Part shown: one piece after another, positions 1 through 64,000 of the stretch
Layout: the number at the start of each line of letters is the position of its first letter
Numbering within the stretch: the stretch's first letter is position 1
Assembly: GCA_017410245.1 (NCBI GenBank)
Contig: JAFQRE010000003.1
Span: forward strand, 1-64,000
Reading direction: 5' to 3'
DNA length: 64,000 nt
Origin: Bacteroidaceae bacterium
Lineage (GTDB): Bacteria > Bacteroidota > Bacteroidia > Bacteroidales > Barnesiellaceae_A
The notes under the pieces: generated by a model
The model's database searches: none
What the model was told of the DNA's origin: nothing
The model's input: only the letters and a program-made list of their open reading frames with translations
Made by a program: the position numbers and the translations under genes

Positions 1-1
1 C

Positions 2-256
2 TATGATCCATATGCCAATGCGGTGGCGGAGAGGGTAAATGCGACTATAAAACATGAGTTTTTATTGGAGGAATTGGAGTGTGATTTAGGAATGCAGCAG
101 CGGATCGTAGCTCAAAGTGTGGCGATATATAATGAACTGCGACCACACTTATCGTGCGGTATGCTTACGCCCAATGAGATGCATCGCCAAGGCAAGAAAG
201 AGATTGTAACTTACAGAACGAAAAAAGACAACACGGCGCGCCGTGTTGTCTTTTAG
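2..256 (+). CDS. IS3-family transposase (OrfB), C-terminal fragment cut by the window edge
   Basis: The open frame enters from upstream of position 2, so the first in-frame methionine-like codon at 23 is not a real start. The translated part reads YDPYANAVAERVN and continues with KHEFLLEE and YNELRPH...LTPNEMH. This is the end of the rve integrase core of IS3 OrfB; the E of AERVN is expected to be the last acidic residue of the DDE triad. The last codons and the TAG stop lie inside a long perfect palindrome, so translation ends within a terminator stem. Whether the whole gene is intact cannot be seen here. Confidence 0.85.
   Translation, partial: YDPYANAVAERVNATIKHEFLLEELECDLGMQQRIVAQSVAIYNELRPHLSCGMLTPNEMHRQGKKEIVTYRTKKDNTARRVVF
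223..254 (+). terminator. Perfect 32-bp palindrome at the transposase stop codon
   Basis: Sixteen-base arms meet at GGCGCGCC with no unpaired loop bases and end in TTTT. The right arm covers the last coding codons and the first base of the TAG stop. It can act as an intrinsic terminator on both strands and could shield the transposase from outside transcription. Confidence 0.6.
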
Positions 257-426
257 AAAACTTTGATTATTTTTGTATCAAATCCTGTAACACTTTTTTA
301 GGACGACACATTCTTGAAGTAAGGCGAGGTTGTTATGTGGCATTTGTGTCGTGATGTATATATTATGTGTTATCTTATCAAACTGTTGGCTTATCGAGTT
401 TGTTAAGTGTGATAGAATATATAATA

Positions 427-903
427 ATGTCGTATATGATTGCGTTCTTATTTCCTCGTTATGCTAATAAGCCTATGGTCTCATTGTTGCTGTTGGCTCT
501 ACGATTGATTTTTGGTGTGCTCTTTATGATTCATGGTGTTGATAAGATGCTCAATTTTGCCACTTTGTCGCAATCGTTTCCCGATGTGACGGGTATGGGT
601 AGTAGTATCTCGTTGATGGTAACAATTTTTATCGAACTGTTCTGTTCGTTGGCTTTTATAGTGGGATTTATGTTTCGTTTGGTGCTGCTGCCTATGATAG
701 CCTCTATGTTTGTCGCATTTTTTATCATTCACAGAGCATCTGTCTTACAGGGCGAGTTGGCATTGATATATCTTGTCGTATTTTTGCTCTTGGCAGTTGT
801 GGGGCCGGGTAGTTATTCTATCGACAATCCATTGGGCGCGTATGTGATAGAAAATAGAAAATGTAAGGAAGCGCTTCGCAGTGGCTCGGAAAGCGATGTC
901 TGA
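427..903 (+). CDS. DoxX family membrane protein
   Basis: A hydrophobic protein of about 158 residues with four predicted membrane segments, carrying the DoxX-like pattern LRLIFGVLFMIHGVDKMLNF near the N-terminus, then ELFCSLAFIVGF, a third helix and a fourth ending in VVGPGSYSIDN. DoxX proteins are small inner-membrane proteins with varied, mostly unproven roles linked to quinones or redox stress. I start at the ATG at 427 because the 20 residues before it in the longer frame (from 367) do not look like a membrane start; either is possible. The gene lies directly downstream of the IS end, and no convincing promoter is visible, so it may depend on read-through. Confidence 0.75.
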   Translation: MSYMIAFLFPRYANKPMVSLLLLALRLIFGVLFMIHGVDKMLNFATLSQSFPDVTGMGSSISLMVTIFIELFCSLAFIVGFMFRLVLLPMIASMFVAFFIIHRASVLQGELALIYLVVFLLLAVVGPGSYSIDNPLGAYVIENRKCKEALRSGSESDV

Positions 904-998
904 AATGGATTGTTGTGGCTGTGATGAGTGCGAATGTGCTGCTATGTGTTGTTGTTGCCCTGTATTCGCAAATAAATTACTTGTTGTCGCTTGAATAG

Positions 999-1039
999 GC
1001 AAGATCCTGATAATAACTGAATTAATATCGGTATCTTGC
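999..1039. terminator. Possible bidirectional hairpin between convergent genes
   Basis: GCAAGAT at 999-1005 pairs with ATCTTGC at 1033-1039, with a CC/GG extension inside. It sits between the ends of the DoxX gene and the DUF4250 gene. No clear T run, so weak. Confidence 0.3.
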
Positions 1040-1069
1040 AAGCTGTAATAGGAAAGAGTGTATTTGTGA

Positions 1070-1246
1070 TTACCAGAATTTGTTCAATTGCGCATTGTAC
1101 TCATATCCGGCTTCGTTAAGTTGTCTTTCCAATTCGGTGCGATCAATATCGAGGTCCTCGCACATCTCATCGAGCGATGTATAGAAGTCGCGCAATTTCA
1201 TATTGACGAAACTGAGTAGTATGTTGCTATCTTGGGGTAATTCCAT
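1070..1246 (-). CDS. DUF4250 family small protein (58 aa)
   Basis: The reverse strand encodes a 58-residue protein starting MELPQDSNILLSFVNMKLRD and ending in LNKFW. The pattern LPxD..ILLSFVNxKLRDxYxSLDxxCEDLDID is what I know from DUF4250, a family of about 55-60 residues common in Bacteroidales and Clostridia. The function is unknown; the compact acidic helical sequence resembles a small DNA-binding-like fold, but this is only an impression. The length equals the usual family length, so the gene is complete. It has its own promoter just upstream and converges on the DoxX gene. Confidence 0.85.
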   Translation of the reverse strand: MELPQDSNILLSFVNMKLRDFYTSLDEMCEDLDIDRTELERQLNEAGYEYNAQLNKFW

Positions 1247-1276
1247 ATTCTTATTTATAATTTATAGTTTCGCACG

Positions 1277-1310
1277 CAAAGATAGTGAATTAATTGAACT
1301 ATAAAAACAA
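1277..1310 (-). promoter_or_regulatory. Promoter of the DUF4250 gene
   Basis: On the minus strand a perfect -7 box TATCTTTG lies at 1284-1277; a TTG at 1310-1308 is 23 bp upstream, a little far for the -33 box. Confidence 0.5.
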
Positions 1311-1762
1311 TTCTTGTGGCACGAAATCCATGAGACTTGTGCAACACTCTACCACCGACTATTCGAGATCTTATGAATAATTCTGGAGCCAAGAGCTGTG
1401 TGCCAATCACTCGGATTCGGGGAGGATAGGGCGCGCATACCGCCGCTCACGCGCGAGCGTAACTTGATGAACTCGATAAACACCGTTACACTCCTTGCCT
1501 ATAATGACCTTGAGTATGCCGATATTCACAATCATGATGGACGCGTTCATGTTACCGAATATATGCAACGATTGGTTATTTTATTTGAAGAGTGTAGATA
1601 GTAAGTAAGAATGGGGTATATGTTTATGATTTGTAACTGCTGTTATAGTATTTATTCTATATTTTTGTGTAATTGGGCTTGAAAATGGCGTTTTGTAAAA
1701 TTGATATATATTAATAAATGATGTGTAAATGATTTTTTTGAAAAAGTTATTGCTTTTATTTA
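1311..1762. other. Intergenic stretch without a supported gene
   Basis: About 450 bp with no gene I can support. The frame at 1398-1601 (67 codons) has no recognisable start signal, domain or promoter. The part at 1390-1600 is richer in G+C and looks more like coding DNA than the AT-rich part after 1620, so it may be a fossil of a deleted gene. Confidence 0.4.
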
Positions 1763-1792
1763 TTGTAGTTGGCAAAAAAATAGTTACATTTG
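1763..1792 (+). promoter_or_regulatory. Promoter of the ior operon
   Basis: TTG at 1763-1765, a 19-bp spacer and TACATTTG at 1785-1792 match the Bacteroidetes consensus. The 5' UTR to the iorA ATG is about 22 nt. Confidence 0.8.
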
Positions 1793-1817
1793 TGAACGAC
1801 TCAAAAAACAAGATTAT

Positions 1818-3410
1818 ATGGAAAACACAAAGTTACTTTTAGGCGATGAGGCGATAGCCTTGGGAGCAATCCATGCCGGACTTTCGGGCGTATATGCCTA
1901 TCCCGGTACGCCGTCAACCGAAATTACAGAGTTTATTCAAGGTAATCCTTTAGCTGCCGAGCGCGGTATTCACTGCCGTTGGTCAACAAACGAAAAGACA
2001 GCTATGGAGGCTGCATTGGGTATGTCTTACATGGGTAAACGTGCCTTGGTGTGTATGAAGCACGTGGGTATGAACGTTGCAGCCGATGCATTTGTCAATT
2101 CGGCTATGACCGGTACAAACGGTGGTCTTGTTATAGTAGCCGCCGATGACCCCTCGATGCACTCTTCTCAAAATGAGCAAGATTCTCGTTTCTACGGCAA
2201 GTTTGCAATGGTGCCCATTTTTGAGCCTTCTACTCAACAAGAGGCTTATGAGATGATAGGCGAGGCATTTGAACTCTCGGAGCGTTACAAAATTCCTGTA
2301 TTGTTCCGCGTAGTTACTCGTTTGGCACACTCTCGTGCTGTGGTTAAGGTAGGCCCGATTCGTGAGCAAAATGCGATGTCTTATCCTTCAAATCCTCGTC
2401 AATGGGTACTTATGCCTGCTGTTGCTCGTGTACGCAATGCCGAGTTGGTAGAGCGTCAGAAAGATTTCGTTCGCGAGGCTGAGGAGTCGGCTCACAACAT
2501 CTATACCAAAGCCGATAGCCGCATAGGTATCGTAGCATCGGGTATTGGTTATAACTACTTGATGGAGCACTATCCCAATGGCGCACCCTTCAATGTATTG
2601 AAAGTGTCGCAATATCCTCTTCCCCAAAAGCAAATCAACGAAATGGCAGAGACTTGCGATAAGATTTATGTGCTTGAAGATGGACAACCCTTTATCGAGG
2701 AGCAACTTCGTGGCGTAATAGCCAACGATAAAGTGGCAGTTTGTGGTCGTCTTACAGGTGATGTTCCCCGTACAGGTGAGCTTACCCCCGACAATATCCG
2801 CAAGGCTCTTGGCTTGGAGGGTACACAAGTATTCGATCCTTCACCCCTCGTAGTACCTCGTCCACCCGCATTGTGCCAAGGTTGTGGTCACCGCGATATG
2901 TACACAGCGCTCAATATGGTAGTTGCCGAGTTTGAGAATGCACGTGTATTTAGCGATATAGGTTGCTACACACTCGGTTTCATGCCTCCTTTCCGTGCAA
3001 TTCACTCGGTAGTAGATATGGGTGCTTCTATCACTATGGCTAAGGGTGCTTCTGACTCGGGTCAATATCCTGCTATAGCTGTTATAGGTGACTCTACATT
3101 TACACACTCGGGTATGACAGGTTTGCTCGATGTTGTCAATGAGAATGCCGATATTACTGTAATCATCTCCGATAACCTCACAACCGGTATGACCGGTGGC
3201 CAAGACTCGGCCGGTACAGGTCGTCTCGAGCAGATATGTCAAGGTCTTGGTGTAGATCCTGCACACATTCGTGTTGTAGTGCCCTTGGCCAAGAACATGG
3301 AAGAGATGAAACAAATAATTCGCGAGGAGATAGCTCACCATGGCGTATCGGTAATTATCCCCCGCAGAGAGTGTATTCAAACAGCAAGACGTCACAATAA
3401 AAAATCATAA
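1818..3410 (+). CDS. iorA: Indolepyruvate ferredoxin oxidoreductase, alpha subunit (short form)
   Basis: The 530-residue protein has the IorA layout: an N-terminal pyrimidine-binding domain of 2-keto acid:ferredoxin oxidoreductases (LLLGDEAIALGAIHAG, YPGTPSTEI), a middle domain, and a C-terminal thiamine diphosphate domain with CQGCGHRDMY, GDSTFTHSGMTGL and the NLTTGMTGGQ motif. The enzyme converts aryl-pyruvates plus CoA to aryl-acetyl-CoA, CO2 and reduced ferredoxin in the cytoplasm. Unlike longer family members it stops soon after the TPP domain and has no CxxCxxC clusters, so the usual C-terminal 2[4Fe-4S] domain is missing. It heads a tight four-gene operon with iorB, an aminotransferase and an acyl-CoA transferase. 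Confidence 0.93.
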   Translation: MENTKLLLGDEAIALGAIHAGLSGVYAYPGTPSTEITEFIQGNPLAAERGIHCRWSTNEKTAMEAALGMSYMGKRALVCMKHVGMNVAADAFVNSAMTGTNGGLVIVAADDPSMHSSQNEQDSRFYGKFAMVPIFEPSTQQEAYEMIGEAFELSERYKIPVLFRVVTRLAHSRAVVKVGPIREQNAMSYPSNPRQWVLMPAVARVRNAELVERQKDFVREAEESAHNIYTKADSRIGIVASGIGYNYLMEHYPNGAPFNVLKVSQYPLPQKQINEMAETCDKIYVLEDGQPFIEEQLRGVIANDKVAVCGRLTGDVPRTGELTPDNIRKALGLEGTQVFDPSPLVVPRPPALCQGCGHRDMYTALNMVVAEFENARVFSDIGCYTLGFMPPFRAIHSVVDMGASITMAKGASDSGQYPAIAVIGDSTFTHSGMTGLLDVVNENADITVIISDNLTTGMTGGQDSAGTGRLEQICQGLGVDPAHIRVVVPLAKNMEEMKQIIREEIAHHGVSVIIPRRECIQTARRHNKKS

Positions 3411-3413
3411 AAC

Positions 3414-3998
3414 ATGCGCACCGATATAGTACTTTCTGGTGTAGGAGGACAAGGTATCCTCTCTATTGCCACAATCATAGGCGCGGCCGCCATCAATAAA
3501 GGCCTTTACATCAAGCAAGCCGAGGTTCACGGTATGAGCCAACGCGGTGGTGATGTGCAATCTAACCTCCGTATCAGTTCAGACCCCATCAGCTCTGACC
3601 TTATACCCCTCGGTGGTGCCAACCTCATCATTTCGCTTGAGCCCATGGAGGCATTGCGTTACTTGCCCTATCTCAACAAAGAGGGTTGGATTATCACCAA
3701 CACTGCTCCCTTTGTCAATATCGATAACTATCCCGATGTAGAGGAGATGAACAAAACTCTTGCTGCATTGCCTCACGTCATCGCAATAGATGTAGATGGT
3801 ATTGCCAAGCAAGTAGCTTCGCCCCGTGCTGCAAATATCGTGCTTTTGGGTGCTGCAGCACCTTTCTTGGGCATCGATATTACCGAACTCGAAGATGGTA
3901 TCCGTACAATATTTGGCCGTAAAGGTGAAGATGTAGTAGAGATGAACATCAAGGCCTTGCGTGCCGGATGTGAGTATGCACAACAAAACATTAAATAA
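3414..3998 (+). CDS. iorB: Indolepyruvate ferredoxin oxidoreductase, beta subunit
   Basis: A 194-residue protein of the pyruvate/ketoisovalerate oxidoreductase gamma-domain family. It opens with VLSGVGGQGILSIATIIGAAA, then QAEVHGMSQRGGDVQSNLRI, both typical of IorB, where they help bind CoA and pack against the alpha subunit. The length is normal for the family. It begins 3 bp after the iorA stop, so the two subunits are surely co-translated. No iron-sulfur motif is present, so neither subunit supplies the clusters that carry electrons to ferredoxin in longer homologues. Confidence 0.93.
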   Translation: MRTDIVLSGVGGQGILSIATIIGAAAINKGLYIKQAEVHGMSQRGGDVQSNLRISSDPISSDLIPLGGANLIISLEPMEALRYLPYLNKEGWIITNTAPFVNIDNYPDVEEMNKTLAALPHVIAIDVDGIAKQVASPRAANIVLLGAAAPFLGIDITELEDGIRTIFGRKGEDVVEMNIKALRAGCEYAQQNIK

Positions 3999-4000
3999 TC

Positions 4001-5308
4001 ATGGAAGTTCCATTCAGACAAGATGTCGTAGACGGTATTTTGGCCGATCTTAATATCAAACATATTGGTGAAGCAACAATTCGTCAAGCTGTTGCTGTGT
4101 CTAAGCGTCTTGAAGAGGCTACCGGACAATCATTTATCCACTTTGAGATAGGTGCACCCGGTATTCCCGCCAGTCAAATAGGTGTAGAGGCTCAAAAGGC
4201 CGCCCTCGATAAGGGTGTTGCCAATATCTATCCCGATATTAATGGTATCCCCGAGTTGAAGAATGCAGCATCTCGTTTTGTCAAGGCTTTCTTGAATGTT
4301 GATGTAGCTCCCTCGGGTTGCGTACCTTCGGTAGGCTCTATGATGGGTGTATTGGGCTCGTTCATTCTTTGTCGTCACTTGTACAAAGAGCGTGATACAA
4401 TACTCTTTATCAATCCCGGTTTCCCCGTACAACCACTTCAAGCTAAGATGTTGGGATATAATCGTGTAGATTTTGATATCTACGATTATCGTGGTGAGAA
4501 ATTGTATGCCAAACTCGATGAGATGTTGTCATCGGGCAAGATTGCAGCCATTATATACTCAAATCCCAACAATCCCTCGTGGGTGTGTCTCACTGAGAAA
4601 GAGTTGGAGTATATAGGTACACTTGCTACCAAGTACGACACAGTTGTGTTGGAAGACTTGGCATATCTCTGTATGGACGTTCGCACCAACAAGGGTATTC
4701 CTTTCCAAGCTCCCTACCAACCCTCTGTAGCACACTACACCGATAACTATATACTTATGCTCTCGGGCTCTAAGATATTTAGTTATGCCGGTGAGCGTAT
4801 AGCTGTTACCGCTATGTCGGATAAGTTGGCAAAACGCAGTTTCGACTATCTGCAAGAGGAATGGGGTATGAAGACTGCCGGTGACGCCATGGTATATATT
4901 GTTACCTATGCTCTATCGTCGGGTGTTTGTCACTCGGCTCAATACGCATTGGCAGCCATGTATGAGGCAGCTTGCGATGGCCGTCTTAACTTCGTTGAGG
5001 ATACTCGTCTCTATGCAACACGTGCCGAGCGCGTGAAAGAGATATTTGTTCGCAATGGTTTCCATATCGTATATGACAAAGACCTTGATACCGACATCAG
5101 TGATGGATTCTTCTTCACTATGGGTCGCAAGGGCTTTACCGGTAATGAACTTCTTGCCGAGTTGTTACGTTATGGTATATCGGCTATCTCATTGAAATCG
5201 ACCGGTAGTCGTCAAGAGGGTATCCGCGTGTGTACATCAAAGGTTGCCGAGAGCGATTATGCCGTGCTCGATGAGCGTTTGAGAATATTCGATGCTAATA
5301 ATAAATAA
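4001..5308 (+). CDS. PLP-dependent aminotransferase, class I/II
   Basis: A 435-residue fold-type I aminotransferase. Visible motifs are YPDINGIPELKNAASRF for substrate-side recognition, SNPNNPSW in the large domain, and the Schiff-base lysine in LSGSKIFSYAGERIAV. The family moves amino groups from amino acids to 2-oxoglutarate; placed 2 bp behind iorB it most likely makes the aryl- or branched-chain keto acids that the oxidoreductase consumes, or runs in reverse to make amino acids from imported acids. The exact substrate cannot be read from sequence. The stop overlaps the next start (TAATG), showing translational coupling. Confidence 0.88.
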   Translation: MEVPFRQDVVDGILADLNIKHIGEATIRQAVAVSKRLEEATGQSFIHFEIGAPGIPASQIGVEAQKAALDKGVANIYPDINGIPELKNAASRFVKAFLNVDVAPSGCVPSVGSMMGVLGSFILCRHLYKERDTILFINPGFPVQPLQAKMLGYNRVDFDIYDYRGEKLYAKLDEMLSSGKIAAIIYSNPNNPSWVCLTEKELEYIGTLATKYDTVVLEDLAYLCMDVRTNKGIPFQAPYQPSVAHYTDNYILMLSGSKIFSYAGERIAVTAMSDKLAKRSFDYLQEEWGMKTAGDAMVYIVTYALSSGVCHSAQYALAAMYEAACDGRLNFVEDTRLYATRAERVKEIFVRNGFHIVYDKDLDTDISDGFFFTMGRKGFTGNELLAELLRYGISAISLKSTGSRQEGIRVCTSKVAESDYAVLDERLRIFDANNK

Positions 5309-6621
5309 TGTGTAAATATATGACAGGAGCTAAATATATGAGTGCCGCTGATGCGGTGAAATTGGTAAAATCGTACGATAAAGTATATGTGCAAGGCAGT
5401 ACCTCGATACCCGAGGTGCTGTGCCAAGCACTTGCCGATCGTCACGATGAGTTGAAAGGCGTAGAGGTTTACTCGGCTTTCGGTGTAGCTCGTGGTGTAG
5501 CACCTTACAGTGTGCCCGAGTATCGCGACTCGTTTATCGTAAAGAGCCTTTTCATAGCCAACAGCGTGCGTGACTCTATTGCCCGCGGCGAGGGCCAATG
5601 TATCCCCGGTTTCTTGGGCGAAATACCCGAGTTTTTCCGTCAAGGACTCATTCCTCTCGATGTAACTTTCCTCAATGTCTCTTTGCCCGATAAAGATGGT
5701 TTTTGCAGCTATGGTGTATCGGCCGACCTGACTGTCTCGGCAGTTGAGTGCTCAAAGGTTATCATTGCACAAGTAAACAAGCAGATGCCTTACTCGTATG
5801 GTGATGCTCTCATTCATATCTCAAAGATTGATGCTTGTGTAGAGGTTGATGAGCCTCTTGTGGCGTTGCCTATTGCCAACCCCAATGAGAAAGAGCAACA
5901 AATAGGTCGCTACATTGCTGAGCAAATTCCCGATGGAGCAACATTGCAAATAGGTGTAGGTGGTATTCCCAACGCTGTATTGACACAACTAACCTCGCAC
6001 AAGAACCTTGGTCTGCACACCGAGGCTATGACCGATGGCGTTGTACCCTTGTTGCAAAGTGGTGTAATCAACAATAGCCAGAAGGCTGTCCTCCCCGGCA
6101 AGTCGTTGGCTTCGTTGGCTCTCGGTTCGCAACGTCTGTATGACTACATGAACTACAACGAGGATATTATCATCAAAGATGTAGCATGGTCAAACTTCCC
6201 CTTCCGCATCATGCAAAATCCCAAGGTGATGGCTATCAACTCGGCTCTCGAAATTGACTTGACCGGTCAGATTTGTGCCGACTCTATTGGTACTCGTATG
6301 TTCTCGGGTGTAGGTGGTCAGCATGACTTTATGTATGGTGGCTCTCTATCGGAGGGTGGTAAGACATTTATCGCTATGCTTGCTGCTTCGGGCAAAGGTG
6401 TGTCGAAGATTGTGCCCACACTCAAGCCCGGTGCCGGTGTTGTGACTACTCGTGCACAAGCTCAATACATTGTTACCGAGTATGGTATCGCTTTCTTGCG
6501 CGGTAAAGACTTGGCTCAACGTGCCAAGGAACTCATTCGCATAGCCGAGCCTTCGGCTCGCGAGGAGTTGGAGCGTGCAGCATGCGAACGCTTCGGTATG
6601 AGTTTCTTACGCATTAAGTAA
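5308..6621 (+). CDS. Acetyl-CoA hydrolase/transferase family protein (acyl-CoA:carboxylate CoA-transferase)
   Basis: The 437-residue protein fits the two-domain acetyl-CoA hydrolase/4-hydroxybutyrate CoA-transferase family. The second domain has the GVGGIPNAVL loop and a LHTEAMTDGV segment, whose Glu is in the place of the catalytic glutamate that forms the glutamyl-CoA thioester, and later GVGGQHDF and LKPGAGVVTTRAQAQYIVTEYG. In this operon it could swap CoA from an aryl- or branched-acyl-CoA onto acetate, releasing the free acid and saving the thioester bond. The start overlaps the aminotransferase stop by one base; an alternative ATG lies at 5320. An intrinsic terminator follows. Confidence 0.88.
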   Translation: MCKYMTGAKYMSAADAVKLVKSYDKVYVQGSTSIPEVLCQALADRHDELKGVEVYSAFGVARGVAPYSVPEYRDSFIVKSLFIANSVRDSIARGEGQCIPGFLGEIPEFFRQGLIPLDVTFLNVSLPDKDGFCSYGVSADLTVSAVECSKVIIAQVNKQMPYSYGDALIHISKIDACVEVDEPLVALPIANPNEKEQQIGRYIAEQIPDGATLQIGVGGIPNAVLTQLTSHKNLGLHTEAMTDGVVPLLQSGVINNSQKAVLPGKSLASLALGSQRLYDYMNYNEDIIIKDVAWSNFPFRIMQNPKVMAINSALEIDLTGQICADSIGTRMFSGVGGQHDFMYGGSLSEGGKTFIAMLAASGKGVSKIVPTLKPGAGVVTTRAQAQYIVTEYGIAFLRGKDLAQRAKELIRIAEPSAREELERAACERFGMSFLRIK

Positions 6622-6638
6622 TTGTAAATTAATATATA

Positions 6639-6677
6639 ATATGGCTGAATTCACTGCGGATTCAGCCATATTTTTTT
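6639..6677 (+). terminator. Terminator of the ior operon
   Basis: Twelve-base arms (ATATGGCTGAAT at 6639-6650, its complement at 6660-6671) around a 9-nt loop, followed by six more T. Confidence 0.85.
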
Positions 6678-6823
6678 GTTGTTATCCAACCAATTTTTGT
6701 ATGAGAGAAGACGTAAGTGCCGCGACCTTATGCTGAGATGTTTGTGAGATTTAGTATCTTGCTATGCGATAGGGTGTATTTTTTTTACTGAAATAGCATC
6801 GGCACTCACTCACTTATAAACTA

Positions 6824-6861
6824 CACGAGGGTGTCTCAAAAAAACATGAAACACCCTCGTG
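6824..6861 (-). terminator. Hairpin downstream of the lipoprotein gene
   Basis: CACGAGGGTGT at 6824-6834 pairs with ACACCCTCGTG at 6851-6861. It lies just beyond the 3' end of the minus-strand lipoprotein gene; the loop, not the tail, is T-rich on that strand, so it may be a processing or stability stem. Confidence 0.5.
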
Positions 6862-6887
6862 ATATGAAGTTATAATTTTGCGCTCTC

Positions 6888-7424
6888 TTAGAGCTCTGCC
6901 TTTTCAAATCCTTCCATTCCTGAGGCGATTACTTTGTTGATAGCCTCTATGGTACGGGCTTCGCCTGTGCGGGGATATTCTTTGCCACTTACATAGTACT
7001 CAACAAGTGGATTGCGGTCGGCAATGTGTTGCATGAGTGTCTCCATGTCGGGTACTGACTCAAGTGCTGCATATTGCTCAAAGGTATAGTCGGTATATAC
7101 GACATTCTTACCTATGCCGAAGTTGTCGAGCAGATAGCCATTGTCGAGTTGAGTGGGGCGTTTGTTCTCCTTGACATCGGCAGGGTCGGGGAAACTTACA
7201 ATTTGGCTTTTGCTCTCGTCCATTGCAACAGGAACCAAGTTGCTATAGTCGGCAGTAGTCTTGTAGATAACAATGCGAGGCATGGCCATGGCTATGGGTT
7301 GGATAGTTTGTTCTGTCACGATATCTTCGGTTTTGGTACTGTTGGTATTCTCTTTGTTCGATTGACAAGCTGTTGTCGCTAAAAGAGTTGCAATAGCAAC
7401 GATTGTAAGAATTGATTTTTTCAT
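6888..7424 (-). CDS. Lipoprotein of unknown function downstream of the C10 protease
   Basis: The 178-residue protein starts MKKSILTIVAIATLLATTAC, a type II signal peptide whose lipobox Cys is at residue 20, followed by a Ser/Asn/Thr-rich linker to about residue 45. The rest is one small domain (PRIVIYKTTADYSNLVPVAMDE ... LLDNFGIGKNVVYTDYTFEQY) that I have seen in many Bacteroidales proteins without known function. It starts 12 bp after the protease stop on the same strand, so the two are co-transcribed. In some Bacteroides and streptococci the gene next to a C10 protease encodes its inhibitor; that role is possible here but not shown by the sequence. Confidence 0.7.
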   Translation of the reverse strand: MKKSILTIVAIATLLATTACQSNKENTNSTKTEDIVTEQTIQPIAMAMPRIVIYKTTADYSNLVPVAMDESKSQIVSFPDPADVKENKRPTQLDNGYLLDNFGIGKNVVYTDYTFEQYAALESVPDMETLMQHIADRNPLVEYYVSGKEYPRTGEARTIEAINKVIASGMEGFEKAEL

Positions 7425-7436
7425 TGTTGTATGTTT

Positions 7437-9851
7437 TTATAAGATTATTACTTTGTTCATCGTGTTGTCGCGAGAGGTAATGGTCTCAACCAAATATGTG
7501 CCACGAGGCATATCTTCAACGGCTATAGTTGTTGATGTGTTTGCTATATTGGTAATGCTTCGTACCAATGCACCTTGCAGGTTGTATATGTTTATCGATA
7601 GGATTTCTTCTTGAGCCGATACGATGATGTGTTGTGTAGCAGGGTTGGGGTAGAGTGTGCATTGTGTTGCAGCTACCTTGTCGAGGCCGGTCTCCTTGGT
7701 GAGTGTGAAGTTGATGATGTCGCGCAACTGTGTCATTGCTCCATTGCGGTTGTCGCTGTACCACAATGAGCACATATAGGTCTCTCCTTCTATACCATCG
7801 TCGAAACTCCAACGGTGTGTGAAGTCGATGGTTTCACCTTGTTTGATGGTCATAAACTCACTATTGTCAAACGATGAAGTGGGAGTACCATTGTTGAAGA
7901 GCACCCATGCACGTATTTGTCCGCTGTAGTCTTCACCGTTGTTGGTAATGCTATATTGTACCTCGAGCTGGTCTTTTGCAGTATTGGTGAGTTGCATATT
8001 GCTCACTTGTAGGTCGATGCTTGCAGGCTCGGCCAATACGGTGATAGGTAGGGCTTCGCTTAATTTCTTCTTCTTGCTGTCGGTAATAAAGATGCAGTAG
8101 TCGCCTTTGGCAACACCTATTTTGATGGGTATTTCAAGAACTATCTCACTGCCGGCAGGAATGGCGAGGGCTATAGCATCGCTCTTGCGTTGCTCAAACT
8201 TACCTTTGCTCTCATATATAGATACGTGTATCGAACCGAAATACTCATATATACGAGTATTGCTCATTGTGATTGTGAAGGTGGTAAATCGGTTGCTATA
8301 AATCTTATCGTTGTTGCACACCACCGATGTTGCCCATATTTCGCCTTCGGTGTCGCTGTTGATGGTTGCTTGGCCGTTTTCTACAATCACATTGTAGAAC
8401 GGTGCTGCGGCAGGATTAATGCCAACGTGCTTCCAAGTATCTTGTCCGGTACTGTGTGCGAGGTACATACGATAGGTACCATCGGCAAGTGTAGTGGGGA
8501 GGTTGAACTTGAGAGTCACTTTGCCCTTATTGTTGCTGCCCGGTATGGTGAGATCGCCGCAAGCAATAGTTTCAATGAGTTGGTTATTGGTATCGTGCAA
8601 CATAAAACCTATACTGAAAGATGCTGAATGCCAACCTCCATTGGTCAGCGATGAAGCCAAAGCCTCAAGCTCTTCGCCGAGGGTGTAGGTGCCGGGCGCG
8701 ATATAGAGGCTCTCGGCAGTAATTTCGATAGCAGCATTACCACCTTTGTTGGGTTGAATGCCAAAGATAGCACCTTGTCCGTTGTTGTAACCACCCTTGA
8801 AACCTCCGGTTCCTTGGTGCTCGGGGGTGAGTGCATGTAACATAAAGTATCCGTTACTCATGCCATACCAACCCCAGTTGATGTGTACATATCCGTTGCT
8901 GTTGTAGCCATCGAGTACAAAGGCATGACCTCCTTCTTCCGATTGTCCGTGATATAGAATAGGACGGTTGTTGTCTATCTCTTCTTTAATCATGCTCTCC
9001 CACTCATCAATAGTGTAGTATTTGCGATCGCGGTGAACAACCGACTTGTCATAGTTCCAATAGGTTGCCCATGCATAAGCGGCGTCGGCCGAAACGGCAC
9101 CACTTGCATTGCTGTATATCATATCTACCGAGCGCCCTACGTGATACATCAGTGTTGCTACAGCATTGCACTCCTCTTCGGTGCTAAGAGAGCTGTAAAC
9201 GGGTGTCATAACGTCCCATTGGTAGGTTGTATTGGCAAAGTCTATTGTTTCGTCTTGGCTGCCATTCATGATGAGTTTTTCGCCTACACCATGCTCAGGC
9301 CATTTGTGGTGATACATAATCTGCGCCATTGCTGTGGCTACGCAACCGGTGGCGCAACGAGTAGAGCCGCCATACATGGGGCATAGGTTGTTGAAGGGTG
9401 CATCTTGTCCCCAGCGAGCCTCTACAAGTGGCGCTACATCTTTGTCGAAAAGCGACTGACGTACATCTTGTGCAGCTCGTTTCTGCGAAGTGCGTGCCAA
9501 GGCTATCTCTTGTTGATATTGATCTATCCAATAGCGCATATTGTCGGGCATATTGTTGTAGTCGAAGTTGCCTTCGTCGCTATATCCCAATATGGTATTG
9601 TCGGCCATATCGTCACCGGCTACTATTACAAAACCATTGTTTTCTCCACGATTGAACACATATATCTCGTTGTCGTTGGCTGTATATGCTATTGTGAGAG
9701 CATTGCCGGGCAAGCGTTTCATAGATGTGGGTTGTGACAATAAAAAGTTGTTGGCAAGGTCAAGAGCTTCGTTTTGACTGATTTCTCGAGCATTGACTTG
9801 TAGCAGTGTCGTTGCTGTCAATAAGAGAAAGAATGTGAAAAATTTCTTCAT
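7437..9851 (-). CDS. Secreted C10 family (streptopain-like) cysteine protease with T9SS sorting domain
   Basis: The 804-residue protein has a signal peptide (1-21), a Spi-type propeptide (about 22-140), and a C10 papain-like catalytic domain. The catalytic Cys is C170 in CATGCVATAMAQIMYHH and the catalytic His is H309 in EEGGHAFVLDGY, followed by the HINWGWYG motif that carries the oxyanion-site tryptophans. After about residue 380 come Ig-like beta modules, and the C-terminus (about 735-804, LYPNPATQHI ... YNLQGALV ... GTYLVE) is a type A T9SS sorting domain. It is therefore exported through Sec, crosses the outer membrane by T9SS and ends on the surface or outside. A TATCTTCG box at 9906-9899 is a possible -7 element; read-through from the RNA gene upstream is also possible. 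Confidence 0.93.
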   Translation of the reverse strand: MKKFFTFFLLLTATTLLQVNAREISQNEALDLANNFLLSQPTSMKRLPGNALTIAYTANDNEIYVFNRGENNGFVIVAGDDMADNTILGYSDEGNFDYNNMPDNMRYWIDQYQQEIALARTSQKRAAQDVRQSLFDKDVAPLVEARWGQDAPFNNLCPMYGGSTRCATGCVATAMAQIMYHHKWPEHGVGEKLIMNGSQDETIDFANTTYQWDVMTPVYSSLSTEEECNAVATLMYHVGRSVDMIYSNASGAVSADAAYAWATYWNYDKSVVHRDRKYYTIDEWESMIKEEIDNNRPILYHGQSEEGGHAFVLDGYNSNGYVHINWGWYGMSNGYFMLHALTPEHQGTGGFKGGYNNGQGAIFGIQPNKGGNAAIEITAESLYIAPGTYTLGEELEALASSLTNGGWHSASFSIGFMLHDTNNQLIETIACGDLTIPGSNNKGKVTLKFNLPTTLADGTYRMYLAHSTGQDTWKHVGINPAAAPFYNVIVENGQATINSDTEGEIWATSVVCNNDKIYSNRFTTFTITMSNTRIYEYFGSIHVSIYESKGKFEQRKSDAIALAIPAGSEIVLEIPIKIGVAKGDYCIFITDSKKKKLSEALPITVLAEPASIDLQVSNMQLTNTAKDQLEVQYSITNNGEDYSGQIRAWVLFNNGTPTSSFDNSEFMTIKQGETIDFTHRWSFDDGIEGETYMCSLWYSDNRNGAMTQLRDIINFTLTKETGLDKVAATQCTLYPNPATQHIIVSAQEEILSINIYNLQGALVRSITNIANTSTTIAVEDMPRGTYLVETITSRDNTMNKVIIL

Positions 9852-9938
9852 GGTTATGCGGCGTTTATATATTGTTGCAACTTGTGAAATTTATTGTGCG
9901 AAGATAGCAAATATGGGTGATATAGCCTAATAAATAGC

Positions 9939-9970
9939 AAAAAAAGCACTATTGCGTAGAGCAATAGTGC
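9939..9970 (-). terminator. Terminator of the structured RNA
   Basis: On the minus strand GCACTATTGC (9970-9961) pairs with GCAATAGTGC (9955-9946) over a 5-nt loop and is followed by seven T (9945-9939). Confidence 0.88.
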
Positions 9971-10177
9971 CTATGATAAGGGTCACACCGAAGGATGCGA
10001 TGAAACTCCGACTGACAGGATTTGAGTGCTTCCGCTCCTTTGTAATCCACCGTGCTAAGCATACTCCTGAGAGTTGTGGCCCGCCATTGGAACGCAAAGC
10101 TTGTCTCGGTATTTCATAAAATTTGATGAGTTTCCCAATCTACTTGAGTGCGACCCGATGTCTATCTCATCAATGTT
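9939..10177 (-). ncRNA. Free-standing structured RNA, probable 6S-like RNA (Bacteroidales-1 type)
   Basis: A roughly 240-nt transcription unit with its own strong promoter and intrinsic terminator but no reading frame. The minus strand folds into a long interrupted rod. The closing stem is GGGTCGCAC (10156-10148) with GTGTGACCC (9988-9980). Further in, GAAACTC pairs with GAGTTTC, CCGA/GAC with GTC/TCGG, and CGTTCC with GGAGCG; two small apical hairpins sit at the far end. Size, rod shape and central bulges recall 6S RNA, which binds RNA polymerase, and the Bacteroidales-1 family thought to be its local form. It lacks the landmarks of tmRNA, RNase P RNA and SRP RNA. The family name rests on memory of general features. 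Confidence 0.6.
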
Positions 10178-10181
10178 GATA

Positions 10182-10212
10182 CAAAGATATGGTTTATAAA
10201 TGAAAAATGCAA
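10182..10212 (-). promoter_or_regulatory. Promoter of the structured RNA
   Basis: Minus strand: TTG at 10212-10210, a 20-bp spacer and TATCTTTG at 10189-10182, predicting a start near 10177. Confidence 0.85.
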
Positions 10213-10326
10213 GTGTTTTCTTGTTAAAAAATCAATTTTCTTTGCGTGTGCGCTCCTGGTTGTTCGTTTTTTAACAAAAACAACAAAATTTCTTGCCAAT
10301 TGTTATGTAATGCAAAGTAAAGATGC

Positions 10327-11007
10327 CTATTCGGCCACTTTCTCCGAGAGGTCGTGCCACAGGCGGTCGTCGGGTACGGGAGCTACCACATCTATTATAT
10401 TATGCGATACGGGGTGCTCAAAGGTGATGCGACGTGCGTGTAGCGAGATGCCTCCATCGGGGTTGGAGCGTTCGGCACCATACTTCAGGTCGCCCTTGAT
10501 GGGGCAGCCTATCTTGGCAAGTTGGCAACGTATCTGGTGGTGACGGCCTGTCTTGAGGTCTATCTCGAGCATGCGATAATTGTCGCCTGTGGCAATGAGA
10601 CGGTAGTCGAGTTCGGCTCGTTGAGCTCCGGAGCGTGCCGAGTTGTATGCAGTAGCTTTGTTGCTCTTCTCATTGCGTGTGAGATAATGCACCAGTGTGG
10701 CCTCTGGTTGCGGCGGATTGTTCTTGACAATGGCCCAATATGTTTTTTTGATAGAGCCTATGCGAAACATCTCGTTGAGTCGCGACAATGCCTTGCTTGT
10801 CTTGGCAAAGATTACCAGACCACTCACCGGACGGTCGAGACGATGTGTTACGCCAATGAATACGTTGCCCGGTTTATTGTATTTCTCTTTTATCCACTCT
10901 TTTACAATCTCGCTGAGTGGACGATCGCCGGTCTTGTCGCCTTGTACTATCTCTCGACAAGTTTTATTGACGATGATTATATGATTGTCTTCATATACTA
11001 CTTGCAT
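10327..11007 (-). CDS. RluA family RNA pseudouridine synthase
   Basis: A 226-residue enzyme containing the signature THRLDRPVSGLVIFAKT with the catalytic Asp at residue 58, and later KTGRHHQIRCQLAKIGCPI, which lines the active site. RluA-type enzymes turn specific uridines in rRNA or tRNA into pseudouridine. There is no N-terminal S4 domain, so it belongs to the short single-domain group (RluA/TruC-like); the target uridine cannot be assigned. The start at 11007 is only about 4 nt downstream of a TACCTTTG -7 box, so the mRNA appears to be leaderless. Confidence 0.9.
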   Translation of the reverse strand: MQVVYEDNHIIIVNKTCREIVQGDKTGDRPLSEIVKEWIKEKYNKPGNVFIGVTHRLDRPVSGLVIFAKTSKALSRLNEMFRIGSIKKTYWAIVKNNPPQPEATLVHYLTRNEKSNKATAYNSARSGAQRAELDYRLIATGDNYRMLEIDLKTGRHHQIRCQLAKIGCPIKGDLKYGAERSNPDGGISLHARRITFEHPVSHNIIDVVAPVPDDRLWHDLSEKVAE

Positions 11008-11011
11008 GGTG

Positions 11012-11019
11012 CAAAGGTA
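11012..11019 (-). promoter_or_regulatory. -7 box of the pseudouridine synthase gene
   Basis: TACCTTTG on the minus strand ends 4 nt before the ATG at 11007. No good -33 box is seen at the right distance, where the galE terminator lies. Confidence 0.55.
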
Positions 11020-11030
11020 CGGTTTTTCTT

Positions 11031-11072
11031 GATAAAAAGAAGAGACCGTGCATATCTCTTTGCACGATCTCT
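11031..11072 (-). terminator. Terminator of galE
   Basis: On the minus strand AGAGATCGTGC (11072-11062) pairs with GCACGGTCTCT (11051-11041), one mismatch, followed by a T-rich tail. Confidence 0.75.
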
Positions 11073-11092
11073 ATGAAGGGGTGCTTCTATTT

Positions 11093-12127
11093 CTACATGA
11101 TGCCACGTTCGCGCAGTTTCTCTTGCCAACGCCAGGCCGATGCTAAAGTGTCGTCGAGCGATTCTACAGCAGTCCAGCCCAATACGTTATTGGCTCGTTC
11201 GGGATTGGCCCACACTTGCTCAATGTCTCCTTCGCGACGACCTACAATCTTATGAGGTACGGCTACACCGGTGGCACGCTCAAACGAGTTGATGAGCTCG
11301 AGAACCGATACGCCACGACCTGTTCCCAGATTGAAAACTTCTACGTTGTCGGCTGCTTTTCTCTCGATCATGCGGTTCATGGCTATCACGTGAGCTTTGG
11401 CCAAATCGACCACGTTTATGTAGTCGCGAATACATGAGCCGTCGGGTGTGTTATAGTCATTGCCAAATACGCTCAACTCTTTGCGTATGCCCATCGCTGT
11501 CTGGGTGAGGTAGGGTATGAGGTTCTGAGGAACACCTAAAGGCAACTCGCCAATCTCGGCCGAAGGGTGTGCGCCGATGGGGTTGAAGTAGCGTAGTAGA
11601 ATGGCGCGGAATGGCGCACCGGCATGTATGGTGTCGTTGATAATCTCTTCGCATATCTGCTTGGTATTGCCGTAGGGCGAGAGGGCGGGTTTGATGGGTG
11701 CCGACTCATCTACCGGCAGTATGTCGGGTTGCCCGTAAACAGTACATGATGAAGAGAATACAATCCCTTTGACATCAAATTGTGGCATAAGATCGAGCAG
11801 GTTAAGTAGTGAAACCAAGTTGTTGCGGTAGTAGAGTAGGGGTTTTTGTACCGATTCGCCAACAGCCTTGCTTGCGGCAAAGTGTATGATGCCCTCAATG
11901 CCGGGATACTTGGTAAATACAGCTTGCATGCCCTCTTTGTCGTTGCAATCGAGGCGCTCGAATGCGGGACGAACACCTGTGATGCGCTCTATGCCATCGA
12001 TGACGTTCTCGTTTGAGTTTGAGAGGTTATCTACTATGATAACTTCATAACCAGCATTTTGCAATTCTACTGCGGTGTGTGAGCCTATGTAACCGGCTCC
12101 TCCTGTGACCAAAATTCTTTTTCCCAT
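11093..12127 (-). CDS. galE: UDP-glucose 4-epimerase
   Basis: A 344-residue extended short-chain dehydrogenase. The NAD-binding loop TGGAGYIGSHT is at residues 8-18; the catalytic set includes Ser at about 126 (SSSCTVYG) and the YxxxK pair Y152/K156 in SPYGNTKQ. GalE interconverts UDP-glucose and UDP-galactose for galactose use and for surface glycans. Length and motifs match the family, including the GTGRGVSVLELI and WANPERANNVLGW segments near the end. A TACTTTTG sequence at 12197-12190 may be its -7 box, leaving a leader of about 60 nt. A terminator follows before the next gene. Confidence 0.95.
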   Translation of the reverse strand: MGKRILVTGGAGYIGSHTAVELQNAGYEVIIVDNLSNSNENVIDGIERITGVRPAFERLDCNDKEGMQAVFTKYPGIEGIIHFAASKAVGESVQKPLLYYRNNLVSLLNLLDLMPQFDVKGIVFSSSCTVYGQPDILPVDESAPIKPALSPYGNTKQICEEIINDTIHAGAPFRAILLRYFNPIGAHPSAEIGELPLGVPQNLIPYLTQTAMGIRKELSVFGNDYNTPDGSCIRDYINVVDLAKAHVIAMNRMIERKAADNVEVFNLGTGRGVSVLELINSFERATGVAVPHKIVGRREGDIEQVWANPERANNVLGWTAVESLDDTLASAWRWQEKLRERGIM

Positions 12128-12348
12128 AAAAATTATACTTATTGTGTGTTGCTAATGTGTAGCTCATAGCCTTGTGTCGCTATAGTGTACAAAAGTAGTA
12201 AAATTAATTTTTAATAACCATGTTTTGAGCCCAAAATATTGTATATAATGTGTAGTTACTCTCAAAAGATTATCTTATGTTAAGACTCTATGATTAAATT
12301 CTTCAAAAAATAAAAAAAAGTTAAAGTGAAAGAATTTGGCGATATATG

Positions 12349-12379
12349 TTTGAATATTTATGAATATTTGGTAAATTTG
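12349..12379 (+). promoter_or_regulatory. Promoter of the first Omp28-like gene
   Basis: TTTG at 12349-12352, 19 bp, TAAATTTG at 12372-12379. The 5' UTR is long, about 130 nt, and AT-rich; the rest of the gap from 12128 shows no gene. Confidence 0.8.
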
Positions 12380-12514
12380 CAATCGAAAAGTGTAACTGTG
12401 TTATATACAAGAAAAAAGTTATCAAACAAAGATGAAATCTGTCAAAAAGGTTCTTTGTGTAGAGTCATTGTTACTCTTTTTTATTGATAGTTTAACCCAT
12501 ATAATACCACGTAA

Positions 12515-14464
12515 ATGAAAAAGATTTTTACCAAAAGCTTAGTACTTACAGTACTTTCTTTTGCGATGTGTTTTACAATGCATGCGCAAAATTCATGGAA
12601 TTTACATCAAGGTTCGAATGAGCGTTCGGCAGCACCCGCCCAGACTACTGCCGGAGGAAGTGAAATCATTTTGGGCCATTGTAGTGTTTATGATCAAATA
12701 TGGCCTTATGACGGTATCTCGCTGTCGTACGATGCTCGTGTAGGTGTGGGTATCAAGTTGCCCACCGAAATGATTGAGATGTACGAAGGCTGTATTATTT
12801 CGGCTATGTATGTAGGTTGGGACGTAGAGACTGAAGGCGCGAATTATGAGTGCTTCGTACGTCAAGGTTCATTCAATGGCGAAGACCTTACAACAGGCTC
12901 GGGTTCGGTAGTTTTCGGTTGGAATAGAATCGAACTCAACTCTGTTCCTCTCATAGCAGGTCAAGATTTGTGTGTAGGATTCTATACCGACTTGAAGAAG
13001 AATGTATGTAGTATCCCCAATATTTATCCCGGAAATACTCCTAATAGTATCTTCCTTTATAGTGGAGAAACTGATAATAATGGTAATGAATTGTGGTATG
13101 ACATGCACCGCGTAGAGGGTATGGCCAAAATGCCTATCATGCTTGTGTTGATGGATCGTAATGGCAAGTATGCCAATATGGTAGATATTACTTCATTCCG
13201 TGCAAATACTGTTGTGTGGCGAGACGACCAACACTCTGCTGAAATTCGTTTGAAGAATCTTGGCTCAAACGAGGTGTCGAAATTCACTGTATTATCTTCG
13301 TTTGATGGTATGGAGATGGAAGATGTTGTGTTGTTGGAAGAGCCTATTCTCAATGCCGATGAGATAAGAGTAAGTATTCCTATCTATTGTTTGGGTACAG
13401 GTGTACACAATTTTGTAGTTACAGAGGTGAACGATGTGACTACTAATTATCGCGATACAGTCTCTTTCGAGATGATTGGTGTGCCATACGACCTCGATGG
13501 TGTTTATACAAAACTTCCGTTGATTGAGTATTTTGTTTCGGAAGAGTCATATATGGTGCCTAATTACTTGGATAAGATGTTCTGGCCCGGTTTTAAAGAT
13601 TATGAGGATAGATTTAATCTCGTATTTCATCATACTGATGATAAATATATGTGGGGTGATAATGAAGCTTTGTTGCAAATGTTGTCATTGGCCAACAACG
13701 ATTCATCTTTGATATTAGTGCCCGGCTTTACTGTAGACCGTTCAGATCATATGGAGTATTTGGCAACTCTTCATGGCTCTCCATTCCACTATGGTACTCC
13801 ATTCCCCGAGCACGTTAGCCCTATGTGGGAAGGTCTTATAGACGATCCTACTTTTGCTTCGGTAAATGTCAATGCTACTTATGAAGAAGAGAGTGAAAAG
13901 GTGAAAATCACAGTGTCGGGTGATGTGGCAGAAGGTATAATGCCCGATGGTGAGCCTCTATATCTTACAGTATATCTTATGGAGAAAAATGTATTGAGTA
14001 TGGACCAAAAATTCTGGGACGACAATGATAAGGCCGAACACTCGGGCGAGTATACACATAAAAACGTTGTACGTGATATTCTCACTCCTTATTGGGGCGA
14101 GGAGCTTGCTCAAACCGGTGGTGAGTATAGCATGACATTTGAGGCCGATACTTATTCGGACTATAATTTGAATAATTTGTTTGTTGTAGCATTCCTCAAT
14201 CGTGGTGAAAATAAGCATCACATGAGTCGTCAAATCATCAATAGTGCCAAAGGCTCGATAAATGGTCTTGAGGCTGTAGGTAGCATCACAACCGACAAGA
14301 GTGTAACAATGGTGGTTCTCGACGGTGCTGTTTATGTAAACGGCACAACTGAAAATGTTGAGGTATTTAACCTTGCCGGTGCTCAAGTTGCCAATGGCTC
14401 ATTGGCCGATGGCGTTTATCTCGTAAGATGCAACGATGTTGTAGGTAAAGTTTTGGTTAGATAA
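12515..14464 (+). CDS. Omp28-like secreted protein with degenerate thioredoxin motif and T9SS sorting domain
   Basis: A 649-residue secreted protein with a signal peptide (MKKIFTKSLVLTVLSFAMCF ... HAQ) and a C-terminal type A T9SS-like sorting domain (NVEVFNLAGAQV ... GVYLVR). The central part, from about residue 330 (LPLIEYFVSEESYMVPNYLDK), aligns with the Omp28/thioredoxin-fold domain of the next gene. Where that protein has CENCP, this one has SYMVP (residues 345-349), so both redox cysteines are gone. It may keep a binding role. The genes share overall layout and length and are probably tandem duplicates. Function is unknown; the location is likely the cell surface or outer-membrane vesicles. 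Confidence 0.8.
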   Translation: MKKIFTKSLVLTVLSFAMCFTMHAQNSWNLHQGSNERSAAPAQTTAGGSEIILGHCSVYDQIWPYDGISLSYDARVGVGIKLPTEMIEMYEGCIISAMYVGWDVETEGANYECFVRQGSFNGEDLTTGSGSVVFGWNRIELNSVPLIAGQDLCVGFYTDLKKNVCSIPNIYPGNTPNSIFLYSGETDNNGNELWYDMHRVEGMAKMPIMLVLMDRNGKYANMVDITSFRANTVVWRDDQHSAEIRLKNLGSNEVSKFTVLSSFDGMEMEDVVLLEEPILNADEIRVSIPIYCLGTGVHNFVVTEVNDVTTNYRDTVSFEMIGVPYDLDGVYTKLPLIEYFVSEESYMVPNYLDKMFWPGFKDYEDRFNLVFHHTDDKYMWGDNEALLQMLSLANNDSSLILVPGFTVDRSDHMEYLATLHGSPFHYGTPFPEHVSPMWEGLIDDPTFASVNVNATYEEESEKVKITVSGDVAEGIMPDGEPLYLTVYLMEKNVLSMDQKFWDDNDKAEHSGEYTHKNVVRDILTPYWGEELAQTGGEYSMTFEADTYSDYNLNNLFVVAFLNRGENKHHMSRQIINSAKGSINGLEAVGSITTDKSVTMVVLDGAVYVNGTTENVEVFNLAGAQVANGSLADGVYLVRCNDVVGKVLVR

Positions 14465-14480
14465 TATTACAAATCGCATA

Positions 14481-14517
14481 ATCATGGTGTGCTCTTACCA
14501 AGCACACCATGATTTTT
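14481..14517 (+). terminator. Terminator or attenuator between the two Omp28-like genes
   Basis: ATCATGGTGTGCT (14481-14493) pairs perfectly with its complement (14501-14513), followed by TTTT. The next ATG is only 20 nt beyond the arm and no promoter is visible between, so it probably lets part of the transcription through. Confidence 0.8.
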
Positions 14518-14533
14518 AAAATACGTAAACATC

Positions 14534-16426
14534 ATGATTAAAAAGATTATTGCAGCTGCATTGCTGTGTGTGTCGATGTCGGTATCGGCACAAGAGACGG
14601 TACACTATGGCTATGCACCCGATGTAATGGCCGAGGCCGATATGGTGGCTCAAGGTCAAGGAGCCAATGGTTTCTTGGCAGGACTTATTTGTCTTGACCC
14701 CTCTATTGACCCCGTAATGGCACGTCTTGAGGGTCATCAAATCTTGGGTGTAAGATGTTATCTTCGCTCGGAGCATGCGCAAGCCCGCCAGAAACGTTCG
14801 TATATAATGCACAAGACATCGCCCGATGCCGAGCCTACCAAAAAAGTGTGTGACTTTGCAGAGGGTTGGAACGAAGTATATTTCGATGAGCCTTTGACCA
14901 TTGGAACGACCCCTATCTATGTGGGTATGCAAGTATATGAGCAACGTGGTCAAGCACACCCCTTTGTCTCTTATGGCTCGGCCAGTGTCCCCGGAGCATG
15001 TTGGATAAACCTCAACAACGAAGGTTGGGTAGAATACAATGGACGTGGTACTTTGCTCATTCAAGCTATTCTTGACAACGAGTCGGCTGTACTTCTCGAA
15101 GATATGGTGTATGCACAAGTGGCTACAACTCCACAAACAGTTGCTCCCTCTGAGACTTTTGATTGCGAGGTCTATTTCAATAACTACACCGATGGAGAAG
15201 TGAGCAGCATAGAGTTGCAAACACTGGGTCAAGGCGATGCTACTCCTTATGTGACAGAGGTAGTATTTGATACACCTCTTGCTGCCCACGAAGGCCGCAA
15301 TATACCTATGGAGATATATGCCGGTAGCGAGACCGGTGTGAGCCAATGGGTACAACTTACCGTGAGCAAAATAAATGGCGAAGAGGCACAAGCCGCTTGT
15401 CCAGGCTTGTCATATCACTATGTAACAGTAGATGCCTTCCAACGTGTACCTCTTGTAGAGGAGTTCACAAGCCAAAATTGTGAAAACTGTCCTTTTATGA
15501 TATATTATCTCGACAAGGCTATGCATGAATATGAGGGCGAGTTGGTGTATGTTACACACCACACAGGTTTTGTTAATGACTTCTTTACCAAACCCGGTGA
15601 GGAGGAGTTGCTCTATCTCTTTGGTGGTCAAACAACATTCAACCCTGCAGTTATGTACGACCGTCGTGTATTCCCCGATAAGAATACTCCTATCATAGGT
15701 GCTTCTGTGGCCGAGACTACCCCTTATACCGAGGCTTTTAATATGATAGCTCCTATGATTGCAATGGCCGAGGCAAATATCGAATTTACTCATGATGCCG
15801 ATGCACAAACATTGGCATGTACCGTAAGCGGCCGTGTCAATAGCGAGATGGCTGCCGCTGGTATCAACACCTATCTGTCGGTATATCTTGTAGAGGATAG
15901 TATTCCTGTTAGTGATTTTTATTTCCAGAAAGGCCTTGATGACACCGAAGAAGAGGGCGCACCTGCCGATTTGAAAGAGTCGTTCCGTCACAATGGTGTG
16001 AAACGTCACGTGTTTACCGAGCCTTTGGGCAACTTGCTCAGCCTTGGCGCAAACAATGACTATTCGATAAGTTTCGATGCCATTTCGCTCGATCCCCAAT
16101 GGAATCTTGATAATTGCCGTCTTGTAGCTCATGTACACAAGGTGAACAAAGATGATATGTATGACAATGAAGTGCTCAACGCATCGCAAAAGTGGATTAC
16201 CACAGCCGGTGCCGTAGAGGGCGTGGCTCAAGACAGAGAGATTGTACGTTTTGCAGTTAATCCCGATCGCACCATAGCCTACTCGGCCGACGTGAAGAGC
16301 TGTCGTATCTACAACTTGCAAGGTCAATATATTTCGGCCAATTCGCGTCTTATCCCCGGTGTCTATGTTATAGAATATAAGACTCAGGCAGGAAATCGCG
16401 GTACATACAAGTTGCTTGTCAAATAA
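14534..16426 (+). CDS. Omp28-like secreted protein with CxxC thioredoxin motif
   Basis: A 630-residue protein with a signal peptide (MIKKIIAAALLCVSMSVSAQ), N-terminal beta domains, a thioredoxin-like Omp28 domain from about residue 300 and a C-terminal T9SS-like tail (SCRIYNLQGQYI ... GVYVIEYKTQ). The active-site-like motif VEEFTSQNCENCPFM has Cys at 316 and 319. Omp28 proteins of oral and gut Bacteroidales are outer-membrane or surface proteins of uncertain role; the CxxC suggests a thiol-redox or metal site. It lies 69 bp behind its degenerate paralogue and shares its promoter through an attenuating hairpin. Confidence 0.82.
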   Translation: MIKKIIAAALLCVSMSVSAQETVHYGYAPDVMAEADMVAQGQGANGFLAGLICLDPSIDPVMARLEGHQILGVRCYLRSEHAQARQKRSYIMHKTSPDAEPTKKVCDFAEGWNEVYFDEPLTIGTTPIYVGMQVYEQRGQAHPFVSYGSASVPGACWINLNNEGWVEYNGRGTLLIQAILDNESAVLLEDMVYAQVATTPQTVAPSETFDCEVYFNNYTDGEVSSIELQTLGQGDATPYVTEVVFDTPLAAHEGRNIPMEIYAGSETGVSQWVQLTVSKINGEEAQAACPGLSYHYVTVDAFQRVPLVEEFTSQNCENCPFMIYYLDKAMHEYEGELVYVTHHTGFVNDFFTKPGEEELLYLFGGQTTFNPAVMYDRRVFPDKNTPIIGASVAETTPYTEAFNMIAPMIAMAEANIEFTHDADAQTLACTVSGRVNSEMAAAGINTYLSVYLVEDSIPVSDFYFQKGLDDTEEEGAPADLKESFRHNGVKRHVFTEPLGNLLSLGANNDYSISFDAISLDPQWNLDNCRLVAHVHKVNKDDMYDNEVLNASQKWITTAGAVEGVAQDREIVRFAVNPDRTIAYSADVKSCRIYNLQGQYISANSRLIPGVYVIEYKTQAGNRGTYKLLVK

Positions 16427-16450
16427 TATTAATGCTACTTTATATCAAGG

Positions 16451-16487
16451 CTTGCAAATGCACATCGTGCATTTGCAAGTTTTTTTA
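16451..16487 (+). terminator. Terminator after the Omp28-like pair
   Basis: CTTGCAAATGCAC (16451-16463) pairs with its near-complement ending at 16479, followed by eight T. Confidence 0.9.
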
Positions 16488-16509
16488 TTGATAAAAGTAT
16501 GTTGCTCTA

Positions 16510-16540
16510 TTGCACGTTAGAAGATGATTTTGTAACTTTG
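16510..16540 (+). promoter_or_regulatory. Promoter of the rplY operon
   Basis: TTG at 16510-16512, 20 bp, TAACTTTG at 16533-16540. The leader to the rplY ATG is about 77 nt. Confidence 0.82.
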
Positions 16541-16621
16541 CACCGCTTTTTGAAAATACCGTGTGATGGGAAATTAAGGAGCAACAAAAACTTAATTTTG
16601 AGTAACACAAAAATTTAAACA

Positions 16622-17278
16622 ATGAAAACATTTGTTCTTGAAGGAAAAGTTCGCGAAGGTCTTGGCAAAAAAGCCACTCGCGAATTGCGCAGAGAGGGTT
16701 TTATCCCCGCAGTATTGAATGGTGGTGCTATCGTAAATCTTCCTTACGAAGGTGCTCTTGCCAATGGCGAGAAATTGGTTGAGATTGAGAATGGTCGCGG
16801 TATTATCGTAACCGATTTTGCTGTATCTCCCGAGTCTGTTCGCAAATTGGTTTACACTCCCGACATTTTCGTTATCGACCTTACAGTGGGTGAAAAGAAA
16901 GTTAAGGCTGTGTTGAAAGACATTCAATTCCACCCCGTAAAAGACACAATCCTTCACATGGACTTCCTCGAGGTTTATGACAACAAACCTATCACAATGG
17001 AGGTTCCTGTTAAGCTTGAAGGTCACGCAGAGGGTGTTAAAGCCGGTGGTAAGTTGCAACTCTCTATGAAGAAACTCCGCGTGAAAGCTCTCTACAACAA
17101 CATTCCCGAGCGTTTGGTTATCAATATCGATAACCTCGGTCTTGGTAAGACACTCCAAGTTGGCGAACTCCATTTTGAGGGTCTCGAGATGATGAACGCT
17201 AAGAACGCTGTTGTATGTGCTGTTAACTTGACACGTGCTGCTCGTGGTGCCGCTGCTGCAGCTGCTGCCAAGAAATAA
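16622..17278 (+). CDS. rplY: 50S ribosomal protein L25/general stress protein Ctc
   Basis: A 218-residue long-form L25 (TL5/Ctc type). The N-terminal part (KTFVLEGKVREGLGKKATRELRREGFIPAVLNGG) is the 5S rRNA-binding beta-barrel; the second beta domain (IQFHPVKDTILHMDFLEVY ... VPVKLEGHAEGVKAGG) defines the Ctc form. The C-terminus is a short Ala-rich tail. It stabilises the central protuberance of the large subunit. Codon use is strongly biased, as expected for a highly expressed gene. It leads an rplY-pth-S4 operon seen in many Bacteroidetes. Confidence 0.97.
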   Translation: MKTFVLEGKVREGLGKKATRELRREGFIPAVLNGGAIVNLPYEGALANGEKLVEIENGRGIIVTDFAVSPESVRKLVYTPDIFVIDLTVGEKKVKAVLKDIQFHPVKDTILHMDFLEVYDNKPITMEVPVKLEGHAEGVKAGGKLQLSMKKLRVKALYNNIPERLVINIDNLGLGKTLQVGELHFEGLEMMNAKNAVVCAVNLTRAARGAAAAAAAKK

Positions 17279-17293
17279 TCCTACTTGCGATAG

Positions 17294-17857
17294 ATGAAAT
17301 ATCTGATAGTAGGGTTGGGTAACATCGGAAGTGAGTACGAGAATACCCGGCACAACATAGGATTTAATGTATTGGACGCTTTTGCTAAGGCGTCCAATAC
17401 TGTTTTTACCGACCGTCGCTATGGCGCAGTAGCCGAGGTGAAGGTCAAGGGACGTACATTGGTTCTGCTCAAACCATCGACCTACATGAACCTCAGTGGC
17501 AATGCTGTGCGTTATTGGCTGCAACAGGAGAAAATAGAGGTGGAGAATATGCTTATTATTGTCGATGACATTTCCTTACCGTTTGGAACATTGCGCTTGC
17601 GCCCCAAAGGTAGTGATGCCGGACACAATGGCCTCAAAGATGTAGCTCGTGTTGTGGGTAACGAAAACTATGCACGTTTGCGCTTTGGGGTAGGTGGCGA
17701 TTTCCCTCGTGGAGCGCAAGTAGATTATGTGCTGGGACAATTCCCTCCCGAAGAGCGTGAAAAGTTGCCCGAGCGTATAAATGTGGCTTGCGACATAATA
17801 AAGAGTTTTTGTTTGGCCGGTATAGCACTGACCATGAACCAATATAACAAGAAGTGA
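17294..17857 (+). CDS. pth: Peptidyl-tRNA hydrolase
   Basis: A 187-residue enzyme that frees tRNA from stalled peptidyl-tRNA. Motifs: [26 protein letters not shown] with the catalytic His in [16 protein letters not shown], and [26 protein letters not shown], which holds the essential Asp and second His. Length is normal. It starts 15 bp after rplY and ends 1 bp before the S4 gene, so the three form one operon. Confidence 0.97.
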
Positions 17858-17858
17858 T

Positions 17859-18299
17859 ATGGCATTGAGCGAAGTTCGTATAGACAAGTGGCTATGGGCT
17901 GTGCGCATCTTCAAGACTCGCACCATTGCTACCGAGGCTTGCAAGAAAGGTCGTGTGGCAATAGGCGGAGTGAGTGTGAAGCCTTCGCGAATGATAAAGG
18001 TTGGTGATGTAATAGATGTTCGCAAGCCTCCTGTTACCTATTCGTTTAGGGTTTTAGACTTGTCGGAAAATCGTATGGGAGCTAAGCTTGTACCCAACTT
18101 CTTGGAGAATATAACACCTCCCGAGCAGTATGAACTTCTCGATATGATACGCATCAGTGGCTTTGTCGATCGACAGAAGGGCTTAGGCCGTCCTACCAAG
18201 CGTGAAGGTCGTGCTCTGCGCGAGTTTACCGAGATGGATATGGGTGGCGATGGTTTCGATTTTGAGTTCGACTTTGATTTTGATGACGATGAAGATTGA
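17859..18299 (+). CDS. S4-domain RNA-binding protein, Hsp15-like
   Basis: A 146-residue protein with an N-terminal S4 domain (VRIDKWLWAVRIFKTRTIATEACKKGRVAIGGVSVKPSRMIKVGDVI, about 5-55), as in Hsp15/HslR, which binds free 50S subunits carrying blocked nascent chains. The middle part contains GLGRPTKREGRALREF. The last 20 residues are an unusual run of alternating Asp/Glu and Phe. The gene follows pth by 1 bp, which suits a joint role with Pth in clearing stalled ribosomes. Confidence 0.88.
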   Translation: MALSEVRIDKWLWAVRIFKTRTIATEACKKGRVAIGGVSVKPSRMIKVGDVIDVRKPPVTYSFRVLDLSENRMGAKLVPNFLENITPPEQYELLDMIRISGFVDRQKGLGRPTKREGRALREFTEMDMGGDGFDFEFDFDFDDDED

Positions 18300-18319
18300 G
18301 TAAAATAGAGTATAAAAGA

Positions 18320-18353
18320 AAAAGCGTGGTTGAGTAGTTTCAACCACGCTTTT
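18320..18353. terminator. Bidirectional terminator between convergent operons
   Basis: AAAAGCGTGGTTGA (18320-18333) and its complement (18340-18353) form a 14-bp stem with A and T flanks, serving both the S4 gene and the opposing plug gene. Confidence 0.85.
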
Positions 18354-18368
18354 ATTGTATCATTGCGG

Positions 18369-19637
18369 CTACTTGCCCGAGTAGCATACGGTAGTGCCTA
18401 TGAGCCTATCATAGCGTGCGCCGGGCGGACGATGATATACCTTTACGACATATTCGTTTATGGTTTCGTAGTAGTTGCCCTCGGTAGGATTGAGAGTGGC
18501 GCGAGTGGCTCCATCGGGTACAAAAACGTACATATAATTGTATGAGCCCTGTTTCAGTAGCAACACATTCTCGTATTGCTGCGTTTGCTCATTATAGGTC
18601 ATTATTGAGTTCTCGTTGTAGATGTGGTTGGTAAGTTCGCCATCTATATACACATTCCCCCCGTATATCTTGTCGGTAGCGAGGTTGAAGTGTACGGCCA
18701 TGTAGTCGGCTTCGAGGTTACTATCTTCGGCATTGCTCTCACGAATGACATACCGGCCATGTTGTGTTTGGTCGAAAATATAGCTCATATTGCAACGCGG
18801 GTAGTCGGTGTATAGCAGGGCATGATAGTATGGCTCGAAGTATTCATAACCAACGACATTCATGCCGGGATAAGTTACCGAAACGTTTTCAAAACGACGA
18901 TACTCGTTGCCCGCATCAAATATAAGGTCGCGGTTGTGCTCGAAGTATATTTCGTTGCTCATGGTGCGCAGTGGACGGCTGGTTGTCACCTCGTTGTCGC
19001 GACGGCCGTTTTGTGATACAACGACTTTGAGGTCATTGAACGGACTTTGTATAGAGTAGTAGGGGTGAGCGACCCTGACATCAACTTGTTGATAACGGTC
19101 GTTATAGCCAATATCGGTGCGCGATGTGGCGTGAGCCACAACATCGACCTTGCGTTCGGTAACACTGAAGCATGCTTGTGCTACAATATCGCTACTGCCT
19201 TCGGGCTTGAATAGCACAACATAGTTGCCCGACTTGGTAAATTGTATATTTTCGTTGGGAAGAGTGACACGATAATTGACATAGTGAGCAAACGTGTTGG
19301 CCGAGTAGGCATAGTCATCGGCATTAAGGTAGTTTATACCATCTATATACTCCAACTCGGAGAGTTGTGACGGCAACCAATTGGCATCGCAATGCACTAT
19401 CTTATAGTCGAGGTATGTTACATCATCGGCCAGCAAGTCGAGCGATATGACTATGCGATTGGCTTCGCCCAAAGTGATGATGGGTGGTGCAAGTGGATTG
19501 TCCTCGACAAAAACTTGCAGACTGCGCCATTCAAAGCCAAATGTCTGAGTGCGGTAGGGTGTCTGTGCCAATAGTATGGTAGTTGTCGAGGCTGCCATTA
19601 CCAGCAAGCATAAGATGCGATAGAGTGAGTTTTTCAT
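18369..19637 (-). CDS. Type IX secretion system plug protein (DUF5103)
   Basis: A secreted protein of about 422 residues in the DUF5103 family. Recognised segments are QTFGFEWRSLQVF near the mature N-terminus, PIITLGEANRIVISLDLL, CDANWLPSQLSELEYIDG, and NPTEGNYYETINEYVVKVYHRPPGARYD near the C-terminus. In the Flavobacterium T9SS, this protein plugs the periplasmic side of the SprA/Sov translocon. I chose the ATG at 19637 (MKNSLYRILCLLVMAASTTTI ... AQ, a signal peptide) over upstream starts. A TATCTTTG -7 box lies at 19667-19660. Its presence fits the many T9SS cargo proteins in the window. Confidence 0.85.
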   Translation of the reverse strand: MKNSLYRILCLLVMAASTTTILLAQTPYRTQTFGFEWRSLQVFVEDNPLAPPIITLGEANRIVISLDLLADDVTYLDYKIVHCDANWLPSQLSELEYIDGINYLNADDYAYSANTFAHYVNYRVTLPNENIQFTKSGNYVVLFKPEGSSDIVAQACFSVTERKVDVVAHATSRTDIGYNDRYQQVDVRVAHPYYSIQSPFNDLKVVVSQNGRRDNEVTTSRPLRTMSNEIYFEHNRDLIFDAGNEYRRFENVSVTYPGMNVVGYEYFEPYYHALLYTDYPRCNMSYIFDQTQHGRYVIRESNAEDSNLEADYMAVHFNLATDKIYGGNVYIDGELTNHIYNENSIMTYNEQTQQYENVLLLKQGSYNYMYVFVPDGATRATLNPTEGNYYETINEYVVKVYHRPPGARYDRLIGTTVCYSGK

Positions 19638-19700
19638 ATCTACAATCATAAATTGACTCCAAAGATAATATAAATAATAGAACAAAGGTGTGAATAAAAG

Positions 19701-19732
19701 TTGTTTTATTAGCAACAAAAGCACTATCTTTG
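19701..19732 (+). promoter_or_regulatory. Promoter of the C1 peptidase gene
   Basis: TTG at 19701-19703, 21 bp, TATCTTTG at 19725-19732. Confidence 0.7.
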
Positions 19733-19789
19733 CACCATATTATAGACACATTGTCGCATAATTGGTTTAATAACAACACCTAAATAAAA

Positions 19790-20998
19790 ATGAATATGAA
19801 AAATTTTGCATGGGTATTAGCCCTCTCAATGACGATGCCATTGTTCAGCGCATCGGCACAAGAAGCTGAAAAGGTTGAAGAACCTGCAGGTTATCAGTTT
19901 ACCGACACCAAAGTGTTGCCTACAACACCAATCAAGAATCAAGCTCAATCGGGTACTTGCTGGAGCTTTGCCGGTACTGCATTGCTCGAGAACGAGTTGT
20001 TGCGAATGGGTAAGCCGGAGTATGACTTGTCTGAAATGTGGATTGTACGTCACTGCTACCTCGACAAGGTAGAGCGTTTTGTACGTTACCATGCTACTTG
20101 CGAGTTGGCAGGTGGTGGTGGTGTAGTAGATGTACCCTATGTTGCTGCCAACTATGGTCTTGTTCCCGAGGAGGCATATCGTGGTCTTGAATATGGCTAC
20201 GACAAGCACAACCACAACGAGTTCGACAAAGTAATGCGCACATTTGGCGAAGCTATTGCAGCCGGTCGTCGTCCCACTACAGCTTATATGAAAGCGGCTG
20301 AAGGTATCGTTGATGCTTACTTGGGTGAAGCTCCCGAGACATTCACTTACGAAGGCAAAGAGTACACTCCTCGCTCATTTGAAGAGTCATTGGGTCTTGA
20401 TATGAACGATTATGTATGCATTTCATCATTTACACACCACCCCTTCTATACTCAATTTGCAGTAGAAGTGCCCGACAACTGGTTGCATGGTATGTCATAT
20501 AACGTTCCCCTCGATGAGTTGCAACGCATTGTCGATGAAGCTATCGATGGAGGTTATAGTGTATTGTGGGCTGCCGACGTGAGCGAGAAAGGCTTCAATC
20601 GTAAGAAAGGCTTCATGGTATGTCCTGCCGAGAAGAAGAGCGACGATATGAGTGAAGGCGAGTGGCTCAACTGGTCGAAGATGACCGATAAAGAGCGCGA
20701 AGATGCTCGTTACAAACTCGATGAGCCAGGAAAAGAACTTGATGTAACACAAGAGATGCGTCAAGAAGGTTATGACAACTACGAAACAACCGACGACCAT
20801 GGCATGTTGCTCATGGGTAAAGCCGTAGACCAAATTGGCAACAAATACTACAAGGTGAAAAACTCTTGGAGCACAGCCAACGGTTATGATGGCTACTACT
20901 ATGCTTCTGTGCCTTACTTCCGTTACAAAACTATCTGCGTAGTAGTAAACAAAAACGCTATAGCCAAAGACCTTCGCAAGAAAATGGGTATCAAATAA
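19790..20998 (+). CDS. Secreted C1B (bleomycin hydrolase/PepC-like) cysteine peptidase
   Basis: A 402-residue papain-type peptidase with a signal peptide (MNMKNFAWVLALSMTMPLFSASAQ). The catalytic Cys lies in KNQAQSGTCWSFAGTALLENELLR, the His in TTDDHGMLLMGKA, and the Asn in KVKNSWST; these match bleomycin hydrolase-like aminopeptidases. Most PepC/BLH enzymes are cytoplasmic hexamers, while Bacteroidales have exported versions like this one, probably periplasmic and used for peptide feeding. No T9SS sorting tail is seen. Codon use suggests high expression. It has its own promoter and terminator. Confidence 0.92.
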   Translation: MNMKNFAWVLALSMTMPLFSASAQEAEKVEEPAGYQFTDTKVLPTTPIKNQAQSGTCWSFAGTALLENELLRMGKPEYDLSEMWIVRHCYLDKVERFVRYHATCELAGGGGVVDVPYVAANYGLVPEEAYRGLEYGYDKHNHNEFDKVMRTFGEAIAAGRRPTTAYMKAAEGIVDAYLGEAPETFTYEGKEYTPRSFEESLGLDMNDYVCISSFTHHPFYTQFAVEVPDNWLHGMSYNVPLDELQRIVDEAIDGGYSVLWAADVSEKGFNRKKGFMVCPAEKKSDDMSEGEWLNWSKMTDKEREDARYKLDEPGKELDVTQEMRQEGYDNYETTDDHGMLLMGKAVDQIGNKYYKVKNSWSTANGYDGYYYASVPYFRYKTICVVVNKNAIAKDLRKKMGIK

Positions 20999-21024
20999 TT
21001 GATATTTCATCTATAAAAAATTGT

Positions 21025-21064
21025 CACTGCCCTTTAAGCAACGCTTATAGGGCAGTGTTTTTAT
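21025..21064 (+). terminator. Terminator of the C1 peptidase gene
   Basis: CACTGCCCT at 21025-21033 pairs with AGGGCAGTG at 21049-21057, followed by a T run. The sequence from 21065 to 21158 holds nothing I can identify. Confidence 0.8.
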
Positions 21065-21158
21065 TATTAATGTCTGATAGAGCCGGGGTATCTTTTCTCA
21101 AATAGCCCCGTAGTTTACGACAGAGCCTCCATAGACAATGTGATAGGGGGAATAAACG

Positions 21159-21187
21159 AAAAAGCCACTCTCGAAAGAGTGGCTTTT
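21159..21187 (-). terminator. Terminator of tRNA-Lys
   Basis: On the minus strand AAAAGCCACTCT (21187-21176) pairs with its complement (21171-21160) over a TTCG tetraloop, starting 3 nt after the encoded CCA. Confidence 0.85.
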
Positions 21188-21189
21188 CT

Positions 21190-21265
21190 TGGTGATCCGC
21201 CTGGGGCTCGAACCCAGGACCCCAACATTAAAAGTGTTGTGCTCTACCAGCTGAGCTAGCGAATC
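21190..21265 (-). tRNA. tRNA-Lys (anticodon TTT)
   Basis: Minus-strand cloverleaf: acceptor GATTCGC (21265-21259) with GCGGATC (21200-21194), D-arm AGCTCAGCTGGTAGAGC, anticodon stem CAACA/TGTTG with loop CTTTTAA, T-loop GGTTCGAGCCC. The discriminator A and 3' CCA (21192-21190) are encoded, unlike the other two tRNAs here. Confidence 0.96.
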
Positions 21266-21293
21266 ATCATTGTGCTTTTCCTTTAAAGCGATG

Positions 21294-21323
21294 CAAAGGT
21301 ATGGATTAAATTTATATCTGCAA
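21294..21323 (-). promoter_or_regulatory. Promoter of tRNA-Lys
   Basis: Minus strand: TTG at 21323-21321, 19 bp, TACCTTTG at 21301-21294. Confidence 0.8.
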
Positions 21324-21381
21324 AATATTGTGGGATATAATTTTGCTAATAAATGTTAATATGCTGTTAAGTATCTTGTAA

Positions 21382-22494
21382 TTAGGTCGTTGTATTAGTG
21401 CTGTCGGATTGGCTTTTTTCACCTATTATATAACGTTTGTAGTAGGTGAGTAGCAAAGATGTTAGTGGTAGTGCTATGATGAGGCCTACAAAGCCGAGTA
21501 ATGATCCCCATACAGATAGCGATAGTAGTATTATTGCGGGGTTGAGTCCTGTGGCATCACCCATGATACGAGGGGTAAGGAATGCCTCTTGTATGACTTG
21601 TGCTATGAGAAAAACGGCTATTGTGAGTGACCCAAGCAACCAAAAACTTGTACCTCCATCGGCCGCTCCGATGATGCAAAGGAACAGTGCCGGTATGTAA
21701 CTGAGTATTTGCATGTAGGGTATGAGGTTGAGTATGCCTACCAGTATGCCGAGAGGTATGGCCATGGGTAGTCCTATTATGAGAAATCCTATACAATGCA
21801 ACAAGCCATTGAGAGTGGCTATGAGTGCTTGACCACGGAAGTAACGATTCATGCTATCTTTTACATCGGTGGCCAATTTGCTGGCGATGGGGCGGTATTG
21901 TTGTGGTATGAGGCGACTGCAACCATTGATGATGGCATCGTAATCTTGTAGTATAAAGTATATGTATAGTATTACTATAGCCCAACTGATGATTGTTGCG
22001 AGCCCATGGAATGAGCTTGATACAAGGTTGGCTATTTGTGATAGGATATTGTGTCCGAGTTCTACCCATTGTTCTTGGCTGAGCAAAGCTCCTATGCGTT
22101 CTACTGTGATATTTTGGCGTAAGAAGTCTTGTAATGCTTGTGGTATAAGGGGTATTTCGTTGGACGATTGTACATATACCGATAGGAGGTTGTATAAGTG
22201 TTGCGTCTCGTTGATAATCATGGGGACTATCAATAGGGCTGCCAGAGTCAATGTTAATCCTATCTCGGCGAATGCCAAGAATATGGCAGGTGTGCGTTTG
22301 CGCAGACGCAATATGCGTTGGTTATACTCGACGAGTGGATTCATCAAGTATGCAATGAGCCATGCTACTAAAAATGGCAATAAAACGCTTTTGATGTGAT
22401 TGACAAATAGTATAATGGCTACTATAACCACTATAGCTATTACTATTCGCACCACGCGGTCGAATGTAAATGGCTTACGAAAGCTGTTATCCAT
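21382..22494 (-). CDS. AI-2E family transporter (PerM/YhhT-like permease)
   Basis: A 370-residue inner-membrane protein with about eight membrane segments. It shows two N-terminal helices, the LLPFLVAWLIAYLMNPLVEY motif, and a C-terminal bundle with IGLPMAIPLGILVGILNLIPY and PRIMGDATGLNPAIILLSLSVWGSLLGFVGLIIALP. The family name comes from a proposed autoinducer-2 exporter; members elsewhere are sodium/proton antiporters or of unknown role, so the substrate is open. The gene lies 68 bp downstream of tdk on the same strand and probably shares its transcript. Confidence 0.9.
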   Translation of the reverse strand: MDNSFRKPFTFDRVVRIVIAIVVIVAIILFVNHIKSVLLPFLVAWLIAYLMNPLVEYNQRILRLRKRTPAIFLAFAEIGLTLTLAALLIVPMIINETQHLYNLLSVYVQSSNEIPLIPQALQDFLRQNITVERIGALLSQEQWVELGHNILSQIANLVSSSFHGLATIISWAIVILYIYFILQDYDAIINGCSRLIPQQYRPIASKLATDVKDSMNRYFRGQALIATLNGLLHCIGFLIIGLPMAIPLGILVGILNLIPYMQILSYIPALFLCIIGAADGGTSFWLLGSLTIAVFLIAQVIQEAFLTPRIMGDATGLNPAIILLSLSVWGSLLGFVGLIIALPLTSLLLTYYKRYIIGEKSQSDSTNTTT

Positions 22495-22562
22495 AAGGCT
22501 ATAACATTATTGTGTGCCTTGGGTTGGCGTAATGATACTGAGAGGGAGTTGGGTTGAAAGTT

Positions 22563-23150
22563 TTATATTTCTCCCTTTTCTCTCATTCGGCGTAAGTAGC
22601 ATTTGCGACACAAGGGTTGGTATTCGTTTTTTTCGCCCAACAATACGCGACGATCGCTATCTACAAGTCGATATGAGTAGTTGGCGGTGTGTCCACATTC
22701 AACACATATGGCGTGCACTTTGCTCACATCATCGGCAAGCGAGAGCAAAGCGGGCATTGGGCCAAATGGTATGCGACGATAGTCGGTGTCGAGGCCGGCT
22801 ACTATCACACGAATGCCACGATCCGATAGTTGTGTACACACTTCAACAAGTCCCTCATCAAAGAATTGAGCCTCATCGATTCCTACAACATCTACGTCGT
22901 CTGTCATGAGTAGTATGCTGTGGGAATTATCGACGGGTGTAGAGTGTATGGCATTGCTATCGTGCGATACGACTTCATCGTCCGAGTAGCGTTTGTCGAC
23001 AGCGGGCTTAAAGATTTCGACTTTCTGGCGTGCTATTTTAGCGCGTTTGAGACGTCTTATCAGTTCTTCTGTTTTGCCCGAGAACATCGAGCCACATATT
23101 ACCTCAATACAGCCACGACGGCTGGTTTCGTAGTTGTCTTCGTTGAACAT
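22563..23150 (-). CDS. tdk: Thymidine kinase, type II
   Basis: A 195-residue enzyme that phosphorylates thymidine in the salvage pathway. The P-loop is [18 protein letters not shown], the Mg-binding DEAQFF follows in [14 protein letters not shown], and a structural zinc site is formed by [13 protein letters not shown] and CRKC near the end. The lasso loop [20 protein letters not shown] is present. Length is normal. No clear promoter box could be found within 80 bp upstream. Confidence 0.95.
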
Positions 23151-23296
23151 GGTATCTATTTATTTTGATGTTTTATGATGGTGTGCTGTATAGCAATTCG
23201 GGTGTAAATTTACATATTTTTTTGATATGTCCACCAATAAAATCATGCGATAACATATTTTTATTGTATAAGAAGTCGATTGCAAAAAAAATGAAG

Positions 23297-23304
23297 TAAA
23301 TTTG
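23297..23304 (+). promoter_or_regulatory. -7 box of the prsW gene
   Basis: TAAATTTG at 23297-23304, 34 nt before the ATG; no well-placed -33 element. Confidence 0.5.
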
Positions 23305-23338
23305 TATCAAGATATTATTTACTTTAATACCTAATGTT

Positions 23339-25280
<1,942 letters not shown>

Positions 25281-25337
25281 CCTCCAAACCATGTTGTATA
25301 ACACAATTTAGTTGCTTGTAAAACATTTGTTTTACTA

Positions 25338-25367
25338 TTGTTTATCATGACAATTGTTATACCTTTG
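25338..25367 (+). promoter_or_regulatory. Promoter of the marR-hydrolase-ybaK operon
   Basis: TTG at 25338-25340, 19 bp, TACCTTTG at 25360-25367; 5' UTR about 19 nt. Confidence 0.82.
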
Positions 25368-25391
25368 CACGGTTGTTAATGCAATTGTTAT
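25351..25391 (+). promoter_or_regulatory. Candidate operator: 10-bp direct repeats flanking the transcription start
   Basis: CAATTGTTAT occurs at 25351-25360, overlapping the spacer and first base of the -7 box, and again at 25382-25391, overlapping the ATG. The centre-to-centre distance is 31 bp, about three helical turns. Each half contains the palindrome CAATTG, so a MarR dimer could bind both. Confidence 0.45.
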
Positions 25392-25854
25392 GGATATAAA
25401 CTTTAAGACTTTTACGCCCGAGTTACTCTTCTCGATGATAAGTGGTAAACTATCATCGGCTATTAGTCGTAGGCTTTATCGAGTATTTCGTCATGAGAAT
25501 ATAGAGTTAACACCCGAGCAGTGGACTGTGATGTATTACTTGTGGTCGCGCGATGGTGTCACTCAGCAAGAGTTGTGTAATCAGACTTTCAAGGACAAGC
25601 CCAGTATGACACGTTTGATAGACAACCTTGAGAAACTCAACTGCGTAGAACGCATTCCCAGTAAGCGAGATCGTCGCATTAACATTATTATGCTTACTCC
25701 CAAAGGTCGCGAACTTGAGGCTGTTACCAAACCTGTAGTGCTGAGTGTGATACGAGAGGCACTTGAGGGTCTCTCGCCCGAAGAGATTGATGTAGCATGT
25801 CATGTGCTTACATACATATTCAACAATGTGCAAAAGTCGCTCGAAACCAATTAA
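25390..25854 (+). CDS. MarR family transcriptional regulator
   Basis: A 154-residue winged-helix regulator. The helix-turn-helix part reads LTPEQWTVMYYLWSRDGVTQQELCNQTFKDKPSMTRLIDNLEKLNCVERIPSKRDRRINIIMLTPKGREL, a textbook MarR wing with the DRR tip. The start at 25390 (MDINFKTF) is downstream of the promoter's -7 box, so an upstream ATG at 25354 cannot be used. It heads an operon with an exported hydrolase and ybaK and probably represses itself; the ligand is unknown. Confidence 0.93.
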   Translation: MDINFKTFTPELLFSMISGKLSSAISRRLYRVFRHENIELTPEQWTVMYYLWSRDGVTQQELCNQTFKDKPSMTRLIDNLEKLNCVERIPSKRDRRINIIMLTPKGRELEAVTKPVVLSVIREALEGLSPEEIDVACHVLTYIFNNVQKSLETN

Positions 25855-25857
25855 TCA

Positions 25858-26883
25858 ATGAAGAGACTTATATCACTCATAGTAGTATATGCTTGTGTGC
25901 TTATTGCAACGGCGCAATACTACACTCCCGATGTGTTGGGAAATGGATTTCAACAACACACTTTTGTTATGTCCGATGACTACCATGGCCAGGTAGTATC
26001 AACCCTGGTGCGCAAACTCTCGTCCGATAGCACAAGTAGGGCAGTGCTGTATGTACATGGATATAACGACTATTTCTTTCAAGAAGAGATGGCCGACCGT
26101 TTTATTGCCGAAGGTTATAACTTTTATGCCATAGACCTACGCAAGTATGGCCGTTCGTTGCGAGATGGACAACGTGAATATGAGGCCCGTGACATGAGTG
26201 AATACTTTGCCGATATTGACTCGGCATTATCCGTCATCAAGCATGAAGGCAACAACTATATAGTCATGATGGGACACTCAACCGGAGGTCTCACTACATC
26301 GTTATATTGTCAGGCCCATCGCGACAATCTTCCCATTGATGCGTTAGTACTCAACAGCCCATTTTTCGAGTGGAACTATAACGCACTATTTCGCAATGTG
26401 CTCATTCCGGTAGTTGCTTTCATAGGCCGATTTTTCCCCGATGCCGGACTGCCCGATGCCAAGAAAGTATCGGCCTACGCAATGAGTCTTCTGCAAGAAT
26501 ATCATGGTGAGTGGAACTTCGATACACAATGGAAACGCTTGATGACTCGAGGCGAACGTTTCGGTTGGATACGTGCCATCGACAAGGGGCACAGTGTTGT
26601 ACACAACGATATGAATTTACCCTGTCCTGTATTACTCATGCGGTCCGACAAGACTATCACCGATAGTGAATGGACATTAGACTATCAGTGTGGCGATGCT
26701 GTGTTGAGTGTCGAACATATAGCCCAATACGGAACTAAGATAGGTGATAATGTTACCGAAGTAGTCATCGCAGATGGCTTGCACGACCTGTTTTTGTCGC
26801 GTTATGATGTGCGTATGAAAGCATACGACCGCATGTTTGGCTGGTTGCACACCTTACAACATACACAAGATGAAGATAAATAA
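25858..26883 (+). CDS. Exported alpha/beta hydrolase (serine aminopeptidase S33/monoacylglycerol lipase-like)
   Basis: A 341-residue protein with a signal peptide (MKRLISLIVVYACVLIATAQ). The lid-type lipase fold is marked by RAVLYVHGYNDYFFQ, IDLRKYGRSLRDGQ and the nucleophile elbow VMMGHSTGGLTTSLY; the acid is probably in MRSDKTITDSEW and the His in ADGLHDLFLS. It resembles monoglyceride lipases, so a lipid or bile-related ester is a reasonable substrate guess. It follows marR by 3 bp, and its end overlaps the ybaK start by 14 bp. Confidence 0.85.
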   Translation: MKRLISLIVVYACVLIATAQYYTPDVLGNGFQQHTFVMSDDYHGQVVSTLVRKLSSDSTSRAVLYVHGYNDYFFQEEMADRFIAEGYNFYAIDLRKYGRSLRDGQREYEARDMSEYFADIDSALSVIKHEGNNYIVMMGHSTGGLTTSLYCQAHRDNLPIDALVLNSPFFEWNYNALFRNVLIPVVAFIGRFFPDAGLPDAKKVSAYAMSLLQEYHGEWNFDTQWKRLMTRGERFGWIRAIDKGHSVVHNDMNLPCPVLLMRSDKTITDSEWTLDYQCGDAVLSVEHIAQYGTKIGDNVTEVVIADGLHDLFLSRYDVRMKAYDRMFGWLHTLQHTQDEDK

Positions 26884-27346
26884 GACCAATGTAGCGCGTC
26901 TGCTCGATAAGGCACATATACAATACGAACTCATACCCTATGACGTTGACGAAAATGACCTGTCGGTAGAGCACGTTGCCCAACAGTTGGGCGAAGATAT
27001 ACGGCAAGTATTCAAGACTCTTGTTTTGCGAGGCGACAAAACTGGCATCTTGGTATGCGTAGTGCCCGGCGATATGGAAGTCGATCTGAAAGCTGCCGCT
27101 AAAATTTCGGGCAACAAAAGTGTTGCAATGATAGCTATGAAAGAGCTATTGCCCTTGACAGGCTATATACGTGGAGGCTGTTCACCCATAGGCATGAAGA
27201 AGCAGTACCCTACATATATACACCATTCATGTACTGCATACACCTATATTTACGTCAGCGCAGGTATTCGTGGCCTACAGATAAAAATAGCCCCCACCGA
27301 CCTTGCAACCTATACACAAGCTACAGTAGACGATATAGCACAATAG
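26870..27346 (+). CDS. ybaK: Aminoacyl-tRNA deacylase, YbaK type (Cys-tRNA(Pro) deacylase)
   Basis: A 158-residue editing enzyme that removes cysteine wrongly attached to tRNA-Pro. The family landmarks are KTNVARLLDKAHIQYELIPYD, QVFKTLVLRGDK with the catalytic-site lysine, GDMEVDLKAAAK, and GYIRGGCSPIGMKKQYPTYI. I start at the ATG at 26870 (MKINKTN), which matches homologues; the ATG at 26837 lies in the hydrolase coding sequence. The 14-bp overlap with the hydrolase gene implies coupled translation in the MarR-controlled operon. Confidence 0.92.
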   Translation: MKINKTNVARLLDKAHIQYELIPYDVDENDLSVEHVAQQLGEDIRQVFKTLVLRGDKTGILVCVVPGDMEVDLKAAAKISGNKSVAMIAMKELLPLTGYIRGGCSPIGMKKQYPTYIHHSCTAYTYIYVSAGIRGLQIKIAPTDLATYTQATVDDIAQ

Positions 27347-27383
27347 GGTCGCCAGGGTTGTATGTATGAGATAGGTTGTTGTG

Positions 27384-27399
27384 ATACCCAAGAGGGTAT
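27384..27399. terminator. Small hairpin between convergent ybaK and rarA
   Basis: ATACCC and GGGTAT flank a 4-nt loop. The stem is short and has no T run, so its role is uncertain. Confidence 0.3.
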
Positions 27400-27423
27400 A
27401 TGAGAAATCTCTTTAATGGTAAG

Positions 27424-28701
27424 TTATTCCTTGTCGAAACGTTCGCCCCAGAAGTGGCGCATGGTGTCGAGTATGCGTTGTTCTGTGGGGGATTGTTGCG
27501 GAATCCAAAAACGTTGGTTTTGTGCCTCGTCGGGTAGGTATTGTTGGCGCACGAAGTGGCCCGGATAGTCGTGAGCGTACTTGTACTCCTTGCCATAGTC
27601 GAGTTGTTTCATCAACTTAGTGGGTGCATTGCGCAGGTGCAATGGTACAGGCAGGTTGCCGGTCTGTTTTACATATGCCAATGCTTCGTCTATAGCGAGG
27701 TATGTTGAGTTGCTCTTGAGGCTTGTTGCTAAATATACAGTTGTCTCGGCCAATATGATGCGTCCTTCGGGCCACCCGACTTTTTGCAACGTATCGAAAC
27801 AGGCATTGGCCAAAAGTAGTGCATTGGGGTTGGCCAAACCTATGTCTTCGGCAGCCGATATGACGAGGCGACGTGCTATGAATGCGGGGTCTTCTCCACC
27901 TTCTATCATGCGTGCCAACCAATATATGGCAGCATCGGGATCACTACCTCTTATGCTCTTGATAAACGCCGATATGATGTCGTAGTGCATCTCGCCGTTT
28001 TTGTCGTATGCTGCCGGATTTTGTTGTAAACGTTCGGTGACAATGTCATCGTTGAAGATGATAGTTTCGTCTTCGGGTGTTGCTTGTGCAATAAGGTCTA
28101 TAATATTGAGCAACTTGCGGGCATCGCCACCCGAGTAGCGAAAGAGTGCGTTGGTCTCAACGATTTGTACAGTTCGGTCTTTGAGATGTGTGTCGGTAGC
28201 AATGGCTCGATTGAGTAGGGTCTCGAGATGATGTTTCTCGAGCGGTTGCAATACATATACTTGGCAACGTGAGAGTAGGGGGCGTATTACCTCGAAAGAT
28301 GGATTCTCCGTTGTGGCACCAATGAGTGTAATTGTGCCTTGTTCAACTGCAGCCAAGAGCGAGTCTTGTTGCGACTTGTTGAAGCGGTGTATCTCGTCGA
28401 TGAATAGTATGGGGCGTGCTTTGGTAAATAGGTTGGTCTTGCAACGTTCCAATACTTCGCGCACCTCTTTTACACCCGATGATACTGCACTGAGTGTGTA
28501 GAATGGCGCTTTGAGTTGTACCGATATGATGTGGGCGAGTGTAGTCTTGCCTACACCCGGAGGCCCCCATAAAATGAATGACGATATATTGCCACTCTCT
28601 ATCATGCGACGTAGCACTGCACCTTGTCCTACAAGGTGTTCTTGACCTATATACTCATCGAGATTGCGAGGTCTGAGCCGTTCTGCCAATGGTTGAAACA
28701 T
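27424..28701 (-). CDS. rarA: Replication-associated recombination protein A (AAA+ ATPase)
   Basis: A 425-residue AAA+ ATPase of the RarA/MgsA/WRNIP1 family. It opens with PLAERLRPRNLDEYIGQEHLVGQG, then Walker A GPPGVGKTTLAHIIS, Walker B LFIDEIHRFNKSQQDSLL, sensor 1 GATTENPSFEV and the arginine finger LLSRCQVY. The C-terminal part (GSDPDAAIYWLARMIEGGEDPAFIARR ... DYGKEYKYAHDYPGHFVRQQYLPD) is the tetramer domain. RarA acts at stalled replication forks. Its ATG is only 4 nt from a perfect -7 box, so the mRNA is predicted to be leaderless. Confidence 0.95.
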   Translation of the reverse strand: MFQPLAERLRPRNLDEYIGQEHLVGQGAVLRRMIESGNISSFILWGPPGVGKTTLAHIISVQLKAPFYTLSAVSSGVKEVREVLERCKTNLFTKARPILFIDEIHRFNKSQQDSLLAAVEQGTITLIGATTENPSFEVIRPLLSRCQVYVLQPLEKHHLETLLNRAIATDTHLKDRTVQIVETNALFRYSGGDARKLLNIIDLIAQATPEDETIIFNDDIVTERLQQNPAAYDKNGEMHYDIISAFIKSIRGSDPDAAIYWLARMIEGGEDPAFIARRLVISAAEDIGLANPNALLLANACFDTLQKVGWPEGRIILAETTVYLATSLKSNSTYLAIDEALAYVKQTGNLPVPLHLRNAPTKLMKQLDYGKEYKYAHDYPGHFVRQQYLPDEAQNQRFWIPQQSPTEQRILDTMRHFWGERFDKE

Positions 28702-28705
28702 ATTA

Positions 28706-28735
28706 CAAAGGTAGCGAAAGATGTCTTTTTGGCAA
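28706..28735 (-). promoter_or_regulatory. Promoter of rarA (leaderless)
   Basis: Minus strand: TTG at 28735-28733, 19 bp, TACCTTTG at 28713-28706. The transcription start should fall on or next to the ATG at 28701. Confidence 0.8.
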
Positions 28736-28853
28736 AATATTATTAATATTATTTGGGTAAGTATCTTGGGTATTGTTATAATTGAGAAGAATTATTAATT
28801 TTGTTTTTGAATTGAATAGATATTGTGATGTTATTGATATCTTATTTTTTATT

Positions 28854-29654
28854 ATGGAAACAATTTTATATCCGTTATTACTTACGCTCTTTGCCGGTCT
28901 TGCTACCGGCATAGGCAGTATTATAGCCTTTGTTGCACACCGCACGTCTCGTGGTTTCTTCTCTTTTACCCTCGGACTATCGGCCGGAGTTATGCTCTAC
29001 GTGTCGTTTGTAGAGTTGTTCGACCAGTCGCGCACACTCTTTGCCGATGTGTGGGGAGGAAGATTGGGCGAGTTGGGTGTGGCTCTGTTTTTCTTTGCCG
29101 GAATGGGTGTTATAGGATTGATAGACAAGCTTGTACCTTCGTTTGAAAATCCTCACGAATTGCGACAGATAGAGTCGTTGAACAATCCTGTCAAGGCAGG
29201 TGAAGGTCGCTTGCATCACATGGGATTGCTCACTGCGTTGGCTATAGCTATACACAACTTCCCCGAGGGTATTGCTACATTTATGGCATCGCAGAGTAAT
29301 CCGTCGATTGGTGTTGCTATTGCTGTAGCCATTGCTTTGCACAACATACCCGAAGGTATTGCAGTATCGATACCTATATATTATGCTACAGGCAGTAAGA
29401 AACGTGCATTTGCTTATTCATTGATGTCGGGATTGGCCGAGCCTTTGGGTGCTGTATTGGCTTTCTTGGTATTGATGCCTTTTATGAATGATGTTGTGCT
29501 GGGTGCTGTATTGTCGGCTGTAGCCGGTATTATGGTGTATATATCTATTGATGAGCTGCTGCCTGCAGCGCGCGAGTATGGTAAGCCTCACGTTGCAATA
29601 TGGGGCATGGTAGTAGGCATGATGATTATGGCAGCGAGTCTGATACTCTTGTAG
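28854..29654 (+). CDS. zupT: Zinc transporter ZupT (ZIP family)
   Basis: A 266-residue inner-membrane importer for Zn(II) and other divalent metals. The two metal-binding helices carry HNFPEGIATFMA and HNIPEGIAVSIPIYYA, the ZIP hallmark. The first helix, LYPLLLTLFAGLATGIGSIIAF, also matches ZupT. I start at 28854 (METILYP); the upstream extension from 28782 has no similarity to ZupT and lies in AT-rich DNA. A terminator shared with thiL follows. Confidence 0.95.
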   Translation: METILYPLLLTLFAGLATGIGSIIAFVAHRTSRGFFSFTLGLSAGVMLYVSFVELFDQSRTLFADVWGGRLGELGVALFFFAGMGVIGLIDKLVPSFENPHELRQIESLNNPVKAGEGRLHHMGLLTALAIAIHNFPEGIATFMASQSNPSIGVAIAVAIALHNIPEGIAVSIPIYYATGSKKRAFAYSLMSGLAEPLGAVLAFLVLMPFMNDVVLGAVLSAVAGIMVYISIDELLPAAREYGKPHVAIWGMVVGMMIMAASLILL

Positions 29655-29683
29655 TGAAGATGGTAATTGCCTCGCATAAAGAG

Positions 29684-29719
29684 AGGCGGTGTGTTGAAAA
29701 TAATTCCAACACACCGCCT
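29684..29719. terminator. Bidirectional terminator between zupT and thiL
   Basis: AGGCGGTGTGTTG (29684-29696) pairs with its complement (29707-29719); T-rich on the plus side. Confidence 0.82.
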
Positions 29720-29738
29720 TTGTTATAAGGTGAAAAGT

Positions 29739-30776
29739 CTATTCGTTGAGCGAATTCCAACCTTGAGCACGTAGCAGTATCTCGTTGCCATCGCGAGTTA
29801 GGAGGTAGCTACCGAGCGATGGAGCTGTGATGTGACCTATTACTTTGACACCGGGTATGGCACTCACTGCATCGTGCATGGTGAGAGGTACAGTGAATAG
29901 TAGCTCATAATCTTCGCCTCCGTTGAGAGCTGCTGTAACAAGATTCATATTCAACTCCTCGGCCATGATGGCAGTTTGGTAGTCGATGGGTATGCGCTCT
30001 TCATATACACGACAGCCGGCATTGCTTTGCTTGCAGATGTGCAGTAGCTCGGACGACAATCCGTCCGAAATGTCCATCATGGCTGTAGGTACGATACCGG
30101 CCTTGTCGAGTGCCTCGATAATATCGCGACGAGCCTCGGGCTTGAGTTGTCTTTCCAATAGGTACTCTTTGCCGCCAAATTCGGGGGTAAAGTCGGTCTG
30201 ACCGGCAAAAGCAACTTTCTCACGTTCGAGCAGCTGTAGGCCCATGTATGCAGCACCAAGGTCGCCACTGACGCATATCAGGTCGTTCTCTTTGGCACCA
30301 TTGCGATATACAATCTTGTTGTCATCGGCCTCGCCTATACATGTGATGCTGATGGTAAGACCGGTCATAGAAGATGTTGTGTCGCCTCCTACAATATCGA
30401 CATTATAGTTGGCGCAAGCCATTCTTATACCGGCATACAATTGCTCCATATCTTCTACCGAGAAACGTTTCGATACGCCCAACGATACGGTTATCTGTCG
30501 TGGTGTGCCGTTCATGGCATATATGTCGGAGAAATTGACTATTGCGGCCTTGTAGCCAAGGTGAGCAAGGGGTACATATGTAAGATCGAAGTGTACGCCT
30601 TCGAGCAGAAGATCGGTCGTGACAAGGGTAGCCTTATCGCCATAATGCATTACAGCCGCGTCATCGCCTACACCTTTGCATGACGATTTATTAACAAGGG
30701 GCATTTCGGCTGTAAGACGTTCTATCAAGCCAAATTCGCCCAATGAGGCTATTTCAGTTCTATTGTTTTCTTCCAT
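29739..30776 (-). CDS. thiL: Thiamine-monophosphate kinase
   Basis: A 345-residue member of the PurM/ThiL fold that makes thiamine diphosphate from thiamine monophosphate. Motifs: LGEFGLIERL, GVGDDAAVM at the start, VTTDLLLEGVHFDL, VNFSDIYAMNG, VSGDLGAAYMGLQLL, MMDISDGLSSEL and LNGGEDYELLFTVP. All Mg/ATP-binding Asp residues are present. It lies 9 bp downstream of the purine nucleoside phosphorylase gene and shares its promoter. Confidence 0.96.
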   Translation of the reverse strand: MEENNRTEIASLGEFGLIERLTAEMPLVNKSSCKGVGDDAAVMHYGDKATLVTTDLLLEGVHFDLTYVPLAHLGYKAAIVNFSDIYAMNGTPRQITVSLGVSKRFSVEDMEQLYAGIRMACANYNVDIVGGDTTSSMTGLTISITCIGEADDNKIVYRNGAKENDLICVSGDLGAAYMGLQLLEREKVAFAGQTDFTPEFGGKEYLLERQLKPEARRDIIEALDKAGIVPTAMMDISDGLSSELLHICKQSNAGCRVYEERIPIDYQTAIMAEELNMNLVTAALNGGEDYELLFTVPLTMHDAVSAIPGVKVIGHITAPSLGSYLLTRDGNEILLRAQGWNSLNE

Positions 30777-30785
30777 TGTTCTCTA

Positions 30786-31598
30786 TCAGCACTCTGTAAC
30801 CAGTTCTTGCATAATGCGTGTCATGAGAGGTTGAGCAGCGTTGGCAGCCTTCTGAACATCTTCATGAGAGCATTTCTCAACAATACCTTCTACGCCCAAG
30901 TCGGTGATTACCGAGATGGCAAATACTTCCATATCGCCATGGCGGGCAACAATAACCTCGGGAACGGTGCTCATACCTACAGCATCGCCACCAATGCGAC
31001 GGAAGTAGCGATACTCGGCAGGTGTCTCGAATGTAGGACCCGATGTGCCTACATACACACCATGTTGCACCTTGATACCATTGCGGGCTGCTATTTCGTT
31101 AGCCTTGGCAATGAGGCGGGGAGAGTATGCCTCGCTCATGTCGGGGAAGCGTGTACCCAACTCTTCGTGATTCTTACCACGTAAGGGGTGCTCGGGGAAG
31201 AGGTTGATGTGGTCGGTAATAATCATGATGTCGCCTACCTTGAAGTCGGGGTTCATACCACCGGCCGCATTTGATACAAAGAGAGTCTTAACACCCATAG
31301 CCTTGAATACGCGAACAGGGAAGGTAACTTGCTTCATATCGTAGCCTTCGTAGAAGTGGAAGCGACCTTGCATGGCCAATACCTCTTTGCCACCCAACTT
31401 ACCAAAGATGAGTTTGCCACTGTGACCCTCTACGGTAGAGAGAGGGAAGTGGGGAATTTGTTCGTAGGGAATCTCTATTTTGTCGGTTATTTCGTCGGCA
31501 AGGTGGCCAAGACCTGTGCCCAAGATGATACCTGTCTCGGGGCGATAGCTTACCATAGTCTTGAGGTAAGCAGCTGTTTGATTAATCTTATTCAACAT
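30786..31598 (-). CDS. punA: Purine nucleoside phosphorylase (trimeric class)
   Basis: A 270-residue enzyme that splits guanosine and inosine with phosphate. The family signature is seen as GIILGTGLGHLADEI, the phosphate site in EGHSGKLIFGKL, MQGRFHFYEGYDM, SNAAGGMNPDFKVGDIMIITDHINL, and the purine-site segment VYVGTSGPTFETPAEYR with VGMSTVPEVIVARH. Length suits the trimeric (class II) enzymes. It is the first gene of a two-gene operon with thiL. Confidence 0.94.
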   Translation of the reverse strand: MLNKINQTAAYLKTMVSYRPETGIILGTGLGHLADEITDKIEIPYEQIPHFPLSTVEGHSGKLIFGKLGGKEVLAMQGRFHFYEGYDMKQVTFPVRVFKAMGVKTLFVSNAAGGMNPDFKVGDIMIITDHINLFPEHPLRGKNHEELGTRFPDMSEAYSPRLIAKANEIAARNGIKVQHGVYVGTSGPTFETPAEYRYFRRIGGDAVGMSTVPEVIVARHGDMEVFAISVITDLGVEGIVEKCSHEDVQKAANAAQPLMTRIMQELVTEC

Positions 31599-31648
31599 AT
31601 CTTTTTTGTTTTATAGTTTATTGTCTTACAGAACATCTGTTGAGCAAA

Positions 31649-31679
31649 CAAAGTTAGTGAAAATATATTTATTTCGCAA
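31649..31679 (-). promoter_or_regulatory. Promoter of the punA-thiL operon
   Basis: Minus strand: TTG at 31679-31677, 20 bp, TAACTTTG at 31656-31649; UTR about 48 nt. Confidence 0.8.
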
Positions 31680-31708
31680 ATATTTGTATTTGCTTGAAAT
31701 ATAGCATA

Positions 31709-32968
31709 TTAAATACCTACATCGACCGATAGGCGGGCTATCCATCTACTATTGTCGAGGTACCCCGCAGTGGCACCTGTTGCATAGTTGTAGGAGAAGT
31801 CGGCATGTACCTTGAGGTTGTGACCGATGAAGTATTTGATGATGGCCAATGTAGCCTGATTTTCGGTTTTATATCCCTCATATTGAGCTGTTTCGCTATC
31901 GGGTAGGAGGGTAGAGTGTCGCAAGGCTATCTCCCAATCTTTGGTAAATATATAGCTGGCTTGCACATTGACACCCCAACCTGTGTAGATGCGTTGTTGT
32001 ATATCGCCGTTTGCATCGGTAATATTGGCATTGTGGCATAGGCGACCCATGGCATCGGCATAGAATGCAAAACCTTGATATTTGAAGATAAGGTCGGCAA
32101 ACCATGCTTGCATAGAGCGACGGCTATCGTTCTGGAGCAGACTGCCTTTCTGTCCTTGCAAGCGGCTTGCACGGTCGTTATAGCTGAATGCGCCGCCAAT
32201 GGCAAGTTTGGGCGATGATTCGCGCACGTAGCTTCCTTCACTTACTTCGCCTCGTGAAGTAAATTTACCCAATGGATATAGTTCTACGCGGGCAGTATAG
32301 GCCAGACCGCTGTTCAGAGCCATGCCGTAGTTGCGACCTTCGCCGGTGGTGATAGAGCCTTTGATGGCATAGTTGAAGGTTTTGCCTATCTTGTTGTGGA
32401 ACTCGGCAAACAAACCAAAGTCGCGGTCGATACTAAACTCCGAATTGACAATGCTGCGATCTACAAATTGCAGAGCACTCGAAGAGTTGATGTTGGCACG
32501 ACCTCCACGCAACTTGGTCTGACCTAAACCAAGGCTCCATGCCGAAGATGGAATATAGTAGATCATAGCATCGCGAATGATGTTCATGGCACTGCCGTTG
32601 GGCAGTTCCTTGGCATCGTAGGGGGTGTAACCCAGCTGAATAGAGTAGGCTACTTTGGGGGTAAACACATGACCGTCAAATCGCATGTGAAATCGCTTTA
32701 TTCCCACATCGGTCTTGCTCAGGTTCATGTTGTTGTCCAATGTCAAGCCAACCATGCTTTGCAATCGCAATCGCATGGTGAGTTTGTATCGATTATCTTT
32801 ACTGCTGAACGATACACCTTTGCCTACCTCTACATTGGGCATATTGCGCAACAACTCGGTTACTTGAGCGTCGGTATTTATCAAAGTGTCTTGAGGCGTT
32901 TCTTGTGCCCAAACAATGGACTGCAGGGCAATATACAGCGATAATACTATTGATATTGTTCTTTTCAT
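31709..32968 (-). CDS. Phosphate-selective porin O/P family outer-membrane protein
   Basis: A 419-residue predicted beta-barrel with signal peptide (MKRTISIVLSLYIALQSIVW ... AQ). The barrel shows alternating strands such as RFHMRFDGHVFTPKVAYSIQLGYT, LGLGQTKLRGGRANINSSSALQFVDRSIVNSEFSIDRDFGLF and a C-terminal strand ending SRWIARLSVDVGI. This is the pattern of OprP/OprO-type porins common in Bacteroidales. The solute is not predictable, as the phosphate specificity of the namesake is not general. I start at 32968, the ATG that begins the signal peptide. Confidence 0.82.
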   Translation of the reverse strand: MKRTISIVLSLYIALQSIVWAQETPQDTLINTDAQVTELLRNMPNVEVGKGVSFSSKDNRYKLTMRLRLQSMVGLTLDNNMNLSKTDVGIKRFHMRFDGHVFTPKVAYSIQLGYTPYDAKELPNGSAMNIIRDAMIYYIPSSAWSLGLGQTKLRGGRANINSSSALQFVDRSIVNSEFSIDRDFGLFAEFHNKIGKTFNYAIKGSITTGEGRNYGMALNSGLAYTARVELYPLGKFTSRGEVSEGSYVRESSPKLAIGGAFSYNDRASRLQGQKGSLLQNDSRRSMQAWFADLIFKYQGFAFYADAMGRLCHNANITDANGDIQQRIYTGWGVNVQASYIFTKDWEIALRHSTLLPDSETAQYEGYKTENQATLAIIKYFIGHNLKVHADFSYNYATGATAGYLDNSRWIARLSVDVGI

Positions 32969-33070
32969 AATAATCAATTCTGAAATATTGTGCAAATATA
33001 ATCTAATAATTGAAAAGTCTTATGCAATGATATGATGATTTAATACAAAAGAGTAGTGTGATAAATAAAG

Positions 33071-33101
33071 TTGTGTATTTCGGTAAAAAATATTAACTTT
33101 G
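33071..33101 (+). promoter_or_regulatory. Promoter of the helicase-ABC-F operon
   Basis: TTG at 33071-33073, 20 bp, TAACTTTG at 33094-33101. The -33 box overlaps an upstream ATG at 33071, showing that this ATG is not the start. Confidence 0.83.
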
Positions 33102-33133
33102 TACGTTTTAAGCAGACTAAAACCATATATCGT

Positions 33134-34495
33134 ATGACATTTGATGAATTTGGGTTTGAGTATGAGATTATGGACGGCCTCGATGCGATGAACTTTCGCG
33201 AGGCTACCCCCATACAAGAAATGGCTATCCCTGTAATCATGGAGGGTAGCGATTTGATAGCTTGTGCGCAAACGGGGACAGGAAAGACTGCAGCATTTAT
33301 ATTGCCCTTGATGAGTCGCTTGCTTACCATCGGTAATGAGCAGAATAAGGTAAAGGCCGTAATCATCACACCCACACGCGAGTTGGCTCAACAGATAGAC
33401 CTTCAATTTGAGGGTTTCTCCTATTTTGCTCCCATATCTACGGTTGCGGTATCGGGTGGTGGCGATGGAGTTTCGTGGGAGCAACAGAAGCGTGGCTTGA
33501 AGTTGGGTGCCGATGTTATCATAGCTACACCGGGCCGACTCATCTCTCACTTGAAGATAAGCAATATAGACTTTTCGGGCGTGGAGTTTCTCATTCTCGA
33601 TGAGGCCGACCGTATGCTCGATATGGGCTTTTACGATGATATAATGGATATATGTTCCTATATGCCCAAGGAGCGCCAAACACTGCTCTTCTCGGCTACG
33701 ATGCCACCTAAGATACGTCAGTTGGCCAAGAGCATCTTGCACAATCCGGTTGAGGTGAGTGTGGCTATATCGAAGCCCAACGAAGCTATCGACCAGAGTG
33801 CCTATGTGTGCTACGATGCACAGAAGATAGGTATTATACAGCACATCTTTGCACAACCCATCGAGGGCAAAACCATTGTATTTACTTCGTCGAAGATAAA
33901 GTGTAAAGAGGTGGCTTATATGCTGAAGAAGAAGAAATTTCGTGTGGCGGCTATGCACAGCGACCTCGAGCAAGAGGAGCGCGACCGCGTGATGCTCGAC
34001 TTCAAAAATAACAAAATAGATATTCTTGTTGCTACCGATATAGTGGCTCGTGGTATAGATATAGACCAAATAGGATTGGTAATAAACTACGATGTGCCGC
34101 GCGACCCGGAGGATTACATACACCGCATAGGACGTACAGCGCGCGCCAATGCCGATGGCCGGGCCATGACTTTTGTGGCCGAAGATGATCAAGTGCGTTT
34201 TCATCGCATAGAGCGTTTCCTCGGTTATGAGGTGCGCAAGGAGCAAATGCCCGACGAACTGGGCGAGGCTCCCACTTACAATCCCGCTCCTGTACGCGAC
34301 AACCGTCGTCGAGGCAATCGCCGTCATGGTAGTAGAGGCCGAGGTGGCAAGGGCGATGTAGCAAAGAATAATCGTACCGAAGCCCGACAAGACAAGGAGT
34401 CGCACAGCAAGAACGGTCATCGTCGCCAACGTCGCCATGGCAGTAAGTCGGCGCATGGAGCCAAGAACAACAACACAGAAAAGAACAATCAATGA
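33134..34495 (+). CDS. DEAD-box RNA helicase (RhlE-type)
   Basis: A 453-residue ATP-dependent RNA helicase. The core motifs are FREATPIQEMAIP (Q motif), AQTGTGKTAAFILP (I), TPTRELAQQ (Ia), TPGRL, ILDEADRMLDMGF (II), FSATMPP (III), VATDIVARGIDI (V) and YIHRIGRTARA (VI). The last 70 residues are basic and rich in Arg, Gly, His and Asn, a typical unstructured RNA-binding tail. It likely helps ribosome assembly or mRNA turnover in the cold. Its TGA overlaps the ATG of the ABC-F gene (ATGA). Confidence 0.95.
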   Translation: MTFDEFGFEYEIMDGLDAMNFREATPIQEMAIPVIMEGSDLIACAQTGTGKTAAFILPLMSRLLTIGNEQNKVKAVIITPTRELAQQIDLQFEGFSYFAPISTVAVSGGGDGVSWEQQKRGLKLGADVIIATPGRLISHLKISNIDFSGVEFLILDEADRMLDMGFYDDIMDICSYMPKERQTLLFSATMPPKIRQLAKSILHNPVEVSVAISKPNEAIDQSAYVCYDAQKIGIIQHIFAQPIEGKTIVFTSSKIKCKEVAYMLKKKKFRVAAMHSDLEQEERDRVMLDFKNNKIDILVATDIVARGIDIDQIGLVINYDVPRDPEDYIHRIGRTARANADGRAMTFVAEDDQVRFHRIERFLGYEVRKEQMPDELGEAPTYNPAPVRDNRRRGNRRHGSRGRGGKGDVAKNNRTEARQDKESHSKNGHRRQRRHGSKSAHGAKNNNTEKNNQ

Positions 34496-36432
34496 TTTCG
34501 ATAGAAGGACTTACGGTAGAATTTGGTGGTAATCCGCTCTTTGATAACATTACATACGTTATCAACAAGCGCGATCGCATTGCGCTTGTAGGTAAGAACG
34601 GAGCCGGCAAGACTACCATGCTCAAGATTATAGCCGGGTTGCAAGCCCCATCGGCCGGTAGTGTCAATCGTCCCCGCGACCTCTCTATAGGCTATTTGCC
34701 GCAACAGATGCAACTGAGCGATACACGCACTGTGATGCAAGAGGCCGAGCAGGCTTTTGCTCACGTCTTTGAGATGCAGAGTCGCGTAGATAGCATGAAC
34801 GAAGAGCTTGCATCGCGCACCGACTATGAGAGCGAGGAGTATCAAGAGCTGATAGAACGTGTATCGGTTGCCACCGAGCAACTTGCTCTTATGGGCAGTG
34901 CCAACTACCAAGCCGAGATAGAACGCACGCTTATTGGCCTGGGTTTTGTGCGAAGCGATTTCGACCGTCCTACGGCCGAGTTTAGCGGAGGCTGGCGTAT
35001 GCGTATAGAGTTGGCCAAACTCTTGTTGCAACGTCACGATGTGCTGTTGCTCGACGAGCCTACCAACCACCTCGACATTGAGTCGATACAGTGGCTCGAG
35101 AATTTCCTTTCGACACGTGCCGGAGCTGTGATGCTTGTGTCGCACGACCGTGCTTTCATCGACAACGTGACGACTCGCACTATCGAGATTTCATTGGGAC
35201 GCATTTATGACTATCAAGTCAATTATTCTAAGTATGTGGTGTTGCGCCAAGAGCGCCTCGAACAGCAACAACGTGCCTACGAAAACCAGCAGAAACAGAT
35301 ACAAGATACAGAGGCCTTTATTGAGCGATTTCGATATAAGGCTACCAAAGCCGTACAGGTGCAATCGCGCATCAAGCAACTCGAGAAGATAGATCGTATA
35401 GAGGTCGATGAGATAGACAACTCGCACATTTCGTTGCGATTTCCTCCGGCACCCCGTTCGGGCGACTATCCCATCATAGCCGATGAGGTGCGCAAGTGCT
35501 ATGGCGATCACCTGGTCTTTGATCATGCTACCTTTACTCTCAAACGTGGCGAGAAAGTAGCCTTTGTGGGAAAGAATGGTGAGGGAAAATCTACTCTCGT
35601 CAAGTGTATTATGGGCGAGATACCATTTGATGGCACACTGAAGTTGGGGCATAATGTGAAGATAGGCTATTTTGCCCAAAACCAAGCCTCGTTGCTCGAT
35701 GGCAGTATTACCGTGTTCGATACCATCGACCGTGTGGCAGTGGGCGATATACGCACCAAGATACGCGATATATTGGGTGCATTTATGTTTGGTGGTGAGG
35801 CATCGGACAAACGTGTGAGCGTGTTGTCGGGTGGCGAAAAGACTCGCTTGGCCATGATACGACTCTTGTTAGAGCCGGTCAATCTGCTCATTCTCGACGA
35901 GCCTACCAACCACCTCGATATGCGCACCAAAGACGTGCTGAAACAGGCTATTGCCGACTTTGATGGTACGGTAATCATCGTATCGCACGACCGTGAGTTC
36001 CTCGATGGATTGGTGTCGAAGGTGTATGAGTTTGGCGGTGGCCGAGTGCGTGAACACTTGGGTGGCATATATGACTTCTTGGAGAAGAAGAAGATAGACT
36101 CCTTGCAACAACTCGAAGCGAAGGTGAAGCCTGCTGTCGAGAAGAGTGCCCCCGCTGAGAAGAGCGATGCCAAGATATCGTATGAAGAGCGCAAGGAGTT
36201 GGCTCGACGCATCAAGAAGGCCGAACGATTGGTGGCATCGATAGAAGAGGAAATAGAGGGTATAGAGTATGCCATCGACGTGGTAGAGAAGAAGATGACT
36301 ACTCCCGAAGGTGCTGCCGATATGCAACTCTACGAGGAACATGGCTCACTCAAAAAGCAACTCGATGAGGTAATGACTCGGTGGGAGAGTGCTACCGAAG
36401 AGTTGGAAGAACTCAAGAGCAACTATGCCTGA
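34492..36432 (+). CDS. ABC-F family ATPase
   Basis: A 646-residue soluble protein with two ABC cassettes and no membrane part. The first has Walker A GKNGAGKTTMLK and signature FSGGWRMRIELAKLL followed by LLDEPTNHLD; the second has GKNGEGKSTLVK, LSGGEKTRLAMIRLL and LILDEPTNHLD. The P-site tRNA interaction linker lies between (about 250-310), and a long coiled-coil C-terminus (about 530-646) recalls Uup. ABC-F proteins work on the ribosome in translation quality control or antibiotic protection. It overlaps the helicase stop by 4 bp, which fits a joint role in translation. Confidence 0.93.
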   Translation: MISIEGLTVEFGGNPLFDNITYVINKRDRIALVGKNGAGKTTMLKIIAGLQAPSAGSVNRPRDLSIGYLPQQMQLSDTRTVMQEAEQAFAHVFEMQSRVDSMNEELASRTDYESEEYQELIERVSVATEQLALMGSANYQAEIERTLIGLGFVRSDFDRPTAEFSGGWRMRIELAKLLLQRHDVLLLDEPTNHLDIESIQWLENFLSTRAGAVMLVSHDRAFIDNVTTRTIEISLGRIYDYQVNYSKYVVLRQERLEQQQRAYENQQKQIQDTEAFIERFRYKATKAVQVQSRIKQLEKIDRIEVDEIDNSHISLRFPPAPRSGDYPIIADEVRKCYGDHLVFDHATFTLKRGEKVAFVGKNGEGKSTLVKCIMGEIPFDGTLKLGHNVKIGYFAQNQASLLDGSITVFDTIDRVAVGDIRTKIRDILGAFMFGGEASDKRVSVLSGGEKTRLAMIRLLLEPVNLLILDEPTNHLDMRTKDVLKQAIADFDGTVIIVSHDREFLDGLVSKVYEFGGGRVREHLGGIYDFLEKKKIDSLQQLEAKVKPAVEKSAPAEKSDAKISYEERKELARRIKKAERLVASIEEEIEGIEYAIDVVEKKMTTPEGAADMQLYEEHGSLKKQLDEVMTRWESATEELEELKSNYA

Positions 36433-36511
36433 TGTGCGTTACCTACATTATATATATAGTGACAATAAGAGAATAGTAACAAATATATTAACCTTTAAAA
36501 AACACAGAGAA

Positions 36512-38560
36512 ATGATTTCAAAGATGAAGTATTTTTCGATGGCCGTAGCCGTAGCAGCTTTCACAGCTTGTACTACTAAACCGGCTCAAGAAAAAGTGCC
36601 CGGTATCGACTTGACAAGTCTCGATACCACTGCTGTAGCAGCAGACGATTTTTATCAGTATGCATGTGGTGGTTGGATGGCCAACAATCCCCTCCGTCCC
36701 GAGCATGCTCGTTTCGGTTCTTTCGATAAACTTATCGAGGAGAACCAAACTCAAATTCGCCAACTCTTTGATGAGTTGTCAAAGAGCCAAGCCGCTGCCG
36801 GTACCAACGAGCGTAAGATTGCCGACCTCTACAACATGGGTCTCGACAGCGTACGCCTCAACACCGAAGGTGCTGCTCCTCTCAAACCCTATCTCGATGC
36901 TATTGCTGCCGTAGCTACTCCCGCCGAGAAAGCTGCCATGATAGGTACACTCCACCTCCGCAATGCTTCGCCTTTCTTCGGCCTTTATGTCAATGGCGAC
37001 GAGAAGAACAGTAGCATGAACATTCTCTACCTCTATCAAGGTGGTATGAGCATGGGCGATCGCGACTACTACCTCAACAACGATGAGGCTACTGTTGCCG
37101 TTCGTGAGGCTTACAAGAACTATATCAACCGTCTCTTTACCCTCTGTGGCTACACTGCCGAGCAAGCAGCAGCTGCTGTGGAGACTGTAATGAAGATAGA
37201 GACTCGCTTGGCCGAGGCTGCCTTCTCTAATGTAGAGCTTCGTAACCCCGAGGCCAACTACAACAAGAAGTCGTATGCCGAGTTGAAGGCCGAGTACAAA
37301 AATCTTGACTGGGACGCTTACTTCGCAGCTCTCGGTGTTGAGCCCCAAGACATCGTTGTAGGTCAAGTAAAAGCCATTGCCGCTGTCGATAACTTGGTAG
37401 CAACACTCAGCGATGACGAGTTCCGCACATACCTCGCATTCAACATGATGAACTGCGCTTCAGACTGCTTGAGCGATGACTTCTCTGCTGCTCAATTCGA
37501 CTTCTATGGTCGTGCACTCTCGGGCAAAGAGCAACAAGAGCCCCGTTGGAAACATGCTCTTGCCGTTCCTAACTCACTCATGAGCGAGGCCGTAGGCGAA
37601 ATGTATGTCAATAAGTTCTTCTCGGCTGAGTCGAAAGAGCGCATGGTAACTATGGTGGCCAACTTGGCAACAGCCCTTGGCGAGCACATCGATGCCCTCG
37701 ATTGGATGAGCGACGAAACCAAGGCTAAGGCTCACGAGAAACTCTCTACCTTCCATGTGAAGATTGGTTACCCCGACGAGTGGCGCGACTACTCGGCTCT
37801 CGAAATCAACCCCGAAGAGAGCTATCTTGCCAACGCTTTGCGTGCCGTTGAGTTTGAGAATGCCAACAACCTTGCCGAGGCTTACAAACCCGTTAATAAA
37901 GACAAGTGGCTCATTTCGCCCCAAACTGTCAATGCATACTATAACCCCACTACCAACGAGATTTGCTTCCCCGCAGGTATCTTGCAACCTCCTTTCTTCA
38001 ATGCCGATGCCGACGATGCAGTGAACTATGGTGCTATTGGTGTAGTTATCGGTCACGAGATGACACACGGATTTGACGACCAAGGTCGTCAATACGACAA
38101 AGATGGTAACCTCAACAACTGGTGGCAAAAAGTAGATGAAGAGAAGTTCAATGTTCTCGCCGACAAGTTGGTAGCTCAATTCGACAAGATCGTAGTTCTC
38201 GAGGGTGAGAATGGTCCCGTATATGCCAACGGTCGCTTCACACTCGGTGAGAACATTGCCGACCAAGGTGGTTTGCGCGTAGCCTACACAGCCTTCCGCA
38301 ACTCATTGAACGGTGCCGAGCCCGAGGCCATCGATGGCTTCACTGCCGACCAACGCTTCTACCTCGGTTATGCAGCCCTTTGGGCAGGTAACGTACGCGA
38401 TGCCGAAATCTTGCGTCGTACCACTACCGACCCCCACTCACTCGGTCGCTGGCGTGTCAATGCCACATTGCGCAACATCGACAACTTCTACCAAGCATTT
38501 GGTGTTACCGAAGAAGATGCCATGTACCTCGCACCCGAAGAGCGCGTAGTTATCTGGTAA
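36512..38560 (+). CDS. pepO: M13 family zinc endopeptidase (PepO-like), lipoprotein
   Basis: A 682-residue neprilysin-type metallopeptidase. The N-terminus (MISKMKYFSMAVAVAAFTAC) is a lipoprotein signal with the Cys at 20. Zinc ligands are H515 and H519 in VIGHEMTHGFDDQG and the Glu of ENIADQGG; the substrate-binding NAYYNPTTNEICFPAGILQPPFF is intact. It is expected on the periplasmic or outer face of the envelope, degrading peptides. I start at 36512; an ATG at 36524 is equally good. Codon use is very biased, far more than its neighbours, so the gene is probably strongly expressed. It lies 80 bp after the ABC-F gene. Confidence 0.95.
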   Translation: MISKMKYFSMAVAVAAFTACTTKPAQEKVPGIDLTSLDTTAVAADDFYQYACGGWMANNPLRPEHARFGSFDKLIEENQTQIRQLFDELSKSQAAAGTNERKIADLYNMGLDSVRLNTEGAAPLKPYLDAIAAVATPAEKAAMIGTLHLRNASPFFGLYVNGDEKNSSMNILYLYQGGMSMGDRDYYLNNDEATVAVREAYKNYINRLFTLCGYTAEQAAAAVETVMKIETRLAEAAFSNVELRNPEANYNKKSYAELKAEYKNLDWDAYFAALGVEPQDIVVGQVKAIAAVDNLVATLSDDEFRTYLAFNMMNCASDCLSDDFSAAQFDFYGRALSGKEQQEPRWKHALAVPNSLMSEAVGEMYVNKFFSAESKERMVTMVANLATALGEHIDALDWMSDETKAKAHEKLSTFHVKIGYPDEWRDYSALEINPEESYLANALRAVEFENANNLAEAYKPVNKDKWLISPQTVNAYYNPTTNEICFPAGILQPPFFNADADDAVNYGAIGVVIGHEMTHGFDDQGRQYDKDGNLNNWWQKVDEEKFNVLADKLVAQFDKIVVLEGENGPVYANGRFTLGENIADQGGLRVAYTAFRNSLNGAEPEAIDGFTADQRFYLGYAALWAGNVRDAEILRRTTTDPHSLGRWRVNATLRNIDNFYQAFGVTEEDAMYLAPEERVVIW

Positions 38561-38618
38561 TAAGCGCCAATAAGGAAGTCAGAGGCTGCAAAGCCTCAAC
38601 TCCCCGCATACACCATCT

Positions 38619-38655
38619 ATCCCCATTGCCACCACCGGCAGTGGGGATTTTTTTG
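38619..38655 (+). terminator. Terminator of the M13 peptidase gene
   Basis: ATCCCCATTGCC (38619-38630) pairs with GGCAGTGGGGAT (38637-38648) with one G-T pair, followed by seven T. A smaller GAGGCTGCAAAGCCTC hairpin precedes it. Confidence 0.87.
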
Positions 38656-38677
38656 TATCATTATCTTCAATATTTCT

Positions 38678-38707
38678 TTGTTTCTTTTTGTTTATTTGAT
38701 ACCTTTG
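38678..38707 (+). promoter_or_regulatory. Promoter of leader RNA copy A
   Basis: TTG at 38678-38680, 19 bp, TACCTTTG at 38700-38707. The same -7 box with a 19-bp spacer drives copy B. Confidence 0.85.
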
Positions 38708-38709
38708 CG

Positions 38710-38964
38710 GTGATGAGGCACATTTCCTCATTGCTACAGCGGTAGGAGTATTTATTATCAAAGCGTTTTTGCTTTATCCTTAACAGAAATTCGCCAAAAT
38801 TTTAAACTACGGGATAATGCAGTCACAAAACGCCTATGCTTGCTTGTATCCACCCCGGCAAGGGGTGATGCTATATGGCAATGCGTGGGGTGGGCTGTTT
38901 ATTGTAGTTGGGCGTTTGGCGATGCCTCTGTTAGATAAACTGAACATCGTCCCACGCTTTTTTT
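38710..38964 (+). ncRNA. Duplicated structured leader RNA, copy A
   Basis: This untranslated stretch recurs at 60392-60645 with long identical blocks (31 nt at 38809-38839, 29 nt at 38878-38906, and two of about 19-20 nt). A 5' hairpin pairs 38709-38718 with 38726-38735; its sequence differs from copy B but pairing is kept by G-T and Watson-Crick changes. GGGATA (38811-38816) pairs with TATCC (38847-38851), CACCCC with GGGGTG (38851-38867), AAACGCC (38828-38834) with GGCGTTT (38911-38917) as a possible pseudoknot, and GGCGATG (38918-38924) with CATCGTC or GCGTGGG (38883-38889) with CCCACGC (38951-38957), then a T run. A 57-codon frame (38817-38990) is broken in copy B. Likely an attenuating leader. 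Confidence 0.75.
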
Positions 38965-39012
38965 ATATAACCACCTCAACGGGGATGTGAGAGGGGAAAA
39001 AACTATTTTATT

Positions 39013-41637
39013 ATGAAAAAAACATTACAAAAACTACTTGTCACGGTGGTATGTCTGCTGTGCAGTATCGGAGTCTATGCCTATGACTTTGAAGTTGATG
39101 GGATTTATTACAATATCCTAAACGAAACTGATAAAACTATTGAGGTTACTTATAAGGATACTGGATATAACTCTTACTCAGGTGATATTGTATTACAAGA
39201 AACTGTTTCTTATAATGACGAACTTTATTATATTGTAAAAATAGGTGATAGAGCTTTTAGTAAATGTGATGCTTTATATACGGTTACGTTACCAAATAAT
39301 GTTAGTAATTTAGGTATTGGCGTGTTTCACAACAGCAACAATTTAACTGAAATTCATGCATCAAATGGAGTATCAACCAATAGTTCTCAAATTTTTTATA
39401 ACTGCACAAGTTTAAAATCTGTTGTAATAGACAACAATACCACTATTATCAATGATGAAGTTTTTAGAGGTTGTTCTAGTCTAAACAAAATCACGATACC
39501 TCAAAATATTACTAATTTAGGAGAGTATGCAATAGCTGGATGTTCAGGATTGATTGAAATTAAAGTTGAAGCAATAAATCCTCCATATGCTGAATCAAAT
39601 ACATTTAATGTTATAGATAAATCTATCCCCGTATATGTACCGGCTGAGAGTGTAGAGGCTTACAAACAGGCTGAATATTGGAGTGAATTTACCAATATAG
39701 TAGCAATAGATGAAGATAATAATAGCTTGGTTGCTGAAAAAGTTGAGGTGGTAAAAGTCGATGACGTAATGAAACAAGATGAAATATCATTACCTATCTC
39801 GTTGATTAATACAACCGAAATAGCAGGCTTGCAATGCGATATATTCTTGCCAGATGGCTTGACACCTATAATGCAGGGTGATAAGTACGACATCGTATTG
39901 TCATCGCGCGCTGAGGGCTTTGACGTTACAGCCAAGCTCCGCAATGATGGTGCATTGCGTGTTGTTATTGTCAATACTGCTCTTGACCTTATCAGTGGAA
40001 ATGATGGTGAATTGTTTACTATCAAGTTGATGCCCAATGAGCAATATAGTACCGATGATCATATTGCTATCCGCAATATTGTAATGACGGGTAGTGACTA
40101 TGCCGAGTATGAAGCCTCGGATGTTGTTATCTCTTGTACAATTAAAGAGAGCATTACCGGCGATAGCAACTGTGATAAGAAGGTGAATGTTACCGACTTG
40201 TCGCAAATGGCAAACTATGTGGCCGGCAATGAGTTGGGAGTATTCGACGCTGACGGAGCGGATGCCAACCAAGACGGACAGGTAGACAGCGCGGATATTG
40301 ATACCGTGAGCGATGTTGTGGTGAAAGCCTCAAAAGCCGAAGCACAAAACAATACTGAAGTAACCGAAGCGACTGAAAACCGATTGGAAGCCGATGCGAT
40401 AGAGATTGTGAAAATGAATGGTGTGGTAGTTACTAATCCTATTTCATTGCCTATTGCCTTAACCAATACCGCTACGATAACCGCCATACAATGCGATATT
40501 ACAGTGCCCGCGGGTTTGACACTTGTAGAGAATGATGGTGTTGCCGATATTATCTTGTCGGAGCGATTGGGCGAGAGTCACGTCGTAAAGAGTGCTTGGC
40601 TTGACAATGGTGCACTGCGCGTGCTTATCTATTCGCCCACTGCTGAGGGTATTGAGGGCGAAAGCGGTACACTCTTTACCTTGCAGTTGCAACCCAATGA
40701 AAGCTACCAAGCCGATGCAACCATCGAGGTGAAGAATATTACCATAGCTTCTACCGATGCAGTAGAATACAACGCCATGCCGTTGAGCATATCTTGCACC
40801 GTGAAAGAGAGTTATAAGGGTGATGTCAATAGAGACGGCAAGGTAAACGTTACCGATGTTATAGTGACTATAGGCAAGGTGCTGAATGTATATGATGGTG
40901 AGTTTGACACTGTTGCAGCCGATATAGACCAAGACGGCGAGATAACCATTGTAGATGCCGTAGGTATAATTAACCTTGTACTGGATGAGGGCGATACTCC
41001 TTCGCAAGCCCGTATGCAAGATGAATATGCCCAAGGTGAGCTTACCATGCAAGACGTGAAGATGAGCCGAGGCGAAACCAAAGACCTCGTAATTGGCTTG
41101 ACAAACGAAGCACCTTACACAGCCTTCCAAATGGATGTAACACTTCCCGCGGGATTGAATATAGAGCATATAGCCCTGAGCGGTCGTGCCGATGGTCACA
41201 CTCTGCAATGGCAAGTCCAAGCCGATGGCAGTGTCCGTATAGTAGGTTATGCCCTCGACAATGCCGCAATTACAGGTAATGACGGCGCATTGCTAACGCT
41301 TACCGTAAGTAGCGACAGCCAATTTGAAACCGGCGAAGTGGTGGTAAGTAACGCCATCTTCAGTACCCGTCAATTGGTATCGCACCGCATGGAGCGTATG
41401 ACCGTGAAGGTAAGCAATATAACCAGCTTGAACGACGTAGTAACCGCTACCCGCATCTATGCTGCCGACCATAAGGTTGTGGTAGATAGCTCCGTAGCGC
41501 AAGAGGTAGCGATAAGCACTATAGACGGTATGGTGCAAAGAGTAGCCTTGCAAGCCGGACGCAACGAGATACCCTTGCAACAAGGTGTATACATCGTAGC
41601 TGTGGATGCCGAGGTGAAGAAAGTGGTGATAAGATAA
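39013..41637 (+). CDS. Surface protein: BspA-like leucine-rich repeats, three cohesin-like and two dockerin-like modules, T9SS sorting domain
   Basis: An 874-residue exported mosaic. After a signal peptide (1-23) come BspA/TpLRR repeats (about 55-225; IGDRAFSKCDALYTVTLPNNV, EVFRGCSSLNKITIPQNI). Then cohesin-like beta domains at about 240-375, 450-595 and 670-800 alternate with dockerin type I-like Ca-binding modules at about 378-440 (GDSNCDKKVNVTD ... DANQDGQVDSADI) and 598-665 (GDVNRDGKVNVTD ... DIDQDGEITIVDA). The tail (811-874, GVYIVAVDAEVKKVVIR) is T9SS-like. The repeat part up to about 39720 is clearly more AT-rich than the rest. The protein may bind host or food-particle surfaces; the internal cohesin/dockerin set could self-associate. 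Confidence 0.85.
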   Translation: MKKTLQKLLVTVVCLLCSIGVYAYDFEVDGIYYNILNETDKTIEVTYKDTGYNSYSGDIVLQETVSYNDELYYIVKIGDRAFSKCDALYTVTLPNNVSNLGIGVFHNSNNLTEIHASNGVSTNSSQIFYNCTSLKSVVIDNNTTIINDEVFRGCSSLNKITIPQNITNLGEYAIAGCSGLIEIKVEAINPPYAESNTFNVIDKSIPVYVPAESVEAYKQAEYWSEFTNIVAIDEDNNSLVAEKVEVVKVDDVMKQDEISLPISLINTTEIAGLQCDIFLPDGLTPIMQGDKYDIVLSSRAEGFDVTAKLRNDGALRVVIVNTALDLISGNDGELFTIKLMPNEQYSTDDHIAIRNIVMTGSDYAEYEASDVVISCTIKESITGDSNCDKKVNVTDLSQMANYVAGNELGVFDADGADANQDGQVDSADIDTVSDVVVKASKAEAQNNTEVTEATENRLEADAIEIVKMNGVVVTNPISLPIALTNTATITAIQCDITVPAGLTLVENDGVADIILSERLGESHVVKSAWLDNGALRVLIYSPTAEGIEGESGTLFTLQLQPNESYQADATIEVKNITIASTDAVEYNAMPLSISCTVKESYKGDVNRDGKVNVTDVIVTIGKVLNVYDGEFDTVAADIDQDGEITIVDAVGIINLVLDEGDTPSQARMQDEYAQGELTMQDVKMSRGETKDLVIGLTNEAPYTAFQMDVTLPAGLNIEHIALSGRADGHTLQWQVQADGSVRIVGYALDNAAITGNDGALLTLTVSSDSQFETGEVVVSNAIFSTRQLVSHRMERMTVKVSNITSLNDVVTATRIYAADHKVVVDSSVAQEVAISTIDGMVQRVALQAGRNEIPLQQGVYIVAVDAEVKKVVIR

Positions 41638-41667
41638 TCGCAAGATAGTATTATTGAACAGAGTGCG

Positions 41668-41706
41668 CGGGCTGTGTCGGACAATCGGCACAGCCCGAAT
41701 TGTCTT
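41668..41706 (+). terminator. Terminator of the BspA-like gene
   Basis: CGGGCTGTG (41668-41676) pairs with CACAGCCCG (41689-41697), with a short T-rich tail. The gap from here to 41873 is AT-rich and shows no consensus promoter that I trust. Confidence 0.75.
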
Positions 41707-41861
41707 TTATACAATCTCTAAAAACGTGTCACAATGTCATGTTATTTACATAAATATTGTCATTTGTTTTTATGATTACTTATTTGGCATAATATTTGTC
41801 ATACATTAATAAGAATTGATAATATAATGAACAACTGTCGCAATGCGGCGTTAATACTTAA

Positions 41862-43145
<1,284 letters not shown>

Positions 43146-43166
43146 CAGTGTGTTATGAGTATATAT

Positions 43167-43202
43167 AACAAGAGAGTATTCGGTGTCGGATACTCTCTTG
43201 TT
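43167..43202. terminator. Bidirectional terminator between eno and the MATE gene
   Basis: AACAAGAGAGTAT (43167-43179) pairs perfectly with its complement (43190-43202). Confidence 0.85.
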
Positions 43203-43205
43203 GCA

Positions 43206-44522
43206 TTATATCTTGTAGATGGTCTCAAGCCGTTGTGTCATGAAATACTGGAAGATGCCACGCAGTACCATGTAGGAGGTAAATGCCAACCACAATGCAT
43301 TGTTGCCGATGATGGGCTGCAAGCCGTAGAAGATGGCAAAGAATGCTACTGTCGATAACAGCATGGCGTTGCGCATAACACGAGTTTGAGTAGCACCTAC
43401 CATGACACCATCGAGCAAGAAGGGTACTGAGCAGGCAATGGGAATGATGATGACCCAACCAATGTAGTTGCCGGCAAGTTCGATGAGTGCCGATGCGTTG
43501 GCTTGATTGCTATCGACAAAGATACCCAACAGGTCGCGCCACCAACCCAAGTAGGTAGCTACGAACAACAAGGCGATACCCACGCTCCACCCGATACTGA
43601 GGCGAACACAGCGACGTAACGATGCGGCATCGCGTGCACCGGTAAAGCGGCCTGTCAAGGCCTCGGCAGCGTAGGCAAATCCATCGCTCATGTATGAGAA
43701 TAGTGTGAAGAGCTGCATGAGAAGCGTATTGACAGCCAGTATATTCTCGTCCATACGAGCCGATATGGCAGTGAAGAAGGTATATACCACCACGATGCAG
43801 AAGGTGCGTATCATGATGTCGCCATTGATGGCAAAGAAACGAGTAAAGGCCTTGCGGTCAAATACTTCGCGACGTGATACCACAACAAAAGTGTGGCGGA
43901 ACTTGACAAATAGCAGTATGGTAGCCAATATGACACCACACCATTGAGCCACAACCGAAGCTTGTGCTACACCTACAATACCCATATCGAGTCCAAAGGC
44001 AAATGCAAAGCTACATATAATATGTATGATATTGACGGTGACTGCTACCACCATGGGTATAATGGCATTCTGCATACCCGTAAACCACCCGTTGAGAGCA
44101 AATAACAGAATACCCGCCGGTACTGCCCAAATGCGTGTGTAGAAATATCGAGCTACCAAGTCATTGCCATTCATGGCCCATAGCGAAAGTTCACCCAAAG
44201 GGTATTGCAGTATAACAACCGCAATGCCCAATACCAATGCGATGGCAATAGAGCGTAAGAGCATGCGTGTACACTCGGCAAAGTCGTTTGCCCCAAAGGC
44301 TTGTGCAGTGAGTCCACTTGTGCCCATGCGTACAAAAGCGCAGTTCCAGTAAATAAAGTTGAAGATAGACACACCAATAGCCAATGCGCCAATAGTGGCG
44401 GCAGAGTGTTCGCTATTGTAGTGTCCGGCAATAGCAGTACTCACAATACCCATCAAGGGAACAGTGATGTTGGATATAATGTTGGGTATAGCCAAACGTA
44501 TTATTTCGCGATTCATTTTCAT
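43206..44522 (-). CDS. MATE family efflux transporter (DinF-like)
   Basis: A polytopic membrane protein of 438 residues with about twelve helices in two halves, opening with REIIRLAIPNIISNITVPLMGIVSTAIAGHY and containing the repeated pattern QNAIIPMVVAVTVNIIHIICSFAFAFGLDMGIVGVAQASVVAQWCG. This is the DinF subgroup of MATE sodium- or proton-driven drug exporters. The substrate is unknown. The ATG at 44522 is placed exactly where transcription should begin, so the mRNA is probably leaderless; the ATG at 44516 is the alternative start. Longer frames upstream cross the promoter and cannot be translated. Confidence 0.92.
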   Translation of the reverse strand: MKMNREIIRLAIPNIISNITVPLMGIVSTAIAGHYNSEHSAATIGALAIGVSIFNFIYWNCAFVRMGTSGLTAQAFGANDFAECTRMLLRSIAIALVLGIAVVILQYPLGELSLWAMNGNDLVARYFYTRIWAVPAGILLFALNGWFTGMQNAIIPMVVAVTVNIIHIICSFAFAFGLDMGIVGVAQASVVAQWCGVILATILLFVKFRHTFVVVSRREVFDRKAFTRFFAINGDIMIRTFCIVVVYTFFTAISARMDENILAVNTLLMQLFTLFSYMSDGFAYAAEALTGRFTGARDAASLRRCVRLSIGWSVGIALLFVATYLGWWRDLLGIFVDSNQANASALIELAGNYIGWVIIIPIACSVPFLLDGVMVGATQTRVMRNAMLLSTVAFFAIFYGLQPIIGNNALWLAFTSYMVLRGIFQYFMTQRLETIYKI

Positions 44523-44526
44523 GGCG

Positions 44527-44556
44527 CAAAGGTACGCTTTTTTGCTGTAATGGCAA
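44527..44556 (-). promoter_or_regulatory. Promoter of the MATE gene (leaderless)
   Basis: Minus strand: TTG at 44556-44554, 19 bp, TACCTTTG at 44534-44527; predicted start at about 44522. Confidence 0.82.
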
Positions 44557-44560
44557 TAAA

Positions 44561-44604
44561 GGAAAAGAGAAAGCGGTGTGCCCACAATCGAAGTGACACA
44601 CCGC
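44561..44604 (-). terminator. Terminator of fabG
   Basis: GCGGTGTG (44604-44597, minus strand) pairs with CACACCGC (44580-44573), then a CTTTCTCTTTTCC tail. Confidence 0.78.
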
Positions 44605-44634
44605 ATATAACCATAAATAGGGTAGTAGCAATAA

Positions 44635-45381
44635 TTACATATTCATACCACCGCAGCAGTGGATAACTTGACCTGTAACGTAAGAAGAGAGGTCGGAAGC
44701 CAAGAAAGTGGCAACATTGGCCACGTCTTCGGGAGTACCACCACGACGCAAAGGAATTTGTTTAGCCCAAGCCTCGCGTACCTCCTCGCTCAATTGAGCA
44801 GTCATATCGGTGATGATAAATCCGGGAGCGATAGCATTGGCGCGAACACCGCGAGAGCCCAACTCCTTGGCAATAGACTTGGCAAGACCTATCATACCGG
44901 CCTTAGAAGCCGAGTAGTTGGCTTGTCCGGCATTACCCGATACTCCTACAACCGAAGCCATGTTGATGATGCTACCACCTTTTTGACGCATCATGATGGG
45001 AGTAACGGCGTGAATGAAGTTGAAGGCCGATTTAAGATTAACAGTGATAACAGCGTCCCATTGTTTCTCGTCCATGCGCATCATCAAGCCATCACGAGTG
45101 ATACCGGCATTGTTTACAAGAATATCTATACGACCAAAGTCTTTCATAATTTCGGCAACAACATTGTGAGTGTCGTCATAGTTGGCCGCATTGGAGGCGT
45201 AACCTTTGGCACGAACACCGAGGGCTGCTATTTCGGCTTCAGTAGCCTTAGCATTTTCGTCAATAACGAGGTCGGTAAATGCAACATCGGCACCTTCCGA
45301 AGCAAATTTCAAGGCAATGGCTTTGCCAATACCACGAGCTGCACCTGTAACGACAGCAACTTTTCCTTCAAGTAATTTCAT
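44635..45381 (-). CDS. fabG: 3-oxoacyl-[acyl-carrier-protein] reductase
   Basis: A 248-residue short-chain dehydrogenase of fatty-acid synthesis. The NADP loop is VTGAARGIGKAIA, NNAGITRDGLMMRM is the typical FabG segment, and the catalytic Ser and YxxxK are in INMASVVGVSGNAGQANYSASKAG. The end (PEDVANVATFLASDLSSYVTGQVIHCCGGM) is also typical. Codon bias is strong. It lies 72 bp downstream of a TetR-type gene on the same strand; this pair recurs in Bacteroidales, so the regulator may sense lipid metabolism. Confidence 0.95.
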   Translation of the reverse strand: MKLLEGKVAVVTGAARGIGKAIALKFASEGADVAFTDLVIDENAKATEAEIAALGVRAKGYASNAANYDDTHNVVAEIMKDFGRIDILVNNAGITRDGLMMRMDEKQWDAVITVNLKSAFNFIHAVTPIMMRQKGGSIINMASVVGVSGNAGQANYSASKAGMIGLAKSIAKELGSRGVRANAIAPGFIITDMTAQLSEEVREAWAKQIPLRRGGTPEDVANVATFLASDLSSYVTGQVIHCCGGMNM

Positions 45382-45453
45382 AATTTTTTAGTTTTTATAT
45401 TATCCCACATTTACCTACGTTGCAGGTTGGAGTAGGGGTTAGTAATAGTCATT

Positions 45454-46035
45454 TTATCGCATGATGCCATATAACATAAAATCGGTAATGAGGCATCTGA
45501 TGCGGTTGCGCTCAATACCTACCTCATTAAATTGGTTTATGATGTAGGGTACTTCGAGACCTTTGAATGCACAGTGCAAAATGGTAGCTGTTGCTAATGT
45601 GTTGTGTACAATAAACTTGCCTTTCTGCACACCCTCTTCGAGTATCTTTCTTAGCAGGTCTATTTCGCTACTTGAAATTTTTTTGCGAGCATGCTCTACC
45701 TCTGCTATATCACGAAAGAACTCGGCGCGTAACGATCCATTGCGAATTACTATCTCGCGAATACCTTCAAGTCGAGCATCGATATACTCTTCAAGCTTCT
45801 CGTTTGGGGGTAAATCTTTCTTAACAACAACTTCCAAACGTTCGTATAGGCGGTTCATCTCAGACGTGATGACAGCCCAATATATATCTTGCTTGTTGTT
45901 GAAATAGGTATATAGAGTGCGACGTCCTTTGCCCGAAGCCTTGGCTATATCGTTCATTGTTGTGTTAGTCAGGCCTTTGATGGCAAAAAGTTGTCGTGCT
46001 TCTTCTATTATGCGAAGGTATGTTGTATCTGACAT
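45454..46035 (-). CDS. TetR/AcrR family transcriptional regulator
   Basis: A 193-residue regulator. The N-terminal helix-turn-helix is IIEEARQLFAIKGLTNTTMNDIAKASGKGRRTLYTYFNNKQDIYWAV, followed by a mostly helical ligand domain. The gene directly precedes fabG, so fatty acids or acyl-CoA are plausible ligands, but the ligand domain gives no sure clue. It may also control itself. It has a well-formed promoter upstream and a 5' UTR of about 32 nt. Confidence 0.92.
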   Translation of the reverse strand: MSDTTYLRIIEEARQLFAIKGLTNTTMNDIAKASGKGRRTLYTYFNNKQDIYWAVITSEMNRLYERLEVVVKKDLPPNEKLEEYIDARLEGIREIVIRNGSLRAEFFRDIAEVEHARKKISSSEIDLLRKILEEGVQKGKFIVHNTLATATILHCAFKGLEVPYIINQFNEVGIERNRIRCLITDFMLYGIMR

Positions 46036-46073
46036 GTGAATTGTTTGCGTTGCACATTTTTTTTAAAACCGTG

Positions 46074-46103
46074 CAAAATTACAAAACTTATTGCAAAATA
46101 CAA
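46074..46103 (-). promoter_or_regulatory. Promoter of the tetR-fabG unit
   Basis: Minus strand: TTG at 46103-46101, 19 bp, TAATTTTG at 46081-46074. Confidence 0.75.
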
Positions 46104-46203
46104 GTATTTTATATGATAAAGTTTGTCTTCTGTTTTTATATTATTGATAATCAGGTTTGTATATTATTGTGAATAAATTTTAACAAATTTTATTGCTTTA
46201 AAA

Positions 46204-46235
46204 TTTGCACTGTGTAGAAATAAGTCATATCTTTG
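46204..46235 (+). promoter_or_regulatory. Promoter of tRNA-fMet
   Basis: TTTG at 46204-46207, 20 bp, TATCTTTG at 46228-46235. Confidence 0.83.
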
Positions 46236-46246
46236 CATTCAGAAAT

Positions 46247-46318
<72 letters not shown>

Positions 46319-46325
46319 CTAATCA

Positions 46326-46360
46326 AGAGGCAAACAGCTTTTGCTGTTTGCCTCTTTACT
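46326..46360 (+). terminator. Terminator of tRNA-fMet
   Basis: AGAGGCAAACAGC (46326-46338) pairs perfectly with its complement (46343-46355) over a TTTT loop, followed by TTTAC. Confidence 0.85.
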
Positions 46361-46451
46361 TTTATATCACTTCTGTCTGTAACTATATGATGTTATAGAA
46401 TCGATGCAATATACCTATAATATGGTATGCTATTAGCACAATTATTTTTGC

Positions 46452-46459
46452 TATCTTTG
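46452..46459 (+). promoter_or_regulatory. -7 box of the hemerythrin-feo operon
   Basis: TATCTTTG at 46452-46459, 15 nt before the ATG at 46475; -33 position occupied only by a weak ATG-like match, hinting at activator dependence. Confidence 0.6.
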
Positions 46460-46474
46460 CATAAAAAATATAAG

Positions 46475-47179
46475 ATGACAAAAATATCACTATATACTAC
46501 AGAAACACGAATGGCCGACCTCATTGAGTCGAATTATAATTTATTGTTATTATTTCCTCGTTTCGGTCTGGAGCTTGGCGTAGGTGATAATACTATTGCC
46601 GAACAATGTGTGCGACAAGGAGTGTCGGCACATCTTTTTGTCATGATGTGCAATATCTATAGCCATGCCGATTATATGCCAACCGTCGCCGAGATTGAGC
46701 AATTGGACGTGGAGCAACTATTGGATTATTTATCGCGTTCGCACAAGTATTACGTTAAATCACGTCTTGTACCTATTGGCCGTCAGTTAAATCATATTTC
46801 GGAATATTGTGCCTCGGCGCATAGTACTGTGCTGCAACGTTTTTTCTCGGAGTATGAGCAAGAAGTTATGCATCACTTTAATTATGAGGAAGAGACCGTA
46901 TTTCCTTACATACGTACATTGCTGACGAAATACGATATGCCGACGGGCTATGATATAGATACCTTTAAGAACAATCATAGTAATATTGATGATAAATTGA
47001 GTGATCTGAAGAATATTATCGTGAAGCATCTGCGCGGTGTGGGTATGGCCGATGATATAACAGAGTTGTTGTTTCAGATATGCTCGTTGGAAGAAGACTT
47101 GAGTCGCCATACATTTATAGAAGATGTAGTGTTGATTCCTATGGTACAACACTTAGAAAAGACAATTTATGACAACTAA
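46475..47179 (+). CDS. Hemerythrin-domain protein (RIC/ScdA-like)
   Basis: A 234-residue mostly helical protein. Putative di-iron ligands are placed as in hemerythrin-like domains: H90, H134 with E138 in MHHFNYEEETVFPYI, H168 in NNHSNID, and H212 with E216 in RHTFIEDVVLIPM. The first 80 residues resemble the N-terminal part of RIC/ScdA proteins, which repair iron-sulfur clusters after NO or oxygen damage, but lack the Cys pair of ScdA (a single Cys at 45). I start at 46475 (MTKISLY), which follows the -7 box. It overlaps the next gene by 11 bp and leads an iron operon. Confidence 0.8.
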   Translation: MTKISLYTTETRMADLIESNYNLLLLFPRFGLELGVGDNTIAEQCVRQGVSAHLFVMMCNIYSHADYMPTVAEIEQLDVEQLLDYLSRSHKYYVKSRLVPIGRQLNHISEYCASAHSTVLQRFFSEYEQEVMHHFNYEEETVFPYIRTLLTKYDMPTGYDIDTFKNNHSNIDDKLSDLKNIIVKHLRGVGMADDITELLFQICSLEEDLSRHTFIEDVVLIPMVQHLEKTIYDN

Positions 47180-47756
47180 CAAGCGTATTGTCATCATAGA
47201 GCCTTATGCCATGATTGCTCATGGTTTGCGGTTGATGATAGACGACATAAAAGGATATGAGGTGAGTGCTGTCATTGCCGATAGCCACTATCTTGAGCGT
47301 ATTGTACCATTGCGCCCCGATATAGTGATTGTAAATCCGGCAATGATTGATAGTAGGCGTCGAGGCTTTCTTGATGAAATGTCGCAACGCTTGCCCGGGT
47401 CGTTATTTGCCGCATTGGTATATCAGTATATCGAACCTGAAGTAATTCGCAACTTCAAGGTGACGATAGACATATCGGACAGCCGAGAGAAAATAGCTGT
47501 GAAGTTGCGACAGTTGCTCGAAACCGGAGAGCAAGTTGTCGAGTCGCTGGAGTTGTCGGATAGAGAGAAAGAGATATTGGTTGCTGTGGCAAAGGGATTG
47601 ACCAATAAGACTATAGCCGAACAATATCATTTATCGGTACATACGGTAATAACTCATCGTAAAAATATTACGCGCAAAACCGGTATCAAATCGGTATCGG
47701 GATTAACTGTTTACGCAATACTCAACAATCTGATAGATATATCGGAGGTAGAGTGA
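47169..47756 (+). CDS. LuxR-type response regulator with degenerate receiver domain
   Basis: A 195-residue protein with a receiver-like N-terminal half (RIVIIEPYAMIAHGLRLMIDD) and a LuxR/NarL helix-turn-helix (about 126-186; LSDREKEILVAVAKGLTNKTIAEQYHLSVHTVITHRKNI). The residue at the end of the third beta strand, normally the phospho-acceptor Asp, is N56 in PDIVIVNPAMI, and one of the acidic pair is replaced by Pro12. It is therefore probably not activated by a kinase. It overlaps the hemerythrin gene, so the di-iron protein may be its sensing partner, and feoAB its target. Confidence 0.85.
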   Translation: MTTNKRIVIIEPYAMIAHGLRLMIDDIKGYEVSAVIADSHYLERIVPLRPDIVIVNPAMIDSRRRGFLDEMSQRLPGSLFAALVYQYIEPEVIRNFKVTIDISDSREKIAVKLRQLLETGEQVVESLELSDREKEILVAVAKGLTNKTIAEQYHLSVHTVITHRKNITRKTGIKSVSGLTVYAILNNLIDISEVE

Positions 47757-47775
47757 AAAGAATGGAAATTGAGAG

Positions 47776-50148
47776 ATGCGATTATCAAATCTGAAGATAG
47801 GCGAAAAGGCTGTGGTCGTAAAAGTGCTGGGTCGAGGTGCTTTTCGCAAACGTATTATAGAGATGGGATTTGTGCGTGGGCAAGAGGTCGTTGCAGAACT
47901 GAATGCTCCGATGCGCGATCCTATTAAATTCAAAATTATGGATTATGAAGTCTCGTTGCGTCGTAGCGAGGCTAACCTTATAGAGGTAGTGACCGAAGAG
48001 GAAGCTGCATATGTTGTTACACCAACATCGCATGGAACTACTACAGACGACATTGCCTATCAACGAGCTGTAGAGGAACGTAGTAAGACTATAAATATAG
48101 CACTTGTTGGTAATCCCAACTGCGGAAAGACATCATTGTTTAATGTTGCATCGGGAGCCAATGAGCATGTGGGTAACTATAGTGGTGTGACGGTCGATGC
48201 CAAAGCCGGTTATTTTGATTATAAAGGGTATCGTATCAATATTTTCGATTTGCCCGGTACATACTCTTTATCTACTTATACCCCTGAGGAGTTGTATGTG
48301 CGGCGTTATCTCAACAATGAGTTGCCCGATATTATAGTTAATGTAGTAGTTTCGTCCAACCTCGAACGCAATCTATATCTCACGACCGAACTTATTGATA
48401 TGGATTACAGTATGGTTGTAGCCTTGAATATGTATGATGAGTTGGAGAAGAGTGGTTCCAAGCTTGACTATAAGTTGTTGGGCGATATGATAGGAGTGCC
48501 TATGGTGCCTACTGTGTCGCGCACGGGTAAAGGTATTGATGAGCTCTTCGATACTGTTATAGAGGTGTATGAGCGACGCAACAAGTCGGTGCGACACGTC
48601 CATGTCAATCATGGGCCGGTTATTGAGGCTGCCATTGGTGAGTTGAAGGAGTCGTTGCGTCAGAGTAAGACGGCGTTGCAATATTCGCCTCGCTACTTGG
48701 CATTGAAGATGCTCGAGGGTGATAAAGAGGTAATGGCAATGTTGTCGGATAACGATAACTTTGAGGCGTTGAGTTTGCAGGCCGAAAAGTTGCGTACCGA
48801 TGTGGAGAATACACTCAAAGAGGATATAGAGCAAGCTGTTGCCAATGAGAAGTATGGCTTTATATCGGGTGCCTTGCAGGAAACAATGCAACAAGGTAAG
48901 CAAGATGAGCGCAATGTGACTCGTGTTATAGACTCCTTGGTGACAAACAAAGTAGTGGGTATTCCTATCTTCATTATTCTTATGGTGCTCATGTTCGAGG
49001 CAACCTTTGTATTGGGAGCCTATCCCATGTCGTGGATAGAGGAGGGAGTTGCTCTCTTGTCATCGTGGTTGCATGGAATAATGCCGGCGGGACCTCTCAA
49101 AGATTTGCTCATCGATGGTGTACTGGGAGGAGTAGGAGGTGTGATAGTTTTCTTGCCCAATATACTTATACTCTATCTCTTTATATCGCTGATGGAGGAC
49201 TCGGGATACATGGCGCGAGCTGCTTTTATCATGGATAAGGCTATGCACAAGATAGGATTGCATGGTAAGTCTTTTATCCCCCTGGTAATGGGTTTTGGTT
49301 GCAATGTGCCGGCTATCATGGCAACACGCACCATAGAGAGCCGTAGCAGCCGTCTTATAACTATACTTATCAATCCGTTTATTTCGTGTAGCGCACGATT
49401 GCCTGTATATATCTTATTTATAGGCACATTCTTTCCACGTCATGTAGGTTGGGCTTTTCTATTGCTATATCTTGCGGGTATGATGGTTGCGTTTGTCACA
49501 GCCAAGTTGTTGCGTAAAATTCATTTTAAGGAAGATGAAACACCATTTGTGATGGAGTTGCCCCCTTATCGCATACCTACGGTCAAGGCTACTTGTCGTC
49601 ACATGTGGAACAAGGCCGAACAATACCTGCGTAAGATGGGTGGTGTAATATTGGTAGCATCGGTTATTGTATGGGCATTGAGCTACTATCCACGTCCCGA
49701 TGTAGATCGTGAACTTACACCCGATGAAGCAGTAGAGCAACAAGCCAACTCGTATATGGGCCGGTTGGGACAGGCTATATCGCCAGTCTTGGAGCCATTG
49801 GGCTTCAATTGGAAAGTAACCATTGCCCTTATATCGGGTACTGCTGCCAAGGAACTTATAGTAAGCACATTGGGCGTGCTGTATGCCGGTGGTGACGAAG
49901 AGCCAGAAACATTGTCGGTTAAACTTACACAACCCAATCCTGCTACGGGTGTACCCGACTTTACCCCTTTGGTGGCAGCTTCGTTCCTTATCTTTGTGTC
50001 GTTGTATGTGCCATGTATAGCCTCCGTAACAGCAGTCGCCAAGGAGACGGGTAGCTGGAAGTGGGGGGCATTCTCTGTGCTATATAATACATTTATTGCT
50101 TGGCTGTGTGCATTTGTTGTGTATCAGGTAGGCCTATTATTTATGTAG
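47776..50148 (+). CDS. feoB: FeoA-FeoB fusion, ferrous iron transporter
   Basis: A 790-residue protein for GTP-dependent Fe(II) import. Residues 1-75 are a FeoA SH3-like domain (LSNLKIGEKAVVVKVLGRGAFRKRIIEMGFVRGQEV). The G domain follows from about 105 with G1 GNPNCGKTSLFN at 112-123, the NYSGVTVDAK switch and FDLPGTYSL. The membrane part includes LPNILILYLFISLMEDSGYMARAAFIMDK, GFGCNVPAIMATRTIESRSSRLIT and the FeoB C-terminal gate helices. FeoA-B fusions are usual in Bacteroidetes. It lies 19 bp after the LuxR gene and 4 bp before a Cys-rich membrane protein. Confidence 0.97.
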   Translation: MRLSNLKIGEKAVVVKVLGRGAFRKRIIEMGFVRGQEVVAELNAPMRDPIKFKIMDYEVSLRRSEANLIEVVTEEEAAYVVTPTSHGTTTDDIAYQRAVEERSKTINIALVGNPNCGKTSLFNVASGANEHVGNYSGVTVDAKAGYFDYKGYRINIFDLPGTYSLSTYTPEELYVRRYLNNELPDIIVNVVVSSNLERNLYLTTELIDMDYSMVVALNMYDELEKSGSKLDYKLLGDMIGVPMVPTVSRTGKGIDELFDTVIEVYERRNKSVRHVHVNHGPVIEAAIGELKESLRQSKTALQYSPRYLALKMLEGDKEVMAMLSDNDNFEALSLQAEKLRTDVENTLKEDIEQAVANEKYGFISGALQETMQQGKQDERNVTRVIDSLVTNKVVGIPIFIILMVLMFEATFVLGAYPMSWIEEGVALLSSWLHGIMPAGPLKDLLIDGVLGGVGGVIVFLPNILILYLFISLMEDSGYMARAAFIMDKAMHKIGLHGKSFIPLVMGFGCNVPAIMATRTIESRSSRLITILINPFISCSARLPVYILFIGTFFPRHVGWAFLLLYLAGMMVAFVTAKLLRKIHFKEDETPFVMELPPYRIPTVKATCRHMWNKAEQYLRKMGGVILVASVIVWALSYYPRPDVDRELTPDEAVEQQANSYMGRLGQAISPVLEPLGFNWKVTIALISGTAAKELIVSTLGVLYAGGDEEPETLSVKLTQPNPATGVPDFTPLVAASFLIFVSLYVPCIASVTAVAKETGSWKWGAFSVLYNTFIAWLCAFVVYQVGLLFM

Positions 50149-50152
50149 AGAA

Positions 50153-50377
50153 ATGAGTATTTTAGTACAAGAGATAATAGTAAGTCTTATTGTTGCGGTT
50201 GCCATGCTATGGGTTGTAAGGCGAATCATCAATCGAATACGTCACAAAAACAACGTATCGAATTGTAATTGTGAGGGTTGTCCACTTGCACAAGGTACAG
50301 GGTGCGATAGAAAAATAAAAAACATTGAAGATTGTCGTAAAAAAGTAGATAAAAACGTTGCACATTCCGATAATTAA
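50153..50377 (+). CDS. FeoB-associated Cys-rich membrane protein
   Basis: A 74-residue protein with one N-terminal membrane helix (IIVSLIVAVAMLWVVRRII) and a cytoplasmic tail holding CNCEGCPLAQGTGC and a further Cys. This is the small accessory protein found behind feoB in many Bacteroidetes, comparable in place to FeoC. The five cysteines could bind iron or a cluster near the transporter. The -33 box of the next tRNA gene lies inside its last codons. Confidence 0.88.
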   Translation: MSILVQEIIVSLIVAVAMLWVVRRIINRIRHKNNVSNCNCEGCPLAQGTGCDRKIKNIEDCRKKVDKNVAHSDN

Positions 50378-50388
50378 CATTACCTTTG
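50358..50388 (+). promoter_or_regulatory. Promoter of tRNA-Cys
   Basis: TTG at 50358-50360 (inside the preceding gene), 20 bp, TACCTTTG at 50381-50388. Confidence 0.83.
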
Positions 50389-50406
50389 CATCGCAAAAGC
50401 ACAAAG

Positions 50407-50477
50407 GGTGCCTTGTCCGAGTGGCTAGGAGCCGGTCTGCAAAACCGTTTACGGCGGTTCGAATCCGCCAGGCACCT
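50407..50477 (+). tRNA. tRNA-Cys (anticodon GCA)
   Basis: Acceptor GGTGCCT/AGGCACC, anticodon stem CGGT/ACCG with loop CTGCAAA, T-loop GGTTCGAATCC, discriminator T as expected for cysteine. The 3' CCA is not encoded. Confidence 0.96.
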
Positions 50478-50484
50478 CAAGAAA

Positions 50485-50521
50485 AATCCTCTACCAAAGC
50501 ATGGCAGAGGATTTTTTTTTT
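50485..50521 (+). terminator. Terminator of tRNA-Cys
   Basis: AATCCTCT (50485-50492) pairs with AGAGGATT (50506-50513), followed by a long T run. Confidence 0.88.
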
Positions 50522-50525
50522 TATA

Positions 50526-50978
50526 TTATAACCCTTCGTAGAGTGGTATCTCTTGAAGGAATGTGTGTGTGCGTGTATTGTAATCAATGTGGCAACAATA
50601 GTGCGAAAGACCATTGGAAACGATGATGTAGGGAACATTGTATATCATATTGTAGCGCACAATCTGGTCGAATGTATGTTGTGTGATAGTAATATGAGGA
50701 GCCTTATATTCGATAAGAACCAATGGCTCTCCTTGAGCATCATAAATGATTGTGTCGCAACGACGAGGACGACCGTTGAGAGTAAGAGAAATCTCATTTC
50801 CAATGCGTCCGGCGGGATAATGGCGATGATTGGTAAGAAAGGCAACAAAGTGTTGTCGTACCCACTCCTCGGGAGTGAGTGCGACATAACGATGCCGTGT
50901 AGTATCCCATATGGCTATGTTGCCATCTTCTTTGCGTTTGAGGCGGTAGGGGTATGTTGGCAAATTCAGTTCAATCAT
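50526..50978 (-). CDS. HSDR_N_2 domain protein (PD-(D/E)XK nuclease-like)
   Basis: A 150-residue protein similar to the N-terminal nuclease domain of type I restriction R subunits. The nuclease core is visible as RRCDTIIYDAQGEPLVLIEYKAP, with Asp and the ExK pair. No helicase, methylase or specificity gene is nearby, so it is not part of a restriction system here. In many Bacteroidales it stands alone beside holA, suggesting a DNA-repair or replication role. The T-rich tail of the tRNA-Cys terminator ends 4 bp from its stop codon. Confidence 0.85.
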   Translation of the reverse strand: MIELNLPTYPYRLKRKEDGNIAIWDTTRHRYVALTPEEWVRQHFVAFLTNHRHYPAGRIGNEISLTLNGRPRRCDTIIYDAQGEPLVLIEYKAPHITITQHTFDQIVRYNMIYNVPYIIVSNGLSHYCCHIDYNTRTHTFLQEIPLYEGL

Positions 50979-51025
50979 CGTACCCGAAAAATTTGCGAGT
51001 TAGTAATCTTATGAGTAATTTTACC

Positions 51026-51056
51026 CAAAATTACATCAATCATCTGTTTTGTGCAA
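51026..51056 (-). promoter_or_regulatory. Promoter of the HSDR_N_2 gene
   Basis: Minus strand: TTG at 51056-51054, 20 bp, TAATTTTG at 51033-51026; UTR about 44 nt. Confidence 0.65.
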
Positions 51057-51080
51057 ATATTGAGGTGAAACTTTTGAGTT

Positions 51081-52106
51081 ATGGCCAAGAAAGATTCTAA
51101 CCAATATCTTGAAATACTGCGTGATGTGCGCAGTGGAGTTTTCAAACCTGTCTATTTCTTGATGGGCGAGGAGAGCTATTTTATAGACCTTATTACCGAG
51201 GCTATTATCAAGCACGCACTTACCGATGATGAGCGCGACTTCAACCAGACCATTATGTATGGTGCCGATGTACCCAATTATGGTGTTGTTGTGAATGCTG
51301 CCAAGCGCTATCCGATGATGGCTCAGCGTCAGCTTGTTGTTGTCAAGGAGGCTCAGCAGATACCCAATATTGAGATGCTTTCGTATTATCTCAAGCAACC
51401 TCTCAGTAGTACGGTATTGGTTATAAATCACAAGTATGGTACTGTGAAAGGTAAGAAGTTGCTGAGCGAGATAGAGCAAGTGGGCGTGGTGTATGAGTCG
51501 AAGAAACTGTACGACAACCAACTGCCGGCTTTTATCAACAACTATGTGGCCGATATGGGTTACACGATAGAGATGAAAGCTATGCAGATGTTGGCCGACT
51601 TTATAGGAAGCGATCTCAACCGCCTATCGAGCGAGTTGGACAAATTGCGCATCTCGATGGGTGAGAAAAACAAGCGTATTACACCCGATGACGTAGAACG
51701 TAATGTAGGAGTGAGCAAGGATTTTAATAACTTTGAGCTGCTCAATGCCATAGTTATGCGCAATGCACTTAAAGCCAACCAAATTGTAAATTATTTTGAA
51801 CGCAATCCCAAGAGTAACCCGTTTATAGTTACGATAAGTGTTTTGTTTGGTTTTTTCTCCAATCTGCTCATTGCTTACTTTGCTGCCGATAAGAGCGAAC
51901 AAGGGTTGATGCAAGAATTGAAGTTGCGTTCAACCTTTCAAGCTCGTGATTATGTGACGGCCATGCGCAATTATAATGCTTTCAAGTGTATAGATGTAAT
52001 TTCGTTGTTGCGACAATATGATTCTCGTTCTAAGGGTATAGGTACAACAAGCAATACAACCGAAGGCGAAATGCTACGAGAACTGGTATTTAAGATAATG
52101 CATTGA
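51081..52106 (+). CDS. holA: DNA polymerase III, delta subunit
   Basis: A 341-residue clamp-loader subunit. It starts ILRDVRSGVFKPVYFLMGEESYFIDLITEAIIKHAL and continues with FNQTIMYGADV and AKRYPMMAQRQLVVVKEAQ, as in HolA, then the lid and collar helices (DLNRLSSELDKLRISMGEKNKRITPDDVERNVGVSKDFNNFELLNAIV). HolA opens the sliding clamp during replication. It diverges from the HSDR_N_2 gene over 102 bp and converges on the PorT-like gene with only 12 bp between stops. Confidence 0.95.
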   Translation: MAKKDSNQYLEILRDVRSGVFKPVYFLMGEESYFIDLITEAIIKHALTDDERDFNQTIMYGADVPNYGVVVNAAKRYPMMAQRQLVVVKEAQQIPNIEMLSYYLKQPLSSTVLVINHKYGTVKGKKLLSEIEQVGVVYESKKLYDNQLPAFINNYVADMGYTIEMKAMQMLADFIGSDLNRLSSELDKLRISMGEKNKRITPDDVERNVGVSKDFNNFELLNAIVMRNALKANQIVNYFERNPKSNPFIVTISVLFGFFSNLLIAYFAADKSEQGLMQELKLRSTFQARDYVTAMRNYNAFKCIDVISLLRQYDSRSKGIGTTSNTTEGEMLRELVFKIMH

Positions 52107-52118
52107 TGGGCTGTAGGG

Positions 52119-52808
52119 CTACTTCCAAACACTGAACATGTAGGCGAGGGTTACAAGGAAACCTCTATTGGCCGATGAGCCATAGAAAACGTCCGACTTG
52201 CGATTGCCAAAAATGTCACCTAAGCCGAAGTAGTATCGTCCCTCAATCATAAAAATGTGTTTGTTCATTCGTAATTCTGCACCCAATCCTCCTGTTATAC
52301 CATAATCGATATTATTCTTTATAGGTAACTCATACGACTCCTTGATGGTATTGGGATTGCTGAATGATGGCAGATTTTGGGTGTCAAAGTTTGCACTCTT
52401 TGTGTCACTAATCATAATGCCCAGTTGAGGACCTAAATTGACAAAGCCTCTGAACTTGTCGGAGCCAAAGTATATATGTGTCATGAAAGGTATCTCTACA
52501 TAATTGAGTACACGACGGTATTGATAGGGATCATACTCGAAAAACTCGTCCCAACCTCGTTGTGTAAAGTTTGCTTCAATAATAAGGCCAAATATCTTTT
52601 CCTCGGTATATCTCATGGCGATACCGGCTGTATATCCCAGCCATGTATTTTGCTGTATAACAGGCGAAAAAGCCATATTGGGAATAGAAATACCGGCCTT
52701 CACACCCAATAGCATCTCGCGCTTGAAGTTGGCATCTCGTACTTGTGCGGTCATAGACAAGCACGATATCAATAACAGACAGATTGCAGTGAAGAAACTT
52801 CTTTTCAT
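52119..52808 (-). CDS. PorT-like outer-membrane beta-barrel protein
   Basis: A 229-residue protein with signal peptide (MKRSFFTAICLLLISCLSMTAQ) and an eight-stranded barrel pattern: LLGVKAGISIPNMAF, LGYTAGIAMRYTEEKIFGLIIEANFTQRGW, LNYVEIPFMTHIYFG, FRGFVNLGPQLGIMISD, YGITGGLGAELRMNKHIFMIEGRYYFGLG and GFLVTLAYMFSVWK. The family includes PorT of the T9SS but also many barrels of unknown role. It starts 5 bp after the LysM/binding-protein gene, so the pair probably forms an envelope complex. Confidence 0.82.
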   Translation of the reverse strand: MKRSFFTAICLLLISCLSMTAQVRDANFKREMLLGVKAGISIPNMAFSPVIQQNTWLGYTAGIAMRYTEEKIFGLIIEANFTQRGWDEFFEYDPYQYRRVLNYVEIPFMTHIYFGSDKFRGFVNLGPQLGIMISDTKSANFDTQNLPSFSNPNTIKESYELPIKNNIDYGITGGLGAELRMNKHIFMIEGRYYFGLGDIFGNRKSDVFYGSSANRGFLVTLAYMFSVWK

Positions 52809-52813
52809 GCTAT

Positions 52814-54877
52814 TTAGTTGCTTATCTTTTCTATCTTCATATCGGGTGATAGGTGGACAAAGTAGAATGACTTATTGATGAAGCCACTCCAATTGTTGAT
52901 GCGTTCAAATCGGAAATCGGTTTGTATTGCATTATTCTCTTGAGGCATCTCGTAATTGGCGAAGTGTTTACCATGTTTTGCAATAGCACTCATAAAATAC
53001 AATCCGGTATCAAAGCCGAGGATTGCATATCGAGGACTTGCGTTTTGCATCTCTTCGTTGTACCAGTAAAGATACTTGATACTGAGGTCGTAAAGACGAG
53101 TATCGTCGGGTACTGTATAGAAACGCGAGAAGATGTAGGTATCGAGTTTATACAACTTGTTGATATTCTTATTGATTTGAGGTACCCAATTGGGGTATCC
53201 AAATAGCGATACGTTGCACATGGGTGTTTTGTTGGTAAATTCAACTAGGCCGGGTAGTAGAGTGACGATGGCTTCTTTTTTGTTTGAAGTCGGCACAAAA
53301 ACAACCGATGGTAATGCCGAGATACTGCGCAAATCGCTTGCATTGAGTACGGTGCTGTAACTGCAAGTTGTATATTTTATGTTACGTTCGTCGAGTTCGC
53401 CTTTGAGAAGAGTTACAAAGACATTCTCAGTCTCTTCCAAGTCTTTGTTCTCTAAGAAAACAATACTTCGGTTCTTGAATGTTTTGATAAACAGAGCTAC
53501 AGTCTCTGCGTAAAAATAGGAGGCAGGAATATTGGTTTGGAATACGCGTGCATTGGTATTTACTTTCTCATTTTTCAGAGAGAATGTATTGACTACATTG
53601 ATGTCGTATTTTTCGCCAAAGTCGGCAATGAGATCAATAGCCTCATCGTCTTCCGGTGCAATGATAAGGTCCATAACGGTGAGGTGTGGATCATCGAGAA
53701 TTTCCTTGACCAATTCAATGGAGTCTTGAGTGTCGTATGTTGTAAGGTTGATAGAGTAACCTTGTCTTTTGAGGCTATCGACTGCCAAGAGGAATCCTTG
53801 ATAATACTCGGTATAGAGCGACGACTTGATGCTGCTCTGCTCGTTTAGCATAAATGGTAGCATTACAGCAACATTGATATGGTCGGTATCTTTTTTGTCA
53901 TATATTTGATTGTATAGCGAGTCAAGATATTCTTTCGAATCTTCTTCTTTTACCTCTTCGGCTAATTTTTGTTGTGTGTGTAATGAGGGAATTACCAAAA
54001 TAGTGCCTTCGCTCACTTTACGAATGTTGCGGTTAGCAGCCTTGAGGCTATCGATAGGCAGGTCAAATTTTTGAGCTATGCTGAAGAAAGTCTCTTTTTT
54101 CTTGGCGGTATATGTGTTTTGTGATATCTCTTTAGCATCGGGCTGTGTATGCTCTTGCGATACTACATTCGCCTCCTTCTCTTCGTTGGTATTGGCTATG
54201 AGATTGGAATCTTGCTCGGGTTGATGTGGGGTTTGTGTAGGTATGCGTATTACAGCACCTTTGGCAAGCTTGTTGGGCTTGATACCCGGGTTGGCTTGTA
54301 TAATCTTTTTTACAGATACATCGTATTTGTGCGATATGGCATATAGAGTCTCGCCCGAAACGATGGTGTGATATATGTAATTTGTCTCTTCCGATGCTAC
54401 TTGATTCTTCTGTTTAGTATTGGTTTTATCGGTAGCCTTGCTGTTGTTCCCTTTTTGAGGAATAATGAGTTTGTCGCCGGCATTAATGCGGCTATGTATC
54501 CCCTGATTATATTCTCTTATATCATCAATAGTAACATTATACATGGCGGCTATACCATACAGCGTTTCGCCGCGTTTGATGGTGTGAGTAAAGGTGGTAT
54601 TGATAGATTTACTATCGTCCGAAGACTCGTCGTTGATGGGTATAAAGAGTACTTGATCGCGTTTTAGCCCATTCTTAGCAGCCGGGTTATATTTGACAAT
54701 CTCTTCTTCCGATATGTTGAATTTCTTTGAGATAGCATAAAATCCTTCGCCTTTTTCTACCTTATAGACATAGTATTCTTTGCCATTCATTGTCTTGCGG
54801 GGTAGATTTGCTGTTTGTGCCATTGCCATAAAAGCAATCGTACATAGAACGTATGTTATGATGGTTTTTATATTCAT
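52814..54877 (-). CDS. Exported protein with four LysM domains and a type 1 periplasmic-binding domain
   Basis: A 687-residue protein with a signal peptide (1-20), four LysM repeats at about 36-81, 96-140, 168-213 and 255-297, and from about 333 to the end a domain like the type 1 periplasmic-binding fold (VAVMLPFMLNEQ ... YYQGFLLAVDSLKRQGYSINLTTYDTQDS ... LIIAPEDDEAIDLIADFGEKYDINVVNTFS). LysM binds peptidoglycan, so the protein should sit in the periplasm on the wall and present a ligand- or partner-binding lobe. The start at 54877 begins the signal peptide. It is co-transcribed with the PorT-like barrel. Confidence 0.88.
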   Translation of the reverse strand: MNIKTIITYVLCTIAFMAMAQTANLPRKTMNGKEYYVYKVEKGEGFYAISKKFNISEEEIVKYNPAAKNGLKRDQVLFIPINDESSDDSKSINTTFTHTIKRGETLYGIAAMYNVTIDDIREYNQGIHSRINAGDKLIIPQKGNNSKATDKTNTKQKNQVASEETNYIYHTIVSGETLYAISHKYDVSVKKIIQANPGIKPNKLAKGAVIRIPTQTPHQPEQDSNLIANTNEEKEANVVSQEHTQPDAKEISQNTYTAKKKETFFSIAQKFDLPIDSLKAANRNIRKVSEGTILVIPSLHTQQKLAEEVKEEDSKEYLDSLYNQIYDKKDTDHINVAVMLPFMLNEQSSIKSSLYTEYYQGFLLAVDSLKRQGYSINLTTYDTQDSIELVKEILDDPHLTVMDLIIAPEDDEAIDLIADFGEKYDINVVNTFSLKNEKVNTNARVFQTNIPASYFYAETVALFIKTFKNRSIVFLENKDLEETENVFVTLLKGELDERNIKYTTCSYSTVLNASDLRSISALPSVVFVPTSNKKEAIVTLLPGLVEFTNKTPMCNVSLFGYPNWVPQINKNINKLYKLDTYIFSRFYTVPDDTRLYDLSIKYLYWYNEEMQNASPRYAILGFDTGLYFMSAIAKHGKHFANYEMPQENNAIQTDFRFERINNWSGFINKSFYFVHLSPDMKIEKISN

Positions 54878-54913
54878 ACCAATCGAGTAGATTTTTAAGG
54901 TCAATAGTTCCGA

Positions 54914-54944
54914 CAAAGTTACAAATAAATCGTTGTCTGTGCAA
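54914..54944 (-). promoter_or_regulatory. Promoter of the LysM-PorT operon
   Basis: Minus strand: TTG at 54944-54942, 20 bp, TAACTTTG at 54921-54914. Confidence 0.8.
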
Positions 54945-55003
54945 TGAAAATTATATGCTTTGTTGCTAAAAATGTTTTTTATGAATGTTTAGAGACTGTG
55001 TGG

Positions 55004-55034
55004 TTTGTGAAATGATGGAAAAATATTATTTTTG
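55004..55034 (+). promoter_or_regulatory. Promoter of the T9SS type B-transglycosylase-uvrA unit
   Basis: TTTG at 55004-55007, 19 bp, TATTTTTG at 55027-55034. Confidence 0.75.
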
Positions 55035-55091
55035 TTGATTGAGCCATTGGCATAGTGTGTCAATGGCCTAACGTAAGAAACAGAAATAGAA

Positions 55092-56447
55092 ATGAAGAAA
55101 ATATTGAAATGGTTGTTTGTATTGCAACTGCTTGTAAATGTGTGCGGTATAATCTCGGCTCAAGCACAACGGTTTTCGGTGGCAGGTGGTAATGAGCTGT
55201 CGTGTGCCTATTATGAAGATTATAACTCTACATCGGGTATCAATGCTGTGATGGTGGTGTATGGTACTGCCGATAAGCAGTTGCGATTTGAATCTCGCAA
55301 TACCGATCCTATTACATGGTACACATACGAAGATGTACTCACGCCGTTACCATCACACAGTGAGGGTCGCTATTCTACAATAGAACTCACTGCAAGCGAA
55401 TGTGGATATGTGGTGATGAATGGCGACAGGCCTTACTATTTATATGTAATAGATTATATCAAGCACCCTTTGGTATTGTCATCGGTGTCGGTAGAGGAAG
55501 ACGATGCTGCTTGTGATGTGGTTACACTCAATATTGATGGCTCGGGCGATGAGATGTATTACTATGCGTTCAATAGTATGATGCCTTATGAGGTTAATCG
55601 CGATATTGCCATTGGATACAATACATTGCAATGGAACGAAGAACTTTTGCAATATGAAGAGGTGAGTCGAGAAGTGGAACTGAACCAGTTCTCTTCGACC
55701 TATCCTGTGGCTGCACCATTTTGCAATACTGTCTTTACGGTTTATGGCGACAGATTTTTGGAGCAATGGGATATGATGCAGGAGGTGTCGAGCGACGAAT
55801 ATGTAACAACTGCTGTAGAAGCTCAAGCCAAAGCAACACAAACCTATCGTGAGGCATTGAATGAGTTGGATAGAGAACCATCGGGTTTGGGCGGCTCTGC
55901 TCCTGCCGAGATAGAGTTTAATGCCTATTATACCGATGCAGTGACGCATAGTGAGTGGCAGTTCTCGCGCGATGCCAACTTCTCATCAATAACACATCGA
56001 TATACCGATGATTTGTTGCGATATACATTCCGTGAGGAGGGTACTACTTATGTACGTCTTGTGGTGTCGAGCAATAATGAAAGTTGTGTATATGAGTGCG
56101 ACCCGCTGGTTGTAACCATAGGAACCTCTTTGTTGGAGATTCCCAATGCCTTCTCTCCCGGAACGATAGATGGTAAGAACGATGAGTGGCGTGTGGCTTA
56201 TAAATCGTTGGTGGAGTTTCGTTGTTGGATTTTCAACAAGCAAGGAGTAGAGGTGTATTATAGCGAAAATCCCGGTGCAGGTTGGGACGGAAAGGTGGGT
56301 GGCCGATTGGCATCGCCCGGCGTTTACTACTATGTGATAGAGGCCCGGGGAGCTGATGGTGTGGACTATAAGAGAAGCGGCCACATCAATTTGATGCGCT
56401 CTAAGAGAGGTGGTAATGATTCATCTAACTCTCAACCAACCGAATAA
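55092..56447 (+). CDS. Secreted protein with T9SS type B (gliding motility-associated) sorting domain
   Basis: A 451-residue protein with signal peptide (MKKILKWLFVLQLLVNVCGI ... AQA). Most of the body is beta-rich without a named domain. The last 95 residues are a CHU_C type B sorting domain: IPNAFSPGTIDGKNDEW, FRCWIFNKQGVEVYYS, GWDGKVGG and SPGVYYYVIEARGADG. It should be exported by T9SS. It is co-transcribed with a lytic transglycosylase 28 bp downstream. Function is unknown; a role in surface structure is possible. Confidence 0.85.
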   Translation: MKKILKWLFVLQLLVNVCGIISAQAQRFSVAGGNELSCAYYEDYNSTSGINAVMVVYGTADKQLRFESRNTDPITWYTYEDVLTPLPSHSEGRYSTIELTASECGYVVMNGDRPYYLYVIDYIKHPLVLSSVSVEEDDAACDVVTLNIDGSGDEMYYYAFNSMMPYEVNRDIAIGYNTLQWNEELLQYEEVSREVELNQFSSTYPVAAPFCNTVFTVYGDRFLEQWDMMQEVSSDEYVTTAVEAQAKATQTYREALNELDREPSGLGGSAPAEIEFNAYYTDAVTHSEWQFSRDANFSSITHRYTDDLLRYTFREEGTTYVRLVVSSNNESCVYECDPLVVTIGTSLLEIPNAFSPGTIDGKNDEWRVAYKSLVEFRCWIFNKQGVEVYYSENPGAGWDGKVGGRLASPGVYYYVIEARGADGVDYKRSGHINLMRSKRGGNDSSNSQPTE

Positions 56448-56475
56448 TGTGTTAGAATAATTACAAGTGAGATGT

Positions 56476-57426
56476 ATGAAACGTAATATAAGATATTCCA
56501 TACTATTGTGTCTGATATTGTGCAATGTGTGTAGTGTGTGCGCACAACAAAGTAGCAAAACCGATTTCGATATAGAATACTGCATACCTGATGTGCCTGA
56601 GTCGGTAACATTTGCCGGAGAGACAATAGATCTTACGCGCTATGATATGTACGAAAGGTATGAACGCGAACTGACTACTGTGTGCTATATGCATGCAACT
56701 ACGATGCTTACAATCAAGCGTGCCAATAGGTATATGCCCGTTATAGTTCCTATCTTGCAACGAGAGAATATTCCCACCGATTTTATATACCTTGTGGCAA
56801 TAGAGAGTGCCTTCAATCCGTTGGCTGTATCGCCGGCTAAAGCTGCCGGTATGTGGCAGTTTATGCCGGCTACTGCTCGTGAGTATGGCCTTGAGGTGAA
56901 TGCTGATATTGACGAACGCTATAATGTAGAGAAGGCAACGGTGGCAGCATGTAAATATCTGCGCAATGCTTATGAAAAGTATGGCAGCTGGGTAGATGCC
57001 GCTGCATCGTACAATGCCGGTATGCAACGTGTTGCTAAAGAACGTGAACGCCAGGGTGTTGAAAGTGCTCTTGATATGCATCTTGTCGATGAGACTTCGC
57101 GATATGTTTTCCGAATTTTAGCCACGAAGCAAGTTCTTGAGAAGCCTTCAAATTATGGCTTTAAGATAAAGGCTCGCCAACTATATCAGCCAATTGAGAC
57201 CAAAACAGTGAAGGTGACATCAACGATTGACGACTTGGCCGAATGGGCCAAACGTCAAGGTGTGACATATAAGCAACTGAAAGACTTTAATCCATGGTTG
57301 CGAACAAGGACATTGCCCGATAAGAGTGGAAAATTGTATCATGTGGCTATTCCGCTGAAGAGTGATATGTATTACAATTCGCAACGTAAGTATAAGACTT
57401 ACAATCCCAAATGGGTTATAGATTGA
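56476..57426 (+). CDS. Lytic transglycosylase (MltD/SLT-like)
   Basis: A 316-residue protein with signal peptide (MKRNIRYSILLCLILCNVCSVCAQ). The SLT catalytic domain (about 85-215) has the catalytic Glu in FIYLVAIESAFNPLAVSPAKAAGMWQFMPATAREYG and the AAASYNAGMQRV motif. A C-terminal segment (STIDDLAEWAKRQGVTYKQLKDFNPWL) resembles a LysM domain. It cleaves peptidoglycan glycan chains in the periplasm. I start at 56476 (MKRN). The gene lies between a T9SS type B protein and uvrA, with gaps of 28 and 10 bp. Confidence 0.92.
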   Translation: MKRNIRYSILLCLILCNVCSVCAQQSSKTDFDIEYCIPDVPESVTFAGETIDLTRYDMYERYERELTTVCYMHATTMLTIKRANRYMPVIVPILQRENIPTDFIYLVAIESAFNPLAVSPAKAAGMWQFMPATAREYGLEVNADIDERYNVEKATVAACKYLRNAYEKYGSWVDAAASYNAGMQRVAKERERQGVESALDMHLVDETSRYVFRILATKQVLEKPSNYGFKIKARQLYQPIETKTVKVTSTIDDLAEWAKRQGVTYKQLKDFNPWLRTRTLPDKSGKLYHVAIPLKSDMYYNSQRKYKTYNPKWVID

Positions 57427-57436
57427 GTATAAAAGT

Positions 57437-60265
57437 ATGAGAGGCACTGAGGAAGAAAAAATAGAGGTGTATGGCGCGCGCGTACACAACTTGAAAAATA
57501 TAGATGTAACGATACCTCGACAATCGCTCACTGTGATTACCGGATTGAGCGGTAGTGGCAAGTCGTCGTTGGCATTCGATACGATTTTTGCCGAAGGACA
57601 ACGACGTTATATTGAGACATTCTCGGCCTATGCTCGCAATATGCTGGGCAATATGGAACGTCCCGATGTGGATAAAATAACCGGTCTGAGTCCGGTCATA
57701 TCGATAGAGCAAAAGACAACCAATCGCAATCCGCGTTCGACCGTTGGTACAACAACCGAGATATTCGACTTCTTGCGTTTGCTCTATGCGCGGGCCGGTG
57801 AGGCATACTCCTATCTATCGGGCGAGAAAATGGTGAAATATACCGAGGAGCAGATACTTGAACTGATTATATCGAAGTACGAGGGTTGTAAAACTTACAT
57901 TCTTGCCCCTCTCGTTCGCAACCGCAAGGGTCATTATAAAGAACTCTTTGAGCAGATGCGTCGTAAGGGATTCTTGACAGTGCGTGTCGATGGCGAACTA
58001 TGTGAGATACTGCAAGGAATGAAACTCGACCGTTATAAAAATCATAGTGTCGAGTTGGTTGTCGATAAACTTATTGTATCGGCCAAGGATAGGGAGCGTG
58101 TAAAGAATAGTGTGCGCACAGCAATGAAGCAAGGCGAGGGGCTGATTATGGTGCTCGATGCCACTACCAACGAGGTGCGTCATTATAGCCGAGCTTTGAT
58201 GGATCCTGCAACCGGCTTGTCGTATAGTGAGCCTGCGCCACATAACTTCTCATTCAACTCTCCATTGGGTGCTTGTCCTCGTTGTAAGGGACTGGGGTAT
58301 ATCAATGTCATTGACAAGGCAAAGCTCATGCCCGATATGTCTAAATCGATATACAATGGAGGTATAGAGGCGCTGGGTAAATATAAGCGATCGCTCATCT
58401 TCGGGCAGATAGAGGCTATATGCGAGCGATATGGAGTATCGCTGAAAACACCTCTGCAGGAAATACCCGATGAGGCTATAGACGAGATACTCAATGGCAG
58501 TGATGAACGATTGGTGTTGAAAGACGATCCCGAAGGCTACTCCGACTATTTCTTGACATTCGACGGACTGGTGAAGTATATAGAGATGCAACAGCAAAGC
58601 GACGCATCGGCTACGGCACAGAAGTGGGCCGGACAATTTGTGTCGGTGGTGACTTGCCCCGAGTGTCATGGGCAACGACTCAATACCGAGGCTTTGCACT
58701 ACCGTATTGCAGGAAAGAATATAGCCGACCTGGCATCGATGGATATTGCCGACCTTGCCGAGTGGGTAGATCATGTGGAGCAAGAACTCGATGCCCAACA
58801 GCAACTGATAGCGGCCGAAATATTGAAGGAGATACGTAGCCGACTGCACTTCCTCACAACGGTAGGTCTTGAGTATCTCAATCTCAATAGAGCCTCGGCA
58901 ACCTTGTCGGGTGGCGAGAGTCAGCGCATACGTTTGGCCACCCAGATAGGTTCGCAACTTGTCAATGTGTTGTATATACTCGATGAGCCAAGTATCGGTT
59001 TGCATCAGCGCGATAACACACGACTCATCAATTCGCTCAAAGAGCTGCGCGATATAGGCAATACGGTGATAGTAGTGGAGCACGATAAAGATATGATGCT
59101 CGAAGCCGATTATCTGCTCGACCTCGGTCCTAAAGCCGGCCGATTGGGCGGTAATGTGGTGTTTGCCGGTACACCGGCCGAGATGTTGCATAGTGAAACA
59201 TTGACAGCGGCATATCTGCGTCCCGATAGTCCGGTGAAGATAGAAGTGCCTGCTGTGCGTCGCAAAGGCAATGGCAAATACCTCACATTGCGTGGTGCTA
59301 CAGGCAATAACCTCAAGGGTGTTACGGCAGTGTTGCCATTGGGTATGTTTATATGTGTGACAGGTGTGTCGGGTAGTGGTAAATCGACACTTATCAATGC
59401 TACATTGCAACCTATACTCAATCAGCGTTTCTATCGTTCATTGCAAGATCCTCTACCTTACGAAAGTGTTGAGGGACTTGAGAACATAGATAAGGTAGTG
59501 ACTGTAGATCAGTCACCGCTGGGACGTACTCCACGCTCCAATCCGGCTACCTATACAGGCGTGTTTGCCGACATTCGCAATCTCTTTGTAGAGTCGCCCG
59601 AGGCCAAGATAAGGGGCTATAAGCCCGGCCGCTTCTCGTTCAATGTGTCGGGGGGAAGATGCGAGGCTTGTGGTGGTAATGGATATAAAACTATAGGTAT
59701 GAATTTCCTTCCTGATGTATATGTGCCTTGCGAAGTGTGTCATGGTAAACGATATAACAGAGAGACTCTCGAGGTGCGTTTCAAGGGCAAATCTATTGCC
59801 GATGTATTGGATATGACCATCAATCAGGCAGTAGAGTTTTTTGAAAACATTCCTACTGTACTCAACAAAATAAAAGTGTTGCAAGATGTAGGATTGGGAT
59901 ACATCAAATTGGGACAGCCCTCTACAACCTTGTCGGGTGGAGAGAGCCAGCGAGTGAAACTTGCTACCGAGCTTGCCAAACGCGACACCGGCAAGACGAT
60001 GTATATACTTGACGAACCTACTACCGGTTTGCACTTCGAAGATATCAGGGTATTGCTTGGCGTGCTCAACAGACTTGCCGATAAGGGTAATACTGTAGTT
60101 GTGATAGAGCACAATATGGACGTGATAAAAAGTGCCGACTACATCATTGACATGGGTCCCGAAGGTGGTCGAGGCGGAGGCGAAATACTTGCCTGTGGTA
60201 CTCCCGAGGAGATATGCCAATACGATACCTACACAACACAATACCTGCGTAAAGAGTTGGTATAA
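57437..60265 (+). CDS. uvrA: Excinuclease ABC subunit A
   Basis: A 942-residue DNA damage sensor of nucleotide excision repair. It has two ABC modules: Walker A GLSGSGKSSLAFDTIFAEGQ and GVSGSGKSTLINATL, signatures LSGGESQRIRLATQIGS and LSGGESQRVKLATELAK, and Walker B regions ILDEPSIGLHQRDN and ILDEPTTGLHFED. Zinc modules show CPRCKGLGY with CPECHGQRL, and CEACGGNGY with CEVCHGKRYN. It is full length and follows the transglycosylase by 10 bp. Bacteroidetes often have a second uvrA; whether this is the main one cannot be told here. Confidence 0.97.
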   Translation: MRGTEEEKIEVYGARVHNLKNIDVTIPRQSLTVITGLSGSGKSSLAFDTIFAEGQRRYIETFSAYARNMLGNMERPDVDKITGLSPVISIEQKTTNRNPRSTVGTTTEIFDFLRLLYARAGEAYSYLSGEKMVKYTEEQILELIISKYEGCKTYILAPLVRNRKGHYKELFEQMRRKGFLTVRVDGELCEILQGMKLDRYKNHSVELVVDKLIVSAKDRERVKNSVRTAMKQGEGLIMVLDATTNEVRHYSRALMDPATGLSYSEPAPHNFSFNSPLGACPRCKGLGYINVIDKAKLMPDMSKSIYNGGIEALGKYKRSLIFGQIEAICERYGVSLKTPLQEIPDEAIDEILNGSDERLVLKDDPEGYSDYFLTFDGLVKYIEMQQQSDASATAQKWAGQFVSVVTCPECHGQRLNTEALHYRIAGKNIADLASMDIADLAEWVDHVEQELDAQQQLIAAEILKEIRSRLHFLTTVGLEYLNLNRASATLSGGESQRIRLATQIGSQLVNVLYILDEPSIGLHQRDNTRLINSLKELRDIGNTVIVVEHDKDMMLEADYLLDLGPKAGRLGGNVVFAGTPAEMLHSETLTAAYLRPDSPVKIEVPAVRRKGNGKYLTLRGATGNNLKGVTAVLPLGMFICVTGVSGSGKSTLINATLQPILNQRFYRSLQDPLPYESVEGLENIDKVVTVDQSPLGRTPRSNPATYTGVFADIRNLFVESPEAKIRGYKPGRFSFNVSGGRCEACGGNGYKTIGMNFLPDVYVPCEVCHGKRYNRETLEVRFKGKSIADVLDMTINQAVEFFENIPTVLNKIKVLQDVGLGYIKLGQPSTTLSGGESQRVKLATELAKRDTGKTMYILDEPTTGLHFEDIRVLLGVLNRLADKGNTVVVIEHNMDVIKSADYIIDMGPEGGRGGGEILACGTPEEICQYDTYTTQYLRKELV

Positions 60266-60289
60266 CAAATCATCGTTTTGGGTTAATAA

Positions 60290-60323
60290 CCAGCCCCATC
60301 GGAAATGACTCCGATGGGGCTGG
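60290..60323 (+). terminator. Terminator-like hairpin after uvrA
   Basis: CCAGCCCCATCGG (60290-60302) pairs perfectly with its complement (60311-60323). There is no T run. Confidence 0.7.
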
Positions 60324-60359
60324 GTGTATATGCTCAACTAAAAAATAAATAAAAATACT

Positions 60360-60389
60360 TTGTTCTATTGTTTCTTATTTCTACCTTTG
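60360..60389 (+). promoter_or_regulatory. Promoter of leader RNA copy B
   Basis: TTG at 60360-60362, 19 bp, TACCTTTG at 60382-60389; same -7 box and spacing as for copy A. Confidence 0.85.
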
Positions 60390-60391
60390 TA

Positions 60392-60645
60392 GCTATGAGG
60401 TACATATCCTCATAGCTACAGAGGTAGTCTTTTTTATTAATAAAGCGTTTTTGCTTTATCCTTTTCACGAAATTCGCCAAAATTCAAAGTACGGGATAAT
60501 GCAGTCACAAAACGCCTATGCATGCGTGTATCCCCCGGTATGGGTGCTGATATAGTGCAATGCGTGGGGTGGGCTGTTTATTGTACTTAGGGCGTTTGGC
60601 GATGCCTCGTGAAAGATAAACTGAACATCGTCCACGCTTTTTTTA
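60392..60645 (+). ncRNA. Duplicated structured leader RNA, copy B
   Basis: Second copy of the leader at 38710-38964. The 5' hairpin is a perfect 11-bp stem (60390-60400 with 60408-60418) and covaries with copy A. The ATAAAGC/GCTTTAT hairpin, the 31-nt block (60491-60521), the 29-nt block (60557-60585), GGCGTTT (60591-60597) facing AAACGCC, and the 3' GCGTGG/CCACGC stem (60562-60567 with 60632-60637) with T run are kept. After the T run, ACCTC (60651-60655) and GAGGT (60668-60672) form a small hairpin just before the ATG at 60688. The reading frame open in copy A stops at 60555 here. The match to copy A continues into the first codons of the gene. Confidence 0.75.
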
Positions 60646-60687
60646 TTAATACCTCAATGGGGCGTGAGAGGTAAGAAAAATTGTATT

Positions 60688-61632
60688 ATGAAAAAAGGAT
60701 TTGAAAATTTTGCGTTTCTTTTAACGTTAGTTTTGTGTTTGGCCTTTGTGTCATGTGAGAAAGATGGTGATAAAATAAAAAATCAGTTTGTCGGTAAATG
60801 GCAAAGTAATCATTATAGTGGTGGAGTAGATTATTATACTTTTACTTCTGATGGTAAATATACCTGGGAGGGGCCAACATCATCATGGGGGACAGATTAT
60901 GGAATCTATACGTATAATTCCGAATTAAAAACACTTATCATTACATCGCAAAAGGGCAATCACCCTGAAGGACGCACAACCATTACCAATGTAATATTGG
61001 AAATTAATGACGAATATTTTATTATTTTGGATAATGATGGAGATAGTTACACTTATTTTAAGGTAGGAGATGTTAATAATAATAACAGTAGCAATATACA
61101 TAATAAGCATGAGTATGTTGATATGGGTTTATCGGTGAAGTGGGCTACTTGTAATGTGGGTGCAAAAACACCGGAAGATTATGGCTACTACTATGCATGG
61201 GGAGAAACTGAAACTAAAACTGAATACACAGAGGAGAACAGTATAACGCATGGCAAGGTTTTAGGTGATATCAGTGGAGATCCTATATATGATACGGCTC
61301 GAGCAAACTGGGGTGGCGATTGGCGAATGCCTACAATCTCTGAGATTATCGAATTGGTAGAAAATTGCAAATTTGAGTTTGTTACTCAAAATGGTGTGAA
61401 CGGATATAAAGTAATAAGTAATAAGAATGGAAATAATATTTTCTTGCCATGCGCTGGTGCTTATAATGAAGATTATGCTTTATATGGTGCTGGCGAGAAA
61501 TTCTTTATATGGAGTTCCTCTGTTTGTGATACAGATGATTTCTACGATACGAAGACCGCTCGTTGTTTGTCTAATGAAACATTTGTTACATTAAGATTTT
61601 ATGGCTTGACAGTTCGTCCTGTCTTTGATTAA
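60688..61632 (+). CDS. FISUMP-domain lipoprotein
   Basis: A 314-residue lipoprotein (MKKGFENFAFLLTLVLCLAF ... SCEK, lipobox Cys near residue 24). An N-terminal lipocalin-like beta domain (VGKWQSNHYSGGVDYYTFTSDGKYTWEG) is followed by a linker and, from about 145, a Fibrobacter succinogenes major paralogous domain: EYVDMGLSVKWATCNVGAKTPEDYGYYYAWGET, WGGDWRMPTISEIIELVE, and the end FYGLTVRPVFD. FISUMP domains share the C-type lectin fold and probably bind glycans or proteins on the cell surface. The gene is AT-rich compared with its neighbours, which hints at recent arrival. It is expressed from the copy B leader. Confidence 0.85.
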   Translation: MKKGFENFAFLLTLVLCLAFVSCEKDGDKIKNQFVGKWQSNHYSGGVDYYTFTSDGKYTWEGPTSSWGTDYGIYTYNSELKTLIITSQKGNHPEGRTTITNVILEINDEYFIILDNDGDSYTYFKVGDVNNNNSSNIHNKHEYVDMGLSVKWATCNVGAKTPEDYGYYYAWGETETKTEYTEENSITHGKVLGDISGDPIYDTARANWGGDWRMPTISEIIELVENCKFEFVTQNGVNGYKVISNKNGNNIFLPCAGAYNEDYALYGAGEKFFIWSSSVCDTDDFYDTKTARCLSNETFVTLRFYGLTVRPVFD

Positions 61633-61655
61633 GAAATACTATTACCCTAAAAAAT

Positions 61656-61693
61656 ATACCCACCAAAATCTCGCAAAAGAGATAGGTGGGTAT
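61656..61693. terminator. Bidirectional terminator after the FISUMP gene
   Basis: ATACCCACC (61656-61664) pairs with GGTGGGTAT (61685-61693); an inner ATCTC/GAGAT stem extends it. Confidence 0.82.
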
Positions 61694-61733
61694 TCTTGTA
61701 TAGGGTTGTGTATTGTCGGAATATCATAACCCT

Positions 61734-62498
61734 CTATTCAACGCCCGAGTTGCGTAGTTGTTCTAAATGTTTTTTTAGACGAAGGCGCTGGGTGGGTGAT
61801 GTGCCATATTCTATCATTGATATTACACCATTCTTATCTACGATAATTGTCATTGGGTATCCTTTCCCTCCAACGAAATCGGCAAAAGTGGTATTCTCTA
61901 CAAGGTGTATCCAATTAAAGCCTTGTTTCTCTATTACGGGGCGTGCTATTGGGGCAGGCTCGTAAGTTGATGAGAAGAAGATAACATCGGGCATTTCATT
62001 TTTCCAAGTAGAAAGCTCGGGCATTTCGGCACGACATGGGCCGCAACCGGTAAACCAAAGATTGACTACCATTATTTTTCCTTGTACATCGTATTGTGTC
62101 CAACGATTTCCTTCTATATCGATAGATGTAAAAGGGGGAAATTTATCGCCTACATTCAACCTTGCTTCTTGAAACGCTGTGATGCCTATACCGCTACTTG
62201 TTCTTTTTGCCTCGTTGTAGCGAAATAATAGCCACTCGGCATCGGCAATTTCTTCCTTCGGGACGGCATGTTGAAGTGCTTCTTCGGGAAGAGGTGTCTT
62301 TATTACCAAGCCCAAGGCTGTTGTACCATTGGGTGAGCGTAGCGAATGCAGTTGTGTAATATCTTGTTTTGGAATAGGTATCTCGTAAAAGAAATAGCCG
62401 TCAATAAGGATAATTGAATTGGGCTCGGTCGCACTTATCCTTATAAAAGATGAAAGCAATATAACACTGAGTAGTAGTATTATTTTATTCACTCTCAT
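61734..62498 (-). CDS. Exported thioredoxin-like (TlpA/AhpC-TSA type) protein
   Basis: A 254-residue protein with an N-terminal signal or membrane anchor (VNKIILLLSVILLSSFIRIS) and a C-terminal thioredoxin fold from about 115 (LNVGDKFPPFTSIDIEGNRWTQYDVQGKIMVVNLWFTGCGPCRAEMPEL). The redox pair is C152/C155 in CGPC, and the cis-proline lies in KGYPMTIIVDKNG. The first 100 mature residues form an extra domain without a name I recognise. It probably keeps exported proteins reduced. It is 21 bp behind a GNAT gene on the same strand. Confidence 0.88.
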   Translation of the reverse strand: MRVNKIILLLSVILLSSFIRISATEPNSIILIDGYFFYEIPIPKQDITQLHSLRSPNGTTALGLVIKTPLPEEALQHAVPKEEIADAEWLLFRYNEAKRTSSGIGITAFQEARLNVGDKFPPFTSIDIEGNRWTQYDVQGKIMVVNLWFTGCGPCRAEMPELSTWKNEMPDVIFFSSTYEPAPIARPVIEKQGFNWIHLVENTTFADFVGGKGYPMTIIVDKNGVISMIEYGTSPTQRLRLKKHLEQLRNSGVE

Positions 62499-62519
62499 GT
62501 GGCTATCTCTATATGCAAT

Positions 62520-63077
62520 TTACTCGGTCATGCTTGTAGAGCAAGACATGAGGAAATAGTTGTTGTTATTGAATTGGAATGTACCGGCCTCGGTAGTGTG
62601 TACTTTGCGAGTGTGGGCAGCGTACGAGCGAGGATTGATTTTGTTGATGAATGTAGCCATGATGGGGTAGCGGTTGCGCATACTGGCCAGCGAGAAGTGG
62701 AATACTTTCTCAAACACTCCTGTGCCACGTACTTCGGTATCGACACAGATAGGGCCATACTGGTATGAGTTGGTGCGTGTAAGTTTTACACCATCGAGTT
62801 CATACTCCTCAAGATGTTCTATCATATAGGCAAAGAGTGGCCATTCCGACCAATACTCCCACGATGCAGCCAAGGCAAAAGCATATACGCGACCATTCTC
62901 TTTGGCAATAGTTACGCCCTTTTCTTCGACGATGAGGCGGGTGAGTTGTTCGGAGGTAAGATTGGTTGTTACAAATCCGTCTTTCTTGTCTTCGGGCGAA
63001 ATGTAATCTACATGGTATCTTTTCAAAAGGGCTACGATACCGTCAAAATCTTCGAGTGTAGCAAGTTTTATTTCCAT
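62520..63077 (-). CDS. GNAT family acetyltransferase
   Basis: A 185-residue protein with the GNAT pattern: IKLATLEDFDGIVALLKRYHVDYI at the start, GVTIAKENGRVYAFALAASWEYW in the core and GPICVDTEVRGTGVFEKVFHFSLASMRNRYPIMATFINKINPRSYAAHTRK, where VRGTGVF corresponds to the acetyl-CoA pyrophosphate loop. The loop lacks the full Q/RxxGxG/A form, so the fit is less tight. Substrate unknown. It is co-transcribed with the thioredoxin-like gene. Confidence 0.78.
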   Translation of the reverse strand: MEIKLATLEDFDGIVALLKRYHVDYISPEDKKDGFVTTNLTSEQLTRLIVEEKGVTIAKENGRVYAFALAASWEYWSEWPLFAYMIEHLEEYELDGVKLTRTNSYQYGPICVDTEVRGTGVFEKVFHFSLASMRNRYPIMATFINKINPRSYAAHTRKVHTTEAGTFQFNNNNYFLMSCSTSMTE

Positions 63078-63107
63078 AATTTACCGGTGCTTAATGATTA
63101 TTGACAA

Positions 63108-63138
63108 CGAAGATAATATATGTAGCTCATAATTGCAA
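63108..63138 (-). promoter_or_regulatory. Promoter of the GNAT-thioredoxin unit
   Basis: Minus strand: TTG at 63138-63136, 20 bp, TATCTTCG at 63115-63108 (one mismatch). Confidence 0.6.
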
Positions 63139-63792
63139 GTAAATATATGGTCTTAAAGTGGGATAGGGGTATTGAAAATTTTTTAGCGAAATTTTCGCTA
63201 TGATACTTGTTGATGAATAAATGGCGTATTCTCAGTTACTTATGTGCTTTTTTACCGGTTTTATCCTTTGCGAGAATCGCTTATATGTTTTGTTCTCGGG
63301 TATTTATTCGTTTTATCGCAGAATTTCCGATTTTGGTTCAATTACATTTGTATGAGCTTGGGAAATTTTGTTGCAAGTGTTATAGTTTTATAAAATTAAC
63401 AAACAGTAGTTGCCTGGAATTTGCCGTTGTTGTTCTTATTTGCAAAATCGCGAGATGGAGTAGGGTGGGTAGTGATGAGAGTTATTAATAGAGTGTGTTT
63501 TGAGAATTATGGGCTTATAAAAGCAATTTATATCACAATATTGGTTGTTTAATGTATTGAAAATGAAGTGAGATATAAATTAAATATGCAGGATTAGTTT
63601 AGATTTGTGGTTGTGTAGTGTGTTTGTATGCCATATGTGGATATAAACAAGTCGCTAAGTTGTTTAATATCAAGTGAAAAGTATTTAAAATCTAAATCTT
63701 TTTATATGTTGTTTTGCGGTAGTCTTATATTTCTTTTATTGAAAGTTTAATTTGATGTTTGCATTTGTAAATTTGTGTAATCGCCGTTTGTG
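63139..63792. other. AT-rich intergenic region
   Basis: No gene is supported. A 93-codon frame at 63207-63488 has an odd composition, no promoter and no domain. A perfect 17-bp palindrome (TAGCGAAA, T, TTTCGCTA) lies at 63184-63200. Confidence 0.5.
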
Positions 63793-63824
63793 TTTGCAAA
63801 ATAGAATTTTAATATTTACATTTG
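63793..63824 (+). promoter_or_regulatory. Promoter of the XRE regulator, with TTTGCAAA-type repeats
   Basis: TTTG at 63793-63796, 20 bp, TACATTTG at 63817-63824. TTTGCAAA occurs over the -33 box (63793-63800) and over the end of the -7 box (63821-63828), 28 bp apart; GCATTTGTAAA at 63761 is a third variant. Confidence 0.7.
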
Positions 63825-63871
63825 CAAATACTTGATTTCTCTAATTGTTAATAAATTTAACTATCTGTTTT

Positions 63872-64000
63872 ATGGTAGAACGACTCAAATTGTACATAGA
63901 AAAGCGAGGCTTAATGCCGTCGCAGTTTGCCGATGCTGTAGGTATGCCACGATCGTCATTTTCGCAACTGCTAACCGGGCGCAATAAATCTATCAATGAC
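63872..64000 (+). CDS. XRE-family helix-turn-helix regulator, N-terminal part (runs off the window)
   Basis: The first 43 codons are visible: MVERLKLYIEKRGLMPSQFADAVGMPRSSFSQLLTGRNKSIND. The spacing of QFADAVGMPRSSFSQLLTGRN is a clear Cro/C1-type helix-turn-helix. Homologues I know in Bacteroidales are small DNA-binding proteins with a longer C-terminal half of unknown role. The gene has a good promoter with symmetrical repeats overlapping both boxes, so it is likely autoregulated. The end of the gene is outside the window. Confidence 0.85.
   Translation, partial: MVERLKLYIEKRGLMPSQFADAVGMPRSSFSQLLTGRNKSIND

Follow-up and report, generated by a model that had tools for sequence, protein, structure and literature searches.

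Two leaders of similar sequence in the window, by which we mean the whole 64,000-nucleotide stretch of Bacteroidaceae DNA analysed here, represent a kind of folded cis-regulatory leader RNA, roughly 280 bases long, whose family appears to be undescribed, and we posit, at a probability of roughly 0.6 and judging from sequence, that the family comprises new cis-acting transcription attenuators. Copies A (38678-39022) and B (60360-60696), both on the + strand as are all their features given below, share 292 of 348 positions (84% identity, E=4e-93, BLASTN) and precede mutually unrelated genes, as an earlier note on this DNA had described. The gene behind A (39013-41637, +) encodes a BspA protein with LRR_5 and Dockerin_1 domain matches and a weak DUF6383/T9SS-like tail, for which a search of virus contigs gave no match, and behind B lies a lipoprotein-like ORF (60688-61632, +) with a weak Lcl_C match only. 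The similarity begins at the -33 TTTG and stops in ATGAAAAAA, the start of both downstream genes, and both leaders thus span a Bacteroidales promoter through to a start codon; taken whole, copy B occupies 60359-60697, and covariance model R1 scores it at 160.8 bits, copy B being a seed member of that model. A separate terminator (38619-38648) ends the upstream M13 peptidase gene and divides it from copy A. Elsewhere in the window, positions 9975-10155 on the - strand match Rfam Bacteroidales-1 (E=2.7e-27), a suggested 6S-type RNA.

Within the two copies, blocks of 32 nt (TACGGGATAATGCAGTCACAAAACGCCTATGC) and 29 nt (GCAATGCGTGGGGTGGGCTGTTTATTGTA) are identical, the first of which had been given as 31 nt and the second correctly. 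Each copy folds better than all of its 100 shuffled versions (z = -3.7 for A and -6.2 for B). The promoter of copy A consists of the -33 TTTG (38677) and a -7 box TACCTTTG (38700-38707), that of copy B lies at 60359 and 60382-60389, and a 5' hairpin follows near the expected transcription start (38707-38740 in A, 60388-60420 in B); promoter, hairpin and a stem with a T run are all present in copy A, as the earlier note had said. From A to B the hairpin changes G-T to A-T at 38709/38735, T-G to C-G at 38711/38733 and G-T to T-A at 38712/38732, exactly the compensatory differences that had been put forward as a sign of selection on RNA structure. The changes are real, but the hairpin on which that argument leaned is variable in sequence family-wide and proved to be less conserved than any other part of the element.

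The leader is not confined to the two copies that the earlier note described. Covariance model R2, in which the loop pairing is modelled, places the element at six sites of the genome from which the window comes, and in a BLASTN search of 99 relatives every one of the eight other genomes in the genus gave a match. An exact pattern taken from two paired loops (TCGCCAA-N93-123-GGYGTTTGGCGATRCC) occurs in at least 120 stretches of GTDB species genomes, nearly all of them Bacteroidales among the matches listed, with Bacteroides fragilis, B. timonensis, Parabacteroides, Coprobacter, Barnesiella, Duncaniella, Odoribacter and Butyricimonas among the genera, and in 34 virus contigs of IMG/VR, one of which (L200) is a chance match with an R1 E value of 1.3. 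Model R1, built from 26 sequences with copy B in the seed and copy A outside it, recovers copy A at E=3.9e-39 and other non-seed members at E values down to 1e-9. Two of these members come from Lentisphaerae: L111 (E=1.5e-9), assigned by its record title, and L204 (E=6e-12), a virus contig assigned from a prepilin-like gene alone. As lower bounds, with about 10 candidates scored per genome, R1 matches at least 70 of 247 Bacteroidales genomes, as well as genomes of other classes, and R2 at least 31 in a sample of 247 genomes taken across the class. Counts per named genome range from 2 to 39, a few rows being one place matched on both strands, with 4 in B. fragilis, 10 in Butyricimonas synergistica, 21 in Parabacteroides sp. 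An277 and 39 in Odoribacter lunatus. Copies in B. fragilis Q1F2 (NZ_CP018937) lie at about 836,159-836,315, 4,592,638-4,592,804 and 5,119,623-5,119,791. A simple two-copy duplication is ruled out by these searches. With one leader as query, neither the INPHARED phage DNA nor the PLSDB plasmid DNA gave a match. Tandem RNA copies about 330 nt apart were seen in a single leader region of L109 (6509-6651 and 6839-6980) and on a P. distasonis contig (104392 and 104720), and one record titled as a Lachnoclostridium MAG, a Firmicute, holds a copy typical of Bacteroidales, so that this record is probably misnamed or misbinned.

Comparison with known RNAs supports the earlier proposal of a new family. 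Rfam 15 at the gathering threshold has no match at copy A or B, a permissive search of copy A (E up to 10) returned nothing beyond chance, and no match fell on the RNA elements of eight loci with diverged members. In the openly available full-text papers searched we found neither a description of the leader nor its core sequence, and a keyword search of structured-RNA papers, including the 2010 Bacteroidetes motif list and a human-microbiome survey, found no recognisable description. The Rfam families Bacteroidales-1, Bacteroides-1, Bacteroid-trp and Flavo-1 (PMC2864571) are likewise structured RNAs of the same phylum, but none of them matches the element.

The predicted RNA structure is strongly supported by covariation. 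A permutation test, in which the self-pairing of each helix is compared with pairing to partners taken from other sequences, was applied to 51 sequences of less than 80% identity. The highest values belong to P1 (TTAACAG 38780-38786 with CTGTTAG 38928-38934 in copy A; z=26), P2 (AACTAC 38805-38810 with GTAGTT 38904-38909, and 60487-60492/60583-60588 in copy B; z=20) and Pa (TTATCC 38774-38779 with GGATAA 38812-38817; z=10.9), followed by P4 (9.2), P5 (7.8) and P6 (6.6), to which we return below. Values are lower for the K1 stem (4.0), P0 (3.8), P3 (GCAGTC 38819-38824 with GGGCTG 38892-38897; 3.1, 85% paired in A3) and the hairpin H1 (AAAGC-GTTTTT-GCTTT, 38760-38775; 2.5), so that support is modest for P3 and P0 and weak for H1 family-wide; three control window pairs gave z of 0.3-1.0. 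A further hairpin, P7 (CACCTC/GAGAGG, 38972-38994), is seen in the genus and was rejected as a family-wide feature (z=1.4). Since a first MAFFT alignment misregisters P1 and P2, we relied on these anchor-based tests and on a model-fitted alignment of 75 sequences, in which pairing in P1 reaches 98.5%, every one of its seven pairs occurs as 4-6 pair types, and the covariation score is 0.576 versus 0.166 when shuffled and at most about 0.10 when slid. The permutation test matters here because a model-fitted alignment leans towards its own structure.

The RNA is pseudoknotted through pairing between the loops of two hairpins, K1 (38786-38803, loop TCGCCAAA at 38791-38798; loop 60474-60481 in copy B) and K2 (GGCGTTTGGCGATGCC at 38911-38926, loop TTTGGCGA at 38915-38922; 60591-60606 in copy B). 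The closing pair of K2 covaries, with counts of 57 C-G, 33 T-A, 2 T-G and no C-A. Because the search pattern fixes the K loops, their pairing was tested on members outside the pattern, and it is kept there through compensatory change in the loop pairs CCGCCAA/TTGGCGG, ATCGGCAAA/TTTGCCGAT, ACTGGTA/TACCAGT, TTCTCGCA/TGCGAGAA and TCTGGAC/GTCCAGA, of which some come from one scan that selects for such pairing and the others rest on model matches. The leaders of HTH genes have K loops wholly different in sequence. Judged by sequence, K1 and K2 may kiss, or they may stack with P1 and P2 into a single helix. Leaders whose loops read TTCGGCAA/TTGCCGAA form a variant that stands before related genes in three Bacteroides species (L300, L302 and L312). 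Pairing is retained as sequence diverges, even between Bacteroidota and Lentisphaerae, which speaks against a decayed gene or IS remnant; with the absence of Rfam matches and the many further, covarying copies, none of the three outcomes that the earlier note had named as refuting its proposal was obtained.

The inference of attenuation comes from the 3' half of the element, where a terminator-like stem P5 (GCGTGGG 38883-38889 with CCCACGC 38951-38957; 60562-60567/60632-60637 in copy B) encloses P4 (GTTTATT 38897-38903 with GATAAAC 38934-38940) and is followed by a U-run (38957-38966 in copy A, where CCCACGC and TTTTTTT together occupy 38951-38964; 60637-60646 in copy B). The 10-mer at the P5 3' end has at least six T in 38 of 51 members versus 9% of core 10-mers; in the other 13 of the 51 the U-run is weak or missing, which counts against an attenuator. 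Since the loop of the P4-P5 stem holds the 3' strands of P1, K and P2, core and terminator are interlocked. The 5' arm of the terminator, GCGTGGG, can also pair upstream with CTCATGC, CTCACGC and variants (z=6.7, 0 of 5000 permutations), and the predicted fold of copy A contains a candidate anti-terminator of this kind (CCTATGCTTGC 38833-38843 with GCAATGCGTGGG 38878-38889). Finally, helix P6 spans the U-run (CGTCCC 38948-38953 with GGGATG inside GGGGATG 38981-38987; 60629-60633/60659-60664 in copy B), with z=6.6, or 8.4 with tighter windows, and -0.6 for the control. In sequence, the leader combines the GC-rich stem, U-run and mutually exclusive alternative pairing expected of an intrinsic-terminator attenuator with a conserved structured 5'-leader domain joined to an expression platform, as in riboswitches. 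Reading the aligned leaders by eye, we saw no conserved short ORF that could encode a leader peptide.

In the sequence of events that we propose, transcription would start at the promoter close to the 5' hairpin, and the RNA would fold into an interlocked core of P1, the paired K1-K2 loops, P2 and Pa. P4-P5 and the U-run would form an intrinsic-terminator-like stem around the 3' strands of P1, K and P2, and pairing of its 5' arm with the CTCATGC/CTCACGC-type partner upstream would create the anti-terminator. Formation of the core, presumably governed by a ligand or protein signal, most likely sets the choice between termination before the gene and readthrough into it. After readthrough, the strand past the U-run would pair with the terminator 3' arm as P6 and hold the stem open, and P6 may in addition control how accessible the start codon is.

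The main rival is that the same strands act on translation, with P4-P5 near the start codon and P6 opening or closing the ribosome landing zone, and the U-rich stretch serving as a linker or S1-type landing site in place of a terminator tail. We consider this unlikely on balance, and it draws on several of the observations above. A same-strand ORF starts at a median of 95 nt past K2 (IQR 87-103) in 65 of 70 evaluable loci, a fixed distance that together with P6 suits control of translation, as does the weakness of the U-run in 13 of the 51 members; in short versions the stem ends 10-20 nt before the start codon, and about 10-15 nt before the ATG in L220 and L225, an arrangement that fits translation control too. 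Bacteroidetes are described as mostly without Shine-Dalgarno sites (PMC3155529), so that upstream structure could matter. Against this, the U-run is strongly enriched exactly at the 3' end of the stem, the alternative partner of the 5' arm fits classical attenuation, and in the window copies the ATG lies about 50 nt past the terminator-like stem.

Another proposal, which is compatible with attenuation and competes with it on the nature of the signal only, is that a protein docks on the RNA: either one that modifies RNA polymerase, by processive antitermination as proposed for EAR or as a NusG paralog of the UpxY type, or the small HTH protein. The signal would then be a protein and not a small molecule. 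Antitermination by UpxY operates at Bacteroides polysaccharide loci, and one B. fragilis copy of the leader heads a wza-wzc type operon. The small HTH gene is the largest single class of targets (10 of about 71 downstream ORFs), and each of the two HTH genes in the window's genome immediately follows a shortened form of the RNA (L219 and L220); across the Bacteroidales the RNA lies upstream in about 14 of the 31 HTH loci examined, and HTH proteins of this family may themselves take part in the control. Most targets are, however, single genes, no nearby NusG paralog was recognised in an informal look, and loop and helix sequences vary freely, so that recognition by a protein would have to depend on shape or on the few conserved stretches. 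We regard a docking site as improbable.

A free-standing, trans-acting small RNA that ends at the U-run, with the downstream gene incidental, would account for a promoter of its own and a terminator-like end, but it is very improbable because 65 of 70 loci have a start codon on the same strand at a constant spacing and because P6 uses sequence past the U-run, which extends the element beyond that point and argues against a plain small RNA. A duplicated promoter cassette, insertion-sequence remnant or decayed gene devoid of RNA function would explain a promoter and leader unit before unrelated genes, but can be practically discarded, because pairing is maintained by compensatory change across large divergence and the spacing of promoter and start codon is fixed, neither of which a mobile-element remnant free of structural constraint would show. 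The promoter itself is part of the unit: a TAnnTTTG box lies upstream in 70 of 74 non-redundant GTDB loci versus 15 of 74 in a control window, mostly 70-110 nt 5' of K1.

Transcription attenuation thus remains our preferred reading, and it has counterparts among known systems. Terminator-embedded-aptamer riboswitches such as HMP-PP/thiS (PMC6478431) also place a terminator-like stem, interlocked with a structured core, immediately ahead of the regulated gene, and use mutually exclusive pairing. The family differs from them in matching no riboswitch of Rfam 15, in having targets without a common metabolic theme and in pairing that runs past the U-run. The EAR (epsC motif) and JUMPstart antitermination RNAs (PMC2864571) are structured leaders too, and the B. 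fragilis copy before a polysaccharide export gene recalls them; unlike these, our family has no match to RF01735 or RF01707, mostly precedes single accessory genes and not long polysaccharide operons, and has a built-in alternative terminator pairing.

The earlier suggestion that the leader attenuates or gates exchangeable surface proteins is supported, with two refinements: attenuation is read from the alternative pairing and the U-run, and the targets extend beyond surface proteins. Among downstream ORFs of at least 150 aa, 26 of 39 look secreted versus 95 of 413 other ORFs at the same loci (Fisher p=5e-8, by a hydrophobicity heuristic and not SignalP). Beyond surface proteins and the HTH class, the targets include GTPases and DUF1266 proteins, one of the latter behind a loop-variant leader in B. 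fragilis. Odoribacter lunatus (L313-L338) encodes about 20 paralogous large secreted proteins, each with its own leader copy, and the single protein scanned matches an FGE-sulfatase domain; many of these leader copies lie at contig ends. On virus contigs the leader is mostly found before small lipoprotein-like or signal-peptide-like genes, and contigs L175-L208 of IMG/VR carry near-identical leaders before different genes of the small lipoprotein-like kind. Near-identical leaders before different genes, in the window and on virus contigs, support a single cis-acting leader family. In L189 (9450-10128) and L192 the leader lies on the strand opposite to its phage major head protein neighbours, a moron-like layout, and this orientation within a head-gene cluster implies a promoter of its own.

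We tentatively suggest, as a possibility that we think somewhat doubtful as a whole, that the family is an orphan switch class of the Bacteroidota, reaching Lentisphaerae and carried by phages, in which exchangeable genes for surface proteins and regulators and prophage morons, as a flexible set, are gated by one shared signal through an unusual two-sided attenuator, with a sensing core threaded through the terminator loop and a post-U-run strand that captures the terminator arm and locks readthrough. Such pairing of a strand across the U-run, if true, would be an unusual element of attenuation. The surfaces of gut Bacteroidota vary constantly, and few RNA controls for surface variation are known. 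The presence of the family in B. fragilis, Parabacteroides distasonis, Duncaniella muris and Odoribacter, and also in phages of this group, provides a candidate list of co-regulated genes, and with up to 39 matches per genome, outside Rfam, it makes the question of how accessory surface genes are activated directly testable.
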